The notes beneath the pieces are model-generated. The model did not search any database and was not told the DNA's origin. It saw only the letters and a program-made list of their open reading frames with translations. Of a stretch of DNA of 64,000 nt, positions 1 through 64,000 are shown piece by piece. The position numbers and the translations under genes were made by a program. This stretch comes from Haloplasma contractile (lineage in GTDB: Bacteria; Bacillota_I; Bacilli_A; Haloplasmatales; Haloplasmataceae). Numbering within the stretch: position 1 is the first letter of the stretch; each line of letters begins with the position of its first letter. The stretch is taken from NCBI GenBank assembly GCA_016841945.1, contig JAENYC010000001.1, positions 124,001 through 188,000 on the forward strand, in the 5' to 3' direction.

Positions 1-104
1 CCACAAAAAATAGTATGACCTTTTTCAACTAAATGTTTAGCCATTCCAAAACCTAAACCTCTATCAGCACCTGTAATAAGTATTTTATAATGCATCATAT
101 TCAT
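1..104 (-). CDS. SDR-family oxidoreductase, N-terminal fragment (cut by window edge)
   Basis: The window edge cuts this minus-strand gene, so only about the first 34 codons are visible. They form the start of a Rossmann fold: the stretch ILITGADRGLGFGMAKHL has a beta strand, the TGxxxGxG dinucleotide-binding turn and the following helix, as in short-chain dehydrogenases/reductases. Three in-frame ATG codons (104, 98, 95) are possible starts; I use the outermost, but a later one is equally likely because no strong Shine-Dalgarno separates them. The substrate cannot be judged from this fragment. The gene begins directly after the collapsed GNAT ORF. Confidence 0.7.
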   Translation of the reverse strand, partial: MNMMHYKILITGADRGLGFGMAKHLVEKGHTIFC

Positions 105-105
105 C

Positions 106-291
106 TCATCTCTTTCGATAAATATATGTCTTGTATATGATTTTAAAATCTAAAGAACTATACAAATTATTTGCTTTAAGATTATTTTCAAGACAAGATA
201 ATTTTATTTTCTCCCTATACTTATAGTTTTGAAATTCTTCTGTTAAGGAAATTATCTCATGTAAATCTGTTGATCGCATTTCTCTAATCAT
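106..291 (-). pseudogene. Internally deleted GNAT N-acetyltransferase remnant
   Basis: A 61-codon reading frame begins at ATG 291, six bases after an AAGGTG Shine-Dalgarno. Its first residues (MIREMRSTDLHEIISLTEEF) look like the first strand and helix of a GNAT acetyltransferase. Its last residues (NNLKANNLYSSLDFKIIYKTY) look like the C-terminal GNAT segment, where a helix ending in LYxSLGF leads to the last strands. The central acetyl-CoA-binding motif A with its Q/RxxGxG/A loop, roughly 80-90 residues in the family, is absent. I infer an in-frame or near in-frame internal deletion. A small functional protein cannot be excluded. Confidence 0.5.
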
Positions 292-303
292 ACTTTTCAC
301 CTT

Positions 304-349
304 ATTCAAAAAGTCTTTAGTTCTATTATAAACTAAAGACTTTTTGAAT
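304..349 (-). terminator. Intrinsic terminator after the MMPL transporter gene
   Basis: A perfect 17-bp inverted repeat (304-320 and 333-349, 12-base loop) lies just past the stop codon of the MMPL gene. On either strand the 3' arm contains a TTTTT run, so it can end transcription in both directions. It also separates the transporter from the GNAT remnant. Confidence 0.75.
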
Positions 350-350
350 G

Positions 351-2366
351 CTATACTTTTCTTCGTAGTATTCGATCAAAGAGGATTAGTAATTGTGGTA
401 ATACAATAAGTGATAAGACACCACTAATTATTGTTCCTCTACCAATTAAAATACCTAAATCTTTTATTAAATCCATATCCATCATAAGAGAGAGTGAAAA
501 TCCAGCAATGACCAAGGACATCATTGAAATCAAAATGGGTTGTGAAGAGGTTTTAAACGCTTCTCTTGCTGATTCTTTTGGTTTTAACATTTTTCGTTCT
601 TTATTATACTGTTCAGTCATAATAATTGCATAATCAATTGTTGCACCAAGCTGAATAGAACTTATCAGAATATAACCTAAAAAAGCAAGAGAGATACCTT
701 GATAATAAGGAATTGCCATATTTAGCCAAATTGCTGTTTGAATAACTAATAATAATATAATTGGAATAGTGATAGATTTAAATATCAAAATGATAATTAA
801 AGCAATTGCTATAATTGATACTAAAATTACCAAAATATAATCATCTTCTACAGTTTCTTTTACATCATTTATAACTGCAGATTCTCCTGTTAAGTAAGAT
901 TTATCATAATATTGACTAGCTAAACTTCGAATTTGATTAATGGATTCAAATGTCTCTTTTGATTCTATTTCTAAATCCATGGTAATAAAAATAAGAGAAT
1001 GATCATCACTCATAAATTGTTGTTTAATTTCCTCAGGAATATATGAATCTAGTGTTTCAACTGGTACCACTGAATATAAATGAGTGATATTTTTAACATT
1101 ATTTAATCCTTTGATTTCTTCAACTAAATCTAGTATTTTTTGTTTTTCATTAGGAACAACTAATATAAACTCATTAAACTCACCAAATATAGAGACTATC
1201 TCTTCTTCAAGTTCTGTATATTCTACTTGATTATCAGAATAAGTATATTGATTATTGGCTTGACCATAAAATCCAAATATTGATAAAGAGAGGAGCAGTA
1301 ATAACATTAAAATTGATACTTTACCACTTATTATTTTGCTTAACCAATTAATAGAAGGTAACCATGGTTTATGTTTTGTTTTATCTACTAATTTTATGCT
1401 TATTTTCATTAAGGCAGGTAATAATAAGCAGACAGATAGTAAACTGAATAATACACCCTTTGCCAGAATAAAACCTAATTCTCTACCTAATTCATAATCC
1501 ATTACACCTAGAGCTAAAAAACCAGCAATTGTAGTTAAAGCACCTGCTAAGATTGTTTTAAATGATATCCTATTTGCTTCAGCAATCGCATTTTCAACAT
1601 TATCATATTGTTTACGTGTAATATTAAGATATTTCATAAATATTAATGAATAATCAATAGATACTGCTAATTGAATTACTGCAGCTGCCATAAAGGATAT
1701 ATCTGAAATTTCCTCAAATAGGATGTTTGAACCAAAATTAAATACAATTGCAACCCCTAAAGTGATAATCATAACAAGCGCTTTAAAAAATGAATCAGTA
1801 AATAATAGGATAATTACTACAATTATAATAATCGCAATAATCGCCGTAGAGTAACCAAACTCATCAATTGCACTTCTTGTTGTTAAACCTACACCGCCTT
1901 CATCATTTAATAGTTGATGAATTGATTGTATAGCGGATTGAGATAATTCACTATCGGTATTTTCATTAAATGTGATATCTAGTAAGGCATATGGTGTTTT
2001 AAAATAATTTCTTTTTAGTTCTTCTGGAACATATTCTATAGGTGTTTGTGTCAAATCCACAAAATCGTCAATCCATATAACTGTTGCTACTCCATCTATT
2101 TGATTTATTTCCTTTTTTATTTGAATAATATCATCTATTCCTTTATTTTTTATGAGTACCTTGGCTTTAGTATTACCTTCTAATGTGAACTCATCTTCAA
2201 TGATTTCTAACCCTTGTTTAGCTTCTGATTGTTTAGGCAAATAATCTGCTTTATTTTCATTAATTGAAACCTTCGGGATAAAATATAAAGCACAACTTAA
2301 TAATACAATAAACGACACAATGATGAAGATTGGTTTTCTAGCGATAAAAAGAAAAAGAGTTTTAAT
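351..2366 (-). CDS. MMPL/RND-family membrane exporter
   Basis: This encodes a membrane protein of the MMPL/RND superfamily, here a probable hydrophobic-compound or lipid exporter. It has the usual two-fold layout. An N-terminal TM helix is followed by an outer domain, then a block of five or six TM helices (about residues 150-310 counted from 2318), then a second TM helix, outer domain and TM block (about 500-650). The only standard start is GTG at 2318, but it cuts into the first TM helix and has no Shine-Dalgarno. The frame stays open upstream to a TGA at 2373-2375. A strong GGAGG at 2376-2380 lies nine bases before an in-frame ATT at 2366, giving the expected basic N-terminus (IKTLFLFIARKP). 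I therefore prefer an ATT start. The divergent TetR gene at 2471 is its likely repressor. Confidence 0.8.
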   Translation of the reverse strand: MKTLFLFIARKPIFIIVSFIVLLSCALYFIPKVSINENKADYLPKQSEAKQGLEIIEDEFTLEGNTKAKVLIKNKGIDDIIQIKKEINQIDGVATVIWIDDFVDLTQTPIEYVPEELKRNYFKTPYALLDITFNENTDSELSQSAIQSIHQLLNDEGGVGLTTRSAIDEFGYSTAIIAIIIIVVIILLFTDSFFKALVMIITLGVAIVFNFGSNILFEEISDISFMAAAVIQLAVSIDYSLIFMKYLNITRKQYDNVENAIAEANRISFKTILAGALTTIAGFLALGVMDYELGRELGFILAKGVLFSLLSVCLLLPALMKISIKLVDKTKHKPWLPSINWLSKIISGKVSILMLLLLLSLSIFGFYGQANNQYTYSDNQVEYTELEEEIVSIFGEFNEFILVVPNEKQKILDLVEEIKGLNNVKNITHLYSVVPVETLDSYIPEEIKQQFMSDDHSLIFITMDLEIESKETFESINQIRSLASQYYDKSYLTGESAVINDVKETVEDDYILVILVSIIAIALIIILIFKSITIPIILLLVIQTAIWLNMAIPYYQGISLAFLGYILISSIQLGATIDYAIIMTEQYNKERKMLKPKESAREAFKTSSQPILISMMSLVIAGFSLSLMMDMDLIKDLGILIGRGTIISGVLSLIVLPQLLILFDRILRRKV

Positions 2367-2387
2367 AAAAAATCACCTCCTAATGTC

Positions 2388-2435
2388 TTGTTGTACTTCA
2401 CTAATTATATTATAATGAAGAAAAATATTGGTCAA
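2388..2435. promoter_or_regulatory. Overlapping divergent promoters, MMPL exporter / TetR regulator
   Basis: On the plus strand TTGTTG (2388-2393) and TATAAT (2411-2416) are 17 bases apart and drive the TetR gene. On the minus strand TATAAT is present at 2414-2409 and at 2409-2404, with TTGACC at 2435-2430 as a poorly spaced -35 element. The promoters overlap, so a repressor bound here would control both genes. No clear palindromic operator was recognised. Confidence 0.5.
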
Positions 2436-2470
2436 TTAAGAAAAATACTTTTGAAACAGAGGTGATTTAT

Positions 2471-3031
2471 TTGTTCCAAAATAAAGTGGATTTAAGAATT
2501 CACCATACAAAAGAATATGTTTATGAAGCACTATGTTTGTTACTTAAAAAATTTAAGTATCAAAAAATCACCATCAGTATGATCATTAAAAAATCTGGCG
2601 TTGGAAGAACAACTTTTTATCGTCATTTTTACACTAAAGATGACATTTTATTAGATAAATTAAAAGGTCATACATTCGCTTTAATAGAACGACTAAATAA
2701 TACTTGTGATTTATCAAGTTATGACAAAGATATTGACAAAAAGGTTAAACTATTCTTTCAATACTGGGATGAACACCCAGAAATTATAAATCTTATCATT
2801 TCACTTCATAAAACACAATTACTTTATTCAACTTGGACCTCGGTACTCATTGATATGTTTTCAGTAATTGATATGGGACTATCATTAAATATTTCAAAAC
2901 TATACACTGCTCATTTTGCATCGGGTGGTTTAACTTCTTTATTGATTGAATGGTTTAAAAACAATAGAAAAGATAGTGTTGATTTTATCTCAAAACATTT
3001 TTATATTCCAAATATCCATAAATTAACTTAA
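2471..3031 (+). CDS. TetR-family transcriptional regulator
   Basis: A protein of about 186 residues with an N-terminal TetR helix-turn-helix: the segment ITISMIIKKSGVGRTTFYRH fits the family, including the typical TFYRHF recognition helix. The C-terminal part is helical and looks like the TetR_C domains of DhaS-type regulators. The frame is open from GTG 2462, but GAGGTGA (2459-2465) is itself the Shine-Dalgarno, so TTG 2471 is the better start. It is divergent from the MMPL exporter and probably represses it in response to an exported compound. The ligand is unknown. Confidence 0.85.
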   Translation: MFQNKVDLRIHHTKEYVYEALCLLLKKFKYQKITISMIIKKSGVGRTTFYRHFYTKDDILLDKLKGHTFALIERLNNTCDLSSYDKDIDKKVKLFFQYWDEHPEIINLIISLHKTQLLYSTWTSVLIDMFSVIDMGLSLNISKLYTAHFASGGLTSLLIEWFKNNRKDSVDFISKHFYIPNIHKLT

Positions 3032-3049
3032 AAAAATAAAGATTATTTA

Positions 3050-3078
3050 TTGACATTTAATAAAAATTTATTTACAAT
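3050..3078 (+). promoter_or_regulatory. Sigma-A promoter of the trpB T-box leader
   Basis: TTGACA (3050-3055) and TACAAT (3073-3078) are separated by exactly 17 bases. This places the transcription start near 3085, at the beginning of the T-box leader. Confidence 0.75.
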
Positions 3079-3084
3079 GAATGA

Positions 3085-3340
3085 AATAATTAAAATCTAG
3101 GATTGAAATTAGTAGAAAACAAAAATAGTTAAAGCGAGTCAACGTTGATGTGAGGTTGATACGAAAATTGTTTTTGAATGGATTCATGAGATGCAGGGTG
3201 AAATAATAGTAACCTGAGCCGTTATCCCACGTTACAGGGATAGGATATAACAAAGAAAGAAGTTATTCTTTTTTTAAGTATTTGATAAAACCATTGGGTG
3301 GCATAACGACACTTCGTCCTAGTGATGAAGTGTCTTTTTT
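3085..3340 (+). ncRNA. T-box riboswitch, tryptophan-specific, upstream of trpB
   Basis: A leader of about 255 bases with T-box landmarks. Stem I elements (AGTAGAA, AAAGCGAGTC, GATGTGAGG) run from about 3105 to 3170. A candidate specifier TGG at 3179-3181 sits in the context GAATGGA. The T-box sequence TGGGTGGCATAACG lies at 3295-3308. Its TGGC (3299-3302) complements GCCA, the 3' end of a tRNA with discriminator G, as in tRNA-Trp, which agrees with the specifier. The terminator hairpin has arms 3308-3315 and 3327-3334 and a TTTTTT tail. Uncharged tRNA-Trp should favour antitermination and so raise TrpB. Confidence 0.88.
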
Positions 3341-3366
3341 ATTTTTAAATGAAAGGATAGAATAAT

Positions 3367-3423
3367 ATGACTTATAATCAAATAACTACACGTAGAGGTT
3401 GTCTTTGGCAACCAATTCAATAA
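3367..3423 (+). CDS. Short leader ORF with one Trp codon between the T-box and trpB
   Basis: An 18-codon ORF (MTYNQITTRRGCLWQPIQ) starts at ATG 3367, nine bases after AAAGGA (3352-3357), and stops at 3421. It lies after the T-box terminator and 94 bases before trpB, so it is transcribed only when the terminator is read through. It holds a single Trp codon near its end. I do not recognise it as a known family. It may be a leader peptide whose translation senses Trp-tRNA a second time, or the relic of a lost gene. Confidence 0.4.
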   Translation: MTYNQITTRRGCLWQPIQ

Positions 3424-3517
3424 GATTGTATTTTTTCTTTATGGATTTCCTTGAATATTGAAATAAAAAGAAGCTAAATTAATAAAATAAAGAACAGACA
3501 ATTCAAGGAGGAAAATC

Positions 3518-4696
3518 ATGAAAAAGTATCAATTTGGAGAATTTGGTGGACAGTATGTCCCACTTAATGTGGTAAAAGCATTAAATGAATTAACGCTTGC
3601 TTTTCAAAAAGCGATAAAAGATAAAACGTTTATTAAGGACTATCATACATACTTAAAAGAATATGTTGGTCGAGAAAATCCACTATACTATGCTAAAAAC
3701 ATGACTAAAGATTTAGGAGGAGCCAAAGTATATTTAAAAAGAGAAGATTTGAATCATACTGGTGCTCACAAAATTAATAATGTGATTGGACAAATATTAC
3801 TAGCAAAAAGAATGGGAAAAACTAAAGTAGTTGCAGAAACAGGTGCTGGTCAACATGGTGTTGCAACCGCAACAGCAGCTGCTATGTTTGGAATGGAATG
3901 TATTATATTTCAAGGTGAAGAAGATGTTAAAAGACAAAAATTTAATGTATTTAGAATGGAGTTATTAGGTGCTAAAGTACACACTGTAAAATCTGGTACA
4001 AAAACACTTAAAGATGCAGTGGATGAAGCGATTAAATTTTGGGTTGAAAATGTAGAAGATTATTTTTATGTATTGGGTTCAGCTGTAGGCCCTCATCCAT
4101 ATCCAACAATTGTACGTGAATTTCAGAAGATTATTGGACAAGAAGCAAAAAAACAAATATTGGAAAAAGAGGGCAAACTTCCAGATTATCTTATCGCCTG
4201 TGTAGGTGGTGGAAGCAATGCGATTGGTTTGTTTTCAGCATTTCTTGATGATAAAACAGTTCAAATGTATGGTGTTGAAGCAGCAGGACATGGAATAGAA
4301 TCCAATATGCATGCAGCCACACTTACAAAAGGGACGATTGGGATTGTACATGGAATGAAGACCATTGTTTTACAAAATGAACTTGGGGAAATTGAACCTG
4401 TTTATTCCATTTCAGCAGGTTTAGATTATCCAGGAATAGGACCTGAACATGCTTACTTATTTAAAACAAATCGCGTTCAATACGAAAGCATTACCGATCA
4501 AGAAGCAGTTGAAGCATTTTGTTATTTAAGTCAAAAAGAAGGTATTATTCCTGCTATTGAAAGTTCACACGCAATCGCCTTTGCCATGAAACTTGTTAAA
4601 ACATTAAAGAAGGATAAAATAGTAATCATTAATCTTTCAGGTCGCGGAGATAAGGATGTTGATGTTATTTCAAAATATGTAAAAAATAGACCATAA
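3518..4696 (+). CDS. trpB: Tryptophan synthase beta subunit
   Basis: TrpB joins indole to L-serine using pyridoxal phosphate to make tryptophan. The 392-residue protein is full length for TrpB1. The PLP lysine is K85 in HTGAHKINN, the catalytic glutamate is E107 in ETGAGQHG, and the phosphate-binding GGGSNAIG loop lies near residue 230. ATG 3518 follows a strong AAGGAGG. No trpA, trpC or other trp gene is nearby and a terminator follows directly, so within this window it is an orphan. It may work with scavenged indole or with a trpA elsewhere. Expression should be tied to Trp-tRNA charging through the T-box. Confidence 0.95.
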
Positions 4697-4703
4697 ATAA
4701 AGA

Positions 4704-4730
4704 AGAACTGATATTTTCATCAGTTCTTTT
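4704..4730 (+). terminator. Terminator of trpB
   Basis: AGAACTGAT (4704-4712) pairs with ATCAGTTCT (4719-4727) across a six-base loop, followed by a T-rich tail. Confidence 0.85.
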
Positions 4731-4735
4731 CTTAT

Positions 4736-4951
4736 TTATTCCTTAAATAGTCCTTTACTTAACTTTTCAATTCTTTTTTTTCTTTTTTTTGTCTCTTGGT
4801 AATTAATAGATATTATAATATCAATTACATCACCTTCTTTTACATCATACTTAAGTAAAGATTTAGGTATATCAAAGGTTGTCTTTCCATATTCAACAAC
4901 CACAAAATCTCCTTCTAATCTATCAACTATACAATATTTTTTTTCATTCAT
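4736..4951 (-). CDS. DUF3006 family protein
   Basis: A 71-residue protein (MNEKKYCIVDRLEGDFVVVE...) of the DUF3006 family: a short beta-rich domain, here with a strongly basic C-terminus (TKKRKKRIEKLSKG). The start is ATG 4951, eight bases after AGGAG; a longer frame upstream reads through the end of the previous gene and is a shadow. It overlaps the stop of the MBL lipoprotein by eight bases, so the two are translationally coupled. DUF3006 proteins commonly sit beside ComEC-like MBL proteins; the molecular role is not known. Confidence 0.8.
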   Translation of the reverse strand: MNEKKYCIVDRLEGDFVVVEYGKTTFDIPKSLLKYDVKEGDVIDIIISINYQETKKRKKRIEKLSKGLFKE

Positions 4952-6305
4952 TATCATCACTCCTATTAAAAGCATTTGGTGTTGGATTTTCGGTTTGTGA
5001 ATCATCCCAATCAAGATTATTGATTCGATACCATGAATAATCATACTCTGTATCTTGATAAGTAAATTCATCAATTACTAATTCTTGTGGACTTAATAAC
5101 CTAACATCATCCCCAGAATTATTAAACATTTTAGTAAAATATAATACACAATAACTATTTGCTTCTATGATAGTGCCTTGGTCAATCGTAATAGGGTTGG
5201 TTCCACCATCTTCAATATCATCTATAATAAACCCACTTATATCAATATCTTCTGAAGTAGGATTATACAATTCTATCCATTCTTGTGAGAAAATAGAATT
5301 TGGTGCTGGTAATACTTCATTAATGATGAGATTAAATGCAAGCGTGTTTTCTGTTGTCGTAGTTGTCTCACCTGGATTAGGATTTACAATGGTTTTTTCT
5401 GTTTCTACTAATATTTCATCTCCATTGGATTTTACAATAATTGTACCTGCTTCATCTGTTCGATATATTTCAACCCCATTATTTATTAAGCGTTCAATAA
5501 TTTCTTCTGAAGGATGGCCGTAGTTGTTATCTTTTCCAACACATATGATGCCAATTGATGGAGAGACCGCATCTAAAAAATCTTGACTCGTTGAAGAATC
5601 AGAACCATGATGGCCTAGTTTTAAGACATCGGCTTCTATATCAACCCCTTTTTCGAGTATTTCTTCTTCTACCACCTCTTCAGCATCACCAGTAAATAGA
5701 TAAGAGGTATTACCATAAGTTAATTTAATAACTGGAGAATAATCATTTGTATCTGTATAAGTTTCACTAATTGGTGATAACATATTCGCTTTTATTGTCT
5801 TACCATTAAGAACTACATCAAAAAGGATGATCCCCTCTTTAGCTACTGTAACAGACAATTCTTTATCAGATATTGCTTTTAATACGCTATCATAAGTCTT
5901 TGTTGATGATGTTTTATTGGGTAAATAGACATGTTCAATCACAAAATGATTGATTACATCATCCAATCCTCCAATATGGTCTTCATGAGGATGAGTCCCT
6001 ATTAGATAATTAATTGTTGTCACACCTTGATTCAAAAGATAATCTACAACTAAAACGCCATCTGAATTATTCCCTGCATCAATCAACATATGCTGATTAT
6101 TCGGTAATTTAATATAAATGCTGTCTGCTTGACCGACATCGATATAATGTATTTCTAAATCCATCGTAGCTGTTTGTGCTTTAGTTGTAGTTGTTACTTC
6201 ATTAGTAGTAGATATTATTGTCGTTATTTCATTTAAAAATTTCGAACAACTAAACAATCCTAATAAAACAAATAAAATAAAAATTATACGAATTCTTTTT
6301 ATCAT
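4944..6305 (-). CDS. Secreted MBL-fold (ComEC/Rec2-like) lipoprotein with a lamin-tail domain
   Basis: 453 residues. A signal peptide ends in the lipobox LFSC (Cys20), followed by a Thr-rich linker (22-46), so the protein is probably anchored outside the membrane. Residues about 50-300 are a metallo-beta-lactamase fold like the C-terminal ComEC hydrolase, with HPHEDH at 105-110, FTGDAE near 205 and GHHGSD near 232. A second Thr-rich linker precedes a lamin-tail domain (about 325-445, LIINEVLPAP...EWIELYNPT). Such proteins are thought to act on extracellular nucleic acid or phosphodiesters, but the substrate is unproven. It is co-transcribed with the DUF3006 gene downstream. Confidence 0.87.
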   Translation of the reverse strand: MIKRIRIIFILFVLLGLFSCSKFLNEITTIISTTNEVTTTTKAQTATMDLEIHYIDVGQADSIYIKLPNNQHMLIDAGNNSDGVLVVDYLLNQGVTTINYLIGTHPHEDHIGGLDDVINHFVIEHVYLPNKTSSTKTYDSVLKAISDKELSVTVAKEGIILFDVVLNGKTIKANMLSPISETYTDTNDYSPVIKLTYGNTSYLFTGDAEEVVEEEILEKGVDIEADVLKLGHHGSDSSTSQDFLDAVSPSIGIICVGKDNNYGHPSEEIIERLINNGVEIYRTDEAGTIIVKSNGDEILVETEKTIVNPNPGETTTTTENTLAFNLIINEVLPAPNSIFSQEWIELYNPTSEDIDISGFIIDDIEDGGTNPITIDQGTIIEANSYCVLYFTKMFNNSGDDVRLLSPQELVIDEFTYQDTEYDYSWYRINNLDWDDSQTENPTPNAFNRSDDNE

Positions 6306-6391
6306 TCTTTTTCCTCCAAAAGGATTTTTTTATATTATATCATATTATATTGAGATGTTTAAATAAAATAAAAAGCAAGATAATATATACC

Positions 6392-6832
6392 TTACTTTTT
6401 TAAGCATTTACTAACAAAAAATCCATTCACTTTATTCCCTTTTGGATATAGCGTTACAGGATTCAATGTAAAATTTAATTTCTTCCAAAGCTGAATCATT
6501 TCTTTCTTATCTTCTGATGACCAAGACCTAATTTGATAAACATTTTCTAATCTATTCACAGCTTCAGTGATTAATGCAGTGGCAATGCCTTGTTTTCGAA
6601 AGGTCTTTTTCACTTCGATATTGTCAATATAGGCTTCTTTAATATCTTGTAACGGCAGTTGTAGATTTTTATAATAGACTGATATAATACCTGCCAAGTC
6701 ATTTTCAACCTTCGCAATGATTGAAAAACCATTATGTATTCTTATGACTTCTTCATTGACTTCATCGGACCAAATGGAATCTTTCATCCATTCTTTTTTT
6801 AATTTTTCATCCACTTCAATAAACTTAATCAT
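6392..6832 (-). CDS. GNAT family N-acetyltransferase
   Basis: A 146-residue GNAT protein. The strand AYIDNIEV and the acetyl-CoA pyrophosphate loop RKQGIA (about residues 67-83) are clear, followed by the motif A helix and a C-terminal LNF segment typical of the family. The acceptor substrate cannot be told from sequence. It starts two bases after the end of the small membrane protein gene at 6835, so the two probably form an operon. Confidence 0.85.
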   Translation of the reverse strand: MIKFIEVDEKLKKEWMKDSIWSDEVNEEVIRIHNGFSIIAKVENDLAGIISVYYKNLQLPLQDIKEAYIDNIEVKKTFRKQGIATALITEAVNRLENVYQIRSWSSEDKKEMIQLWKKLNFTLNPVTLYPKGNKVNGFFVSKCLKK

Positions 6833-6834
6833 CT

Positions 6835-7140
6835 TTATCTCCTTTTATTATAACGATTTCCCCCATAAATTAAACTAATCACAAATAAATAGATCAAAAA
6901 GGTAAAAATAGTAATTGTGATAAGATCACTTATTTGTTCAATCATCATGCTGATTACTGAATTAACATTAATCAAAATTCCCAACAATATATAATTAATG
7001 CCAATCCATCTTGCTAAACCATCTCTATTGATTTCACTATCTTCTTTGTATTGAGAGACTAATTCTAATAACTTATATCTCCAAACCATTCCGCCCATTA
7101 TTATTAAAAAACACCCAATAATAATAAATAAAACATCCAT
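6835..7140 (-). CDS. Small membrane protein, DUF3784-like
   Basis: 101 residues with three predicted TM segments (about 1-20, 44-66 and 74-94) and a short cytoplasmic loop with KYKEDSEINRDGLARWIG. The conserved pattern, an N-terminal helix ending MVWRYKLLELVSQY and later GLARWIGINYILLGI, resembles DUF3784 proteins. The function is unknown. It directly precedes a GNAT gene and follows an M20 dipeptidase gene, all on the same strand. Confidence 0.7.
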   Translation of the reverse strand: MDVLFIIIGCFLIIMGGMVWRYKLLELVSQYKEDSEINRDGLARWIGINYILLGILINVNSVISMMIEQISDLITITIFTFLIYLFVISLIYGGNRYNKRR

Positions 7141-7155
7141 ATTATATCACCTAGT

Positions 7156-8508
7156 TTAATTATTTAATGTATCACAATTATTTAGTCTTAGTAAAGTATC
7201 ATAATAGATTTCTAATGCTTTTATTAAATCATCTACATTTATAAACTCATTTGGTTCATGCCCTTTAGTATTTACACCTATTGGTCGAGGACCAAAACAT
7301 GCTGTATTTTTACGAAAGACTCTTGCATATGTTCCACCTCCCATTGTAATGGGGTGTGTATCATCATGAGTGTGGTTTTTATATGTATCTAATAAGATTT
7401 TAGAAAACTCACTATCTAGCGGAACATGAAGCGGTTCTAAATATGAGAAAATATTAATTTTGAAACCAAATGGAGAAAATGTATCTTCGATTTGTTTTAA
7501 TATTTCTTCCTTTTTGTATGTTACGGGAATTCTCAAGTCCATTTTTATCTTAGTTATTTCTTTATTCATTTCTATCGCACCTAAATTAACTGTTATTTCA
7601 CCTGATTCATCCTTTATGATTTCATTAAAAAGATTTGTATTTTTATAATCAACATTAAAAATAGTTGTTAATATATTAATGATGTCATTATCTTTTCCAA
7701 TTGATTTTAAAATTTTAGCTAAATAAAGTACAGCATTTTTACCTATATGAGGTGTAGAAGCATGGGCAGGTATTCCAATAATTTTTAAAGTGTCTCCATC
7801 TACTATATAATCCATTTCATCTTTTATTTTACTTACAATAGTGTTCTTCAAATTACCTGAATAATAAGCATCCATCGCAACACTATTATAATTTTTTCCG
7901 CCGTTAATTATTAAGTCGTTAGGTTTTGTACATCGAGATAATTCTAGTTGAAGCAAACCTTTTTCAGCATAGACAAATGGAAATACACCATCAGGAGCAA
8001 TTGAACAAATGGGGGGGGTTTCTTTTTGAACATATTCATTCATACCACGCCATAAAGTTTCTTCATCTAATCCAAAAATTAACCGTATTCTTTTTTTAAA
8101 ATGAACTTGTTGATCAAGCAAAGCTTTTACAGTGTAAATAGCACAAACAGTAGGCCCTTTATCATCGGTTGCACCTCTACCATAAATTACACCGTCTATT
8201 TCTTTACCTTCAAAAGGAGGATGCATCCATTTGATTAAATCTCCTTCTGGTACAACATCTAAATGACAAAGTATTGCGATATATTCTTCACCACTTCCAA
8301 CTTCAGCATATCCGTAGTATCCTTTTTCATCTTTATAAGTATTAAATCCTAATTCTTTACATATCATTAACGTTTCATCTAAACATTCATCGATTGATGC
8401 ACCAAAAGGTTGAGTGTTGGTAATAGTATTCTCATCATATATTGATGGTATCTTAATTAATCTTACTGTATCTTTTATTATTTTATTTCTATAATGATTA
8501 AAATTCAC
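7156..8508 (-). CDS. M20 family dipeptidase (PepV/Sapep-like)
   Basis: 450 residues, full length for PepV-type Xaa dipeptidases, which cleave short peptides with two zinc ions. Metal and catalytic motifs are present: CHLDVVPEGD (H82, D84), RGATDDKGP (D115/D116), GLDEET (E149/E150), GGGTYAR and the late GHEPNEF. Codons about 164-166 hold a run of eight C (G8 at 8011-8018 on the plus strand), striking in this AT-rich DNA and a possible slippage site. A paralogue lies at 16055-17419. No signal peptide, so probably cytoplasmic. Confidence 0.9.
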   Translation of the reverse strand: MNFNHYRNKIIKDTVRLIKIPSIYDENTITNTQPFGASIDECLDETLMICKELGFNTYKDEKGYYGYAEVGSGEEYIAILCHLDVVPEGDLIKWMHPPFEGKEIDGVIYGRGATDDKGPTVCAIYTVKALLDQQVHFKKRIRLIFGLDEETLWRGMNEYVQKETPPICSIAPDGVFPFVYAEKGLLQLELSRCTKPNDLIINGGKNYNSVAMDAYYSGNLKNTIVSKIKDEMDYIVDGDTLKIIGIPAHASTPHIGKNAVLYLAKILKSIGKDNDIINILTTIFNVDYKNTNLFNEIIKDESGEITVNLGAIEMNKEITKIKMDLRIPVTYKKEEILKQIEDTFSPFGFKINIFSYLEPLHVPLDSEFSKILLDTYKNHTHDDTHPITMGGGTYARVFRKNTACFGPRPIGVNTKGHEPNEFINVDDLIKALEIYYDTLLRLNNCDTLNN

Positions 8509-8625
8509 CTATCATCAACTCCTTCATTTCTACAAGATACTTAATAATTTTATTATATAATCACATATATACTATCTTCATTATATATGTTTTATTTTAA
8601 AATTGGAATATCTGAGGTGAATAAA

Positions 8626-9258
8626 ATGTTATTTATGATTATTATTTTTTTAATTCTATCTTTTTTTCATATCTTCTGTATTTATGTTAATAAGAAAAAA
8701 GGAATTATCTTTACAAAACCATTACTCATTCCCACTTTACTACTTTTTTATATTTTTTACAGTCCATATCAACATTATTGTATTATCATCGCTTTATTTT
8801 GTGGATTTTTAGGTGATGTATTTTTAATGTGGACAAAAAAACAATCCTGCGTTTTAATAGGATTAATCTTTTTTCTTATCGGACATATTTTTTACATCAT
8901 TACCTTTATACAAAATATATACTATTTTCCGATATATTCTCTTATCTTTTCGATACCTTATATATTATTTATTATCCTTATCCTAAAAAATATCATTCTC
9001 TACATGAAAGAGATGATGATACCAGGTATTATCTATTTGAGTGTAATAGTAGTGATGAGTTATTTTGCTTTTTTAAGATTTAGAAACGTATCTTTCACAT
9101 CTTTTATCCTTCCCTTTTTAGGCTCTATTTTATTTATTGTATCAGATACTATCTTATCCTATGATTTATTTATTAAACAGAAGAAGCATCATAAAATATA
9201 TGTGATGACAACCTATTTATTAGCGCAATTTTTGATTATATATGGATTTATGATATAA
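8626..9258 (+). CDS. YhhN-family membrane protein (lysoplasmalogenase-like)
   Basis: 210 residues with about eight hydrophobic segments. The pattern KPLLIPTLLLFY, then GDVFLMW and GLIFFLIGHIFYIITF, matches YhhN/TMEM86 proteins, whose animal members are lysoplasmalogenases; the bacterial activity is less certain. The frame extends upstream to 8587, but GAGGTGA at 8614-8620 places the start at ATG 8626. It stands alone between a divergent dipeptidase gene and a bidirectional terminator. Confidence 0.8.
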   Translation: MLFMIIIFLILSFFHIFCIYVNKKKGIIFTKPLLIPTLLLFYIFYSPYQHYCIIIALFCGFLGDVFLMWTKKQSCVLIGLIFFLIGHIFYIITFIQNIYYFPIYSLIFSIPYILFIILILKNIILYMKEMMIPGIIYLSVIVVMSYFAFLRFRNVSFTSFILPFLGSILFIVSDTILSYDLFIKQKKHHKIYVMTTYLLAQFLIIYGFMI

Positions 9259-9287
9259 AATAAATATGTGTTTTTTTAACAAATTAA

Positions 9288-9330
9288 AAAAATATAACGC
9301 CACTATCTTTCTAAGTGGCGTTATATTTTT
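9288..9330. terminator. Bidirectional terminator between convergent genes
   Basis: AAAAATATAACGCCACT (9288-9304) is complementary to 9314-9330 with a nine-base loop. It serves the YhhN gene on the plus strand and the PC4-like gene on the minus strand. Confidence 0.85.
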
Positions 9331-9550
9331 ATAAGTCCATTTTGTCTAATATTGTTTTTATCATCTTTAATTCTTCAATTGTAAAAGTAATTCCTTTTCC
9401 CATCCTACTGTGTTCAGTATTCCATTCTCTTATATCATATTTTGGTTCTTTTTCATTCCAACTCACTAAGTTTAATTCCTTTGTCCATCCCTTATTACTA
9501 GTAGAAATAACACCAAATGTTTTTTTAATTTCAAATTTGATATCTGCCAT
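9329..9550 (-). CDS. YdbC/PC4-like single-stranded-DNA-binding domain protein
   Basis: 73 residues of the PC4-like family typified by YdbC (MADIKFEIKKTFGVIS...GWTKELNLVSWN...PKYDIREW...MGKGITFTIEELKMIKTIL). The fold is a four-stranded sheet plus a C-terminal helix that binds single-stranded DNA as a dimer, with roles in transcription or repair. The protein is complete. Its translation start is odd: the only strong AGGAGG is 37 bases upstream, separated from the ATG by a hairpin (see the 9551-9593 entry). It is monocistronic. Confidence 0.87.
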   Translation of the reverse strand: MADIKFEIKKTFGVISTSNKGWTKELNLVSWNEKEPKYDIREWNTEHSRMGKGITFTIEELKMIKTILDKMDL

Positions 9551-9593
9551 GTATTTTTGTTACCTAATATAAAATATTTGGTAACTACCTCCT
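9551..9593 (-). promoter_or_regulatory. Hairpin-bridged Shine-Dalgarno of the PC4-like gene
   Basis: Read on the minus strand: AGGAGG (9593-9588), TA, then GTTACC (9585-9580) and AATAT, a TTT loop, ATATT and GGTAAC (9564-9559), then AAAAATAC and the ATG at 9550. The outer 6-bp and inner 5-bp helices have one A-A mismatch between them. If the hairpin forms, AGGAGG lies an effective ten bases from the ATG; if it is open the distance is 37. No other good Shine-Dalgarno is near. Confidence 0.55.
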
Positions 9594-9674
9594 TTCTTAA
9601 TCCTTTTATTCCTACTATATATTATACTCCTTAATTTTAGTCATTTAAAAGAAAAATAATAAAAAAATACAGCA

Positions 9675-9716
9675 CTATCAATGAAAACGCTTATAAAAAA
9701 GCGCTTTCATTGATAG
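9675..9716. promoter_or_regulatory. 18-bp inverted repeat with cre-like half-sites
   Basis: CTATCAATGAAAACGCTT (9675-9692) and its near-complement (9699-9716, one mismatch) flank a six-base loop. Each arm contains TGAAARCGCTT, which resembles the CcpA catabolite-responsive element. The repeat lies about 80 bases upstream of the PC4-like gene and about 320 bases before the betaine transporter. In the minus direction it is followed, after TGCTG, by ATTTTTTTATT, so a terminator is possible too. The stretch 9717-9951 holds no recognisable gene or signal. Confidence 0.35.
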
Positions 9717-9951
9717 GGGTTATTACTACATATTAAATATTTTGAAGGTATATAATTTTTACTTGTAAAATTTTGTATGTATCATATGGATTTTCCCCTT
9801 TATTATACATATTATCTACATATACATAGGATTTTATAACTTTTAAAAAATAATAAAAAGACTAATAATATTCTTTAAAATATAGATAATATTAATAGAA
9901 ATATAACTTAGGTATTCATCTATTAGTTTAAATCTAAAAAAATTGGTAATC

Positions 9952-9989
9952 TTTACATTCTGACAACCTTATGATAATATTAAGGTTGT
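9952..9989 (+). promoter_or_regulatory. Promoter of the betaine operon with a palindromic operator
   Basis: TTTACA (9952-9957) and TAATAT (9975-9980) are 17 bases apart. The perfect inverted repeat ACAACCTTA (9963-9971) / TAAGGTTGT (9981-9989) brackets the -10 element, an arrangement expected for a repressor site. The regulator is not in the window. Confidence 0.5.
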
Positions 9990-10034
9990 ATAAATTTGTA
10001 TTATCAAGTTATAAAAAAATAAGGAGGAATAAAA

Positions 10035-11015
10035 TTGATAAAAACAATACTTAGAAAAACCATGTTTTTAATGATAGGATTTGTAGTAGTTCTAGCATTA
10101 GCTTCATGTGGAGAAAAAGAAGATAAAATCGTAATTGGCCAGGGTGATTGGGCTTCGAACGCATTTCATGATCAAGTTGTTAAATTTATCATAGAAAATG
10201 GGTATGATACAGAAGTAGATATTATCCTTACAGATACCCCAGTTCTTATCACATCTTTAGCATCTGGTGATGTTGACTTGAATACTGAGTTATGGAGTGA
10301 TAATATCCCAACCTATGAAGATGATATCGCAGAAGGAAAGTATGTCTATGTCTCAACAAATTATGACGACAATGAGCAAGGTTTATATGTACCAACTTAT
10401 ATGGTTGAAGGTGAAGATGCTATTGCACCAGATTTAGAAACAGTACAAGATTTAGAAAATTATGCTCATTTATTCCCAGATCCTGAAGGTGGAGATAAAG
10501 GAATCATCTATGGTGGACCAGAAGGTTGGCAAGTTACTCAATTCTTACATCAAAAAATTGAGGCATATGGTTTAGATGATTATTATAAATTTAAAACCAT
10601 TGATTCTAGTTCAACTTTGGCAGCTACTATTGCTGGTGCTTATGAAAAAGAAGAAGCATGGGTTGGTTACTACTGGTCACCAACATGGGTATTAGGATTA
10701 TATGATATGACACTTTTAGGCGATAGTCCTTATAATGAAGAAGACCATGAAAATGGAGTAGGTGCTATGCCAACTGTTGATGTAAATGTAGTTGTAAATA
10801 GTGAATTTGAAGAAAAATATCCAGAAATATTCGCTTTCCTATCAAACTATGAAACCTCTTCAGATGTAACAAGTGAAGCATTAGCTTATATGCAAGAAAA
10901 TGAAGCTGAAGCTGAAGAAGCTGCAAGATATTTCTTAGAAAATCATCAAGAATTATGGACTGAATGGTTACCAGAAGAAGTAAAACAAAAAGTTTTAGAT
11001 GCTTTAGATGAATAA
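10035..11015 (+). CDS. opuAC: Glycine betaine/proline ABC transporter, substrate-binding lipoprotein
   Basis: 326 residues of the ProX/OpuAC family, which binds quaternary amines such as glycine betaine outside the membrane for osmoprotection. A signal peptide ends in the lipobox ALASC (Cys25). The mature part begins IVIGQGDWASNAFHDQVV and includes DLNTELWSDN and several Trp residues (EGWQVTQ, WVGYYWSPTW) suited to an aromatic cage. The start is TTG 10035 after AAGGAGG. It is first in an operon with the permease and ATPase. This order, binding protein first, differs from the usual opuAA-AB-AC. Confidence 0.9.
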   Translation: MIKTILRKTMFLMIGFVVVLALASCGEKEDKIVIGQGDWASNAFHDQVVKFIIENGYDTEVDIILTDTPVLITSLASGDVDLNTELWSDNIPTYEDDIAEGKYVYVSTNYDDNEQGLYVPTYMVEGEDAIAPDLETVQDLENYAHLFPDPEGGDKGIIYGGPEGWQVTQFLHQKIEAYGLDDYYKFKTIDSSSTLAATIAGAYEKEEAWVGYYWSPTWVLGLYDMTLLGDSPYNEEDHENGVGAMPTVDVNVVVNSEFEEKYPEIFAFLSNYETSSDVTSEALAYMQENEAEAEEAARYFLENHQELWTEWLPEEVKQKVLDALDE

Positions 11016-11041
11016 AAACATTCATTTTAAATACTACTATT

Positions 11042-11070
11042 AATGTTGCGCTTTTGCGCAACATTTATTT
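11042..11070 (+). terminator. Intra-operon hairpin between opuAC and opuAB
   Basis: AATGTTGCGC (11042-11051) pairs perfectly with GCGCAACATT (11056-11065) across TTTT, followed by TATTTA. The weak T tail suggests a partial terminator or a 3'-end stabiliser that leaves more binding-protein mRNA than permease mRNA. Confidence 0.65.
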
Positions 11071-11089
11071 ACTAACAAGGAGGTAAAAC

Positions 11090-11953
11090 ATGTTTAATTT
11101 CCCTGAAAAGATCGATTTTAGTATAAAAGAAATAATCGATAAGTTTGTTGATTGGCTCTTAAACAATTTCAGTACTATTTTTGATACAATTCGTGATATT
11201 ATATTATCGATTTTTAATACTGTACAATTCATTTTTGAACTAATCCCTTGGTGGCTATATATATTATTACTGATTTATGCTGGTTGGAGAATCTATTCAG
11301 CAAAAATTGGATTATTACTTGGTTCTATGTTATTTTTAATTGGAGCTTTTGGTTTATGGGAATTAATGATATATACGTTAGTTATCGTTTTTATTAGTGT
11401 TGTTGTTTCAATATTTATAGGAATTCCTATGGGAATAATTATGGCTAAATCAACCCTTGTTGAACGAATTCTCAAACCTATATTAGATGGTATGCAAACC
11501 ATGCCAAGTTTTGTTTACTTAATTCCTGCTATTATGTTATTTAGCATAGGGAAAGTCCCCGCAGTATTTGCCACTACTATTTATGCCATTCCACCACTAA
11601 TTCGTTTAACCTATTTAGGAATAGTCAATGTTGACGAAGAAGTTGTAGAAGCAGGTATATCATTTGGTTCAACATCAAAACAAATGTTGATTAAGATAGA
11701 ACTACCACAAGCTTTATCTACAATTATGACAGGTGTCAATCAAACCACAATGATGGCAATGGCTATGGTTGTTATTTCCTCAATGATTGGTGCAGAAGGT
11801 ATTGGACAAGAAGTATTGATTTCAATTAGACAAATTGAAATCGGCCGTGGTTTTCAAGCTGGACTTGCCATTGTATTCTTAGCCATCATACTAGACCGTG
11901 TCATACAAGGAATAGCAATTAAAATAGACCAAAAGGAGGGATTGGATGGCTAA
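11090..11953 (+). CDS. opuAB: Glycine betaine/proline ABC transporter, permease
   Basis: 287-residue inner-membrane permease of the OpuAB/ProW type. An N-terminal amphipathic part (1-45) is followed by about six TM helices. The BPD_transp motif is seen around residues 180-220 (EAGISFGSTSKQMLIKIELPQALSTIM as EAA loop), contacting the ATPase. ATG 11090 follows AAGGAGG. Its last eight bases overlap the ATPase gene, so the two are coupled. Confidence 0.92.
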   Translation: MFNFPEKIDFSIKEIIDKFVDWLLNNFSTIFDTIRDIILSIFNTVQFIFELIPWWLYILLLIYAGWRIYSAKIGLLLGSMLFLIGAFGLWELMIYTLVIVFISVVVSIFIGIPMGIIMAKSTLVERILKPILDGMQTMPSFVYLIPAIMLFSIGKVPAVFATTIYAIPPLIRLTYLGIVNVDEEVVEAGISFGSTSKQMLIKIELPQALSTIMTGVNQTTMMAMAMVVISSMIGAEGIGQEVLISIRQIEIGRGFQAGLAIVFLAIILDRVIQGIAIKIDQKEGLDG

Positions 11954-13121
11954 TCATGTTGAGATTAAAAATCTAAGTGTTCTATTTGGTAAACCTCGTC
12001 AGAAAGAAATTGCATTACAAATGATAGAAGATAATGTTTCATCAGATGAAATACGTAAAAAGACAGGTGTGACAGTAGCAGTACGAAACGTTTCATTTGA
12101 AATTGAAGAAAACGAACTTTTTGTTATTGTTGGATTATCAGGAAGTGGTAAAAGTTCATTAATTCGTACTGTCAACTTGTTAAATAAACCAGCAAGTGGT
12201 AAAGTCATAGTAGATGGACAAGATATTGTGGATATGAGTAAAGAAGAACTTAGAGCGTATCGGAGAAAAGATGTATCGATGGTATTTCAACATTTTGGTT
12301 TACTCGATCATCGTTCAGTTCTCAATAATGTTGCCTATCCACTAGAAGTTCAAGGAATTGATAAGGAAGAAAGAGCTGAGAAAGCAATGGAAACTATCGA
12401 AATGGTTGGCCTTAAGGGTTGGGAACACCATAAGCCAAATCAATTATCCGGTGGTATGAAACAACGTGTAGGATTAGCTCGTGCACTAACAAATAATCCA
12501 AAATTATTATTAATGGATGAACCTTATAGTGCATTAGATCCACTTATCCGTAGAGAAATGCAGAATGAATTGTTAAATTTAGAAAATGATATGGATAGAA
12601 CAATTATTTTTATTACTCATGATATGAACGAAGCCTTTAAAATGGGGGATCGTATAGCCCTAATGAAAGATGGAGAAATCGTTCAATTAGGTAAACCTAT
12701 GGAATTCTTTGATCATCCTGCAAATGATTATGTTCGTAGTTTTATCGCAGATGTTGATAAAACAAGAATCCTTAAGGTTAGAAAAGTGATGAGAAAACCT
12801 TTCTTTATTGGAAATCCTAAAGATAGTGTCGATAAAGTATTAAAGGTATTAAATGAAAATAAAAAAGAATATTGCTTTGTTACAGACGATAAGAAATACT
12901 ATCTCGGTTATGTGACAAAAATACAACTAGAAAATACTGAGGGTAAAACAATAAAAGATTTAATCATCAAAGATGAAAACACTATTCAACGTAATGTTTA
13001 CTTAAGAGAAGCTTGGGGAAGTTTAAATGAATCAAGTTATGATGTTGCTGTAGTTGATTCTAAGAATAGATTACGTGGTGTTTTAGATAACGATGAAGTA
13101 TCTAAAGTATTAGCCATATAA
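11946..13121 (+). CDS. opuAA: Glycine betaine/proline ABC transporter, ATP-binding protein with CBS domains
   Basis: 391 residues of the OpuAA/ProV type. Walker A GLSGSGKSS lies near residue 62, the signature LSGGMKQRV near 162, and Walker B LLLMDEPYSALD near 185. The C-terminal part (about 275-391) is a CBS pair, which in OpuA proteins senses ionic strength and gates transport. It overlaps opuAB by eight bases and is the last gene of the operon. Confidence 0.93.
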   Translation: MANHVEIKNLSVLFGKPRQKEIALQMIEDNVSSDEIRKKTGVTVAVRNVSFEIEENELFVIVGLSGSGKSSLIRTVNLLNKPASGKVIVDGQDIVDMSKEELRAYRRKDVSMVFQHFGLLDHRSVLNNVAYPLEVQGIDKEERAEKAMETIEMVGLKGWEHHKPNQLSGGMKQRVGLARALTNNPKLLLMDEPYSALDPLIRREMQNELLNLENDMDRTIIFITHDMNEAFKMGDRIALMKDGEIVQLGKPMEFFDHPANDYVRSFIADVDKTRILKVRKVMRKPFFIGNPKDSVDKVLKVLNENKKEYCFVTDDKKYYLGYVTKIQLENTEGKTIKDLIIKDENTIQRNVYLREAWGSLNESSYDVAVVDSKNRLRGVLDNDEVSKVLAI

Positions 13122-13130
13122 TTAAAAAGA

Positions 13131-13156
13131 AAAAGCGAGTTGCTCGCTTTTTTAAT
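13131..13156 (+). terminator. Terminator of the betaine transporter operon
   Basis: AAAAGCGAG (13131-13139) and CTCGCTTTT (13143-13151) form a tight hairpin with a TTG loop and a T tail. Confidence 0.85.
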
Positions 13157-13490
13157 TTTTAAATGAACTATTTAGTTACATAGATAATTGTTTTAAACAT
13201 TTATTAAAACCAAATCATATTGTAATTAAGTTAAATGTTAGTTTATGAAAACGGTGGGATCATTTTTATAATATCATGATATGGTATCATTATCATCATG
13301 ATTGTGCATCAAATAAAATGCCTTCTATACTTCAATATTGTTTATCTAGTTGAATCAATTGAAATTTTGGATAAATTAAATATTAGTATAGACTTATTTT
13401 TAGAAATTTCAATAAAAATTCATAATATTGTAAATATCATTTGTTAATTTCAGGAAATATAGTAAAAATGATATAAATTATTTTATTATA
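13157..13490. other. AT-rich intergenic stretch, no convincing gene
   Basis: About 330 bases with no supported gene. A 49-codon frame (13298-13447, plus) has no Shine-Dalgarno. The region includes a small ATATCATGATAT palindrome near 13272-13283. It could be degraded coding sequence. Confidence 0.4.
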
Positions 13491-13499
13491 TGTTATAAT
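13491..13499 (+). promoter_or_regulatory. Extended -10 promoter of the phospholipase-like gene
   Basis: TG at 13491-13492, one base, then TATAAT at 13494-13499: an extended -10 element without a clear -35. Transcription would start about 27 bases before the ATG at 13534. Confidence 0.5.
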
Positions 13500-13533
13500 G
13501 ATGACTCGGGTTAGAAAGAAAGGAGTTAAGTAA

Positions 13534-14163
13534 ATGATTCCAGCAACACATAAAAAGATTGCATGTGAAATATATCATCAGTTAGATGAAATGTATCCGA
13601 TAAAAATACTAGATAAAAAGAATTTTATATATGGAAATATTAAGCCAGATTTTAATATACAGTTACGAAAAAAGTCACATAAAATAAAAGATTCCCTAGG
13701 GTTTGTCGTTGAACGTATGAATAAAGTGTTAATTTCTGACTATCGCTCACTAAAAGATTTTTCAATTGAATTAGGCGTAATTAATCACTTTATCGCAGAT
13801 TTTTTTTGTTCTGCACATTTTCATCTGGATTCAAAAGTTGCAACTAATATCGTCCACCATATTTTATATGAAATAAAATTAGATAAAGCATTTCATAGTA
13901 TAAAAAACAGTTTAGATAATACCATACTGCAAGATAAAATAAATGCCATTTCAACCGATACCTTAGCTTCAGATATTAACTATTTATCAAAAAAATATTC
14001 ACAATATAAACCCAGTATAAAAAATGATATTCAATACGCTTTAACTGCAACTCGTTTGTTTAGTATTTATCTGGTATACAATAGTTATTATATTAATGAA
14101 CTAATACTAAAATACAATGTAAAAGCAGTATATAAGTTAAATAAAAAACCAATTATGATTTAA
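13534..14163 (+). CDS. Zinc-dependent phospholipase C-like protein
   Basis: 209 residues, helical, of the zinc-dependent phospholipase C fold as found in short Bacillota proteins. Candidate zinc ligands and motifs are in the usual order: THKKIA (His6), YGNIKPDF (about 31-38), KKSHKIKDS (about 50), and LGVINHFIADFFCSAH (about 82-97). There is no signal peptide, so it may be cytoplasmic, unlike secreted phospholipases. Activity and substrate are unproven. ATG 13534 follows AAAGGAG. It is monocistronic. Confidence 0.75.
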   Translation: MIPATHKKIACEIYHQLDEMYPIKILDKKNFIYGNIKPDFNIQLRKKSHKIKDSLGFVVERMNKVLISDYRSLKDFSIELGVINHFIADFFCSAHFHLDSKVATNIVHHILYEIKLDKAFHSIKNSLDNTILQDKINAISTDTLASDINYLSKKYSQYKPSIKNDIQYALTATRLFSIYLVYNSYYINELILKYNVKAVYKLNKKPIMI

Positions 14164-14189
14164 AAAACTCCAAAACATGGAGTTTTTTT
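14163..14189. terminator. Terminator between convergent genes
   Basis: AAAACTCC and GGAGTTTTTTT form a hairpin right after the phospholipase-like gene, usable mainly on the plus strand. Confidence 0.75.
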
Positions 14190-14204
14190 ACAGTATTTTA
14201 TTCT

Positions 14205-14786
14205 TTATTTATAATCAGTCAAATGTAAAAAATAATTAACAGAAGCTATCTTAATATAAGGCATTAAATAAATCCCGTATATTCCTAAAGTAAGGATAAG
14301 CAATAGAAAATGGCCTATAAAAGATAAATAGAAAACAAATAATTCTATCTGATGTCCATTCATTAATTCTTGACTCTTATTCATGGCATCCCAGATACCT
14401 AATTCTGGATGTTCTGACATGATAAATAAAGCTTGTGCATATTGTAATGCGAATATAACACCGGGTATGATAAATAAAATGAGTCCAATTACTACAATTA
14501 TAATATACAATAGATAAACGCCAATTAATTTTAATGCCTGATTTAAATCTTTGAAAAAATGAACCAAAAGATTAACATCTATTTTTTTATGTTTTATAAT
14601 ATCTTTACTAATTAAATACAATCCACCTAATAAAACAGGTTCAATAACAATACCAATTCCAATTGCGCCTAAAGCACCTAGTAAAATAAAATTAACAAAT
14701 AAAACAAGAAAAAACATCAACCATATTCCTTCTAATGCATTTTTGGATTCTTGTTTAATGAGTTTTAAATCCATATTTTCCTCCAT
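14205..14786 (-). CDS. DUF975 family membrane protein
   Basis: 193 residues with about five TM segments. The C-terminal half has the DUF975 pattern: FIIPGVIFALQYAQALFIMSEHPELG, then AMNKSQELMNGHQIELFVFYLSFIGHFLL and a final TLGIYGIYLMPY. The function is unknown. The ORF begins MEENMDLK; ATG 14786 or 14774 are both possible starts. It stands alone, with the UPF0158 gene upstream on the same strand. Confidence 0.8.
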   Translation of the reverse strand: MEENMDLKLIKQESKNALEGIWLMFFLVLFVNFILLGALGAIGIGIVIEPVLLGGLYLISKDIIKHKKIDVNLLVHFFKDLNQALKLIGVYLLYIIIVVIGLILFIIPGVIFALQYAQALFIMSEHPELGIWDAMNKSQELMNGHQIELFVFYLSFIGHFLLLILTLGIYGIYLMPYIKIASVNYFLHLTDYK

Positions 14787-14839
14787 TTTTATATTTACTG
14801 CATTATATAATACGAGAAAATGAAAAAAATATGATTTAT

Positions 14840-15316
14840 TTAATCTTCTATATATTCAATTTTATTTTCTTCACACCACTCTTTTGCATATTGATAATAA
14901 ACACCAGTTTTATAATCATACCAATTTTGAATGACTCCCTTTTCAAATGCTAAATCTTTAAATCTTCTAAAGGCACCACGACCTTTTATCGTTCTTAAAA
15001 AAAGATTTCTTAATTCTTCATCTTCAATCTGATAACAAAAATCCTCTATTATTTTATATTCATGAAAATAATATTTACTAGGTAATTCCTCATAATTATC
15101 GGGATGTTTAAAGATTTCTTCAACTTGTTTTATTGTGTTTTGTTCCCAATCTCTATACTTACTATCATCACTATCTGGTCCTACACTTTCTACTATCTCC
15201 ATAAATCTTGATTCAAAGATAACTATTTCTCCTGTCTCTACATTTAAAAAATAACACATCTCATCCATTAACGTTTCAAAACATTCAGCGATTTTTTTTA
15301 ATTTAACTGGTTTCAC
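14840..15316 (-). CDS. UPF0158 family protein
   Basis: 158 acidic residues. The pattern, an N-terminal ECFETLMDEMCYFLNVETGEIV, a central EELPSKYYFHEYKIIEDF and a C-terminal GRGAFRRFKDLAFEKGVIQNWYDY, is that of UPF0158, a small soluble family of unknown function in Firmicutes. There is no signal peptide or TM segment. Confidence 0.75.
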   Translation of the reverse strand: MKPVKLKKIAECFETLMDEMCYFLNVETGEIVIFESRFMEIVESVGPDSDDSKYRDWEQNTIKQVEEIFKHPDNYEELPSKYYFHEYKIIEDFCYQIEDEELRNLFLRTIKGRGAFRRFKDLAFEKGVIQNWYDYKTGVYYQYAKEWCEENKIEYIED

Positions 15317-15403
15317 ACCATCACCATCCTATACTTATATTATATCATCATAGTTATTTTTCAAAAAGACTAGATATGAGTTATCTAGTCTATATGTAAA
15401 TAT

Positions 15404-16042
15404 TTATTTAAACTTCGCTTCCATTCGATATATTCGTTGTCCTAATTTATGAAATCTTTCTTCATACTCTGTCATAATGTTTCCATCAATATTTAATTTA
15501 TGAAGATCTAAGCTAATATCCTTAAACTCCATTCCGAATTTTGACATACTTACAATTGAATATTCAAATAGTTTTTGATTATCTGTTTTAAAGTGAACTT
15601 CTCCACCAGGTTTCAAAATATTTTTAAAAACAGTTAAAAAACTATGATAGGTTAGCCTTCTTTTTTCATGCCTATTTTTGGGCCAAGGATCAGAAAAATT
15701 TAAGTAAATTCTATTTACTTCATTTCTTTCAAATACATTTTCTAATTGTTTAGCATCAACACAAACTAATATGACATTTGACAGTGTTTCTTCCTTTAAT
15801 TTTTGTACGGCTCTTACCATAACACTTGGTACAACTTCTATACCAATATAATTGATATCAGGATGTTCTTTACCCATTTCTATAATAAATTGACCTTTCC
15901 CCATCCCAACTTCAAGATGAATAGGATTTCCATTTTTAAAAAAATGATTCCACCCACCTTTGTATTCCTCAGGGTCTAATATGACGTAATTTTGGTTATT
16001 TTTTAATATTTCTTCCGCATTAGGGATTTTTCTTAAACGCAT
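15404..16042 (-). CDS. trmB: tRNA (guanine-N7-)-methyltransferase
   Basis: TrmB methylates G46 in the variable loop of tRNA using S-adenosylmethionine. The 212-residue protein has the usual length. The SAM-binding motif LEVGMGKGQF lies near residues 38-47, and YLNFSDPWPKNRHEKRRL near 112-129 is the TrmB signature with catalytic Asp. It ends a three-gene minus-strand run with the dipeptidase and pseudouridine synthase genes. Confidence 0.95.
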   Translation of the reverse strand: MRLRKIPNAEEILKNNQNYVILDPEEYKGGWNHFFKNGNPIHLEVGMGKGQFIIEMGKEHPDINYIGIEVVPSVMVRAVQKLKEETLSNVILVCVDAKQLENVFERNEVNRIYLNFSDPWPKNRHEKRRLTYHSFLTVFKNILKPGGEVHFKTDNQKLFEYSIVSMSKFGMEFKDISLDLHKLNIDGNIMTEYEERFHKLGQRIYRMEAKFK

Positions 16043-16054
16043 GAACCTTCACCT

Positions 16055-17419
16055 TTATCTTGTTAAATGATATATTGCTTCTGCATAAATGGCAGCTGAT
16101 TTATATAAATCTTCTAATTCTGCATATTCATTGGGTTGATGAATGAGGGCTTCCTTGTTAGGAAACTCTGGACCAAATGCGACAGCGTTTTTAAAACTTC
16201 TTGCATATGTTCCTCCACCTATTGTTAAAAGTGGTGATTGTCTGTCATTTGTGTATTTAATATATGCTTGATGTAGGGTTTTGACTAAATCACTTTCAGG
16301 GTCTACATAATGCGGCTTTGAATTTCTGTTTGTTGAAAACTCAAAACCAAATTCATGAGCCTTATCTTTTAACGTATTGGTTAAATTATCTATATCTGTA
16401 TGAATTGGGTACCTAAAATTTAATACTAATTGACATTCATTATTTTCATATTTACCAATGCCTACATTACACGTTAAATCACCCATTATATCATTGGTAT
16501 AATCAACACCGGATTTTTTCATTCTAGAATCAAAGGTTAGATATTTGCATGCAAATTTCACAAACTGATGATCAATTTGTTCATTTAAAAATGTTAGTAA
16601 AATAAAACCAGCATTTAGACCGTCATTTGGTTCCATCGCATGTGCACTCTTTCCATATGCGATTAACTCAACAGTCCCATCACCTAAATCATTCATTTCA
16701 CCTTTATATTCTAATTCATTCAAAAATTTAGCATATGCAGCTTTATATTTTTCATCCACAATAGCAACAGCTTTTTCTGGTACAACATTCGTTCTTTCTC
16801 CAAATTGAAGTTTGTATAATCCATTTTCTTCGCATTTCCCAGTAAATGTCCCATCTAAAATCCCTTTTTCACCGTATATTAAAGGAAACATAGCATCAGG
16901 TGCAAATCCTACATCAGGCATTGTCTCTTTTTCTAAGTAGTGTTTTAACCCTCTCCATCCTGATTCCTCATCTAGACCTAAAATAATTCGTACTCTTTTA
17001 TTCAATTTAATCCCCATATCAATTAACATCTTAATCGCATAATAACTAACAATGGTTGGTCCTTTATCATCTAAAGCGCCACGTGCATATATCTTACCAT
17101 CGTCTATTGTTGCACTAAATGGTTCATACTTCCATCCATCTCCTGTTGGTACAACATCTAAATGACATAGGATACCTAAAATTTCATCCCCTTCACCGAC
17201 TTCAATATGACCAGCATAATTATCAACATTCTTCACTTTAAATCCATCACGTTTCGCTAAATTTAACATGTATTCTAATGACTCATGAATACCTTCTCCA
17301 AATGGATGCTCACTATCTGGATTAAATTCAGTCAAAACACTTGGTATTTGAAGTAATCCTTTTAAATCCTTTAAAAAGTCATCATGATACTTTTTAAAAA
17401 GTTCATAAAAATTATCCAT
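16055..17419 (-). CDS. pepV: Dipeptidase PepV-like (M20)
   Basis: 454 residues, cytoplasmic M20 dipeptidase with two zinc ions. Motifs: CHLDVVPTGD (H86, D88), YARGALDDKGP (D117/D118), LGLDEESGWRG, GGGTYARSF and IHQPNEY near the end. The ATG at 17419 overlaps the stop of the pseudouridine synthase gene by one base (TAATG), so translation is coupled. It is a paralogue of the 7156-8508 protein and is closer to classical PepV. Confidence 0.92.
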   Translation of the reverse strand: MDNFYELFKKYHDDFLKDLKGLLQIPSVLTEFNPDSEHPFGEGIHESLEYMLNLAKRDGFKVKNVDNYAGHIEVGEGDEILGILCHLDVVPTGDGWKYEPFSATIDDGKIYARGALDDKGPTIVSYYAIKMLIDMGIKLNKRVRIILGLDEESGWRGLKHYLEKETMPDVGFAPDAMFPLIYGEKGILDGTFTGKCEENGLYKLQFGERTNVVPEKAVAIVDEKYKAAYAKFLNELEYKGEMNDLGDGTVELIAYGKSAHAMEPNDGLNAGFILLTFLNEQIDHQFVKFACKYLTFDSRMKKSGVDYTNDIMGDLTCNVGIGKYENNECQLVLNFRYPIHTDIDNLTNTLKDKAHEFGFEFSTNRNSKPHYVDPESDLVKTLHQAYIKYTNDRQSPLLTIGGGTYARSFKNAVAFGPEFPNKEALIHQPNEYAELEDLYKSAAIYAEAIYHLTR

Positions 17420-18150
17420 TAATATTCCTCCATTTTATTTTCATTTTCGAATAACAAGGAAATCTCATGTTTCTTTAGTTCTCTATATTCACCTATAGAA
17501 AGATTGTCATCTAACAATAGTTTCCCAATTTTTATTCGTTTTAAATATTTTACTTTGTAACCTAGTTTTTGAAACATTCGTTTAACTTGATGATATTTTC
17601 CTTCTGATATTGAAACAAGTGCTTTGTATTCATCTTTAATTTCAAGTAAAGCTTTTTTTGTTTTGTATAATTTTTTTATACCATCTAAAATATATATTCC
17701 TTCTTTAAAATGTTTAATATCTTGAATTAATAACGGTTTATCAACTTCAACATAATATGTTTTATAGATTTCTTTTTTAGGATGTGTTAATTGATGTGCA
17801 AATTGTCCATCATTTGATAAAATCAATAATCCTTCTGTATCAATATCAAGTCTACCACAAGGAAAGACATCATATATATGAGTTTTATCCAATAAATCAA
17901 TGACTGTTTTATGATATCTGTCATTTGTTGCTGATATATAACCTTTTGGCTTATTCAACATGATATATACATATTGTTTATAATGAACTCTCTCACCATT
18001 AAATATGATTATATCTTTCTTTTCATCAACCTGATACCCACTATTTATGATGATTTCATTATTAACAGTCAACAATTTATTTTTTATCGCCTTTTTTATT
18101 TCTTTACGAGAACCATATTTCATATGAGACAGTAATTTATCTACACGCAT
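17419..18150 (-). CDS. rsuA: 16S rRNA pseudouridine synthase, RsuA/RluB family
   Basis: 243 residues: an N-terminal S4 RNA-binding domain (MRVDKLLSHMKYGSRKEIKKAI...) and a pseudouridine synthase domain with the catalytic GRLDIDTEGLLILSNDG near residues 99-115, catalytic Asp in RLDID. The family acts on U516 of 16S rRNA (RsuA) or a 23S site (RluB); the length favours RsuA/YtzG, but the exact target is not certain. It is first in an operon with pepV and trmB. Confidence 0.88.
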   Translation of the reverse strand: MRVDKLLSHMKYGSRKEIKKAIKNKLLTVNNEIIINSGYQVDEKKDIIIFNGERVHYKQYVYIMLNKPKGYISATNDRYHKTVIDLLDKTHIYDVFPCGRLDIDTEGLLILSNDGQFAHQLTHPKKEIYKTYYVEVDKPLLIQDIKHFKEGIYILDGIKKLYKTKKALLEIKDEYKALVSISEGKYHQVKRMFQKLGYKVKYLKRIKIGKLLLDDNLSIGEYRELKKHEISLLFENENKMEEY

Positions 18151-18201
18151 TTTATTCTCCTAAATGATTATAAATTATCATACACCAAACCTTAAATAGG
18201 C

Positions 18202-18228
18202 ACATAATTATGATTAAAACATACAATA
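18202..18228 (+). promoter_or_regulatory. Sigma-K/E-like sporulation promoter of the coat-like gene
   Basis: AC (18202-18203), 16 bases, then CATACAATA (18220-18228) agrees exactly with the mother-cell sigma-K pattern AC-N16-CATANNNTA, and its -10 also suits sigma-E. The ATG lies 32 bases downstream. Confidence 0.45.
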
Positions 18229-18259
18229 TTAGTGAAACACAAGTTAAAGGAGTGAAAAC

Positions 18260-18562
18260 ATGTATCCTCAACAACCATTTGTAGAACCAGGATATTACGG
18301 AAGACCACCCTATGGTGAAGGTTTCCCACAGCAACAACCAATGGGACCTTATAAAGGTGCGAGTCCTTATCCTCAACCAGGAATCCCAAGACCTCCAAAA
18401 GCACCTACAACAGGTTCATTAATTGGAGAAGGTACCTACAATATTGATGCTCGATTAGACCGGATTGAACGTGAAATAGTAGAAATAAATCGTCGATTAA
18501 ATACATTATCACGACGCGTGCGTCGGATTGAAAATTTTTTGAATATTAGAGACGATGTTTAG
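18260..18562 (+). CDS. Proline/glycine-rich protein with C-terminal coiled coil, possible spore coat protein
   Basis: 100 residues. The first half is rich in Pro, Gly, Tyr and Gln (PQQPFVEPGYYGRPPYGEGF), as in several small coat and morphogenetic proteins of spore formers. The second half is a charged helix (about 60-96, LDRIEREIVEINRRLNTL) able to form a coiled coil. ATG 18260 follows AAGGAGTG. I do not recognise a named family with certainty; YppG-like coat protein is the best guess. The sigma-K/E-like promoter upstream supports a mother-cell role. Confidence 0.6.
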   Translation: MYPQQPFVEPGYYGRPPYGEGFPQQQPMGPYKGASPYPQPGIPRPPKAPTTGSLIGEGTYNIDARLDRIEREIVEINRRLNTLSRRVRRIENFLNIRDDV

Positions 18563-18583
18563 CTAAATAACCTCCTTCAGAGG

Positions 18584-18619
18584 CTTACATATCTCAATAG
18601 ATATGTAAGGCTTTTTTTT
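18584..18619 (+). terminator. Terminator of the coat-like gene
   Basis: CTTACATATCT (18584-18594) and AGATATGTAAG (18599-18609) form a perfect 11-bp stem with a T8 tail. Confidence 0.88.
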
Positions 18620-18620
18620 A

Positions 18621-20954
18621 TTATTCGTTTATTTTTAAAGCTTCTTGTAGAGGAATCTTATTTAATCTTCTTCTAGCAATTCGAAGCGATAAATAATAGG
18701 TTAAAAATATAATAATAAAGCCAAAGATGATATAACTAGTGGATAACTGGATTGGAAAAGCAAAGTTTAATTCACTACTAATTGTCACCATCATACTTCT
18801 TATAGACATTATGGTTATTGGAATCGATACCAAATAGCCAACTAAAATAATAGGTAAATATATATTTAATACCATTGTAGTGATTTCTTTGTCCTTATAA
18901 CCCATTACTTTTAAGAAAGAGATGGTTTTAAAATTATCTTGTATATTGAAAATAGAGATGATGATTAATACAATAAAGGCTAAAATGACAGAAATTACAA
19001 CCATTACATATATAAAGGCTTTAAAAAGCGACATCATTTCTTCAATTGAGTCAATCATCTCTTCTTTATGTACAATGCTTTTCACATTTTGTGTTATTTT
19101 CTGATCTGTCCATAATCCATTATACCAATTATCATCTAAACCATATTGCTCATTAAGTGATTTTATCGACATAAAAACATAGGGTGTTGTATAATTTTCC
19201 ATAATACCAACGACTTTCATTTCTATTTCATTTTCACTGCCATACTCAGATAATAAGTGAAGGGTAATACTATCATTTAAATCAATATTATGAATAGTTG
19301 AAAGCATGGAGGAAACCACCACCCCATCTTCATTGTCGTATAGTATTGGTACTAAATTCTTTCCAGCTTCATTTTTTAACTGATATTTGTTTAACTTATC
19401 ATCTATTCCCATTAATTGTACTTTAACCTCATCATCACCTATAATTATCTCTGATGGCATAATCATAAATCGGTCATCGCTCTCACTTTTTTCTGTCTGA
19501 GTCGGATATTCGTAAATAACTTGATATTGATAGTTTGCTTGAACTGATGAAACATGAATGATACTGTCAATAGATTGACTAAAAGACAAAGCAAATATTA
19601 AATAGATACTAGAAACAACTACGCCAATAAAAGTGATGAATAATTTACCTAAACCTCTTAAGGCAATACTATATTTAAATCTAGTATTAAATGATTTCTT
19701 TTTAAATAATTGAGGAATTCGTTTTATAATGAAATTAACTTTTTGACTCACTTTTACTCTCATTAATTCAAGAGGTTTTTTTCTCACAAGAAAATAAATG
19801 ATGATAAAACTAAATATGTTTAATACAATTATCGGTAATACAATCGAATAGATAAATATCATAAAATTAAATTGAATATGATGCATAGGCATTTGAAACA
19901 TACTTCTAAACATATCAATAAGAGGATGTGCTAGCAAATATCCCGTTAAATAACCTAATCCTGAACCTATCACACTCGCTATTATAGGATAAATCATGTA
20001 GGCACTTAACAGTCTTAAGTGTGAATATCCCAATGATTTTAATACACCGATTTGATTCTTTTCCATTTGAATGCTTTTGTTCACAACAATTCCAATGATA
20101 ATAACAGCTAAAAACAAAATTATCACGCTTAAGGCATTGATCATTGCCCTATCAGCTTTTATTTCACCATATACTGCGCCTGTACGAAAATTAGTCTTGG
20201 CATCAACTAAATTAACCATATAAAAATGATCGATTTCTTTAATCTCTTCTTCTGTATAATTACCCTTTAAAAATTTGCCAACGTAATCAACATCTTTTGG
20301 TGCCTCTAAATTAGAAAATGAGTCTTCATTTAACATTCCTAAAGCCTGTTTACTTGTATCTAAAGCGAATAATTCATTGGTCAATTGAGGATAAATATAA
20401 TCAACTAAATAGATAAATCCTACTATTTTGTATGTTGATTGATTGATTTTAAAATTATCTCCTAGCTGTAAATCATTATTTTCAGCAAAAACCATACTTA
20501 ATGCGATTTCATTATTAGCTTCCGGTAAACGACCCTTTTCAACATAAGTAAGATTTATATCCTTACTATCTGTAAATAGTCTGATAGTGATTTCTTTATC
20601 TAGTTCATGAATACTTAGCTGTTTATATTCTCTTACTTCTATATTTATTTGATACTCATTTTCTAAAAGGTTAATCCGATTATTAATCAAAGTTTTTTGA
20701 TCACTATTTGATAACTGATAGATATAATCTACTTGATAAACTTCTTTTTCTTCATCAGATAAAGATGAGTTCATTTGAAAAGTAAAATCCTCTTGTTTAT
20801 AATCTACCACAAATTGATTAACAGTATCCTCTGTAACAAATAATGTATAACCTAATGAAACATATAAACATCCAGCCAATAAAACCATTGATATGATACC
20901 AATCATCGCAAATGGTTTTTTTATCATTCCCTTTAATATATTTTTAATAATCAT
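18621..20954 (-). CDS. ABC transporter permease, MacB/FtsX type
   Basis: 777 residues. One N-terminal TM helix (12-38) is followed by an outer domain and three TM helices near 275-395, then, after a cytosolic stretch, another TM helix near 440, a second outer domain and three TM helices near 660-770. Both TM sets carry the FtsX domain (for example VNKSIQMEKNQIGVLKSLGYSHL). Such permeases either move lipoproteins or peptides or work with two-component systems in antimicrobial-peptide response. The gene is one base from its ATPase partner. No sensor kinase lies nearby. Confidence 0.85.
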   Translation of the reverse strand: MIIKNILKGMIKKPFAMIGIISMVLLAGCLYVSLGYTLFVTEDTVNQFVVDYKQEDFTFQMNSSLSDEEKEVYQVDYIYQLSNSDQKTLINNRINLLENEYQINIEVREYKQLSIHELDKEITIRLFTDSKDINLTYVEKGRLPEANNEIALSMVFAENNDLQLGDNFKINQSTYKIVGFIYLVDYIYPQLTNELFALDTSKQALGMLNEDSFSNLEAPKDVDYVGKFLKGNYTEEEIKEIDHFYMVNLVDAKTNFRTGAVYGEIKADRAMINALSVIILFLAVIIIGIVVNKSIQMEKNQIGVLKSLGYSHLRLLSAYMIYPIIASVIGSGLGYLTGYLLAHPLIDMFRSMFQMPMHHIQFNFMIFIYSIVLPIIVLNIFSFIIIYFLVRKKPLELMRVKVSQKVNFIIKRIPQLFKKKSFNTRFKYSIALRGLGKLFITFIGVVVSSIYLIFALSFSQSIDSIIHVSSVQANYQYQVIYEYPTQTEKSESDDRFMIMPSEIIIGDDEVKVQLMGIDDKLNKYQLKNEAGKNLVPILYDNEDGVVVSSMLSTIHNIDLNDSITLHLLSEYGSENEIEMKVVGIMENYTTPYVFMSIKSLNEQYGLDDNWYNGLWTDQKITQNVKSIVHKEEMIDSIEEMMSLFKAFIYVMVVISVILAFIVLIIISIFNIQDNFKTISFLKVMGYKDKEITTMVLNIYLPIILVGYLVSIPITIMSIRSMMVTISSELNFAFPIQLSTSYIIFGFIIIFLTYYLSLRIARRRLNKIPLQEALKINE

Positions 20955-20955
20955 A

Positions 20956-21654
20956 TTAGCTCCAACTAATTTCTTCTACTAACTTTTTTTGTTGATTATC
21001 TTCTATTTCATATATCTCGCCAGATTTCATATGGATCACTTTATCAGCTATATCTTTAATCGCAATGTTATGCGTCACAATCACAATGGTTGTATTCAGT
21101 TCTTTATTTAATCGTTGTAAAACCTCTAAGACCTGTTTTCCTGTTGTTTCATCTAAAGCACCTGTTGGTTCATCACAAAATAATATAGACGGATTTTTCG
21201 CTAGAGCACGTGCTATTGATACACGTTGTTGTTGACCACCAGAAAGTTGATAAGGATACTTGTCTTTTTCTATTGTCATACCTATTTTTTCTAATAATTC
21301 ATCAATTTCTATTGGGTTGTGACTTAAATTTTTACCCACTTCAATATTTTCATAGACAGTTAGATTAGAAAGTAAGTTATATGATTGAAAAATAAAGCCT
21401 AGCTTACGCCTTCTAAAATTGGTTAATTCTTTATCAGACATATCTGTAATCACTTCATCATCAACGATTATATGACCACTCGTCACACTATCCAAACCAC
21501 TCACCACGTTTAAAAATGTTGACTTACCACTACCAGATGGGCCTAAAACCACCACAAATTCGCCATCTTTTATTTCTAAACTGACATCACGTAATGCATG
21601 TGTTTCTACAACCCCAGTTTGGTAAATTTTTCTTACATTTTTTATTTTAATCAT
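20956..21654 (-). CDS. ABC transporter ATP-binding protein, LolD/MacB type
   Basis: 232 residues: Walker A GPSGSGKST (about 38-46), Q-loop, signature LSGGQQQRV (near 138), Walker B ILFCDEPTGALD and the H-loop VTHN. The sequence is typical of ATPases paired with FtsX permeases. It starts the operon with the permease at 18621 and is divergent from the NUDIX gene. Confidence 0.92.
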   Translation of the reverse strand: MIKIKNVRKIYQTGVVETHALRDVSLEIKDGEFVVVLGPSGSGKSTFLNVVSGLDSVTSGHIIVDDEVITDMSDKELTNFRRRKLGFIFQSYNLLSNLTVYENIEVGKNLSHNPIEIDELLEKIGMTIEKDKYPYQLSGGQQQRVSIARALAKNPSILFCDEPTGALDETTGKQVLEVLQRLNKELNTTIVIVTHNIAIKDIADKVIHMKSGEIYEIEDNQQKKLVEEISWS

Positions 21655-21765
21655 ATAAGACGCTCCTTTTTTGTAACTAAAATTAATTATATTCCTAAAT
21701 TACTATATCGTCAACATCATGACTCGTGTATAATAATATTTATCATGAATAAAGGTGGTTTTCAG

Positions 21766-22254
21766 ATGATTTATATTTATTGTCCAAAATGTGGTAAAAA
21801 ATTACAAGTAAAAGAAGAAGTAAAATTTTGTATGAATTGCAAAAAACCATATTTTAATCATCCTTTCAGTTGCGTTGAAGTTTTAGTTATTAATGAGTGG
21901 AAAGAAGTATTATTATTAAAACAGAATTATATATCAAAAACTCATTGGACCATTGTATCAGGTTATGTGAATAATGGCGAAACATTAGAAGAATGTGTCA
22001 AAAGAGAAGTATTAGAAGAAACAGGACAAATTGTAAATAGCATGGAGTATATTCAAAGTTATTATTTTAAACCTAAAGAACTAATAATGGCAGGATTTAT
22101 TGCTTATGTTGAAAAACAACCATTTAATAAAACTAATGAGGTAGACGATATTATGTGGTGTTGTATCAAAGATGTTAACAGATACATTGCAAGGCAGAAT
22201 AATCTGTCTGGTGTTCATTTTGATGCATCAATGCATTATTTAAACCAAAAATAA
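21766..22254 (+). CDS. NUDIX hydrolase with N-terminal zinc ribbon
   Basis: 162 residues. The N-terminus has a four-Cys zinc ribbon (CPKCGKKL...CMNCKKPYF), as in NudC-type NADH pyrophosphatases and related proteins. The NUDIX box GYVNNGETLEECVKREVLEE continues as TGQ and fits GX5EX7REUXEEXGU, so it likely hydrolyses a nucleoside diphosphate derivative. AAAGGTGG at 21751-21758 points to ATG 21766; ATG 21745 is also in frame. A TATAAT at 21729-21734 is a probable -10 element. The deleted IS607 element follows directly after the stop. Confidence 0.85.
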   Translation: MIYIYCPKCGKKLQVKEEVKFCMNCKKPYFNHPFSCVEVLVINEWKEVLLLKQNYISKTHWTIVSGYVNNGETLEECVKREVLEETGQIVNSMEYIQSYYFKPKELIMAGFIAYVEKQPFNKTNEVDDIMWCCIKDVNRYIARQNNLSGVHFDASMHYLNQK

Positions 22255-22259
22255 ATATT

Positions 22260-22380
22260 CACCGGCCTAGCCGGTGGTATTTCCTTTTCGGGCATAGCCC
22301 TTTACTACCAGCATCGCCTGAATGCGTACTCTTAATCCGCCAACTGCGAATTATTGTTACATCCAAAATCTAATGTTAGT
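22260..22380 (-). ncRNA. Structured right end of an IS607-type element, omega-RNA-like
   Basis: Read on the minus strand there are nested hairpins: a GGTA/TACC clamp (22306-22309 with 22276-22279) encloses GGGC-TAT-GCCC (22300-22290), followed by a terminal CACCGGC/GCCGGTG stem (22276-22260). A longer 10-bp pair joins ATCCAAAATC (22417-22408) to GATTTTGGAT (22370-22361). Structured right ends of this kind encode the guide omega-RNA in TnpB-bearing elements. If so, the guide would be read from the minus strand just past 22260. No tnpB remains here. The omega-RNA identity is inference. Confidence 0.45.
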
Positions 22381-22401
22381 TGTCCATATATTTATTTTCT
22401 T

Positions 22402-22599
22402 TTAATTGATTTTGGATATCTTGGGAGGAACTTCCAATAACATATGTATGTAAGATATTTTATTTTTATCATATCTTCTGTGTCCGCCCTTAGTTCGTTC
22501 TGATTTTATTTTCCCTTCTTTTTCCCATCTTCTTAAAGTACTAATTGACACACCCAACAATTCACTTGCTTTATTTATTGATAATATAATAATAATCAC
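22402..22599 (-). pseudogene. tnpA: Truncated IS607 TnpA (serine-recombinase transposase), HTH domain only
   Basis: The 65-codon frame from GTG 22599 contains SINKASELLGVSISTLRRWE followed by KEGKIKSERTKGGHRRYDKN, the signature DNA-binding head of IS607 TnpA, which is normally about 200 residues. The catalytic domain with the nucleophilic serine is gone; after KISYIHM the sequence no longer resembles the family. A 12-bp hairpin (22588-22599 with 22603-22614) covers the GAG/GTG start region and would block translation, as in other small insertion sequences. Confidence 0.75.
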
Positions 22600-22690
22600 C
22601 TCGTGATTATTATTACAAAATCTATCCATTATAACAGATTTTTTAAACTGTTTCATAACCCAGTCTAGCTTTGGGTATTCTATAAACAAC

Positions 22691-22721
22691 CAAAACACAT
22701 ATCAGGCTGATATGTGTTTTG
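22691..22721 (-). terminator. Terminator overlapping the plsC stop
   Basis: CAAAACACATATCAG (22691-22705) and CTGATATGTGTTTTG (22707-22721) are perfect complements around one base. The hairpin includes the plsC stop codon. Confidence 0.8.
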
Positions 22722-23463
22722 AATACTCTGGTGTATCGGAACTTATTATAGTATTTTCTGTTAAGTTCTGTAATTCTTTTGCGATATCTTGCACTTTTAT
22801 GTCATGGGTTAAATGTTTAACATACGGTTTTAATATTTTAATCACAATGGTTCCTTTTTTTAATTTTCCAATCACTTCATGTGCTGTATAAATCTTTTCA
22901 GTACCCATTAGTACAATAGGTACAATCGGAACTTGTGCTTTGATGGCCATCCGCAATCCTCCGGTCTGATATTTAGCAACGATATCATCAGTAATAATTT
23001 TTGTGATTTCTCCCTCAGGAAACAATAATAAAGAATGCCCTTTTTCTAAACTTTTAATTCCTCGATTAATCCCTTTGACTCCCTCCCGGGGGTTTTTTCT
23101 GTTAACAAACACACAACCAAAGGATTTAAACCACGGAGTTATAACGGGGATTTTTTCAAACCATAGATCACCAGCTATAACAGCACCTAATTGTTTTTTA
23201 ACAGCATAACTCACAAAATATGGATCAATCATACTAGGATGGTTAGCAGTATATACAACTGCACCATCTGTTAAATTTTCTCTTCCTTCAACTATGACTT
23301 TAGAGCCGGATTTCTTAACAATTAAACGACATAATCTTCCAATATATTTAAATTTTTCTTCAATACTATATTTTTCTGGGTGCTTATATCTTCTTCTGAT
23401 TGGTATGATATGAAATAAAACATAAAAAAACGCATTGATGTATACCCATAATATACGCAACAT
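22702..23463 (-). CDS. plsC: 1-acyl-sn-glycerol-3-phosphate acyltransferase
   Basis: 253 residues. PlsC adds the second acyl chain to lysophosphatidic acid to make phosphatidic acid. The acyltransferase motifs are in order: NHPSMID (about 75-81, catalytic NHx4D), FVNRKNPREG (about 119-128) and FPEGEITK (about 148-155), then VPIVPIVLMGTE. An N-terminal hydrophobic segment (about 1-22) would hold it at the membrane. Single gene ending in a strong terminator. Confidence 0.92.
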   Translation of the reverse strand: MLRILWVYINAFFYVLFHIIPIRRRYKHPEKYSIEEKFKYIGRLCRLIVKKSGSKVIVEGRENLTDGAVVYTANHPSMIDPYFVSYAVKKQLGAVIAGDLWFEKIPVITPWFKSFGCVFVNRKNPREGVKGINRGIKSLEKGHSLLLFPEGEITKIITDDIVAKYQTGGLRMAIKAQVPIVPIVLMGTEKIYTAHEVIGKLKKGTIVIKILKPYVKHLTHDIKVQDIAKELQNLTENTIISSDTPEYSKHISA

Positions 23464-23526
23464 ATTTTATCCTCCTAATATCACATAATTATCCATATTA
23501 TAACAAATTTATAATAAAAAATCACT

Positions 23527-23552
23527 AAAAAGAGCACATTAAGTGCTCTTTT
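23527..23552 (-). terminator. Terminator of ileS
   Basis: AAAAGAGCAC and GTGCTCTTTT form a hairpin just past the ileS stop, with a short T tail. Confidence 0.8.
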
Positions 23553-23558
23553 AAATCA

Positions 23559-26288
23559 TTATCCATTAATAATAGCCTGACATCTTTCACATAACTCATT
23601 ATCATTTACTTTTTTTACAATTTGCCAACATCTACTACATGTATGTCCTTGTGCATTTTCAACGAGCACAGCCATATGTTCAAACTCTAAAGCATTCTCT
23701 GGCGCATTATTAATCTCATTCATATCAAATTGAGAAACAATAAAGATTTGTTGGAGATTCGCATCTAGTGATGATAAAAATGCTTTTGTTTCTTCATTAG
23801 GATAAATCGTTAATTTTGCATTAAATGACTTCCCAATAATTTTTTGATTTCTCGCTTCTTCTAATGCTTTTAAAACATCATCGCGTAAATCTAAGAAGCG
23901 TTCATATTTATCCTTTAAAGATTGACTGTCTTTATAATTTAAAACACTTGGCATATCAGCTAGATGAACAGATGCTTCTTTATCTAAGTGTTCATACACT
24001 TCATCTGTTGTATGTGGAATAATAGGCGCTAACAATCTTGCTAAACGACTGCAGTTTTCATATAAAACAGTTTGGATTGCTCGCCGACTTGTTGAATTTG
24101 CGTTTTCAATATATAGGATGTCTTTCGTAAAATCTAAATAAAATGATGATAAGAACTGCGTGATATAATTATTAACTAATCGATAGACATCATCAAAAGC
24201 GAATGTATCATAAGCATTTTTTACTTCTTTTGTTAGATCATCTAATTTTACTAATACAAAGCGATCGATTTCATTCAACTTCTCATATGGTATAGCATCT
24301 TTTTCTTGAAAATCAAATAAATTACCTAATAAGAAACGGAATGTATTACGAATCTTACGATAAGATTCACTGACTTGCTTCATTAACTCATTAGAAATCC
24401 GTACATCTGCTTGATAATCAACAGATGAAACCCAAAGACGTAAGATATCTGCACCTAATTGTTTCATTAATTTTAGTGGGTCTATCACATTTCCTAATGA
24501 CTTACTCATTTTACGTCCATCTCCATCTAACACAAACCCATGTGTTACAACAGTCTTATATGGTGCTTTATCTGTCATAGCAACACCAGTTGATAATGAT
24601 GAGTTAAACCATCCGCGATATTGATCAGAACCTTCTAAATAAAGGTCAGCTGGATAAGGAAGCCCTCTTTCAACAAGGACTGAGTGGTGACTACTTCCTG
24701 AATCAAACCATACATCCATAATATCTTGTTCCTTACGGAATTTATTATTTGGACTTCCCTTATGTGTAAATCCTTCTGGTAATAAATCTTTAGCATCCCA
24801 TTCAAACCAAATATTTGAACCATGTCTTTTAAATAATTCAGAAACATGAAGGATAATCTTTTCATCTATGATTTCATCACCATTTTCAGCATAGAATACA
24901 GGAATTGGAATACCCCAAGGACGTTGTCTTGAAATACACCAGTCTTTCCGATCTTTTATCATATTCCCCAAACGTGTATCTCCCCATTTAGGATACCATT
25001 TAACTTCACCAATCTCTTTCAACATTGTATCCTTTAATGCATCAATTGATGCAAACCACTGTGGCGTCACACGGAAAATGATTGGTTTTTTTGTTCGCCA
25101 ATCATGGGGATATGAGTGCTTTATGAATTCAACTTTCTTTAACAATGCACCCTTTTCTTCAAGCATCTCACCTATTGCTTTATTTGCTTTTTCTACATGC
25201 AATCCTTCAAAAAAGATGGTTTCTTTTGTCATTATACCTCGGTCATCAACTGGACATAAAATATCTAAGTTATATTTTTTTCCAACAATAAAGTCATCTT
25301 CACCATGTCCTGGTGCAGTATGAACGCAACCTGTTGCATCAGCTGTTACATGATCTCCTAATACCACTAATGATTCACGGTCATATAATGGATGTTTACA
25401 TGTCACATATTCTAAGACTTCACCTTTAACAACTTTTAATACTTTTACATCTTCCCAATTAAATTCTTTAGTTAGTTTATCGACTAACTTATTTGCGATT
25501 ATATATTTCGCTTTACTAGTTTTTACAACTGCGTACTCTATTTCAGGATGCAAACAAATTGCAAGATTAGCTGGAATGGTCCATGGCGTAGTGGTCCAAA
25601 TGATAAACTTCTCATCACCATCTAAAACATCATTACTATCTACTACATCAAAAGCGACATAAATAGATGGCGACATCTTATCATGATATTCGATTTCGGC
25701 CTCAGCTAGTGCTGTTTCACTAGACCATGACCAATACACAGGTCTTACACCCTTATAAATTAATCCCTTCGATACCATCTTAGCGAATACTTTTAACTGC
25801 ATCGCTTCATACTCTTTTTGATAAGTTATGTATGGATTTTCCCATTCGCCAATAATACCTAATCGTTTAAACTGCTCTTTTTGATTCTTAATTTGTTTGG
25901 CTGCATAATCATGACATTTTTGCCTGTATTCTGCAAATTCAAGTTTTTTTCTATCTACACCTTTTTTTGCTAGTGCTGTTTCAATCGGTAATCCATGAGT
26001 ATCCCACCCTGGTACATAAGGTGACTTAAATCCATTCATATTCTTATAACGCACGACAAAATCTTTCAAAATTTTATTTAATGCGTGACCGATATGAATA
26101 TTTCCATTGGCATAAGGTGGACCATCATGCAACAAATAATAGGGTTTGCCTTGGTTTTTCTCCATGATTTTATCATATAATTTCATGTTCTCCCATTTTT
26201 CTTGAATAACAGGTTCTTTATTAGGTAATTTACCTCTCATCTCAAAAGATGTTTTTGGCATTAATAAAGTGTCTTTATAATCTTCCAT
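23559..26288 (-). CDS. ileS: Isoleucine--tRNA ligase
   Basis: 909 residues, the normal length for bacterial IleRS. Class I motifs are HIGH (65-68) and KMSKS (593-597). The editing domain lies between (about 200-400), and the C-terminal zinc knuckle is CSRCWQ...CERC near 886-903. It attaches Ile to tRNA-Ile. Expression is governed by the T-box directly upstream. It ends the ylm/divIVA cluster as in Bacillus subtilis. Confidence 0.97.
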
Positions 26289-26317
26289 ATTTATTATTTC
26301 CTCCTTTTGATTTAAAA

Positions 26318-26552
26318 TAAAAAAATCGCCCTACTAAAGGACGATAGTAACCGTGGTACCACCTTTATTCGTATATATTAATATACCTCAAATACCTTAA
26401 CGCGGATATACGTCATACTTACTATATTTTTTCAGTATGCAGTTCATGGGTGATTTTCTTTTTCAGTCTTATATAAGGCTTACACCATCCCTTACTCGCT
26501 ATGATAAGGTTCTGAAAAAATACTGTCCCAATCATCACTATTTTTGCTTTAT
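26318..26552 (-). ncRNA. T-box riboswitch, isoleucine-specific, upstream of ileS
   Basis: Read on the minus strand: the specifier ATC (26454-26452) lies in the context GAAAATCACCC. The T-box is AAAGGTGGTACCACGG (about 26366-26351), where TGGT complements ACCA of a tRNA with discriminator A, as in tRNA-Ile. The terminator hairpin has arms 26345-26338 and 26332-26325 and a T run to 26318. Both the specifier and the discriminator contact point to tRNA-Ile. Confidence 0.93.
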
Positions 26553-26558
26553 TAATAT

Positions 26559-26586
26559 AATATAACACAAACCCTCATTGTGTCAA
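26559..26586 (-). promoter_or_regulatory. Promoter of the ileS T-box leader
   Basis: On the minus strand TTGACA (26586-26581) and TATATT (26564-26559) are 16 bases apart. The promoter begins only four bases after the stop of the gene in the divIVA position, giving ileS its own transcription start. Confidence 0.65.
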
Positions 26587-26589
26587 ACT

Positions 26590-27456
26590 TTATTTATTTT
26601 TATATTGATTAATCACATCTAAAAACTTCGCGTTACTATGTTGTTTCATCTCTTCATGACTTTCTTCAAACTCCTCATCTAGATCATTAATGGTGATTTC
26701 ATCATCAATTTCCTCAAGTTCATACTCTTTTAATTCGATTGTTTTATTATCAATTGTTACTTTATCATCTTTTAAAATATTATTACCCCGAACAATATTC
26801 TCTTCAACTGGATTGTCTTTCACCATCTCAACTAATGCTTGATAAGCTGAATCATTCATTAGTTTTTCCATGTTTTTATCACATAATTCTTGTAATTTTT
26901 CATCTGTTTCAAAAAATTGAAGTAATTCACGAAAATCTTTATTATCTGAACGAACGATATAATAATTAGTATCTGAAAAGCGAAAGATTGTTTTTCTAAA
27001 TATTGACAAAATATGTTTTCGATAAAGCATTGCTTCTTCATCTTTCTTCTTAATGTCCTTGATAATGGTTTCGATTTTTTCAATCGATGTCTTTATGATT
27101 TCTTGTTCTTTTTCTTTTGCGAGTTCAATAATTGACTGCGCTTTATTATTAGCGTCATTTATGATATCCTCAGCTTGTTTATGAGCATTTTCAATAATCT
27201 TCTCTTTTTCTTCATTCGTTTTGGTAACAATGTCATTTATTTTCGATTTATATTGAGAATTTGAATCAGTATCATTACTTCTTCTTAAATCATTCATCTC
27301 TTGAAATAAAGCTTTATTTTCTGCTTCTAGTTTTGATCTTTTTTCACTTATCTCAATTAAAAAATCTAAAAGTTTTGTCACCACAATTTTCATTTCTTCA
27401 TTATTATAGTGATCAATATTGGTTAATATTTGTTCACGTAACGCTTTAAAATCCAT
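26590..27456 (-). CDS. Coiled-coil protein in the divIVA position
   Basis: 288 residues between ylmH and ileS, where Bacillota carry divIVA. The N-terminal 60 residues are helical but do not show the standard DivIVA membrane-binding start (a PLDIxxKxFxxxxxGYxxxEVDxFL-type motif). Residues about 85-130 are a charged coiled coil (DIINDANNKAQSIIELAKEK) like the DivIVA repeat, followed by YRKHILSIFRKTIF, which recalls the end of the DivIVA core, and a long acidic tail (about 215-270). I infer a diverged DivIVA-type cell-pole or septum scaffold mainly from synteny. Confidence 0.6.
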   Translation of the reverse strand: MDFKALREQILTNIDHYNNEEMKIVVTKLLDFLIEISEKRSKLEAENKALFQEMNDLRRSNDTDSNSQYKSKINDIVTKTNEEKEKIIENAHKQAEDIINDANNKAQSIIELAKEKEQEIIKTSIEKIETIIKDIKKKDEEAMLYRKHILSIFRKTIFRFSDTNYYIVRSDNKDFRELLQFFETDEKLQELCDKNMEKLMNDSAYQALVEMVKDNPVEENIVRGNNILKDDKVTIDNKTIELKEYELEEIDDEITINDLDEEFEESHEEMKQHSNAKFLDVINQYKNK

Positions 27457-27476
27457 AAAGATCCCTCCGGTAAATC

Positions 27477-28232
27477 CTATGAACTAGGTATTTTTATTTC
27501 AAGCACATATTTATTAGATTTGGTTTTTCTAATGTATTTTGAAACGGTAAATCGACCGTGCTTTCTTACAGATACTATATCATTCACTTCACACTTAACT
27601 GCTGGATTTGAAACAAGTTGAAAATTCTTATAAACAAAATTAGAGGCAACCAATTTTTTAGCATTTTCTCTTGATACATGATAAACATGACTAATCAAAT
27701 TATCCATCCGCATAGAAGTTACTATAACCTCTTGAATTATATACTTAGGTATGACTTCTAAAAGTTCATCATATTTTTTTATTGAAATAGGTACGTTATT
27801 AATCATCTTAAAATCCATCAACAATACCGGTTCAATATCAGATGATATAAAAAAATAACATACATCATCTATCAATACAATATCACCAAACAATGCACGT
27901 TCTAATTGTAAACTCATCAATGTACCTAATACATTTCGATGTGTTAGCGTTAAATAACGTTTATTGTAAATAATTTCAAAACAAGTAATAGAAAATTTTT
28001 TTTGAATTGATAAATTTTGTTGATAAATAAGACATCGTTTTCTTTCTGCATTTTCATATCCGCCACTAAAATCATAAAAAACATGATGCCTTTTTATACA
28101 ATGACGTAAAATCATTTGTTCTCTTAATGATAAAAACTTGGTTAAAACAACTTTTCCATTTTTTTCAACTTTTTCAATTTGTTCAGTTATATATGCATAA
28201 AATTCATTTTCTTCTGGCAATATTTTAAACAT
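27477..28232 (-). CDS. ylmH: S4-domain RNA-binding protein YlmH
   Basis: 251 residues. The N-terminal part is the YlmH ribosome-binding region (YDFSGGYENAERKRCLIY), and the C-terminal S4 domain (about 180-245) has RMDNLISHVYHVSRENAKKL. In other Bacillota YlmH binds the 50S subunit and helps rescue obstructed ribosomes, and it lies in the cell-division cluster. It begins five bases after ylmG. Confidence 0.88.
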   Translation of the reverse strand: MFKILPEENEFYAYITEQIEKVEKNGKVVLTKFLSLREQMILRHCIKRHHVFYDFSGGYENAERKRCLIYQQNLSIQKKFSITCFEIIYNKRYLTLTHRNVLGTLMSLQLERALFGDIVLIDDVCYFFISSDIEPVLLMDFKMINNVPISIKKYDELLEVIPKYIIQEVIVTSMRMDNLISHVYHVSRENAKKLVASNFVYKNFQLVSNPAVKCEVNDIVSVRKHGRFTVSKYIRKTKSNKYVLEIKIPSS

Positions 28233-28237
28233 GACAA

Positions 28238-28486
28238 CTACCCATATAGAATAATCATCAATCGATATATCAATTGTAAGAAAATAATCGCTAATATCGG
28301 TGCAAAACTAATCCCTGAAACTGTCGCAAAACGGAATACATTCAACAAGGGTTCACAAATTCTTGCTATAATATAATAAAATCTTGTTCTTCTTGCTTCA
28401 GGAAAATATCCTATTAATACATATGCTAATATAATAAAGGAATATAATCTAATTAAATCTCCAAATAGTTGAATAAATAAATCCAT
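28238..28486 (-). CDS. ylmG: YggT/YlmG family membrane protein
   Basis: 82 residues with two TM helices (about 5-27 and 58-80) and the family motif pattern ARICEPLLNVFRF between them. The family is linked to cell division and membrane organisation, possibly through SepF and the Z ring, but has no known reaction. It sits between sepF and ylmH in the usual order. Confidence 0.9.
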   Translation of the reverse strand: MDLFIQLFGDLIRLYSFIILAYVLIGYFPEARRTRFYYIIARICEPLLNVFRFATVSGISFAPILAIIFLQLIYRLMIILYG

Positions 28487-28502
28487 ACTACCAACTCCTA
28501 GT

Positions 28503-28865
28503 CTATTGCGTTATCCAAAAACGGAATACCTTTTTAGATAATTTTTCTACATCTCCATTTAATACATATATTGCACCTAACACAAAATCAGTTATTCGTT
28601 TACAAGTATCTATATCAACATCATTCATATTAATCGTTACGATATTACCCTGCTCTAATTGTTCAACAACTTCACATGCATCCCCAAAGACTTTCGGGTA
28701 TAGTGTAATTTCTTCAGTTTTATTTAATTCTAACGGTGTATTTTTCAACTTATCATCATGAACAATTGCTTCTTCTTCCGCAAATTCTTCATACATATCT
28801 TCTTCTTTAAAATCTTCTTCTTCGAAACCTAAAAACTTTTTAAACATTTTTCTAAAAACAGCCAT
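28503..28865 (-). CDS. sepF: Cell division protein SepF
   Basis: 120 residues. An N-terminal amphipathic helix (MAVFRKMFKKFLGF) fits membrane binding; an acidic linker (about 16-45) follows; then the SepF core from about residue 52 (ITLYPKVFGDACEVVEQLEQ...MNDVDIDTCKRITDFVLGA). SepF binds FtsZ and arranges the septal ring. It is a little shorter than in B. subtilis because of the linker. Confidence 0.93.
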   Translation of the reverse strand: MAVFRKMFKKFLGFEEEDFKEEDMYEEFAEEEAIVHDDKLKNTPLELNKTEEITLYPKVFGDACEVVEQLEQGNIVTINMNDVDIDTCKRITDFVLGAIYVLNGDVEKLSKKVFRFWITQ

Positions 28866-28879
28866 CTTAATTCCTCCGT

Positions 28880-29551
28880 TTATCTAAATAACCTAGACCC
28901 GATCCGAACAATCGTTGCACCTTCTTCAATTGCGATTTTATAATCATTACTCATCCCCATTGATAGTTCTTGACATGGAGCATATGATAAGTTTAAATCT
29001 ATGATTTTTTTCTGTATCATTTTTAATTTTTTAAATGTTTGACGAATAATCGCTTCATCATTCGTATATGCTGCCATGGTCATTAAACCGATTACTCTTA
29101 TTTTATCATACTTTTCTAATGATTGAATAAATGATACCACATCTTCCATATTTAATCCATGTTTACTTTCTTCTTCTGAACAATTAACTTCTACAAAACA
29201 GTTTAAAACGTCTTCACGATATTTATTGATTGCTTTAGCTAAACTCATACGATTTAAAGAATGTAGGTAATCTATTTTATGAATTATTTTTTTAACTTTA
29301 TTAGATTGTAAATTACCAATAAAATGCCATACAATCTTTTCATCTTTTAATGTTGCTTCTTTTTCCAAAAAATCATTTACACGATTTTCTCCTAGATGAT
29401 ATATGCCAGTATCAATGAGCTCTTTCATTTCCTTTACACCCACATACTTCGTTGCAGCGCATATCTTTATTTTATAGGATATATTATTGTTTTGCTTAAT
29501 TGTTTCGATTTCATCCATGATACTTTTTACATTTTCTATTATCTTCATCAT
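28880..29551 (-). CDS. ylmE: YggS/YlmE family PLP homeostasis protein
   Basis: 223 residues of the alanine-racemase-N fold. The PLP lysine is in AATKYVG (about 31-35), followed by HLGENRVND, WHFIGNLQSNK, EVNCSEEESKHG and LSMGMSNDYKIAIEEGAT, all diagnostic. The family keeps free pyridoxal phosphate in balance and has no racemase activity. It lies upstream of sepF; ylmD, which often sits next to it, is missing here. Confidence 0.93.
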   Translation of the reverse strand: MMKIIENVKSIMDEIETIKQNNNISYKIKICAATKYVGVKEMKELIDTGIYHLGENRVNDFLEKEATLKDEKIVWHFIGNLQSNKVKKIIHKIDYLHSLNRMSLAKAINKYREDVLNCFVEVNCSEEESKHGLNMEDVVSFIQSLEKYDKIRVIGLMTMAAYTNDEAIIRQTFKKLKMIQKKIIDLNLSYAPCQELSMGMSNDYKIAIEEGATIVRIGSRLFR

Positions 29552-29611
29552 ATCCCTACCTATTAAATAATTTTACTTTATTATATCATATAATGCAAAT
29601 ATTACTAATAA

Positions 29612-29857
29612 TTATATTAAATTTTTAACAGGGTAATTAACAATTATTACATTTTCACCAATTTTAACGATTTGATCCCAAGGAATTCTGACACATTCTC
29701 GTTTACCAAAGAAATTGCCCAATCCTAATCGCTGTTGAATAAAAATCGCAAATATTTGACCACTATTTGGCTCTATTTCTAAATCAACGATAAACCCGAT
29801 AATAACCCCATCAACCACATTAATCACTTCTTTTAGTTCCATCTCAGAAAGTAACAT
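29612..29857 (-). CDS. ylmC: YlmC/YmxH family PRC-barrel protein
   Basis: 81 residues of the PRC-barrel-like YlmC/YmxH sporulation-associated family: MLLSEMELKEVINVVDGVIIGFIVDLEI, then GQIFAIFI and RIPWDQIVKIGENVIIV. The biochemical function is unknown. It lies between sigG and ylmE as in B. subtilis; ylmA is missing. Confidence 0.85.
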   Translation of the reverse strand: MLLSEMELKEVINVVDGVIIGFIVDLEIEPNSGQIFAIFIQQRLGLGNFFGKRECVRIPWDQIVKIGENVIIVNYPVKNLI

Positions 29858-29902
29858 ATATAAACCCTCCTTCTACAACTATTATATGCAAAACTTGGAA
29901 AT

Positions 29903-29945
29903 AAAAAACGAGCATTAGCTGTTTCGTGTTAAACATCTAATGCTC
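29903..29945 (-). terminator. Terminator after sigG
   Basis: On the minus strand GAGCATTAG and CTAATGCTC (29945-29910) form a 9-bp stem with an 18-base loop, followed by GTTTTTT. Confidence 0.8.
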
Positions 29946-29953
29946 AAATTGAT

Positions 29954-30730
29954 TTAATCTAAATATTCAAACATTTGTTTCAATGCATTTTTTTCTAATC
30001 GAGATACTTGAGCTTGTGAAATACCAATCTCTTCAGCTATTTCCATCTGTGTTTTCCCCATAAAATAACGTTCATATATAATTCTCTTTTCACGTTTCTC
30101 TAACATTTTTAGACCCGTTTCAATCATCAAATTTTTACTCCATGTTTCATAATCGTCAGAATCATCTTGAATTTGATCAATTAAATGAATAGTATCACCA
30201 CCATCACTGTAAATCGGTGTATAAATAGAGATAGGGTCTTGTATCGCTTCAAGTGAAATAATCACATCAATTGGATCAATTCCAAGAATCTTAGCCACCT
30301 CTTCTTCTGTTGGCTCTTTATGATTTTCTAATGTATATCGATCTCTCACTTGTAATACCTTATAAGCTATATCTTTTAATGATCGAGATACTCGTATTGA
30401 ACTATTATCTCGCAAGTATCTTCTAATCTCACCGATAATCATTGGAACAGCATAAGTAGAAAATTTAACTTGGTGTTTCAAATCAAAATTATCAATCGCT
30501 TTTATCAATCCAACACATCCGACTTGAAATAAATCATCCATGTTTTCACCACGTTGATTAAATCTTTTTAAAACACTTAAAACTAATCTTAAATTTCCAA
30601 AGATTAGTTTATCTCTTGCGGCTTTATTTCCGGCTTGGTATTTTTTAAATAATTCCACCATTTCACTATTTTTTAATACCTTAATTTTACTCGTATCCAA
30701 ACCGTTAATGTCTACCTTATACTTGCTCAT
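29954..30730 (-). CDS. sigG: RNA polymerase sporulation sigma factor SigG
   Basis: 258 residues, the usual length. The order is an N-terminal SigG-type head (SKYKVDINGLDTSKIKVL), region 2 (NLRLVLSVLKRFNQRGENMDDLFQVGCVGLIKAI...FSTYAVPMIIGEIRRYLRD), region 3 (EPTEEEVAKILGI) and region 4 (QMEIAEEIGISQAQVSRLEK). SigG is the late forespore sigma factor. A forespore-type promoter lies 24 bases upstream of its start. The gene follows sigE as in B. subtilis. Confidence 0.96.
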   Translation of the reverse strand: MSKYKVDINGLDTSKIKVLKNSEMVELFKKYQAGNKAARDKLIFGNLRLVLSVLKRFNQRGENMDDLFQVGCVGLIKAIDNFDLKHQVKFSTYAVPMIIGEIRRYLRDNSSIRVSRSLKDIAYKVLQVRDRYTLENHKEPTEEEVAKILGIDPIDVIISLEAIQDPISIYTPIYSDGGDTIHLIDQIQDDSDDYETWSKNLMIETGLKMLEKREKRIIYERYFMGKTQMEIAEEIGISQAQVSRLEKNALKQMFEYLD

Positions 30731-30753
30731 ATCAAAAGCCTCCTTCTCACATA

Positions 30754-30784
30754 AAGTTTGGCTTTTTTTAAGGCGTCGTATTCA
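30754..30784 (-). promoter_or_regulatory. Forespore (sigma-F/G) promoter of sigG
   Basis: On the minus strand TGAATA (30784-30779), 18 bases, then CAAACTT (30760-30754) closely matches the sigma-G/F pattern TGAATA-N17/18-CATACTA. It sits in the sigE-sigG gap and fits the known forespore-specific autoregulated transcription of sigG. Confidence 0.65.
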
Positions 30785-30807
30785 TAAAATTGTAAGAAAC
30801 TAGAAGT

Positions 30808-31515
30808 TTAATTGATACCTTTCTTGATTTGTTGTTTCATTTTGTCGATTATTTTCTTTTCTAATCGAGATATGTATGACTGTGAAATCCCCATTAATTC
30901 AGCGACTTCTTTTTGTGTCAATTCTTCTTGACCAAAAAGTCCAAATCTTAAAACGATAATTTCTTTTTCCCGTTTATTGAGTTTATTAACTGCTTGATAT
31001 AAAATCTTTTTTTCCTCATCATTTTCTAAATCCTTCATCACAATATTTTCATCAGTACCTAAAATATCAGATAATAATAATTCATTCCCATCCCAATCAA
31101 TATTTAGTGGTTCATCAAAGGAAACTTCAGTGCGCATTTTACCGTTTTTTCGTAAAAACATTAATATTTCATTTTCTATACAGCGTGAAGCATAAGTGGC
31201 TAATTTGATATTTTTATCTTTATTATAGGTCATCACACTTTTAATTAACCCAATTGAACCAATACTGATTAAATCTTCAATATAAATACCTGAATTTTCA
31301 AATTTCTTTGCGATATAAACGACTAATCTTAAGTTATGTTCAATTAACTTATCTCTTGCTTTCATATCACCATTATTAAATTTAATAATATAATCCATTT
31401 CATCCTCAGGTGATAATGGTTCTGGCAAAACTTCACTACTATTAACAAAAAAGAAAAAATAATCTCTAAAAATCTTTTCTATCCATTTAAAAATCTTTTT
31501 AAACACGTGCTTCAC
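30808..31515 (-). CDS. sigE: RNA polymerase sporulation sigma factor pro-SigE
   Basis: 235 residues. An N-terminal basic and aromatic pro-sequence (about 1-27, [16 protein letters not shown]) precedes [10 protein letters not shown], the area where SpoIIGA cuts in B. subtilis. Region 2 ([30 protein letters not shown]...[13 protein letters not shown]) and region 4 ([20 protein letters not shown]) are very conserved. SigE drives early mother-cell genes. It is eight bases downstream of spoIIGA. Confidence 0.97.
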
Positions 31516-31522
31516 CCCCCAA

Positions 31523-32335
31523 TCAGATTAGTATTTTTGAGTTCAGTATGACTTGAAAAGATTGTTCTTTGAATTTTAAGTTTTGAGCTACTGCAAGATA
31601 AACTTCTTTTTGAATTCGTTGCTTATTTATTATAAGATAAAATTTATCTGGTTTAAAAGCTAAGGTCATGACACTATCATGAATAGTATTTGTCAGTACA
31701 TAAGTAAATTTAATATGATGCTTTATTAAAAAATCTTCATTTATATTTTCTTTAATAAGTGTTTTATCTATAAAGACAACTGGTATTTGATCATAAGGAG
31801 AACATACCCTATTGCCCGTGTCAATAAATCCTTTCACATGATATTCTTGATTTAATAAACAAAACATGACATCTAATAACTGATGAGATTGTATCAATTT
31901 ATTTTCTTCTATCACTTTAAATGTATATGTCAAAATATTAGAAAATATAAATGAAACGACCAATAAATACCAAGTTATTGGATTTTTATGGTCGATAAAA
32001 ATCGCATTTTCACTCATTTTAAAATCATAGGATAATAAAATACCAGCCATTACATAGTTTAAAAAGTAAAATACAATGATATTTCTCATATATTGTTTTA
32101 ATGAGATAAACGGAAAGGCAATCAATATAATGAGAATGCTAAATAAAACTCGAAGAAGGATAAAAATAATTTTTATTTGAATAAAAAATAATCCTAAACT
32201 CAATAAAGCAAATAATGTTGCTAAAAATAATCGATAAAACTTCATTTTTTCATGATTAATAATACCTGTAAAAGTTATTAAACTATAATCAAGTAAGAAA
32301 TTAGACAAAATGATTAAATCAATATAAACAATCAA
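31523..32335 (-). CDS. spoIIGA: Sporulation sigma-E processing peptidase SpoIIGA
   Basis: 270 residues. About five TM helices fill residues 5-150, then a cytosolic aspartic protease domain with the D-T-G motif in [12 protein letters not shown] (about 184-195), which cuts pro-SigE when signalled from the forespore. The order spoIIGA-sigE is universal in spore formers. The start is TTG 32335. Upstream there is no normal Shine-Dalgarno, only a run of seven G on the coding strand (32348-32342). Confidence 0.93.
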
Positions 32336-32341
32336 GAAGAG

Positions 32342-32348
32342 CCCCCCC
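32342..32348 (-). promoter_or_regulatory. G7 tract acting as Shine-Dalgarno of spoIIGA
   Basis: Seven consecutive G lie six bases before the TTG start of spoIIGA and are the only purine-rich stretch near it. Such a homopolymer is striking in this AT-rich DNA and could slip. Confidence 0.4.
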
Positions 32349-32425
32349 GAGTATTTTTTTATATTTTACCAAAGCTTAAGTTAAAATTTAGAAAAAAAAT
32401 GTCATAAACCACAGATAAATTAATT

Positions 32426-33103
32426 TTATTCAAATTCGCTCTTTTCTATATAAAAATCATGTAGTTTATTAATATTTACAACATATAAAAATAAGATAAA
32501 GAGAATAAAAATAGGTAATAGAATAAATGCTTCTACAAAGATTAAGTAATTAAAAATTCCATGAAATAAAAATGGGACAAGAAGGGATAACATAAAATAG
32601 TACTGTTTTTTTCGATTACGGACAGAAAATTTAGCCATCGATAAATAATATCCCATTGTGATGGAAAATAATAGATGACTTGGTATAGTAACAAGACCTC
32701 GTGAAAAATTGACCTTATAACTTTGAAATTCAATTAATATATATAATAATTGTTCAAATAACGCAAATCCTAATGCGGTTATCACTGCGTATATGATGCC
32801 ATCAAATCGATTTTTATAATGTTTGTTTTTATATGCAAATGATGTCACAATAAACCGTTTAAAAAATTCTTCTGTAAAACCGATTACAATAAGTGCAATA
32901 TATAACTTTGAAAACATAATCGGAAAAGCATCAAAAAATAACAATACCTTTTGAAAGAAAATAACAGGAATAGTCATCAGCATACCATAAAAAAAAAGTT
33001 TAAATAGATTTACTTTATCATATTTTTTATGATAATAAATGAATATTAATGAAGCCATCACGATGACTGTAACAAGCATTAATAAATCAAAAAATAAAAG
33101 CAT
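32426..33103 (-). CDS. prsW: PrsW-family intramembrane protease
   Basis: 225 residues with about seven TM helices. The metalloprotease motifs of PrsW are visible: GFTEEFFKRF (EExxK, about 75-84), GFALFEQLLYI (FE, about 115) and TIPSHLLFSITMGYYLS (His, about 140) plus FLFHGIFNYLIF (His, about 190). PrsW proteins cut anti-sigma factors or take part in germination. It lies directly upstream of spoIIGA on the same strand, so a sporulation link is possible but not shown. Confidence 0.85.
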   Translation of the reverse strand: MLLFFDLLMLVTVIVMASLIFIYYHKKYDKVNLFKLFFYGMLMTIPVIFFQKVLLFFDAFPIMFSKLYIALIVIGFTEEFFKRFIVTSFAYKNKHYKNRFDGIIYAVITALGFALFEQLLYILIEFQSYKVNFSRGLVTIPSHLLFSITMGYYLSMAKFSVRNRKKQYYFMLSLLVPFLFHGIFNYLIFVEAFILLPIFILFILFLYVVNINKLHDFYIEKSEFE

Positions 33104-33209
33104 CTAATACCTCCTTCATCACATCTTATATTGTTTGTAGAATAAAAAAAAATATAAATAAACTGGTTAGAGATACACATAATAATAAATGTAAAAGGAG
33201 GAATAATAG

Positions 33210-33638
33210 ATGTTAAATTTAATGACTAATCGTAAGGGTAATCGTAATTTATTTAATTTTGATCATTTCTTTTCTGAATTTTTACCTGATCAATTAATTC
33301 ATAATATGGACAATAAAATGATGACATTAGATATCCGAGAACATGAATCTAGTTATATTTTTGATGTTGAGATACCAGGTGTCAAAAAAGAGGATATTGA
33401 CATAAGTGTAAAGGATGATATTTTAACCATCACCGTGAACAAAACCGATGAAATTCATGAAGAAAATACAACCTTTATAAGAAGGGAAAGAAAGTTTGGT
33501 ACCTATTCTCGTTCATTTACCATTCCTTATATCGATTCTGACAATATTCTAGCAAAATATGATCATGGTATATTACGATTAACATTACCTAAAATTGAAA
33601 ATCAAACCGAGTCAAAAAAAGTGATTGATATTGAATAA
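33210..33638 (+). CDS. Hsp20/alpha-crystallin small heat-shock protein
   Basis: 142 residues. The alpha-crystallin domain spans about 38-130 (DIREHESSYIFDVEIPGVKKEDIDISVKDDILTI...) and ends with the typical GILRLTLPK motif. It holds unfolded proteins in an oligomeric complex. ATG 33210 follows AAAGGAGG. No CIRCE or HAIR element was seen before it. A strong hairpin follows. Confidence 0.94.
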   Translation: MLNLMTNRKGNRNLFNFDHFFSEFLPDQLIHNMDNKMMTLDIREHESSYIFDVEIPGVKKEDIDISVKDDILTITVNKTDEIHEENTTFIRRERKFGTYSRSFTIPYIDSDNILAKYDHGILRLTLPKIENQTESKKVIDIE

Positions 33639-33676
33639 TTAAAATTCCCCTATATTGTTTATAGGGGAATTTTAAT
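33637..33676. terminator. Terminator of hsp20
   Basis: A long perfect inverted repeat (AATTAAAATTCCCCTATA and its complement) after the hsp20 stop; the 3' arm has a T-rich end. Confidence 0.85.
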
Positions 33677-33752
33677 TAATTTGTATTATCATTTATATTA
33701 ACACTAATAAATGATATAATAGATACAAATTTAAAAATAGGAGTAAGATATT

Positions 33753-34442
33753 ATGAAATTAAATAACATTATTTCTAAGTTAAGTGATTATTTTAATGTT
33801 GATGGTAATAAAAGTTTAATAGTAAGAGGAAGTGATGAGGTAAAAAATATCTATTTTGCACCTTTCTTAACACATGACATAGTCAAAAAGTATATTGAAC
33901 AATCGAATCAAAAGGACTTACTTTTTACCCATTTAATCGAAGAAAATAGATTGAGTGACGATATCATTACAAAACTCATCCATCAAAAACGCTCTATCTA
34001 TGTTCAAAATGCTTTACTTTATTTTGTAAAAGCATTAAATGGAGAGATTATTGATTTTAAACCTACTTGTGTCACTTGTAACATAAATTCAACGATGACA
34101 AATAAACTCATTTTTATTTTATTAGAAAAATTACATGTTCCAAGTATTGATTCAAATGTTTACCGAGAGGATATAAAAAATATCACAATCTCCTTTAGTG
34201 ATTGTGATATGATAAATACATTGAAAAAAGCAGAACAAAGTGGTGTATCGTCTTTTATTATAATTGATTGTCATCATCTAGACCAAAATAAAACGATTCA
34301 AGATTTTATAGAAAATACAGAAATGAATGTTTTGACAATTTCTTCTCAAGTTATGAAAAAAATCGTTTTAAAGTATTTAGCAACAGATTTATTTAAAGAT
34401 CAATTTAATCTTTCTGTTACAACTATTTCGCTGGATACTTAA
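33753..34442 (+). CDS. Hypothetical protein, weakly NIF3-like
   Basis: 229 residues, soluble, no signal or TM segments. It does not match a family I recognise clearly. The N-terminus (MKLNNIISKLSDYF) and two similar strand-helix-strand stretches ending in TH (about residues 30-60) and DCHH (about 165-175) recall the NIF3/DUF34 fold, but the usual metal ligands are not all present. A promoter-like TTTATA-N17-TATAAT lies at 33692-33720. Its end overlaps the convergent MazG-like gene by 20 bases. Confidence 0.45.
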   Translation: MKLNNIISKLSDYFNVDGNKSLIVRGSDEVKNIYFAPFLTHDIVKKYIEQSNQKDLLFTHLIEENRLSDDIITKLIHQKRSIYVQNALLYFVKALNGEIIDFKPTCVTCNINSTMTNKLIFILLEKLHVPSIDSNVYREDIKNITISFSDCDMINTLKKAEQSGVSSFIIIDCHHLDQNKTIQDFIENTEMNVLTISSQVMKKIVLKYLATDLFKDQFNLSVTTISLDT

Positions 34443-34725
34443 TCGCATTTTTCTTAAGTTTATCTAAAATAATCTCTTCAATGTCAAAACCATGTTCATC
34501 AGCAAATCGAAAACAATAAATTAAAACATCAGCGAGTTCTTCTTTAATATTTTGCATGTTTTTATGATAGGCTTCTTCGTTTGATATCCATTGAAAATTT
34601 TCAAGCAATTCAGAGGCTTCTAAAACAATTGACAGTGCCATATCTTTTCCATTATGATATTTTATCCAATTGCGTTCTTCTGCAAAATCATGAATGATGT
34701 TTACTAATTCTTGTAATTTATTCAT
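34423..34725 (-). CDS. MazG-like nucleotide pyrophosphohydrolase
   Basis: 100 residues, all helical. The MazG metal motifs are visible: EASELLE (about 35-41) and EELADVLIYCFRFAD (about 61-75). The family removes non-canonical or damaged dNTPs. ATG 34725 follows AAGGAG; an upstream frame to 34764 has no Shine-Dalgarno. It is convergent with, and overlaps, the NIF3-like gene. Confidence 0.88.
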   Translation of the reverse strand: MNKLQELVNIIHDFAEERNWIKYHNGKDMALSIVLEASELLENFQWISNEEAYHKNMQNIKEELADVLIYCFRFADEHGFDIEEIILDKLKKNAIKYPAK

Positions 34726-34792
34726 TTTAAGCTCCTTATAATTTTGATATTTATATCTTATCATATTACTATAAAAAAATACAATTCACATT

Positions 34793-34826
34793 AAAAAGAG
34801 ACTAGCTTGTTTTAGTCTCTTTTTTA
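34793..34826 (-). terminator. Terminator of spoVS
   Basis: AAAAAGAGACTA (34793-34804) and TAGTCTCTTTTT (34813-34824) form a 12-bp stem; the 34793-34797 A run becomes the T tail on the minus strand. Confidence 0.8.
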
Positions 34827-34837
34827 GCTGAATATAC

Positions 34838-35104
34838 TTAGCGAGCTTCGACTATTAATTTAATTGCTGTTCTCTCTTCGCCATCAATCATAATATCAGC
34901 AAATGCTGGAATACAAATAAGATCTTTACCTGTTGGTGCTACATAACCACGTGCAATTGCTATTGCTTTGACAGCTTGATTTAGGGCACCAGCACCAATA
35001 GATTGGATCTCAACGACTCCGCGTTCACGGAAGCAGTTCGCTAAAGCTCCGGCTACAGAATTTGGATTAGATTTTGATGAAACTTTTAATACTTCCATAG
35101 TCAA
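34838..35104 (-). CDS. spoVS: Stage V sporulation protein S
   Basis: The frame gives 88 residues from 35104, with MEVLKVSSKSNPNSVAGALA as the conserved start at 35098 and the core VVEIQSIGAGALNQAVKAIA. SpoVS is a small Alba-like protein needed for late sporulation and septation timing in B. subtilis. The Shine-Dalgarno TAGGAGG favours the first start codons. A Spo0A-type promoter is found about 110-140 bases upstream. The rny-ymdB-spoVS order matches B. subtilis. Confidence 0.95.
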   Translation of the reverse strand: MTMEVLKVSSKSNPNSVAGALANCFRERGVVEIQSIGAGALNQAVKAIAIARGYVAPTGKDLICIPAFADIMIDGEERTAIKLIVEAR

Positions 35105-35212
35105 TAACCTCCTAGATTTTTTATTACATTGAAAGTATATTCAATGTCATATATTATTATGACATTCAACTAATTTTTTCTAAATTAATTAGTCTTATCA
35201 TAATTTAACCAT

Positions 35213-35246
35213 ATTATACATCAAAATGGTATCGAATTTTGTCGAA
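35213..35246 (-). promoter_or_regulatory. Spo0A-type promoter of spoVS with two 0A boxes
   Basis: On the plus strand TATCGAA (35230-35236) and TGTCGAA (35240-35246, a perfect 0A box) are repeated with ten-base spacing. On the minus strand TATAAT is at 35218-35213 and a TCGACA within the box lies 21 bases further upstream. This long spacing with 0A boxes over the -35 region resembles the Spo0A-activated spoIIG promoter. Confidence 0.5.
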
Positions 35247-35254
35247 TTTAAAAA

Positions 35255-35281
35255 AAAGAGAAAATATTCACTCTTTTTTTA
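35255..35281 (-). terminator. Terminator of ymdB
   Basis: AAAAAAGAG and CTCTTTTTT arms flank a ten-base loop between the ymdB stop and the spoVS promoter. Confidence 0.75.
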
Positions 35282-36076
35282 TCATGATGTGTGTATTTTT
35301 TCAATAATATTGATACTTTCTATATGATTAGGTATCCCTGTATTCTCATCAAGTGAAATTAAAACTGCATTTAATTGTATATCTCCTTCTTCAACGGGTG
35401 AAAATCTATTTGGTAATCCATTTATAAAACGGCTGATTACATTTTCTTTATCAACACCTATTACACCATTTAAAGGGCCGGTCATTCCCACATCAGTAAT
35501 ATATGCCGTTTGATTTGGTAAAACTCTTGCATCTGCTGTTGCAACATGGGTATGGGTGCCAATGACGGCTGTTGCTCGACCATCAACATAATATCCAAAA
35601 GCAACTTTTTCACTCGTTGCCTCTGCATGAAAATCCACGATAATATTTGGTGTAATGTCTTTAACAGATTGATATATCTCATCAAAAGTTCTAAATGGAC
35701 AGTTCATCGGATTCATAAACGTTCTTCCGCTTAAATTGATGACCGCTATTTTAATCCCATTGTAGTTATAAATATCAAATCCTTTACCAGGAACTGATAT
35801 ATCCATATTCGCTGGTCTAATTAAATTTTTAGCACCATCAATAAAATTATAAATATCCCGATTATCAAATGTATGGTTACCCATCGTAATGACTCGTATA
35901 CCCTCTTCTATAAACTCTTTATACATCGATTCAGTTATCCCTCTACCATGTGCGGCATTCTCACCATTTGCTATGATAAAGTTCACTTTATATTGATCCT
36001 TTAATCTAGGAATGTAATTTTTTACTGTTTTTCTTCCTAGAGAACCATATATATCGCCAATAAATAAGATATTCAT
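35282..36076 (-). CDS. ymdB: YmdB family metallophosphoesterase
   Basis: 264 residues of the YmdB/DUF1385 phosphoesterase family. Metal-binding motifs run in order: MNILFIGDIYGSLGR (D8), NGENAAHGRG, MGNHTFDN (about 66-73), VDFHAEATSEK and GTHTHVATAD (about 175-184). In B. subtilis YmdB hydrolyses cyclic nucleotides and influences biofilm and late adaptive genes. It lies directly downstream of rny, as in B. subtilis. Confidence 0.93.
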   Translation of the reverse strand: MNILFIGDIYGSLGRKTVKNYIPRLKDQYKVNFIIANGENAAHGRGITESMYKEFIEEGIRVITMGNHTFDNRDIYNFIDGAKNLIRPANMDISVPGKGFDIYNYNGIKIAVINLSGRTFMNPMNCPFRTFDEIYQSVKDITPNIIVDFHAEATSEKVAFGYYVDGRATAVIGTHTHVATADARVLPNQTAYITDVGMTGPLNGVIGVDKENVISRFINGLPNRFSPVEEGDIQLNAVLISLDENTGIPNHIESINIIEKIHTS

Positions 36077-36100
36077 TTAATCATCTACTTTCTAAAAAAT

Positions 36101-36124
36101 AAAGTGGGGAAACCCCCCACTTTA
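36101..36124 (-). terminator. Hairpin between rny and ymdB
   Basis: AAAGTGGGG and the complementary CCCCACTTT flank a short loop just past the rny stop. The T tail is imperfect, so readthrough into ymdB is likely. Confidence 0.55.
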
Positions 36125-36127
36125 TTA

Positions 36128-37693
36128 CTACTTAGCAACTTCAACAGCTCTTGTTTCACGAATCACTGTTACTTTAATAGTTCCTGGGTAATTAAGTTGT
36201 TCCTCAATTCTTTTCTTCACATCACGTGCTAAACGATGAATTTCTAAATCATTAATATTATCAGGCTTAACTAAAACGCGTACTTCACGTCCTGCCTGAA
36301 TGGCGTATGATTTGTCAACACCATCAAAAGAATTTGAAATTTCTTCTAATTTTTCTAAACGGTTAACGTAATTTTCTAAGGATTCACTTCTTGCGCCAGG
36401 TCTTGCAGCTGATAAAGCATCAGCAGCTGCAACAAGTGATGCGATAATAGATTTTGGTTCAGTATCACCATGATGGGATGCTATAGCATCTAGTACGACA
36501 TGATGTTCTCTGTATTTTTGTGCTATTTTATAACCAATTTCAACATGGCTTCCTTCTACTTCATGGTCTATCGCCTTACCGATATCATGTAATAAACCTG
36601 CACGTTTCGCTAAGGCTTCATCTTCTCCAATTTCTGCTGCTAACTTACCTGCAATAAATGCTGTTTCAATAGAGTGTCTTAATACATTTTGTCCATAACT
36701 CGTACGATAATTTAAGCGACCTAACAATTTAACTAAATCAGGATGCAATCTTCCAATTGTTGTCTCAAAAACCGCTTCTTCTCCAAGGTCTCTGATGCGC
36801 TCTTCCACATCACGTCTTGATTTTTCGACAACTTCCTCTATTCTAGCTGGATGAATACGGCCATCCTGCACTAGTGTTTCTAAGGCTATTTTTGCAACCT
36901 CACGTCTTATTGGATCAAAGCATGACAATACGACCGCTTCAGGTGTATCATCTATAATTAAATCTACACCTGTTAACGTTTCGATTGTTCTTATATTTCT
37001 TCCTTCTCTACCAATAATACGACCTTTCATATCATCATCAGGTAAACTTACAACGGATACAGTCTTTTCGCCAGCCATATCAGCAGCATACTTTTGTATC
37101 GCAAGCGAAATGTATCCCTTAGCTTTTTTATCAGCTTCAAACTTAGCTTTTTCTTCTTCATCTTTAATAAACTGAGCAATTTCAACAGAAATTTCTTCTT
37201 GAACTTTTTGCATTAAAACCTCTTTGGCTTGTTCTTTTGAATAACCAGAGATTTCTTGTAATAATTTATCTTGTTCAAGTAACTTCACAGAAATTTGTTC
37301 TTCTTTTCGCTTCAAATCATTGCTTTTGTGTTCAAGTTTTTCTTCTTTGTGAGACAATTGTTCTTCACGTCTAGTAATAGATTTTTGACGTTGATCTAAA
37401 CTTTCTTCACGATTTGAAACTCTCGTTTCTAATTCTAAAACAATTGACTTTCTTTCTTTCAGTTCACGTTCAGTTTCTAACTTAATCTTATGTTGTTCTT
37501 CTTTAATTTCAATTAAAGCTTGTCGCTTTCTATTTTCAGCTTCTTTCGTTGCTTCATCAATAATTTGTTGGGCTTTTCCTTTTGAACGAGTTATTTTATT
37601 TTCGTACACAAAACTTCTAATAAAATATCCTATTAACGTTCCAACTATTGCTACTAACAAAATAGAGATGATAAATAATGGATCTATTTTCAA
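36128..37693 (-). CDS. rny: Ribonuclease Y
   Basis: 521 residues, full length. An N-terminal TM anchor (about 5-25) is followed by a long coiled coil (about 35-185), a KH domain (about 210-275, [17 protein letters not shown]) and an HD domain (about 335-430, [15 protein letters not shown]). It is the membrane-bound endonuclease that starts mRNA decay in Bacillota. The start is TTG 37693 after GGAGGTG. Confidence 0.97.
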
Positions 37694-37951
37694 ATATTAC
37701 ACCTCCGTAATTTTTGAAAGCTAAGCACAGTTGGACAAAATGTATTCTCCATACAATAATATCTTACATTTTTTTTACAACCAAGTCAAGATAAATTGAT
37801 GATTGGTTTAAAAAGAACTTAAACATTTTGTAAATTATGACTATTTACATTCTTATTATGAGATAATTAACAAAATTTTAGCCAATTAAAAAATAATTTT
37901 TAAATCTATTTATTAAAACTTATTTAGAGCGTTATATCTTATATAAGAAGT

Positions 37952-37977
37952 AAAAAGTCAACTCACGTTGACTTTTT
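37952..37977 (-). terminator. Terminator overlapping the recA stop
   Basis: AAAAAGTCAAC (37952-37962) and GTTGACTTTTT (37967-37977) are perfect complements with a four-base loop. Confidence 0.8.
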
Positions 37978-39006
37978 CTCACTCTTATTATCAGATGTTT
38001 CTTTTTTACTTTCGTTATTAATATTTAATGATTCACGTATTTGCGATTCAATCTCTTGACAAATTAAAGGGTTATCTCGTAAAAATTGTTTAGCATTCTC
38101 TCTACCTTGACCGATTTTTTCATTACCATATGAATACCAAGCACCACTTTTTCCTACTATATCTAAATCAACAGCTAAATCAAGAACTTCACCTTGTTTA
38201 GATATTCCTTCACCATACATGATATCAATGGCACAAGTCTTAAATGGAGGCGCTACTTTATTTTTTACTACTTTAATCTTTGCATGATTTCCAACAATAT
38301 CTGTTCCTATTTTTAATTGTTCTCCTCGACGTACTTCTAAACGGATGGTAGAATAGAATTTTAATGCTCTTCCACCTGGTGTTGTTTCTGGATTACCAAA
38401 CATCACTCCAACTTTTTCACGAATTTGATTAATAAAAATAATCGTTGCCTTTGATTTATTAATAGCACCCGCTAATTTACGCATGGCTTGAGACATTAAT
38501 CGTGCTTGAAGTCCAACATGGGTATCTCCCATTTCACCTTCAATTTCAGCTTCTGGTACTAAAGCAGCAACTGAATCAACAACAACAAGGTCAATGGCAT
38601 TACTTCTAACCAATGCTTCAGCAATTTCTAATCCTTGCTCCCCTGTATCAGGTTGAGACAATAATAGATTTTCAATATCAACACCTAATTTTTTTGCATA
38701 TGCAGGATCTAATGCATGTTCTGCATCGATAAATGCTGCATTTCCCCCAGATTTTTGTGCTTCTGCGATGGCGTGTAATGCAAAAGTTGTTTTTCCTGAA
38801 CTCTCAGGACCATAAATTTCGATAATTCTTCCTCTAGGGAACCCCCCTACTCCTAATGCAGCATCTAATGCGATAGAACCAGAAGAAATTACCTCAATAG
38901 AACTATTGACATCAGCACCTAATTTCATAATGGCACCTTTACCAAATTGCTTTTCTATTTGCTTTAATGCACTATCTAGTGCTGCTTGGCGATTATTATT
39001 TCCCAT
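37963..39006 (-). CDS. recA: Recombinase RecA
   Basis: 347 residues, full length. Walker A GPESSGKT is at 66-73; the L1/L2 DNA-binding loops and [22 protein letters not shown] (shown here in two parts: [10 protein letters not shown] and [11 protein letters not shown]) are conserved; the tail is Lys/Glu/Ser-rich. RecA drives strand exchange and LexA self-cleavage. An SOS-like box lies upstream. Confidence 0.98.
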
Positions 39007-39069
39007 TTATTTTCCTCCTATATCTACGGTCATTTATTTATACGATATTTGTAAATTATTTACACTTCT

Positions 39070-39121
39070 ATTTTACATTATTCTATGAACTTTGGCAATC
39101 TTTTTAAGAACATTTGTTCGA
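39070..39121 (-). promoter_or_regulatory. recA promoter with SOS-like box
   Basis: On the minus strand TTGCCA (39098-39093) and TAAAAT (39075-39070) are 17 bases apart. Ten bases upstream of the -35 is CGAACAAATGTTCT (39120-39107), which matches the Bacillus LexA box CGAACRNRYGTTYC except at its last base. Confidence 0.65.
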
Positions 39122-39128
39122 AAAAATT

Positions 39129-39734
39129 TTATTTAGACAAAAATACAATGTCTTTATTCTTCTTTAAATAATCATATCCTGATAAAATGGTTAACAACGT
39201 CGTAATAATTATTAAACAATCAACAATTATATTAAGAATATTAAAATCAGTAAACAACATATATGTACCATCATTTCTTAAATCAAATAAAAATATAGCG
39301 ATGATAAGAATGATTTGAAAAACAGTTTTTAATTTTCCTAATGGGCTTGCTGCGATTACTTTCCCTTCTGAAATCGCAAGTAAACGAATGCCCGTTACCA
39401 TAAATTCCCGTGATATAATTAATATTGGAATGAATGCTGGCACTAAATGCAGCTCAATTGCCATTAAAAGTGCTGAAGCAACAAGTAATTTATCAGCAAG
39501 CGGGTCCATAAACTTTCCAAATGTCGTAATTAGTTGATGATTTCTAGCGATTTTACCATCTAATCGGTCTGTATATGCCGCAATCGCAAAAATGGCGACA
39601 CCAATGATATTGGCTAATGTTATGTTATAATTTAAAATAGAAACCCTTTGATTCAATATTGGAATATAAAAGACAATCACAAAAAGTGGTATCATCCCTA
39701 TTCTAAAAAGTGTTAGTTTATTAGGTAAATTCAT
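39129..39734 (-). CDS. pgsA: CDP-diacylglycerol--glycerol-3-phosphate 3-phosphatidyltransferase
   Basis: 201 residues with several TM helices. The CDP-alcohol transferase motif is visible: DRLDGKIAR, then GKFMDPLADK (about 57-85), giving the D-G-x2-A-R-x8-G-x3-D-x3-D pattern. PgsA makes phosphatidylglycerophosphate, the first committed step to phosphatidylglycerol. Gene order pgsA-recA is common in Bacillota; cinA is missing between them. Confidence 0.95.
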   Translation of the reverse strand: MNLPNKLTLFRIGMIPLFVIVFYIPILNQRVSILNYNITLANIIGVAIFAIAAYTDRLDGKIARNHQLITTFGKFMDPLADKLLVASALLMAIELHLVPAFIPILIISREFMVTGIRLLAISEGKVIAASPLGKLKTVFQIILIIAIFLFDLRNDGTYMLFTDFNILNIIVDCLIIITTLLTILSGYDYLKKNKDIVFLSK

Positions 39735-39802
39735 TCAATCACTTCCTTTTCATTTTTCCATTTAAATTATAACACAAAATTTGGTATTTCAACATCATTA
39801 CC

Positions 39803-40360
39803 TTATTTTTTTGATACATACAAATTATTTTTAATATAAAACCGCCATAATCTATCTTTATCTTCTTCTGCATAATCAATATTTATTCTTTTTGTTTCCA
39901 CTATTTCTGATACAATATAACCATCATCTTCTAAATAAAGTATATCACTTGTCGTTAAATCTAATTGATTAAAAGCTTTGTCAATTCCTAAATACTTACA
40001 TAGTTTTCCAGGTCCATTTGTTTTTATCTTACCATTTTGATGAACTAATGGTTCTAATGCTCTAACTAAAACAGCTTCTGGAACTTCTTTTTTGTTTGCT
40101 GTGATATTTAACATATAATACATCCCATAAATTAAGTAAATATAAACACAACCACCTATTAAATAGAGTGGTTTTGTTCTTTTTGTTCGTCTATATTGAT
40201 AGGCATGTGATGCTCTATCTGTTGCACCACCATAACTCTCTGTTTCTACAATTCGATACCGTTTTATACTATTTCCTTCTTTTATGCACAATACTTTTCC
40301 TAATAATGCTTTCCCCAGATGATATACATCATTTGTATAAAAACTTCTTTTTAAACGCAT
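39803..40360 (-). CDS. DNA-3-methyladenine glycosylase (Mpg/AAG family)
   Basis: 185 residues of the AAG fold: GKALLGKVLCIKEG, ETESYGGATDRASHAYQYRRTKR (catalytic Glu in VETESY), VYIYLIYGMYYMLNI and NGPGKLCKYLGI are all typical. It removes alkylated purines in base-excision repair. It stands alone, upstream of pgsA on the same strand. Confidence 0.93.
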   Translation of the reverse strand: MRLKRSFYTNDVYHLGKALLGKVLCIKEGNSIKRYRIVETESYGGATDRASHAYQYRRTKRTKPLYLIGGCVYIYLIYGMYYMLNITANKKEVPEAVLVRALEPLVHQNGKIKTNGPGKLCKYLGIDKAFNQLDLTTSDILYLEDDGYIVSEIVETKRINIDYAEEDKDRLWRFYIKNNLYVSKK

Positions 40361-40373
40361 TTTTTCACCTCTA

Positions 40374-40400
40374 AACTAAAAAACTCTCCTTAAGGAGAGT
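40374..40400 (-). terminator. Terminator of rnpB
   Basis: ACTCTCC (40384-40390), TTAA and GGAGAGT form a palindromic hairpin followed on the minus strand by TTTTTTAG. Confidence 0.85.
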
Positions 40401-40428
40401 ATGTAAATATGAGTAAGTAATGCATATA

Positions 40429-40816
40429 TAGTATTCATGTAAGCCATGTTCTGTACCTTTGTACTAAACGGATGCCTCCTCGTACTCAGGTGGTAATCAT
40501 TTATCTACAGATACTCTGTCCTTTGTTTTTGTTCATTTCCAAAAACAAAAGTTCCCCTACCAAATTTGGGTTTCTCGCTCGTGGGGTTTACCAACGTTCC
40601 ACACTAAATATTTCTATTTAGCATCGTCTCTGTGGCACTTTTATAGGTATTAAGACCCTGCTTTCTAAAGAAGTTTAGGTCTTTTCCCAGCCGTCAGTTT
40701 TTATAACTTCCCTAATTTATGTTTTCATTAGGCACGATCACTACAAGCATCTCAGCTTGTGCGAGCATGGACTTTCCTCATTAAAGACATGCTTTAATGC
40801 GATTACCCGAATACTA
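40429..40816 (-). ncRNA. rnpB: RNase P RNA, Bacillus type B
   Basis: The catalytic RNA that matures tRNA 5' ends. On the minus strand the conserved blocks occur in order: TTCGGGTAATCGC at the start, GAGGAAAGTCCATGCTCGC (P4 5' side), GGTAAACCCCACGAGCGAGA and CCAAATTTGGTAGGGGAAC, then GATGATTACCACCTGAGTACG and finally ACAGAACATGGCTTAC (P4 3' side). The ends pair as P1: TAGTATTC (40816-40809) with GAATACTA (40436-40429). Confidence 0.97.
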
Positions 40817-40824
40817 CATATAAT

Positions 40825-40852
40825 ATTATACGCTTTTCTTGTTATATGTCAA
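40825..40852 (-). promoter_or_regulatory. Promoter of rnpB
   Basis: On the minus strand TTGACA (40852-40847) and TATAAT (40830-40825) with a 16-base spacer, both consensus, starting transcription near 40818. Confidence 0.85.
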
Positions 40853-41031
40853 CACCTCTTAATATGTAATTGTTTCCATTTATTGAATGATAAATATATT
40901 GAGTTAAGTTGATAATTTATCCTGCATAGACAAATACTAAAAAAGATATATCGCAAATAAAAACAGATTTTTTTATCATTTTTATCCTTTTTCCTAAAAA
41001 ATTTGTTAATATAAAATAGGTGGTGATTTAT

Positions 41032-41616
41032 ATGAGCATTAATTATCCAACAAAAAAACGTCTATCAAGTTCTCAAAAGACAAGCTTCTCAAATAGAGGT
41101 ATGAGCCTTGAACATGAACTAAATGAATCTAATAAATATTATAAAGCACACAATATCGCTTTAATATACAAAAAACCAACACCTGTTCAAATTGTAAAAG
41201 TTGATTACCCTAGTAGACAAAAAGCAGTCATTAAAGAAGCATACTTCCAAGCACCTTCTACAACTGATTATAATGGTATTTATAGACAAAAATACATTGA
41301 TTTTGAAGCAAAGGAAACCTCAAGTAAAACTGCCTTTCCATTACAAAATATTCATCCTCATCAAATAGACCATATAAAACAAGTCATAGCCCTAGGTGGA
41401 ATTGCTTTTATCATTGTTAGGTTTTCTACACTAAATAAAATTTTCTTACTAGACGGCAAAATCATTGTTAATGCTTATAATAGGTATCAATTAGACGGTC
41501 ATAAATCATTAAGTATAAAATTCTTTATGGAAAAAGGAAATGAAATTATTGATAAATGTATTTTTACAATAGATTACTTAAAAACGGTAGATAAAGTCTA
41601 TTTTAACCATGACTAA
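41032..41616 (+). CDS. recU: Holliday junction resolvase RecU
   Basis: 194 residues. Signature stretches are NRGMSLEHELNESNKYY, IYKKPTPVQIVKVDYPS, QAPSTTDYNGIYRQKYIDFE and AKETSSKTAFPLQNIHPHQ, which hold the catalytic D and E-x-K residues. RecU cuts Holliday junctions in recombination and chromosome segregation. ATG 41032 follows AGGTGGTGA; the frame runs upstream to GTG 41020. It overlaps the PBP gene by eight bases, the classic recU-ponA pair. Confidence 0.95.
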   Translation: MSINYPTKKRLSSSQKTSFSNRGMSLEHELNESNKYYKAHNIALIYKKPTPVQIVKVDYPSRQKAVIKEAYFQAPSTTDYNGIYRQKYIDFEAKETSSKTAFPLQNIHPHQIDHIKQVIALGGIAFIIVRFSTLNKIFLLDGKIIVNAYNRYQLDGHKSLSIKFFMEKGNEIIDKCIFTIDYLKTVDKVYFNHD

Positions 41617-44314
41617 AAAAGATTTATTATCTGTTTTAAAAACATTTGCGATATTCATTGTATTAGGCATAATTGCAGCATTTGGTTATGCCTATTTTCA
41701 AGTGAATAAAATTATAGAATCACTCCCTAACCTTGATATTAATCAAATATATGTTAAAGAATCAACGAAATTATATGATAAAAAGCAACAGCTTATTGCC
41801 GAACTAGGTGTTAAAAAAAGAGATGTCGTATCCTATAATGATATATCTCCTCATATGATTGATGCCTTAATCTCAATAGAAGATGCACGCTTTTTTAAAC
41901 ACAATGGCATTGATTATAAACGGGTTGTGGCCGCAATTTTTGAAAACATAAAGTCATATCGATATAAAGAAGGTGCAAGTACCTTAACTCAACAACTGGT
42001 CAAATTATCCTATCTATCTAATGAAAAAACATTAGACAGAAAAATTAAAGAAATGTTCATCAGCGTAGAATTAGAAAATAGAATTTCAAAAGAAAAAATT
42101 ATAGAGGCCTATCTAAATCGCGTTTTATTTGGTGGAAGAATCTATGGCGTAGAAAAAGCAAGTGAATATTATTTTAATAAACCCTCAAAAGAATTAAACT
42201 ACGAAGAAGCTGCAATGCTTGCAGGTATGATCCAAAGTCCCAATCGTTATAATCCTTATCTAAACCCTGAATTAACAAAAAGAAGGCAAATAACAGTTTT
42301 AGAAAACCTGTACAGTCATGGATATATTACAAAGGAAGAATTAATCATTGGAATAAATAAACCTATAGGAGAATTAGTTGTCCTTCAAACAGAACAAGAA
42401 CCAACAGAAAATTTTTATGAATACATTGATCAAGTGATTTATGAATTAAAATATAAATATCAATTAGACCCTTTACATGACAGCATGAAAGTTTATACAA
42501 ATTTAGACCCAAAAATTCAAAAAGAAATTAACCATATTGAAAACGATGACGACCTGCATCCAAATCAAAAAACTCAAACGGGTATTGTCATAATGGAAAC
42601 AAAGACAGGATATATCCGTGGGATTGGAGGTGGAAGAAATCATAAAGGTTCAATGTCTTTTAATTATGCAACAGATGCAAAAAGGCAACCGGGTTCTACG
42701 ATTAAACCAATTTTAAGTTATGGACCTTCAATCGAGTATTTTAAATATTCACCCGCGCAACCATATTTAGATGAGAAGATATATTATAACACGATTGGTA
42801 GTCGATTTGTCCCTGTAGAAAACTATGACCATAAATATAAAGGATATTTAACCATGCGTGAAGCAATCATCGATTCGCGTAATGTAACAGCGATAAAGGC
42901 TTTTCGTGAAGTTGGTAGTGAAAAAGCTTATGAGTTTGCAAATAAATTAGGTCTTAAAACTGATGAAACAATTACAGAAGCACATGCTATAGGCGGATAT
43001 CTTTATGGATTTACTGTACTACAAATGGCAGGGGCATATGCCCCATTTGGAAATGGGGGTATCTATCATGAACCAACAACGATAGATTACATTATTAAAG
43101 ATAATCAAAAAATTGAATCAAATGCGATTAGTCATATTGCGATGCGAGAAGATACAGCCTATTTAATGTCTAATATTTTACATGATAATATGATAACAGG
43201 TACAGCTAAAAAAGCAAATGTCAGTGATTTATATATCGCAGGTAAAACCGGGCAAACAAACTATAATGAAGACACGAGAAAACATTATCATTTCCCAAAC
43301 AATAGCGTGAGAGATTCATGGTTTATAGGGTATACAACACAATATACTACAGCTGTTTGGTTAGGATATGATAAAATTGAAGAGGGTGCATATTTAACCC
43401 CTACGGAAGCTAAACAATCACTTGAAATATTTAAAAGATTAATGGATTATATACATACAGATAGAAACAAAAGCACTGCTTTTTTAAGACCTGATAATAT
43501 CATCGAAACTGAAATAGAAATTAACACTTATCCATTAAGGCTTCCTAGTGAATATACACCTTATATGTATAGAAAAAAAGAACTATTTATTAGAGGAACT
43601 GAACCTAAAACAAAATCTAATTATTTTAAACCCCTCAGTACCCCTAAAAACTTTTTAGTTTACTATGACGATGTTGATACAAAATTAGTATTTAATTGGG
43701 ATAAATTTGAATACGATTTCTCTAAAGATGATTATAAGCTCATGGAGACCATTCATGATATTGAAAAGTATTATGATTATTTTAAAAATAAAACACAAAG
43801 AGAATTCTATCAAACAAATGAAGCATTTGAGCCATCATTTTTATTAGAATCAAATATTAAAACCATCTATCAAAAATATTGTCAAAGTAACAATAGATTA
43901 AGTTCATTATGTCCTATAAAAAATAATCAATCTTTAAATCCCTACCTATCATTACTTGAGGCATTGAAGCAATATGAAATAAAGCAGATGATAAAAGATA
44001 AAGATATTAAGATTCTAAGTGAAGGAGAAATGAGCATATATCGTGGATATGAGGTATGGAATGGTTATCAAAATGGATTATATAGTAATTTAGGGCCAAT
44101 TGAATATCAAATTATCGGTCATAAAGGTCTTGAACAAATTATATTGTACAGAGGACCATATAAAGAGGAAGTTAGATTAATAATGTCATTACATGATTAT
44201 TTACAGTATGATTCTTTTTCTATACAAGCAGATTATTCCTATTATCAAAATATTTTAAAAAGCGACAGTAATATCATTATAAATCCATTTTTTAGTATCG
44301 ATTCTATATGGTAA
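41609..44314 (+). CDS. ponA: Bifunctional penicillin-binding protein 1A (transglycosylase/transpeptidase)
   Basis: 901 residues. An N-terminal TM helix (about 10-32) is followed by a GT51 transglycosylase domain (about 55-235, with EDARFFKHNGIDYKR and GASTLTQQLVKL) and a transpeptidase domain with the SxxK serine S363 (GSTIKP) and KTG at 546-548. It polymerises and cross-links peptidoglycan, so this organism has a wall. The C-terminal 250 residues (about 650-901) are a long extension I do not recognise. Overlaps recU. Confidence 0.93.
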   Translation: MTKKDLLSVLKTFAIFIVLGIIAAFGYAYFQVNKIIESLPNLDINQIYVKESTKLYDKKQQLIAELGVKKRDVVSYNDISPHMIDALISIEDARFFKHNGIDYKRVVAAIFENIKSYRYKEGASTLTQQLVKLSYLSNEKTLDRKIKEMFISVELENRISKEKIIEAYLNRVLFGGRIYGVEKASEYYFNKPSKELNYEEAAMLAGMIQSPNRYNPYLNPELTKRRQITVLENLYSHGYITKEELIIGINKPIGELVVLQTEQEPTENFYEYIDQVIYELKYKYQLDPLHDSMKVYTNLDPKIQKEINHIENDDDLHPNQKTQTGIVIMETKTGYIRGIGGGRNHKGSMSFNYATDAKRQPGSTIKPILSYGPSIEYFKYSPAQPYLDEKIYYNTIGSRFVPVENYDHKYKGYLTMREAIIDSRNVTAIKAFREVGSEKAYEFANKLGLKTDETITEAHAIGGYLYGFTVLQMAGAYAPFGNGGIYHEPTTIDYIIKDNQKIESNAISHIAMREDTAYLMSNILHDNMITGTAKKANVSDLYIAGKTGQTNYNEDTRKHYHFPNNSVRDSWFIGYTTQYTTAVWLGYDKIEEGAYLTPTEAKQSLEIFKRLMDYIHTDRNKSTAFLRPDNIIETEIEINTYPLRLPSEYTPYMYRKKELFIRGTEPKTKSNYFKPLSTPKNFLVYYDDVDTKLVFNWDKFEYDFSKDDYKLMETIHDIEKYYDYFKNKTQREFYQTNEAFEPSFLLESNIKTIYQKYCQSNNRLSSLCPIKNNQSLNPYLSLLEALKQYEIKQMIKDKDIKILSEGEMSIYRGYEVWNGYQNGLYSNLGPIEYQIIGHKGLEQIILYRGPYKEEVRLIMSLHDYLQYDSFSIQADYSYYQNILKSDSNIIINPFFSIDSIW

Positions 44315-44347
44315 AAAAATATCACCTAAATGGTGATATTTTTTTTA
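44314..44347. terminator. Bidirectional terminator, ponA / convergent membrane protein gene
   Basis: AAAAAATATCACC and GGTGATATTTTTTT flank a five-base loop between the convergent stop codons. Confidence 0.85.
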
Positions 44348-45322
44348 CCATAACTCTACTTCATTGATAAAAATTAATGAAATAAAAAAATATATGATAA
44401 GTCCAAAATGAACAAGACGCATAATTTTACTAAAAAATAAAATCTGTTTATAGTATGAAGTAAAAATACCAACTCTTTTTATCACATTTTTACCATATCT
44501 TTGTATCCGCTTCACGACTACTTCTGAATGATATAACTGATTAATTTCATACTTTTTTACAACTTTTATCTTTTTCGCTAATTGATATAAGTGTTTTTTT
44601 ATACTTTTAATATTAGGTTTAAACTTTTTTAACATTCTATCCCGTTCTTTTATTAAAAAACCTTTTGCGGATAAACCAAATTTCAAAACCTTATCAAAAT
44701 AAACTTTTACTATAATTAAATACATTGATATAGCAATCGATAAATATACAATGATAGAGGTAATATTATAATATCTCTTGTAGATTAATAAGTGATTTAT
44801 CCTAGTAAATATAACACCAATATAAGGGATGATTTGAAAAAAAGAATATTGTTTTAGAAGAATTAAGAAGATTAACGCACAAATGATATAAGTATTGATT
44901 CTTCTATTCTTTATTCTTTCTACAGTTTTTACTGGCATAAACGAAGCTTGTTCTAAAATCTTTTTAAGTTTCAAATCGATCTCTTTATAATAATCATATT
45001 CCCATTTTTTAATTAGTTCATTGACCAATTGTTTACGTTGTTTTACTTTCGTATAAGGATTTCGTACAATATAATGAACGGGTTGTGTCCCCTCAAAATA
45101 TCCTTCATAAGTTATCATAATGTCTTCGATATACATCCCATCTTTCTCATCACCAATATATAAAAAGGGATTTATATCATATTTAATATGATGATAGGAA
45201 TTTAGAATATCCACAAATTCTTTTTGTTTATGTTTTAAAATACGATATTCCTGACTCCTCTTCTTTTCTTCTTGGTATTCTTTTATTTTTTTACGAATTC
45301 TAAATATATCAAATATTTTCAT
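44345..45322 (-). CDS. Hypothetical membrane protein, partner of the CvpA-like protein
   Basis: 325 residues, no family recognised. Residues 1-145 are a basic, helical cytosolic region (RKKIKEYQEEKKRSQEYRIL). Then come TM helices near 143-165, 185-208 and 300-322, with a very basic stretch between (about 220-285). Its start overlaps the end of the CvpA-like gene by four bases (ATGA), so the two are made together and may form a complex. Confidence 0.5.
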   Translation of the reverse strand: MKIFDIFRIRKKIKEYQEEKKRSQEYRILKHKQKEFVDILNSYHHIKYDINPFLYIGDEKDGMYIEDIMITYEGYFEGTQPVHYIVRNPYTKVKQRKQLVNELIKKWEYDYYKEIDLKLKKILEQASFMPVKTVERIKNRRINTYIICALIFLILLKQYSFFQIIPYIGVIFTRINHLLIYKRYYNITSIIVYLSIAISMYLIIVKVYFDKVLKFGLSAKGFLIKERDRMLKKFKPNIKSIKKHLYQLAKKIKVVKKYEINQLYHSEVVVKRIQRYGKNVIKRVGIFTSYYKQILFFSKIMRLVHFGLIIYFFISLIFINEVELW

Positions 45323-47088
45323 CTAGTATCACTCATTTCAGATTGTAATTTATGATTGAGTTGTTCTAATAATATTGTATTTTCATTTGTTAATATCTCA
45401 TTCATTTCACTAGATTGTAATAATTTATAGACGATATCATCTTCACACAATTGATTTTTTATTAAATATTCTAAATAAGCCTCCCCACTTCGTTCAATAA
45501 TTAACGCTTTAATTATTTCATTCATATCTGATTTTGTTTTTTGAAATAAATCTTTATTTAACGTATATCTATATAAATTATTTTTCAATTCTTCATAAGT
45601 CATGACATCGATGTGTTGGTTTTTATCAATATCAACAAAGAATAAAGCAACATAAACTTGTCCGGCTTCATAATATATTTGATTATCGCTTTCACTAAAA
45701 TAATCTAGAAAACTTAAACTATCTAAAACGAATAAATACATCAATGAATCATCTTCCATCTGACTATCTACAACTTGATTAAATTTTTTTTCTTTCATAA
45801 TCGCAAAACCCAGTTTATATTTAAATGATACATCATCAAAAAGGTGATCATATAAATCCATTTTAGGTTTATAAGTTGTAATATATTCCTGTTGAAACTC
45901 AGAAAATCGATTAATCTGTTTTATAATCTCTTCTTTTTCATGGTCTTTGGCATCCATCTCATAAATTGCTGTTTGTAGTTTATCTTTATGTAGATGAAAA
46001 TCATCTAAGACAAGTGATAGATTTTCATCTTCTAATAAATCAAAATCATATTTCACATCAATCTGATAAGATTCCATTAACCAATTTTTCATCACTAAAT
46101 ATAGTTGAGTATTCAATTTCATTTTAGACAATATTTCAAGAGATAGCTCCTCATCTGTATCCGCTACTATATTAGGATAGTTATCTATAAAACTTGCGAT
46201 TATTTCATCATTAGAAGTCATCTCTAACACATTATTTTCATAAGCCCATATGAAAACTTGTTGATAATTTTTAATACTATCCATTACTTTTTCATTCAGT
46301 TCATTAATCATTTCATCATTAATATTAAAGTGTCTTATTTCATCTACATGTTGAACATAATAGTATAAGAATTCTGATTTGTTATATGATTCTTCAATAA
46401 ATCCTTCTTCATATAAATACTCATATACTTGATAAGCATCATCTTCATTCGTCTGTACAAAGTCTTGTACATCAATTAATAGAGTGGTATATTTTTCCAA
46501 ACTTGCGATATCCATTATTTTTAAAGAACGACTGACCTCATTAAACTTGTCTATGGTTGGTTTCGTTTTTTCTATTAACAACCCTAAACGCGAAAAATTA
46601 GGTGGATGTTTTAAAACAAAACTCGTTAAAGGGTCAGAATAGTTAGTAAAGTTTAATGCATAAAAAGGGATAATTATGATAGATACAATGATATACATAC
46701 GAATAACCGAGAAAATACCACCTAATATAGAATTATATCGACCAAATATATATTCAATTCTCTCATCTAATACATACTTACCTAAACGCCATAAAAAGAT
46801 AGCCAAAAATAAATAAACGAAAATATAAAGCACAATTTGTGAGGATAGTGCAGCAATCGTGTTTTTATAGGGTATATCAGGTAAAACCGTGTAAACAAAA
46901 TCAACGATTTTTTGATTGGAAAATAATAAATGGGTGATTTCATCACCATAAAAATATAAGACAAAAAAAGGGATGACTACTTTTAACACTCGAAGTAGTT
47001 CGATTCCTCCTCCTCTAATATAACCAGTTGTAAAAATGGTAACAAAAATTGTGATTATAATAATATCAAAATCGACGTTAACTTCCAT
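45319..47088 (-). CDS. CvpA-like membrane protein with long C-terminal domain
   Basis: 589 residues. The first 165 residues hold four or five TM helices in CvpA style, with GYIRGGGIELLRVLKVVIPF and YNSILGGIFSVIRMYIIVSI. The remaining 420 residues are acidic and helical, unusual for CvpA proteins of about 170 residues, and match no family I know. CvpA proteins are tied to envelope stress and septal functions. It is co-transcribed with the hypothetical gene at 44345. Confidence 0.65.
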   Translation of the reverse strand: MEVNVDFDIIIITIFVTIFTTGYIRGGGIELLRVLKVVIPFFVLYFYGDEITHLLFSNQKIVDFVYTVLPDIPYKNTIAALSSQIVLYIFVYLFLAIFLWRLGKYVLDERIEYIFGRYNSILGGIFSVIRMYIIVSIIIIPFYALNFTNYSDPLTSFVLKHPPNFSRLGLLIEKTKPTIDKFNEVSRSLKIMDIASLEKYTTLLIDVQDFVQTNEDDAYQVYEYLYEEGFIEESYNKSEFLYYYVQHVDEIRHFNINDEMINELNEKVMDSIKNYQQVFIWAYENNVLEMTSNDEIIASFIDNYPNIVADTDEELSLEILSKMKLNTQLYLVMKNWLMESYQIDVKYDFDLLEDENLSLVLDDFHLHKDKLQTAIYEMDAKDHEKEEIIKQINRFSEFQQEYITTYKPKMDLYDHLFDDVSFKYKLGFAIMKEKKFNQVVDSQMEDDSLMYLFVLDSLSFLDYFSESDNQIYYEAGQVYVALFFVDIDKNQHIDVMTYEELKNNLYRYTLNKDLFQKTKSDMNEIIKALIIERSGEAYLEYLIKNQLCEDDIVYKLLQSSEMNEILTNENTILLEQLNHKLQSEMSDTR

Positions 47089-47111
47089 TTTATCCCTCTT
47101 TTCTTATACAA

Positions 47112-47179
47112 ATTATAGCATAACCTACTCGTTCTATCAATTTCTAGAAATTGTAAAAATATAAAAAAAGCGCTATAAT
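47112..47179. promoter_or_regulatory. Divergent promoters, CvpA-like gene / M19 dipeptidase
   Basis: Minus strand: TTGATA (47140-47135), 17 bases, TATAAT (47117-47112). Plus strand: TTGTAA (47151-47156), 17 bases, TATAAT (47174-47179). Both are good sigma-A promoters. Confidence 0.75.
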
Positions 47180-47200
47180 AAATATCGAGGAGATGATAAC

Positions 47201-48112
47201 ATGTTTTTTGATTTACATTCAGATATTTTATATGATATTGTTCAAAAAAAATTAAACAACAAAAAAAATATAATTAAGGATTACCACCTAAAACAACTAA
47301 AGTCAGGTAATATAATTGGAGGAATATGGGATTATTACACCGATATTAGAAAACCTTTATGTGAATTTAATCAAGCCATTGATTATATCTTAGAAGAGAT
47401 TGAACAATCAAATGATGTAATTCAAGTCATTAAAAAGAAAGAAGACTTTGAGGAAAATAAAATCAATGTTTTATTAGGATTCGAAAGTTTACAACCCATT
47501 AAAGATAGAGATCATTTAGTCTCGCTATATGAACTCGGATTTCGTCATGCAATGTTTACATGGAATGAACAAAATCAATTTGGGACAGGGGTATTTGGCG
47601 ATAAAACGAGAGGTCTAACCTCATTAGGTAAAGAAATCATTCAGTTGATGAATCAAAACCACATGATAATTGATGTGAGTCATGCAAACAAAAAAACATT
47701 TAAGGAAATTATTGAGTTATCTAAGGCCCCTGTCATAGCTTCACATTCTAATGTATATCAATTATGTCATCATATTAGAAATTTAGATGATGAACAAATA
47801 ACAAAATTAACCCAAAAGGGAGGCATTATTGGTTTAACTGCAGTTAAAAACTTTATTAATCCAAATAATCCAACCATCAATGAGATGATTAACCATATAG
47901 ATTATATGAAAGAAAGAAATTTAGTCAACCATATCGGCTTTGGATTTGATTTTATGGATTATTTAAATGGTTCTAACTTAATAGATTTAGAAAATGCTTC
48001 TAGCACTCATAACATGATAGTAGCGCTTAAAAAAAGAAACTACTCACCTCAAGAAATAGACAAAATTACTCATCTCAATGCGATTAATTTAATTAAACAA
48101 ATATTAAAATAG
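47201..48112 (+). CDS. Membrane dipeptidase family protein (peptidase M19)
   Basis: 303 residues of the renal-dipeptidase fold. Zinc-site motifs are DLHSDILYDI (about 4-13), LLGFESLQPI (Glu), IDVSHANKKTF (His) and ASHSN (His). The family cleaves dipeptides, including ones with D-residues. No signal peptide, so likely cytosolic. ATG 47201 follows GAGGAGATG. Confidence 0.92.
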   Translation: MFFDLHSDILYDIVQKKLNNKKNIIKDYHLKQLKSGNIIGGIWDYYTDIRKPLCEFNQAIDYILEEIEQSNDVIQVIKKKEDFEENKINVLLGFESLQPIKDRDHLVSLYELGFRHAMFTWNEQNQFGTGVFGDKTRGLTSLGKEIIQLMNQNHMIIDVSHANKKTFKEIIELSKAPVIASHSNVYQLCHHIRNLDDEQITKLTQKGGIIGLTAVKNFINPNNPTINEMINHIDYMKERNLVNHIGFGFDFMDYLNGSNLIDLENASSTHNMIVALKKRNYSPQEIDKITHLNAINLIKQILK

Positions 48113-48140
48113 AAAAAAGGTTGAAATCAACCTTTTTTTT
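48112..48140. terminator. Bidirectional terminator, M19 / ktrB
   Basis: AAAAAGGTTGA and TCAACCTTTTT form an 11-bp stem around AA, between convergent genes. Confidence 0.85.
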
Positions 48141-49512
48141 ATCCTACTATAACTCTTTCTTCTGGGTATTTAATTAATCTTTTATTTCTTCCTTGTCGAT
48201 AAATAATCGCTAGAAACACAGTTAATGGACCAACCCGTCCAAAAAACATGGTAAATGCAATAATAATTCTACCTACATTTGATAGAGATGGTGTAATCCC
48301 TAATGACAATCCTACCGTACCAAACGCTGACATTGTTTCAAATAAAATTTCTACAAAACTATGACCTGGTTCTGTGATTGATAGGAGTAAGGTTACCATA
48401 ACGACTAATCCAATACCAAGTAGAATAATAGCAATTGCTTTTCTAAGTATATCATGTGGAACTTTTTTTTGCGATATTTCAGTATCTTCTTTTCCTTTTA
48501 CAATTGAATAGACCATAGCGATTGCAACACCAACTGTTGTTGTTTTTACACCACCAGCAGTAGAACCAGGTGAACCACCGATAAACATCAATATTATAAT
48601 TAAGAATATACTTCCGGTTGTTAATGTGGCGATATCAAGGGTATTAAATCCAGCTGTCCTCGGTGTTACCCCTTGAAATAGCGAAGGTAACAATTTATCT
48701 GTAAAACTCATCCCATTTAATGCATTAAAGTATTCTAATACAAATAATCCTAATGCACCAATTAATATCAGTAAACCTGTCATACGTAAAACAAGTTTAG
48801 TATGAAGGGAAAACCGTTTATATTTTCTTTTCCGAAATATTTCCATTACAACGGTAAAACCAAGTCCTCCTATAATGATTAGAAACATCATCACAACATT
48901 AATTAAAGGGTCATGTACATAGGATGTCAAGCTTTGAAATTTACCAAATTGACCAAATAAATCAAATCCTGCATTACAAAAGGCTGATATAGAATGAAAT
49001 ATACTAAAACCAAGTCCTTTAGCTACTCCATATTGAGGGATGAAACGAGTGGCTAATATAATTGCACCAATTCCCTCAACAATAAATGTCATAATTAAAA
49101 TATTACGTGTTATTCTTACAATACCAGATAACTTAAATTGATTTAATGCTTCTTGCATGACAAGTCGTTCACGAAAAGTGATTCTTCTTCCTATCGCAAA
49201 GGCAAACAAAGTCCCAAAGGTCATAAATCCTAAACCTCCGATTTGAATAAGCAAACCAATTATGATTTGTCCAAAGATTGTCCAATGAGTACCCGTATCA
49301 ACCACGACTAAACCTGTCACACATACCGCAGATGTCGCAGTAAAAAATGCATTAATGAATGTCTGAAATAATGAATCAGTTCGTTCTGCTGCATGAGTTG
49401 AAATAGGTAAACTCAATAATATCGTTCCAATCAAAATAACCGACGCAAATCCAATGACCATTATTTGCGCGGGATGTAATTTTATTTTAACTAATCTCTC
49501 ATTATGATTCAT
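48139..49512 (-). CDS. ktrB: Potassium uptake protein, TrkH/KtrB family
   Basis: 457 residues with about ten TM segments. The four pore-loop repeats can be placed: TSAVCVTGL (about 57-65), SAFCNAGFDLFG (about 171-182), TPRTAGFNTLD (about 285-295) and SAFGTVGLSLG (about 397-407). This is the membrane channel of K+ uptake; a KtrA/TrkA partner is not in the window. Together with the betaine transporter it could serve osmotic adaptation. Single gene. Confidence 0.92.
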   Translation of the reverse strand: MNHNERLVKIKLHPAQIMVIGFASVILIGTILLSLPISTHAAERTDSLFQTFINAFFTATSAVCVTGLVVVDTGTHWTIFGQIIIGLLIQIGGLGFMTFGTLFAFAIGRRITFRERLVMQEALNQFKLSGIVRITRNILIMTFIVEGIGAIILATRFIPQYGVAKGLGFSIFHSISAFCNAGFDLFGQFGKFQSLTSYVHDPLINVVMMFLIIIGGLGFTVVMEIFRKRKYKRFSLHTKLVLRMTGLLILIGALGLFVLEYFNALNGMSFTDKLLPSLFQGVTPRTAGFNTLDIATLTTGSIFLIIILMFIGGSPGSTAGGVKTTTVGVAIAMVYSIVKGKEDTEISQKKVPHDILRKAIAIILLGIGLVVMVTLLLSITEPGHSFVEILFETMSAFGTVGLSLGITPSLSNVGRIIIAFTMFFGRVGPLTVFLAIIYRQGRNKRLIKYPEERVIVG

Positions 49513-49611
49513 CGTTGTACCACCCTTACTATTATATCCATTTCATCATATATCACAATATTTCAAATGTCAATGTTATATCTTCATTATTATCTATAAT
49601 GTCTGTTATTC

Positions 49612-50379
49612 TTAATCATTTTTACAAACAAATACTGCTTCAGCTTCATTCTCATCCTGAGTAAATCCACATTTTTCATATAAATGAATTGCGACTTCAT
49701 TTGATGCTCCAACCCATAAAAAACACTTTTTACATCCATTATTTTTTGCAATATTCATGGCTTTCTGAAGTAGCTTACCTCCTAATTTGTTTCCTTGATA
49801 ATTCTTATCAATACCTAAATTTCTGATAAAACACTGCTCTGTCTTAACATCTTCTACGATGATAAAACCAATCATTTTATCTTTATCCTTTAGAGTTAAC
49901 ACCATATCTTTTTTACTTTTTATCCATTCTTCATATTCATCATATGATGCATTAAACCAATCGAATATTTTTCTTTCTAATTTAATAATTTCATCAATTT
50001 CACTTAATTGTAATGGAAAATCATTTATATTTACATCCTTAGATTGAAACTCGTTAAAATCTAATCTAAAACCAATATGAATTTCTTTTAGTGGAAAATC
50101 CCATGTCTTAATATAATTGATGAGTTTTAATAAATCATGATACTTTTTACCCACTCGAAAAATTAATGAATCCACTTGATATCTCATCTTTTTTATCCCT
50201 ACTTTTAAATCTTCTATTTCATTAACTGCCCAGAATAATTCATATTGCGACTCTACATTCTTACCTAATAGGAAAATCCCTTTTTCACTTTCATCACAAC
50301 AAATTATTTCGCCTAATTCTCCAAAGAAAAATTGTTCTTTAAAACCAAATGCTTTGTCTCTTAACTTTTCAATATTCAT
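49612..50379 (-). CDS. GNAT family acetyltransferase with N-terminal extension
   Basis: 255 residues. The C-terminal 130 residues are a GNAT domain (IRNLGIDKNYQGNKLGGKLL as motif A and YEKCGF near the end). The first 120 residues form a separate domain I do not recognise. Its start overlaps the end of the first ABC-F gene by 11 bases, so it belongs to the same operon; this suggests a role in drug or stress resistance, perhaps acetylating a compound, but this is inference. Confidence 0.7.
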   Translation of the reverse strand: MNIEKLRDKAFGFKEQFFFGELGEIICCDESEKGIFLLGKNVESQYELFWAVNEIEDLKVGIKKMRYQVDSLIFRVGKKYHDLLKLINYIKTWDFPLKEIHIGFRLDFNEFQSKDVNINDFPLQLSEIDEIIKLERKIFDWFNASYDEYEEWIKSKKDMVLTLKDKDKMIGFIIVEDVKTEQCFIRNLGIDKNYQGNKLGGKLLQKAMNIAKNNGCKKCFLWVGASNEVAIHLYEKCGFTQDENEAEAVFVCKND

Positions 50380-52114
50380 TTTTTTCTTCTCCTTTAATTT
50401 CTATTTTTTTCTTTCTATTCATTAATGTAAAGAATTCATTTTTTAATGTATGATACGCATCATCATCCGTTTTATATTTATTCATCTCTGATAATATATA
50501 GGTTATTCTATTTTGAATCAGCATTAACTCATAATCCTTATCTTTCTTTATTTCCTTTTTTTGCTGATATTCTTTAAAGCCCTCTTCTATCCTTTGAATC
50601 TTTTTATTATCAAAGATGAGTAACTTATTTGTGATTTTTTCTAATAGGTAACGGTCATGTGATGCAATAATCACCGTACCTTGATACAAGGAAAGTGTTT
50701 TTTCTAATGTCTCACGACTATGTAAATCTAGATGATTCGTCGGCTCATCGAGGATTAATACATTATTCTTTTGAATAATGAGAAAGATAAGCTTTATACG
50801 CGTTCGTTCTCCTAAACTCAACGATTTAACCTTTTGTCTTACCATACGGTTTGTAATCCCACTTGATGCTAGATAGGTTCTTATTTTTGTTTGAAGTACT
50901 TTATCATAAACTGCTATCATCTCTTCAATACTTTTCTCCTCATCTAAATCAAGTACATCTTGACTTAAATAAGCAATTTTTGCACTTTTAGATACAAAGA
51001 GTTTACCTTGATAATCATGATCCTCACCTAATATCATCTTGATTAAGGTTGTCTTACCACATCCATTGACACCGATTAAACCAATCTTTTCTCCTCTGTT
51101 AATTGAGAATTGACTGTTTTTAAATAGATATTCTTTTTCAAAGTGTTTACTTAACTGTTCAGCTGATACTAAGCACCTACCAGATTTTTTATCAGATACA
51201 AAATCAAATAATACCTGTTCTTCTTCCTTTGGTTTTTCAATTCCTTCTTCTTTCATTTTTTCTAGACGCTTAATTTTAGATTTTATTTGAACGTCTTTTT
51301 TCTTTGCTTTAGAACGCAAAAATTCTTTTCCACCTTTTCTAACTCCCATTTTTTTTGCTTTATCGGGAGCATTTTTATGTGATTGATAGGACCATTTTTT
51401 TAACCGATTGATTTCTTCATCTATTTGTCTTTCTTTTTTTCTTTGTTCCTCATAGTGATGTTTCTCTATTTCAATACTTTTTAATTTTTCATCCCTATAA
51501 GTTGTATAATTTCCATTATAACATTTTATAATTCCATGTTCTAATTCTGCAATAATATCCACAACTTGATCTAAAAAAAAGCGATCATGAGAGATAACTA
51601 GTATGGTGCCTACATATTGTTTAATCTCTTTGATTAACCAATCTATTCCTCTAAAATCTAAGTGATTCGTCGGTTCATCTAAGATTACTAAATCAGGATT
51701 GGTATTAAAGACTTCACTTAGTAAAAGTTTTGTTTTTTCTCCACCACTTAAATGATTAAACTGTTCATTTGTCCACTCATTAACTTTATTTAATCCTAAA
51801 TAACTTGTTTTCTTAAAAATAGCTTGTAATTCATCCTGCTTATTCTCAACGAGGTAATTAAAATTATTTTCCTTATAAGTAGTTGATTGTCTCAAGTAAT
51901 GAATACGCATGTTTTCATTTGTTTTCAAAATCTGTCCATTATCTATTGATTCTTCTAAAGAAATGATATTTGCTAGTGTTGTTTTCCAAGCACCATTTAA
52001 TCCTACTAAACCAATAACCGAATTTTTTTTAATATCTAAATTAATATCTTTTAAGACTTCATTAATACCAAAACTTTTTTTAATATTTTTTAACCGTAGC
52101 AACAATCTAACCAC
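50369..52114 (-). CDS. ABC-F protein, second copy (Walker A of NBD1 altered)
   Basis: 581 residues, two ATPase domains and no TM segments. NBD1 has LSGGEKTKL and LVILDEPTNHLD, but its Walker A reads GLNGAWKTT, with Trp in place of the conserved Gly. NBD2 is intact (GVNGCGKTTL, LSLGERTRI, VLILDEPTNHLD). A charged linker (about 215-285) joins them. ABC-F proteins of this type protect the ribosome from antibiotics or control translation. Codons about 269-555 are identical in DNA to the gene at 52119. The upstream frame gives GTG 52114; TTG 52105 aligns better with the first copy. Confidence 0.85.
   Translation of the reverse strand: MVRLLLRLKNIKKSFGINEVLKDINLDIKKNSVIGLVGLNGAWKTTLANIISLEESIDNGQILKTNENMRIHYLRQSTTYKENNFNYLVENKQDELQAIFKKTSYLGLNKVNEWTNEQFNHLSGGEKTKLLLSEVFNTNPDLVILDEPTNHLDFRGIDWLIKEIKQYVGTILVISHDRFFLDQVVDIIAELEHGIIKCYNGNYTTYRDEKLKSIEIEKHHYEEQRKKERQIDEEINRLKKWSYQSHKNAPDKAKKMGVRKGGKEFLRSKAKKKDVQIKSKIKRLEKMKEEGIEKPKEEEQVLFDFVSDKKSGRCLVSAEQLSKHFEKEYLFKNSQFSINRGEKIGLIGVNGCGKTTLIKMILGEDHDYQGKLFVSKSAKIAYLSQDVLDLDEEKSIEEMIAVYDKVLQTKIRTYLASSGITNRMVRQKVKSLSLGERTRIKLIFLIIQKNNVLILDEPTNHLDLHSRETLEKTLSLYQGTVIIASHDRYLLEKITNKLLIFDNKKIQRIEEGFKEYQQKKEIKKDKDYELMLIQNRITYILSEMNKYKTDDDAYHTLKNEFFTLMNRKKKIEIKGEEKNEY
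50451..51310. repeat. 860-bp direct repeat, copy 1
   Basis: Identical base for base to 52180-53039 at a constant offset of 1729, as read line by line. It encodes the end of the linker and NBD2 of the ABC-F proteins. Sequence just outside the block diverges at both ends. Confidence 0.93.
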
Positions 52115-52118
52115 CTCC

Positions 52119-53822
52119 TTATTTGTCAGTTAGTTCTCTTCTTTTTTTTATTAAATTTTGAAATTCTTCATCTAATGTTTGATACGCATCATCATCCGTT
52201 TTATATTTATTCATCTCTGATAATATATAGGTTATTCTATTTTGAATCAGCATTAACTCATAATCCTTATCTTTCTTTATTTCCTTTTTTTGCTGATATT
52301 CTTTAAAGCCCTCTTCTATCCTTTGAATCTTTTTATTATCAAAGATGAGTAACTTATTTGTGATTTTTTCTAATAGGTAACGGTCATGTGATGCAATAAT
52401 CACCGTACCTTGATACAAGGAAAGTGTTTTTTCTAATGTCTCACGACTATGTAAATCTAGATGATTCGTCGGCTCATCGAGGATTAATACATTATTCTTT
52501 TGAATAATGAGAAAGATAAGCTTTATACGCGTTCGTTCTCCTAAACTCAACGATTTAACCTTTTGTCTTACCATACGGTTTGTAATCCCACTTGATGCTA
52601 GATAGGTTCTTATTTTTGTTTGAAGTACTTTATCATAAACTGCTATCATCTCTTCAATACTTTTCTCCTCATCTAAATCAAGTACATCTTGACTTAAATA
52701 AGCAATTTTTGCACTTTTAGATACAAAGAGTTTACCTTGATAATCATGATCCTCACCTAATATCATCTTGATTAAGGTTGTCTTACCACATCCATTGACA
52801 CCGATTAAACCAATCTTTTCTCCTCTGTTAATTGAGAATTGACTGTTTTTAAATAGATATTCTTTTTCAAAGTGTTTACTTAACTGTTCAGCTGATACTA
52901 AGCACCTACCAGATTTTTTATCAGATACAAAATCAAATAATACCTGTTCTTCTTCCTTTGGTTTTTCAATTCCTTCTTCTTTCATTTTTTCTAGACGCTT
53001 AATTTTAGATTTTATTTGAACGTCTTTTTTCTTTGCTTTCATTCGCCAATATTCTTTGAAACCTTCTTTTTTAGTTGAATCTCGATGTGCAATATGAGAC
53101 CATTTTTTTAACTGATTTATTTCAGCATCAATGCGTTTCTCACGTTTTCTTTGTTCTTCATATTGATGCCTTTCATTATTGTATTTTGTTTGTTTCAGAT
53201 GACGGTACTCTGTATAATTACCATGATACATCTTAATCTGTCCATCTTCTAATTCTGCAATATTATCCACAACTTGATCTAAAAAATAACGATCGTGTGA
53301 AATTATTAAAAAGGCCTTAGAAATTTTTTTTATTTCTTTGATTAACCACTCAATTCCAATATAATCAAGATGATTCGTCGGTTCATCTAATATAAGCATA
53401 TCACTTTTTTCATTCATCACTTCGGTTATAGATAATTTCGTTTTTTCTCCACCACTTAAATGATTTAATCTATGATTTGACCAATGATTAAGACGTTTTA
53501 AACCCAATAAACTACTCGTTTCAAATATGTGTGATAAATCCTTGTTTTCATTACACAGCATATTAGTAAATTGATACTCATTATATTCACTAGATTGTTT
53601 CAAATAACTTACTGAAACATTTTTTTGAAAAGAATCTATAAAACCACTGTCACACGTTTCATACCCTGCGATAATTTTTGCTAAAGTTGTTTTTCCTGAA
53701 CCATTTAAACCCACTAATCCTATTTTAGATTCTATCTTTATATCTAAATTAATATCCTTTAATACAATGTTATCTTGAAAACATTTTTTTATATTTTTTA
53801 ATCGAAGTAAAATCAAATACAT
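52119..53822 (-). CDS. ABC-F protein, first copy (ribosome-protection type candidate)
   Basis: 567 residues with two ATPase domains. NBD1: GLNGSGKTTL (about 36-45), LSGGEKTKL, LILDEPTNHLD. Linker about 210-270. NBD2: GVNGCGKTTL, LSLGERTRI, LILDEPTNHLD. No TM segments. The charged linker (AKKKDVQIKSKIKRLEKMKE) and the attenuator leader upstream resemble antibiotic-resistance ABC-F genes such as the vga/lsa/vmlR group; the exact subclass and drug are unknown. ATG 53822 follows AAGGAGG. Four bases separate it from the second copy. Confidence 0.87.
   Translation of the reverse strand: MYLILLRLKNIKKCFQDNIVLKDINLDIKIESKIGLVGLNGSGKTTLAKIIAGYETCDSGFIDSFQKNVSVSYLKQSSEYNEYQFTNMLCNENKDLSHIFETSSLLGLKRLNHWSNHRLNHLSGGEKTKLSITEVMNEKSDMLILDEPTNHLDYIGIEWLIKEIKKISKAFLIISHDRYFLDQVVDNIAELEDGQIKMYHGNYTEYRHLKQTKYNNERHQYEEQRKREKRIDAEINQLKKWSHIAHRDSTKKEGFKEYWRMKAKKKDVQIKSKIKRLEKMKEEGIEKPKEEEQVLFDFVSDKKSGRCLVSAEQLSKHFEKEYLFKNSQFSINRGEKIGLIGVNGCGKTTLIKMILGEDHDYQGKLFVSKSAKIAYLSQDVLDLDEEKSIEEMIAVYDKVLQTKIRTYLASSGITNRMVRQKVKSLSLGERTRIKLIFLIIQKNNVLILDEPTNHLDLHSRETLEKTLSLYQGTVIIASHDRYLLEKITNKLLIFDNKKIQRIEEGFKEYQQKKEIKKDKDYELMLIQNRITYILSEMNKYKTDDDAYQTLDEEFQNLIKKRRELTDK
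52180..53039. repeat. 860-bp direct repeat, copy 2
   Basis: Second copy of the perfect repeat, in the first ABC-F gene. See 50451-51310. Confidence 0.93.
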
Positions 53823-53842
53823 GCCTCCTTTTTATAAATCTA

Positions 53843-53866
53843 TTAGTTTTTCTTTATTATAATCAT
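53843..53866 (-). CDS. Seven-codon minigene before the ABC-F operon
   Basis: ATG at 53866, stop at 53843, product MIIIKKN. It has its own strong AAGGAGG five bases upstream and lies between the attenuator and the first ABC-F gene. It may be a second regulatory ORF or simply a ribosome landing site. Confidence 0.35.
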   Translation of the reverse strand: MIIIKKN

Positions 53867-53883
53867 GTTAACCTCCTTAAACA

Positions 53884-53911
53884 CAAAAAAACCTCTCACC
53901 TAGTGAGAAGT
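53884..53911 (-). terminator. Attenuator terminator in the ABC-F leader
   Basis: On the minus strand ACTTCTCAC and GTGAGAGGT (53911-53891, one U-G pair) form a 9-bp stem with a three-base loop, followed by TTTTTTT. It lies after the 29-codon leader ORF and before the ABC-F genes, so it should stop most transcripts unless it is prevented from folding. Confidence 0.75.
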
Positions 53912-53944
53912 TCTTAATTTTATCATCCGATTTTTTATCCATGC

Positions 53945-54034
53945 CTAAAAATCGCCAGTAAACATACTCCTAGCTACGTGTAAATTAATATTTAATATGC
54001 AGTTCTTTAAATTAATTCTTGTTAACTTAATCAT
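53945..54034 (-). CDS. 29-residue leader peptide of the ABC-F operon
   Basis: An ORF from ATG 54034 to TAG 53947-53945, with GAAAGGACG about eight bases upstream. The product begins MIKLTRINLKNC and ends HVARSMFTGDF. It precedes the attenuator; a stem joins its last codons (CGATTTTT) to a downstream AAAAAATCG. Ribosome stalling on such leader ORFs by antibiotics is the known way several ABC-F genes are induced. The peptide is not one I know. Confidence 0.6.
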   Translation of the reverse strand: MIKLTRINLKNCILNINLHVARSMFTGDF

Positions 54035-54068
54035 TTTCACACGTCCTTTCTAGAAGTTTTACGTTAAC

Positions 54069-54097
54069 ATTATATTAACTATCCTCAATAATGTCAA
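54069..54097 (-). promoter_or_regulatory. Fully consensus sigma-A promoter of the ABC-F leader
   Basis: On the minus strand TTGACA (54097-54092), exactly 17 bases, TATAAT (54074-54069). Both hexamers and the spacing are perfect, as expected where control is by attenuation rather than initiation. Confidence 0.9.
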
Positions 54098-54122
54098 CCA
54101 TTTATTACAATTTTATATAAAT

Positions 54123-54746
54123 TTACACATTTCTAATCGCCACAACACGTAATAATGAAGCATCCGCTTGTATTTTTAATGGAAAAGCATAAATTTGAAA
54201 AGATGGTATATTTAATAAATCCTTTAAGCAACAAAGATTTTCAATCATTAAGATTTGATGCTTAAAGAATAATTGATGGATTGGAAAAGGATAATAATCA
54301 GGTGAAGGCGTATCCATCCCTACTATCTTGATTTTTTTATCCACTAGAAATTGTGCCAACTCTTTTGTGAGTGATGGATAATCAGTATAGTATTGATCTG
54401 TTTCATAACAGTTACTATGTCCGGTATAAACTAATACGATATCATCTTTTTGAATCAATCCCTCATATTCTTCTTTATATGAAACGAACTTTTCATTATA
54501 AGCATTCAATATAACACCATTCCCATAAAAAGAACTTAGCGAATAATCCGCTATTCTTTTCTTGTCTTTTGTCATATGCATAGGAGTGTCTATATGGGTA
54601 CCAACATGTAAACCTGTTTGAATCATAAAATTATTATAACCATCATTCGCTAAAAATTTGGTTTGGTTTAATGAAACGTGAGAATCTCCTGGATATACTG
54701 GCATATTGGTTTCTATTGTATGGGATAAATCAAATATCTTTTTAAT
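54123..54746 (-). CDS. Cyclase family protein (kynurenine formamidase-like)
   Basis: 207 residues of the metal-dependent cyclase/KynB fold. The signature HVGTHIDTPMH gives HxGTHxDxPxH; MPVYPGD and VYTGHSNCY are also typical. The reaction may be hydrolysis of an N-formyl or cyclic amide, not kynurenine in particular. The first ATG is at 54704, but homology extends upstream (KKIFDLSHTIETN) in the same frame to an ATT at 54746, eight bases after AGGAG, so an ATT start is likely. Confidence 0.85.
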   Translation of the reverse strand: MKKIFDLSHTIETNMPVYPGDSHVSLNQTKFLANDGYNNFMIQTGLHVGTHIDTPMHMTKDKKRIADYSLSSFYGNGVILNAYNEKFVSYKEEYEGLIQKDDIVLVYTGHSNCYETDQYYTDYPSLTKELAQFLVDKKIKIVGMDTPSPDYYPFPIHQLFFKHQILMIENLCCLKDLLNIPSFQIYAFPLKIQADASLLRVVAIRNV

Positions 54747-54810
54747 ACTATCAACTCCTTTTTATCTAAACATCTTTATTTTATCCTATTTGCGATAAAA
54801 AAGAAAGTTA

Positions 54811-54860
54811 TAACAATAAAATAAACACCTGTATTTCAACAGGTGTTTATTTTATTGTTA
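54811..54860 (-). terminator. Terminator of the bactofilin operon
   Basis: A perfect 22-bp inverted repeat (54811-54832 and 54839-54860) with a six-base loop overlaps the stop codon of the last gene. Confidence 0.85.
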
Positions 54861-55562
54861 ATATTTCTCTACTTGTTTGACACCATTTTCATCCTTGATA
54901 TTACAACTTTCATGATATTCAACTAAATCAATTTTACAGTTTGGCCCTATTGTTATTTTATTACCTCGCACAGCCTTTGAAACAACATTTTCTAGATAGA
55001 TTTCATCGCCTTCAATGGTATCAATTTCAACTTCTTTACTTGTATTTGATTTAACATGAACAAACCACTTTCGATTTGGTTTAACTGTAATATTGGTGCC
55101 AACCATTTCTTTAATTTTAGAACCTTGATGTGTTGCGATTTCAATTTTTTCGCCATTTAATTGTTCACTACAATCAACATGACCATTGATATAGATATAA
55201 TCAGCTTCTAAATTACTTACTGTTGCCTGACCATAGACTTTTACCTCGTTACATCTAAAAATTGTCTTATTAAATTCTACAGCACCATATATTTTTAATA
55301 AATCTACTTTTACATCATCATTAAATTCACAAGCACCTTTAATATTTAAATATTTCACTTCAACATATTCTTCAAATTCACAAGCTCCATATAACTTTAA
55401 TGTATCGATATGACATTTTCCTTTATACTCAGCTGCGCCAAAAACCTTCATACTTTGAGCTGTTAAATCGCCTAGTACATCTGCTGAACCAAACACCCTT
55501 ACCTTGTTATAGGTTCCACCATGAATCGTAGCATCAGCGAATACTGTTAAATTATTAGCCAT
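54858..55562 (-). CDS. Bactofilin-like polymer-forming protein
   Basis: 234 residues made of short beta-helix repeats with a period near 20 (VRVFGSADVLGDL, MKVFGAAEYKG, LKLYGACEFEE, LNIKGACEFND, LKIYGAVEFN), the hallmark of bactofilins. It is likely a non-nucleotide cytoskeletal polymer, as for YhbE/YhbF of B. subtilis, which affect motility. The C-terminal third is less repetitive. It is last in an operon with a DUF4004 gene and a second bactofilin. Confidence 0.8.
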   Translation of the reverse strand: MANNLTVFADATIHGGTYNKVRVFGSADVLGDLTAQSMKVFGAAEYKGKCHIDTLKLYGACEFEEYVEVKYLNIKGACEFNDDVKVDLLKIYGAVEFNKTIFRCNEVKVYGQATVSNLEADYIYINGHVDCSEQLNGEKIEIATHQGSKIKEMVGTNITVKPNRKWFVHVKSNTSKEVEIDTIEGDEIYLENVVSKAVRGNKITIGPNCKIDLVEYHESCNIKDENGVKQVEKY

Positions 55563-55573
55563 TATTTCCCTCC

Positions 55574-56173
55574 TTAGACCATGACAATTAATTTGATATT
55601 ATCAATTAAATTTTTTAAATTTACTTTTAAAATATCGTCCACTTGATATTCTAAATTATTACTATCCTTAACGAAAATTGAAGTTAACTTATCATTACTC
55701 GTTATAAAATAAATTTCTTTGTAGTCATTTAAAATATCTTTTGCATATTTACTGATAAACTGATAGAAATTTTTTAGTTCTTCTTTTTCTTCTACAATAT
55801 GATAGATATTATCCATTAATTTTAATAATACAACATGATTAAATCCAATTGTTTCTTTTTCGTATAAATCAAATACTTCTTGATTAAAGAATAAATTTGT
55901 TTCTTTCAAATCATTTATCGTTATTTCTTTTTCACTTTGTTTTTTATTGATGATTTCACTTAATTCTTCTAACGATACTTCATCTTTTAATTCTAATATT
56001 TTATCTATTCTATCTAATATTAAATCCTTTGGAAAATATGTTTCTTGTCCGGTAAAACTAGCTCTTTTAATAAACCATTCTTCTGGTATAAGTCCTTTAC
56101 GTTTCCAACGATATAATTGTCCGTAAGAAATTCCAGTTAAAATCAATAGATCTTTTTTAGTAATTTCTTCCAT
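55574..56173 (-). CDS. DUF4004 (YhbD-like) protein with MerR-type HTH
   Basis: 199 residues. An N-terminal MerR-like helix-turn-helix (ITKKDLLILTGISYGQLYRW, then KRKGLIPEEWFIKRASFTG) is followed by a helical region (about 65-135) and an alpha/beta tail. It matches YhbD of B. subtilis, which also lies with two bactofilin genes. It may regulate this operon, binding the palindrome at 56817. Confidence 0.8.
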   Translation of the reverse strand: MEEITKKDLLILTGISYGQLYRWKRKGLIPEEWFIKRASFTGQETYFPKDLILDRIDKILELKDEVSLEELSEIINKKQSEKEITINDLKETNLFFNQEVFDLYEKETIGFNHVVLLKLMDNIYHIVEEKEELKNFYQFISKYAKDILNDYKEIYFITSNDKLTSIFVKDSNNLEYQVDDILKVNLKNLIDNIKLIVMV

Positions 56174-56184
56174 ATTTTATCACC

Positions 56185-56775
56185 TCAAACTGCTTTCTCG
56201 CTATTTTTTACTACTGCATCTGGGTCAACTTCCAAACTGGTCATATAAGTAAGGTTTTTAATTATGCAGCCTTTTCCTATTTTAACCTTATCACCAGATA
56301 CCGTGTCACAAGTGACATGTTCAATATCAATATCATCAGCTGTAATCGTATTTACCTTTAAAAAATGATTTTTAATTTTGCGTTGTTTTACTTCAACAGA
56401 GCTTCCTTCAATATTTTGTACTTTACTATTACCTGCTAAATCGAGTTTAAATGCATCACAATTTATATTGTTTTTAATTCCTAATTTTCCACTAATCTTA
56501 ATTTCTTCACTTATAATTGAGTTAGCTTTAATCAGTCCACCTACTTGAACAGATTGTGTTTCCATATCACCATTGACTTTTAAAGAACCATTCATTTTTA
56601 CGTGATCCACTTTTACACTGCCAGTAATTTTCACCAATCCATTCCCTTTTAATTTTTGTGATGTTAAATCACCATTGATTTTAAACATCCCATTAACATC
56701 CACTTCATCACAGTCTAAGTTACCAGGACTTCTCATCATCCCATTAACCGTTATAACATTTTTTTCTTCACTCAA
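56185..56775 (-). CDS. Bactofilin-like polymer-forming protein
   Basis: 196 residues with repeats such as LKGNGLVKITGS, VKMNGSLKVNGD and VQVGGLIKANS. It is a second bactofilin, different from the 54858 protein. The frame extends to 56823, but GAGGTG places the start at TTG 56775. First gene of the three-gene operon. Confidence 0.78.
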   Translation of the reverse strand: MSEEKNVITVNGMMRSPGNLDCDEVDVNGMFKINGDLTSQKLKGNGLVKITGSVKVDHVKMNGSLKVNGDMETQSVQVGGLIKANSIISEEIKISGKLGIKNNINCDAFKLDLAGNSKVQNIEGSSVEVKQRKIKNHFLKVNTITADDIDIEHVTCDTVSGDKVKIGKGCIIKNLTYMTSLEVDPDAVVKNSEKAV

Positions 56776-56816
56776 ATTAATCACCTCACTATATGATATG
56801 TTAAACGTTAATTTAC

Positions 56817-56866
56817 GTAACAATGTTTTGTTACAAATATTATACCATATTTTGAACTATTTACAA
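56817..56866 (-). promoter_or_regulatory. Promoter and palindromic operator of the bactofilin operon
   Basis: On the minus strand TTGTAA (56866-56861), 16 bases, TATAAT (56844-56839). The palindrome GTAACA-N6-TGTTAC (56817-56834) covers the expected start point, as for a repressor or MerR-type site. Confidence 0.6.
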
Positions 56867-56884
56867 GTATTTTTATTAAATAAT

Positions 56885-57787
56885 TTACTTTTTTTTAAAT
56901 TTCATGGTCTTTACCATTAGGTCAGTACCTATTATTGTTTCTGAAAATTCTTCTAAAGCATTTTTCAAGTATAAATCTGGTTCACTTAATGAAGGACTGA
57001 AATGTGTTAAAATCATTTCAGCTACTTCACCAACCTTTGCGAGTTGTGCTGCCTCACGAAATGTCATATGTTTATTTTTCATCGCTTTTTCTAAATCAGC
57101 ATCATCTCCATAGGTACCTTCACATATTAATATATCACTATTCTGAATAAAAGGAGGTATTGTTTCAATTGGTCTAGTATCTGTGATAATGCTTATCTTT
57201 AATCCGTTTCTATCTTTTCCTAACACCATATCCGGTGTATAGACTGTTCCATTATCTGTAATGGTCTTTCCTTTTTGAAGTTCGTTCCACCATTTTTTAG
57301 GAATTAGATAGGATTCTGCTTTTTTTGTATCAAACATCGGTTTTCTTTTTATTTTAAAACTATATCCTAAGCAAGGTAATGAATGATGTAATGGTAAAGT
57401 TTTTATCTCCATATCATTTACTTCGTAAATTTTTGGTGCTTCATAATAAATAATTTCATAAGGTAAATAAGGTAATAAAACTTTTAGATCCTGAAAAAGT
57501 GATACCAATCCAGTTGGACCAATCATTGTTAGTGAGTCTTCCCTACCACAATTTCCAATGGTTGATAATAAACCTGGAAGTCCAAAGATATGATCACCAT
57601 GAAGATGCGTTAAACAAATTAAATCGATAGATTTAAAGCCCCATCCTAAATGGCGCATGGCTACCTGTGTGCCCTCTCCACAATCAATTAAACATTTTCT
57701 ACCGTTATATTGAATTAAAGTTGAGGATAGATATCTATTCACCATTGGCATACTACCACCGCAACCTAATAATGCCACATCAATCAT
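56885..57787 (-). CDS. rnz: Ribonuclease Z
   Basis: 300 residues of the short RNase Z form. The zinc motif HLHGDH is at 61-66, with DCGEGTQ before it, GYSFKIKRKP and ITDTRP later, and LTHFSP near the end. It matures tRNA 3' ends. Single gene. Confidence 0.95.
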   Translation of the reverse strand: MIDVALLGCGGSMPMVNRYLSSTLIQYNGRKCLIDCGEGTQVAMRHLGWGFKSIDLICLTHLHGDHIFGLPGLLSTIGNCGREDSLTMIGPTGLVSLFQDLKVLLPYLPYEIIYYEAPKIYEVNDMEIKTLPLHHSLPCLGYSFKIKRKPMFDTKKAESYLIPKKWWNELQKGKTITDNGTVYTPDMVLGKDRNGLKISIITDTRPIETIPPFIQNSDILICEGTYGDDADLEKAMKNKHMTFREAAQLAKVGEVAEMILTHFSPSLSEPDLYLKNALEEFSETIIGTDLMVKTMKFKKK

Positions 57788-57849
57788 TTGTACACCTTCT
57801 TTACGATTTCTATAGTCTTAATATGAACCATTTAGACAAAAAATACACG

Positions 57850-57876
57850 ATAAAAACAGGACGATAACGTCCTGTT
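57850..57876 (-). terminator. Terminator of the ABC exporter operon
   Basis: AACAGGACG and CGTCCTGTT (57855-57876) with a four-base loop, T tail on the minus strand, overlapping the stop codon. Confidence 0.82.
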
Positions 57877-60139
57877 AAACATTTTCAACTTGTTTATGAG
57901 CAAATTGACTATTATATAAATCCGCATAAAATCCATCTTTTGCCAGTAACGATTCATGATTGCCTTGTTCAATAATTCTACCATGATTCATGACTAAGAT
58001 GACATCAGCATTTTTAATAGTCGATAGACGATGGGCAATAACAAAATTCGTACGCCCTTTCATCAATTCAGTCATTGCTTTTTGAATATGAAATTCAGTT
58101 CTTGTATCAACACTACTAGTTGCTTCATCTAGGATTAATATTTGAGGATTAGCCAATAATGCCCTTGCGATTGTCAATAATTGCTTTTGTCCTTGTGATA
58201 TATTTGAAGTCTCTTCATTTAACACCGTATTATATCCATCTGGCAATGTTCTGATAAAGTGGTCTGCTTCTGCTGCTTTTGCCGCAGCGATAATTTCTTC
58301 ATCAGTTGCATCCATTCTACCATAGGCAATATTATCCTTGATTGTTCCATTAAACATCCACGTGTCTTGAAGCACCATACCAAATATATTTCTTAAATCA
58401 TCACGTCTTAGATTTGTAATATTAATACCATCAATCGAAATTACACCCTTTTGAATTTCATAAAAACGCATCAATAGATTTACAATAGTTGTTTTACCTG
58501 CACCTGTTGGACCCACGATGGCTACAGTTTGACCTGGTTTAACAAAAATATTCATATCTTCAATTAATGGAGTATCTTCTTTATATTTAAAATCAACATG
58601 GGAAAAATTCACATATCCTTTAGGATACGCAATGAGTTGACCAATCAGTTTATCTTTTACTTCTTTTGTCATTTGCATATATTCTATACCATTTTGATTA
58701 TAATCTTCACTAACTACTGCATAACCTTTATCTGTTTTAACCACTTTTGAACGTTCATCTAATGTATAGGATTGTTTTTCACTCACATATCCTTGATTAG
58801 ATTTTCGTATGTTTAAGTTTGTGAAATCTGTCTGTAAGCTTTCTGGATATTGAATTAATTTACCAATTATTTCATCATGATTGATTTCATAAACATTTTG
58901 ATACTTTATATTCTCTTGTTGCATGTCTTTATCAACCACAACAAATCCTAAATCAGTCGATAGAACCTTTGTATCTTCAGTTAAATCATATTGTACAAAA
59001 GGAATCATATAACCTTTATTTGTTAATACAATAGAAGGACGAGAAATATCTTGTTCCATTTCTTCTTCATCTAATAATTCAAACACTCGCTCAGCAGCAG
59101 CAATTGTCAATTGTAACGTATTTGAAATACTTGCTGTTTGACGAATAGGTTGTGCAAACTGTCTTGTATAAGAAACAAATGATTGAATATAACCAACCCT
59201 TAATTTACCTAATATACTTAACCAAACACCTCCAACCGTGACAAAAACATAACCTAAATTATTAACAAAAGTCATGATTGGCATGATAATGCCTGTGATA
59301 AATTGCGCTTTCCATCCATGCTGATATAATTCCTCATTAATTTTTTCGAAATCTTCAATTGCATCCTCTTCATGACCATACGCCTTTACAATTTTATGTC
59401 CTGTATACATTTCTTCCACATGTCCACTTAAATCACCAAGAGATTTTTGTTGACCCTTAAAGAATGTTTGTGCTTTCTTTAAAATAGGGACTGAAATAAA
59501 TATACTAACTGGAAGCGTTGAAAGTACAATGAGCGTCAATTGCCAACTTAATGAAAACATCATCCAAATGATTCCAATGATTAACGCAAGAGATGTAATA
59601 ATTTGTGTGACACTCTGTGATAAGGTGGTTGCAATCATGTCTATATCATTTGTGATCCGACTTAGAGTTTCTCCATGAGTTCTTGAATCAAAATATTTCA
59701 GTGGTAATTTAGGTAGTTTATGATTAATATCCCGTCTTAATGCATAGACCGTTTTTTGAGAAATAGTTGCCATAAGATACTGTTGTACATAGCGGAAAAA
59801 GGCACTAAAAACATACAATCCAATCAAAACCATAATGATATTCCAAAACAGATAATCATAATCTATTTTAAAATTTAATAAAGTAGATGGATTTTTTAAA
59901 TCAAAACCTTCCGTAATCTTATTAATGCCATCTCCCATTATTTTAGGACCTTGAATATTAAAGATAGTACCTAAAATAGCTGTCATAACAACAATTAACA
60001 TTCCCCATTTATAAACACTTATATAGCGAACTAATCGTCTAAGTGTACCTTTAAAGTCCTTGGCTTTTTTGACATGCATCGCAAAAGCTGGACCGTGATG
60101 CCCTCTATTTTTTCTTTGTTTTTTATTCTCTTCACTCAT
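57875..60139 (-). CDS. ABC exporter half-transporter with a duplicated linker insertion
   Basis: 754 residues, about 140 more than usual. TM domain about 35-345 (six helices). NBD from about 510: Walker A GPTGAGKTT (543-551), signature ISQGQKQLL and Walker B ILILDEATSSVD with the catalytic Glu. Between them residues about 366-508 are an extra segment built of two similar modules of about 70 residues, each with GY/GFVVVD-type strands and ending LIGKLIQYPE or LIGQLIAYPK. It pairs with the 60136 protein as a heterodimer and overlaps its stop by four bases. Confidence 0.9.
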   Translation of the reverse strand: MSEENKKQRKNRGHHGPAFAMHVKKAKDFKGTLRRLVRYISVYKWGMLIVVMTAILGTIFNIQGPKIMGDGINKITEGFDLKNPSTLLNFKIDYDYLFWNIIMVLIGLYVFSAFFRYVQQYLMATISQKTVYALRRDINHKLPKLPLKYFDSRTHGETLSRITNDIDMIATTLSQSVTQIITSLALIIGIIWMMFSLSWQLTLIVLSTLPVSIFISVPILKKAQTFFKGQQKSLGDLSGHVEEMYTGHKIVKAYGHEEDAIEDFEKINEELYQHGWKAQFITGIIMPIMTFVNNLGYVFVTVGGVWLSILGKLRVGYIQSFVSYTRQFAQPIRQTASISNTLQLTIAAAERVFELLDEEEMEQDISRPSIVLTNKGYMIPFVQYDLTEDTKVLSTDLGFVVVDKDMQQENIKYQNVYEINHDEIIGKLIQYPESLQTDFTNLNIRKSNQGYVSEKQSYTLDERSKVVKTDKGYAVVSEDYNQNGIEYMQMTKEVKDKLIGQLIAYPKGYVNFSHVDFKYKEDTPLIEDMNIFVKPGQTVAIVGPTGAGKTTIVNLLMRFYEIQKGVISIDGINITNLRRDDLRNIFGMVLQDTWMFNGTIKDNIAYGRMDATDEEIIAAAKAAEADHFIRTLPDGYNTVLNEETSNISQGQKQLLTIARALLANPQILILDEATSSVDTRTEFHIQKAMTELMKGRTNFVIAHRLSTIKNADVILVMNHGRIIEQGNHESLLAKDGFYADLYNSQFAHKQVENV

Positions 60140-61983
60140 GATAATTCCTCCTCGGAAAGTTGTGATGAAGCAATTTCACGATATGTCTCACAAGTTTCTA
60201 ATAGTTCTTTATGCCTTCCATTTCCTACAATTTTTCCTTGTTCTAATACAAGAATTCGATCAGCATTCATAATCGTACTGACACGTTGAGCGACAATAAT
60301 GACCGTTGAATTTTTCGTCTCATCTTTTAAAGCCATCCGTAATTTAGCATCGGTTTTAAAATCCAAAGCAGAAAAACTATCATCAAATATATAAATTTCT
60401 GGTTTACGTATGATAGCTCTCGCAATCGATAGACGCTGCTTTTGACCCCCAGATACATTGGTACCACCTTGGGCTATCATTGAATCATATCCATCTTTCA
60501 TTTCATGAATAAATTCTGTTGCCTGTGCAACTTGAGCAGCATGTTTAATTTCATCAGTCGAGGCATCCTTTTTTCCATAACGAATATTATCAGCAATACT
60601 TCCTGTAAATAGTACTGCTTTCTGTGGTACAAATCCAATTTTTTTTCGAAGTTCATCTTGTGTATAATCTTTTACATTCTTTCCATCAACCAAAACTTCA
60701 CCAGATTTCACATCATAAAATCTTGGGATCATATTAATGATGGTTGATTTTCCACTTCCTGTACCACCTATTATAGCGGTTACTTCACCCGAGTTAGACT
60801 GAAAACTAATGTTTTGTATGGCAGGTTCTTCTGCACCATGAAATTTAAATGTTACATCTTTAAACGTTACATATCCTCTTTTTTGCACATTTTTATTTGA
60901 ATGAGTTTTCACATCAAAGATACTAGGTTCTGTAACAAGTACTTCATTAATTCTTTCAGCTGATGCTTGAGCTCTTGGTATAATTACAAACATTACCGCA
61001 ACATTTAACAATGCGAACATCACTTGAAATGAATATTGAATAAATGCCATAATATTCGCAAATGAAAAGCCGGGTTGATATTTCGTCATATCAACATTAG
61101 ATGGATCTATAGTACCTGCTTGAATACCATCAAAAAGCTGTTTTAAACTAGGAATTACTTCTTGGAAAGAATTATCAAAACGTTTTGTTCCAAACCAAAG
61201 AATTGAAACGGTCATTAAGTTCATCACAAGGAAGATAATTGGCATTAAAAGCGCAATTAATTTGTTTGCGCGTATTGCGGTATCTGTTAAACTTTCATTA
61301 GCCTCATGAAATCGTCTCTTTTCATGTTCTGTGCGGTTAAAAGCACGTACAACACGAACGCCTGTTAATCCCTCTCGAGATACAAGATTCAATTTATCTA
61401 ATTTCTTTTGCATGGCTTTAAATAGTGGAACTGCTTTACTACCAATAATGATAATAGCAAAAGCCATGACAGGAACCACAACAAGAAATATACCAGATAA
61501 TTTTAAATCCGTTGATAAAGCATAATAAATACCACCTGCTGATGTTACGATAGAAAGTACAATCATCCGCATTAACATAAATGTCAACTGTTGAATTTGC
61601 ATGATATCATTTGTACTTCGTGTTACTAATGTGGAAGTTCCAAATTTATCAAACTCATTTAATGAAAAAGTTTCTACTTTTCTAAAAATTTTACTACGAA
61701 GTATTTTTCCTAACCCGATTGAAGCTTTTGCTGCAAAATAACTACCTAATATTGTAAAAAACATTGATAATGCGGTCACCACTAACATCATAATCCCTTT
61801 ACTCCAAACAGGTTGAAAATCAGGATTATCTGGACTAGTTTGTGCAATCCCATACCCTTCTTCAACCATATCCGCCATAATTGTTGGTAAACGTAATTGT
61901 AAAAGTGCTTGAGCAGTTGTAAAAATAACAACAAAAATGATGAATATGGTATATGGTTTTAAATATTTTAAAACTTTAAACAA
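60136..61983 (-). CDS. ABC exporter half-transporter with degenerate Walker B
   Basis: 615 residues: six-helix TM domain (about 15-330) and NBD with GGTGSGKST, NVSGGQKQRLSIARAI and IYIFDDSFSALD. The Asp-Asp in place of Asp-Glu is the mark of the degenerate site in heterodimeric exporters such as BmrCD and TM287/288. A longer than usual outer loop near 265-300 (RFDNSFQEVIPSLKQLFDG). It follows the MarR gene, probably its repressor. Confidence 0.92.
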   Translation of the reverse strand: MFKVLKYLKPYTIFIIFVVIFTTAQALLQLRLPTIMADMVEEGYGIAQTSPDNPDFQPVWSKGIMMLVVTALSMFFTILGSYFAAKASIGLGKILRSKIFRKVETFSLNEFDKFGTSTLVTRSTNDIMQIQQLTFMLMRMIVLSIVTSAGGIYYALSTDLKLSGIFLVVVPVMAFAIIIIGSKAVPLFKAMQKKLDKLNLVSREGLTGVRVVRAFNRTEHEKRRFHEANESLTDTAIRANKLIALLMPIIFLVMNLMTVSILWFGTKRFDNSFQEVIPSLKQLFDGIQAGTIDPSNVDMTKYQPGFSFANIMAFIQYSFQVMFALLNVAVMFVIIPRAQASAERINEVLVTEPSIFDVKTHSNKNVQKRGYVTFKDVTFKFHGAEEPAIQNISFQSNSGEVTAIIGGTGSGKSTIINMIPRFYDVKSGEVLVDGKNVKDYTQDELRKKIGFVPQKAVLFTGSIADNIRYGKKDASTDEIKHAAQVAQATEFIHEMKDGYDSMIAQGGTNVSGGQKQRLSIARAIIRKPEIYIFDDSFSALDFKTDAKLRMALKDETKNSTVIIVAQRVSTIMNADRILVLEQGKIVGNGRHKELLETCETYREIASSQLSEEELS

Positions 61984-61999
61984 AATCCCTCAACTCCAA

Positions 62000-62446
62000 T
62001 CAACTATTATTTTCTTTTAATGAAATTCTTAAGTTATCTACCATCTGCATTAATAATCTTCTAAGAATTAATTTTTCTTCGGTTGTTAAATGATTAAAAC
62101 TATCTTTTTCAAGTATTTTCATTGACTGTTCTACATTTTTATACACTTCTTTTCCTTTTTCACTTAAATAGATTCGTGAAACACGTTTATCCACATCATC
62201 AGGTTTCTTTTCTAAAAGATCAACCTTTTCCATTCTCTTAATCATGACTGTCAATGTAGCAGGTGCAATTCTTAATTTATTTGCTAATTCCTTTTGACTC
62301 AGTCCTTCATGATGGAATAAGACTCTTAGTAATGATGATTGACCGGGATGAATTCCATCTTTTTCAAAAAGCATATGAGCTCTTAAATAGTGTAACCTCA
62401 TCACACTTAAGAAGATATCATGTAAAGAATCTTCTTTTTTATTCAT
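62000..62446 (-). CDS. MarR-family transcriptional regulator
   Basis: 148 residues with a winged helix (LSQKELANKLRIAPATLTVMIKRMEK...DKRVSRIYLSEKG). It heads the operon with the two exporter genes and likely represses it until a drug binds. Confidence 0.92.
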   Translation of the reverse strand: MNKKEDSLHDIFLSVMRLHYLRAHMLFEKDGIHPGQSSLLRVLFHHEGLSQKELANKLRIAPATLTVMIKRMEKVDLLEKKPDDVDKRVSRIYLSEKGKEVYKNVEQSMKILEKDSFNHLTTEEKLILRRLLMQMVDNLRISLKENNS

Positions 62447-62464
62447 ATTTTACCTCCATTATAC

Positions 62465-62514
62465 TTAGTTGACTAATCAAATTCAATCATAACATTACAC
62501 ATTTATTCTGTCAA
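62465..62514 (-). promoter_or_regulatory. Promoter and operator of the MarR-ABC operon
   Basis: On the minus strand TTGACA (62514-62509), 17 bases, TATGAT (62491-62486). Downstream of it TTAGTTGACTAA (62465-62476) is a 5-bp inverted repeat around TG, the type of site MarR proteins bind. Confidence 0.65.
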
Positions 62515-62562
62515 GCACGATTATAATGGGTAAATTAGATAATTTCCCTAAAAAAATAATTA

Positions 62563-62588
62563 GTCTACTAAATAATATTAGTAGACGA
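62563..62588 (-). terminator. Terminator of the CapA-like gene
   Basis: AGTCTACTAA and TTAGTAGACT-type arms flank ATAAT and overlap the stop codon at 62578; the minus-strand tail is ATTATTTTTTTAG. Confidence 0.75.
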
Positions 62589-63633
62589 TTATGTTTGAAT
62601 TAAATGTTTGAATAAGCTTCTTTTTATTTTCGAATTGTTGTTTATAATCAGCTAAAATTTGTTGATTGATTTGATCAGAAAATAAAATTTTAAATTGGTC
62701 ATTACTTTTATATGTATAAAGTAATTTAGCCTTAGGATTGTTTATCACAACGCTTGTATTCTTTAACTTATTAATCTCAATTGAAAATGCCATGCCAATT
62801 AACCGATCTATTCCGAGTTGATCTGATAAAACATTACCTAGGGAATATATAACATAAGTTTTTTTCCCTTGATTTAAAATGACATCATAAGGCTGTATAA
62901 CATGAGGATGATGTCCTAAAATAATGTCAACTCCTAAACAAGACAGAAAATTCGCTTGTTCTTTTTGTTCTTCACTCGGTATATGATGATATTCATTACC
63001 CCAATGCATTGATACGATGACAACATCTACTTTGTTCTTAATTCCCTTAAGTTGTTTTTCTGCTTTTTCATAGGTAAATACATTAACCAAGTAGTCCTTC
63101 CCTTCTGGTACTGGTATACCATTGGTGCCATAAGTATAGGCAACAAAGGCAAATCTTATATGATTAACAGTAAATATTTTGATAGGACTCTTACTTTTAA
63201 TTTCACTACCAGAATAAGTAACGGGTTGTTTTTTCCAATATTGAATAGAATTTTGAATGGCTTCTTCCCCTCTATCGAGTGTATGGTTATTGGCTAATGA
63301 AATCAGATTAAAACCAGCATCTACTAAGGCATCACCCACTTCATATGGACTATTAAAACGAGGATAAGTTGATAATCCTATTTCGCTTCCCCCTAAGATA
63401 GTTTCTTGATTAATAAAAGCAAGATCAAACTGCTTAATATAAGGTTTTATATCTTTATAAATTGGTTTAAAGTCATATTGATGATGATAGGCTGCTTTAT
63501 ATATTGTATGATGAATTAAATTATCACCAACTGCAACTAAGGATACTTTGTTACTTTCACCAGATACTTTACTACAGGAAAAGAGAGAAAATGTCAATAA
63601 TAATAAAACAAAACATAAAATATTTTTTTTCAC
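62578..63633 (-). CDS. CapA-family lipoprotein (poly-gamma-glutamate synthesis type)
   Basis: 351 residues. A signal peptide ends in the lipobox LFSC (Cys20). The CapA metallophosphoesterase-like fold follows: VAVGDNLIH, FINQETILGG, SLANNHTLDRGEEAI, VSMHWGNEYHHIPSEEQ and LGHHPHVIQPY. In PGA producers CapA helps make or move poly-gamma-glutamate; no capB/capC is here, so the role is open. Divergent from the permease gene. Confidence 0.88.
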   Translation of the reverse strand: MKKNILCFVLLLLTFSLFSCSKVSGESNKVSLVAVGDNLIHHTIYKAAYHHQYDFKPIYKDIKPYIKQFDLAFINQETILGGSEIGLSTYPRFNSPYEVGDALVDAGFNLISLANNHTLDRGEEAIQNSIQYWKKQPVTYSGSEIKSKSPIKIFTVNHIRFAFVAYTYGTNGIPVPEGKDYLVNVFTYEKAEKQLKGIKNKVDVVIVSMHWGNEYHHIPSEEQKEQANFLSCLGVDIILGHHPHVIQPYDVILNQGKKTYVIYSLGNVLSDQLGIDRLIGMAFSIEINKLKNTSVVINNPKAKLLYTYKSNDQFKILFSDQINQQILADYKQQFENKKKLIQTFNSNIIVY

Positions 63634-63761
63634 TTCAGCAACACCTTTTTTATTTTTAGTTTATCAATTGAGTCTTTTTATATTCAGTATTTTATCGTTT
63701 ATATATTGTTTTAATTTTGTTCATACTATATATATAAACATCATTTATTAGGAGTAGAAAT

Positions 63762-64000
63762 ATGAAAAAACATGATAAAGGTCTTTCTATATTTGGATTA
63801 ACAATGTTAGCATTAGGTACAATTGTTGGTGGTTCATTCTTTTTAGGTTCAGCCATTTCACTACAAAATGCAGGTCCTAGTATTGTCATCGCTTATTTAC
63901 TTGGTGGTGTATTAGTCTACTTTATTCTTTTTGCATTATCAGAAATGACAGTTGCGGACCAATCAACTGGTTCTTTTCGTTTATTCGCTGAAAAAGCCTT
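63762..64000 (+). CDS. APC-family amino acid permease, N-terminal fragment
   Basis: The window ends inside this gene after 79 codons. The start (KKHDKGLSIFGLTMLALGTIVGGS) is followed by the GxIVGGxxFLG motif of TM1 and a second TM helix (about 42-62), then MTVADQSTGSFRLFAEKA. This is the head of an amino acid/polyamine permease. ATG 63762 follows AGGAG. Confidence 0.85.
   Translation, partial: MKKHDKGLSIFGLTMLALGTIVGGSFFLGSAISLQNAGPSIVIAYLLGGVLVYFILFALSEMTVADQSTGSFRLFAEKA

What the first reader, a model, noticed from the sequence alone, without database searches (positions are those of the whole stretch)
53823..54097. ABC-F operon behind a consensus promoter, leader ORF, attenuator and minigene
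The promoter is fully consensus, so basal transcription should be high. A 29-codon ORF and then a terminator come before the two ABC-F genes, and a 7-codon ORF with a perfect Shine-Dalgarno lies between terminator and coding region. Known antibiotic-inducible ABC-F genes use leader-ORF stalling to prevent terminator folding; the peptide here is not one I recognise and the second minigene is an added element.
Basis: partly seen in the sequence, partly recalled or inferred. Interest (0 to 1): 0.65.

Follow-up and report, generated by a model that had tools for sequence, protein, structure and literature searches.

The report
Drug-sensing leader with conserved extra minigene
In front of a pair of ribosome-protection (antibiotic-resistance type) genes lies a conserved RNA switch that probably lets the genes be read only when a drug jams the ribosome on a small upstream reading frame, and it carries a second tiny reading frame, conserved in all three related species that have the gene and not reported in the ABC-F leader papers I could read.

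Summary
Minus strand: a 12/12 consensus promoter, a 29-codon ORF, an intrinsic terminator, a 7-codon minigene with a perfect Shine-Dalgarno (SD), then two VmlR/VmlR2-like ABC-F genes and a GNAT gene. The first ABC-F more likely starts at TTG 53816 than ATG 53822.

The same leader occurs in all three genomes of the order that carry this ABC-F, once each, in front of it, and in none of the other 387 genomes searched. Conserved: the consensus promoter, a two-helix stem holding the uORF SD, uORF start and Ile codon 2, terminator, and a minigene (MIIIKKN/MIILR/MIYLDGIPS). The uORF peptide beyond M-I is not conserved.

Best reading: vmlR-type ribosome-mediated transcription attenuation. A ribosome stalled on the first codons of the uORF opens the anti-antiterminator stem, whose 3' arm can then pair with the terminator's 5' arm. 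It differs from the published tri/tetrapeptide leaders (VmlR, VmlR2, CplR, LsaA) by a 21-29-codon uORF running through or into the switching arm, and by the post-terminator minigene (1 of 142 genes in its contig has one: this one).

The minigene's role is open: second sensor, translational booster or mRNA stabiliser. No expression data; drug induction is inferred.

The parts
54069..54097 (-). fully consensus sigma-70/sigma-A type promoter, TTGACA-17-TATAAT
   Evidence: 12/12 match; the same exact consensus in G001 and G003; 5 exact copies in 370 kb of this contig
54050..54057 (-). SL-1 outer helix, 5' arm ACTTCTAG (same ACTTCT as the terminator's 5' arm)
   Evidence: folds; conserved in 3 of 3 genomes
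54036..54044 (-). SL-1 inner helix, 5' arm, between SD and start codon of the leader ORF
   Evidence: folds; pair register 97.8% paired against 24-56% when slid
53945..54034 (-). leader ORF (uORF1), 29 codons, SD AGAAAGGA at 54044-54051
   Evidence: position, SD, ATG and Ile codon 2 conserved, remaining peptide not
53976..53984 (-). SL-1 inner helix, 3' arm (inside uORF1)
53966..53973 (-). SL-1 outer helix, 3' arm CTAGGAGT; switching arm that can instead pair with the terminator 5' arm (antiterminator)
53928..53954 (-). hairpin between the switching arm and the terminator (position of vmlR SL-2, apex of the antiterminator)
53885..53915 (-). intrinsic terminator (attenuator)
   Evidence: AACTTCTCA..TGAG stem and U tract conserved
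53843..53866 (-). post-terminator minigene MIIIKKN, SD AAGGAGG at 53872-53878
   Evidence: counterparts MIILR and MIYLDGIPS in G001 and G003; rarity controls
52119..53816 (-). ABC-F gene 1, VmlR/VmlR2-like; SD AGGAGG at 53824-53829, likely start TTG 53816
50369..52114 (-). ABC-F gene 2, tandem paralogue; shares an 860-nt identical run with gene 1; Walker A GAWKTT; altered linker tip
49612..50379 (-). GNAT-family acetyltransferase, last gene of the putative operon
   Evidence: also directly downstream of the ABC-F in G001

Best explanation
This is a ribosome-mediated transcription attenuator of the vmlR kind. A strong promoter makes a short leader RNA constantly. Without drug, either SL-1 forms or ribosomes run through uORF1 and cover the switching arm near its stop; in both cases the terminator folds and transcription stops (inferred). 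When a drug that blocks initiation or the first elongation steps (pleuromutilin, lincosamide, streptogramin A type, by analogy) holds a ribosome on codons 1-5 of uORF1, SL-1 opens, its 3' arm pairs with the terminator's 5' arm, and polymerase reads into the minigene and the ABC-F operon, whose products would protect the ribosome (inferred from homology). The minigene, read only in read-through RNA, most likely loads ribosomes just ahead of the ABC-F start and raises or tunes its translation or mRNA stability; this last step is the least certain.
For: Leader motif with up to 3 mismatches: 3 of 390 genomes, once each, always before this ABC-F, reversed control 0. SL-1 more stable than shuffles in each species, z -3.3, -3.3, -4.3; pairing kept in register although the 3' strand varies inside uORF1. 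In the nascent RNA cut at the end of the terminator 5' arm, no ribosome gives SL-1; a stall at codons 1-5 gives the antiterminator, while stalls at codons 7-11 or from 18 on add none. Terminator, uORF start, minigene SD and start are the conserved islands. Nearest solved relative is VmlR2 8BUU, 514.6 bits, and gene 1 keeps the VmlR linker motif STKKEGFKEY. The vmlR and cplR mechanisms are shown experimentally (PMC9226507, PMC10201436). Minigene rarity.
Against: No expression data. Only three leaders exist in the genomes searched and no pair changes on both sides. In the complete leader the terminator stays the minimum-energy fold even with a stalled ribosome, so the antiterminator must win by forming first. 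The predicted antiterminator is weak in the window itself, P 0.13-0.17 against 0.45-0.98 and 0.33-0.55 in the relatives, and its duplex beats shuffles only modestly, fractions 0.09, 0.018, 0.043. The NusG pause motif of vmlR is absent in two of three.
Confidence: 0.8

Rival explanations
1. The minigene is a second drug sensor: a ribosome stalled on its M-I start opens or protects the ABC-F start site, adding translational attenuation to transcription attenuation.
For: Both small ORFs begin Met-Ile in all three species (6 of 6), as does the vmlR uORF MIN (PMC9226507). Precedent: ErmB induction needs a second leader peptide, ermBL2 (PMC8274638). Start-to-SD distance 31-39 nt leaves room for a stalled ribosome next to an initiating one.
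Against: No consistent hairpin hides the ABC-F SD, and a ribosome on the minigene does not open it in the folds. Shared Met-Ile may be ancestry or A+T richness.
Confidence: 0.25
2. The minigene raises expression of read-through mRNA without sensing drug, by reinitiation or coupling onto the ABC-F or by a stabilising SD that blocks decay.
For: Minigene stop to ABC-F start is 21-26 nt while minigene length varies from 5 to 9 codons. A two-codon minigene upstream of txe raises its expression, possibly by mRNA protection (PMC8708949). SD conserved better than the peptide.
Against: The ABC-F has its own strong SD, so coupling is not needed; no direct data.
Confidence: 0.45
3. The minigene is a by-product: an older ABC-F start site left upstream after the start moved, without function.
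For: In many Bacilli VmlR2-like genes the ABC-F starts right behind the terminator, and in a few relatives a small ORF sits at that spot. Minigene MIILR of G001 resembles ABC-F starts such as MILLRLK.
Against: Kept in 3 of 3 species with perfect or near-perfect SD while most of the spacer and the codons after the start diverged.
Confidence: 0.2
4. The hairpin is an ordinary terminator of the upstream gene and the small ORFs are chance; the ABC-F genes have another promoter.
For: The upstream cyclase gene ends just before the promoter, on the same strand.
Against: The consensus promoter lies between that gene and the hairpin; the whole leader is conserved, and in G003 it accompanies the ABC-F in a different gene neighbourhood.
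Confidence: 0.04

Closest known systems
B. subtilis vmlR leader (PMC9226507)
   Same: VmlR-like ABC-F; uORF start inside the first stem-loop, a hairpin between, intrinsic terminator, mutually exclusive antiterminator; M-I uORF start; stall at initiation
   Different: vmlR uORF is the tripeptide MIN, here 21-29 codons running through or into the switching arm; vmlR has a NusG pause motif and an SD-hiding SL-4, not found consistently here; no minigene described
VmlR2 and CplR leaders (PMC10201436)
   Same: attenuation before PLSA-type ABC-F genes; VmlR2 (8BUU) is the nearest solved relative of the protein
   Different: three-codon uORFs MK[L/Q], MR[I/M]; the CplR terminator hides the gene's own SD, here terminator and ABC-F SD are about 55 nt apart
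ErmB with ermBL and ermBL2 (PMC8274638)
   Same: two small ORFs upstream of an inducible resistance gene
   Different: translational attenuation by macrolides; ermBL2 overlaps ermBL and has 16 residues; no terminator between them
mg2 minigene of axe-txe (PMC8708949)
   Same: SD-led mini-ORF upstream of a gene, acting in cis on its expression
   Different: two codons, toxin-antitoxin operon, no attenuator

Membership tests
VmlR/VmlR2-like ABC-F (ARE2) | ribosomal protection-like ABC-F family model above its cut-off | tested here: met
   NF000355 456.1 and 441.3 bits, cut-off 380
VmlR/VmlR2-like ABC-F (ARE2) | closest to VmlR2/VmlR among solved ABC-Fs | tested here: met
   8BUU 514.6 bits, 6HA8 356.3, next 240; own clade beside Paenibacillus-like VmlR2 relatives
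VmlR/VmlR2-like ABC-F (ARE2) | VmlR-type linker tip (STKKEGFKEY) | tested here: met
   gene 1 matches VmlR and VmlR2 there; gene 2 does not
VmlR/VmlR2-like ABC-F (ARE2) | resistance to pleuromutilins, lincosamides, streptogramin A | not testable with these tools
   needs expression and MIC tests
vmlR-type attenuation leader | SD-led uORF whose start lies within the first stem (anti-antiterminator) | tested here: met
vmlR-type attenuation leader | intrinsic terminator before the gene, with 5' arm able to pair with the stem's 3' arm | tested here: met
   strong in G001, moderate in G003, weak in the window
vmlR-type attenuation leader | three-codon uORF | tested here: not met
   29, 29 and 21 codons
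vmlR-type attenuation leader | NusG pause motif TTNTTT in the leader | tested here: not met
   absent in G000 and G001, one in G003
vmlR-type attenuation leader | hairpin hiding the ABC-F SD (SL-4) | tested here: inconclusive
   SD accessibility differs among the three
vmlR-type attenuation leader | induction by cognate drugs | not testable with these tools
   no expression data
Rfam cis-regulatory families | match at gathering threshold | tested here: not met
   only RNase P and a T-box elsewhere in the window

The most novel reading that the evidence does not exclude
A two-stage drug sensor: uORF1 gates transcription, and the post-terminator minigene is a second, independent stalling site that gates or boosts translation of the ABC-F on the read-through RNA, so that one drug is read twice on one leader.
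Probability: 0.22. Interest if true: 0.6.

Novelty: new variant of a known kind. Interest (0 to 1): 0.45.

Why it matters
It extends ribosome-sensing attenuation of VmlR-like ABC-F genes to a low-GC lineage in which the published uORF consensuses (tri/tetrapeptides) do not apply, shows that the conserved information is in the RNA stem and the first two codons and not in the peptide, and exposes a conserved post-terminator minigene whose role can be tested with simple reporter fusions.

Tried and rejected
Peptide-specific stalling: uORF1 peptides share only M-I among the three species. Known RNA family: no Rfam match. Other copies of the leader in the genome: none. Viral contigs: no relatives. 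Genome-contig scan: only distant ABC-Fs. Wider Bacilli sample: VmlR2-like genes have three-codon uORFs (MKL, MDN, MWN) and many start at the terminator; small ORFs behind the terminator there are sporadic, use the terminator's own GGGAGG as SD and are not clearly homologous. SD-hiding hairpin released by the minigene: not supported by folds.

Full report
WHAT IS THERE. On the minus strand between a cyclase-family gene (54123-54704) and two ABC-F genes lies a leader of about 245 nt. Its promoter is TTGACA-17-TATAAT, 12 of 12. The leader ORF (54034-53945, 29 codons) has SD AGAAAGGA; the terminator stem is 53915-53887 with a following U tract; a minigene MIIIKKN (53866-53843) stands behind AAGGAGG. 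The first ABC-F ORF is open from ATG 53822, but that ATG is 1 nt from AGGAGG, while the in-frame TTG 53816 is at 7 nt and is the likelier start (sequence). Gene 2 (50369-52114) and a GNAT gene (49612-50379) follow.

WHAT THE PROTEINS ARE. Both ABC-Fs pass the NCBIfam ribosomal-protection ABC-F cut-off (456 and 441 bits, cut-off 380). For gene 1 the nearest solved protein is VmlR2 (8BUU, 514.6 bits), then B. subtilis VmlR (356.3 bits), the next 240. Its linker reads HRDSTKKEGFKEYWRMKAKK against HAQSTKKEGFKEYHRVKAKR in VmlR. In a tree of 31 proteins the two window genes and the G001 and G003 proteins form a 100/100 clade beside Paenibacillus-like relatives. Resistance is inferred from homology only.

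CONSERVATION. Eight genomes of the window's order are held; three carry this ABC-F, and a class-wide sample of 395 genomes gave no other at E 1e-120. The relatives G001 (68% identical) and G003 (58%) have the same leader: exact consensus promoter; uORFs of 29 and 21 codons; terminator AACTTCTCA..TGAGGAG+U; minigenes MIILR and MIYLDGIPS with good SDs. The 29-base start motif ACTTYTAGAAAGGANGTGTGAANATGATY, with 3 mismatches allowed, was found once in each of these three genomes and in none of the other 387 searched, with zero in the reversed control. In G003 the gene neighbourhood differs, so the leader goes with the ABC-F. The uORF peptides share only Met-Ile. Conserved islands are the SL-1 5' arm with SD and start, the terminator, the minigene SD with ATGATT, and the ABC-F SD and start.

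THE MINIGENE IS NOT CHANCE. By one fixed rule (strong SD, ATG, stop within 12 codons, at -90 to -25), 1 of 142 genes with noncoding upstream sequence on the 370-kb contig has one: this gene. In dinucleotide shuffles of the three spacers the rule is met in 0.3, 0.4 and 0.7%. The three observations share ancestry and are not independent.

THE SWITCH. SL-1 closes with ACUUCUAG/CUAGGAGU and an inner helix; the uORF SD lies between the helices and the start codon just inside. Each species' SL-1 folds better than shuffles (z -3.29, -3.28, -4.30). On the alignment 97.8% of pair cells are standard, against 24-56% when the partner strand is slid; six pairs vary on one side, none on both. The SL-1 and terminator 5' arms share ACUUCU (ACUUUU in the SL-1 of G003), so the SL-1 3' arm can pair with either. 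In nascent RNA cut at the end of the terminator's 5' arm, SL-1 forms when no ribosome is present; with a ribosome on codons 1-5 the 3' arm shifts to the terminator arm (probability up to 0.17 in the window, 0.98 in G001, 0.55 in G003), codons 7-11 add nothing over the ribosome-free state, codons 13-17 again allow some, and from codon 18 the ribosome covers the arm. The long uORF thus also lets a translating ribosome mask the arm, which a three-codon uORF cannot do (inference). In the complete leader the terminator remains the minimum-energy fold even with the stall: the antiterminator must form first, as in the published vmlR model.

COMPARISON. For vmlR, SL-1, the uORF start and SD, and the terminator were shown by mutation to be needed for regulation (PMC9226507). 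Published uORFs are MIN (VmlR), MK[L/Q] (VmlR2), MR[I/M] (CplR), MAGN (LsaA) (PMC10201436). In Bacilli relatives found here I also read short uORFs MKL, MDN and MWN. The window's leader works like vmlR but fails two of its features: three-codon uORF and, in two of three species, the NusG pause motif. A second small ORF between attenuator and gene is not described in the ABC-F papers I could read; precedents elsewhere are ermBL2 (PMC8274638) and the axe-txe minigene (PMC8708949). The library holds open-licence papers only, and the vga(A) attenuation paper was not available, so prior description cannot be excluded.

SHOWN AND INFERRED. Shown by computation: elements, conservation, rarity, stem stability and pair register. 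Inferred: transcription start, translation of both small ORFs, drug stalling, read-through, role of the minigene, resistance.

Noticed in passing
50369-52114 and 52119-53822: The tandem ABC-F genes share an 860-nt identical run covering their 3' halves, while their 5' halves are mostly 57-75% identical by block: recent gene conversion, or possibly an assembly effect; G001 and G003 have a single copy.
   Followed up: partly
50369-52114, N-terminal part: Gene 2 has Walker A GLNGAWKTT (TGG in place of a Gly codon) and a different, longer linker tip than gene 1; it may be degenerate or have another specificity.
   Followed up: partly
49612-50379: A GNAT acetyltransferase with weak RimI similarity follows the ABC-F genes and is also directly downstream in G001; a ribosome-linked role is possible.
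   Followed up: no
54858-56823: Two repeat-rich bactofilin-like proteins flank a putative DNA-binding protein; the cluster is at least partly conserved in G001.
   Followed up: no
L033, L035, L037, L044 (Bacilli VmlR2-like loci): Small ORFs start directly behind the attenuator using the terminator's 3' arm GGGAGG as SD, at the place where other relatives start the ABC-F itself.
   Followed up: partly
26334-26544 and 40435-40814: A T-box leader and an RNase P class B RNA, both minus strand.
   Followed up: no
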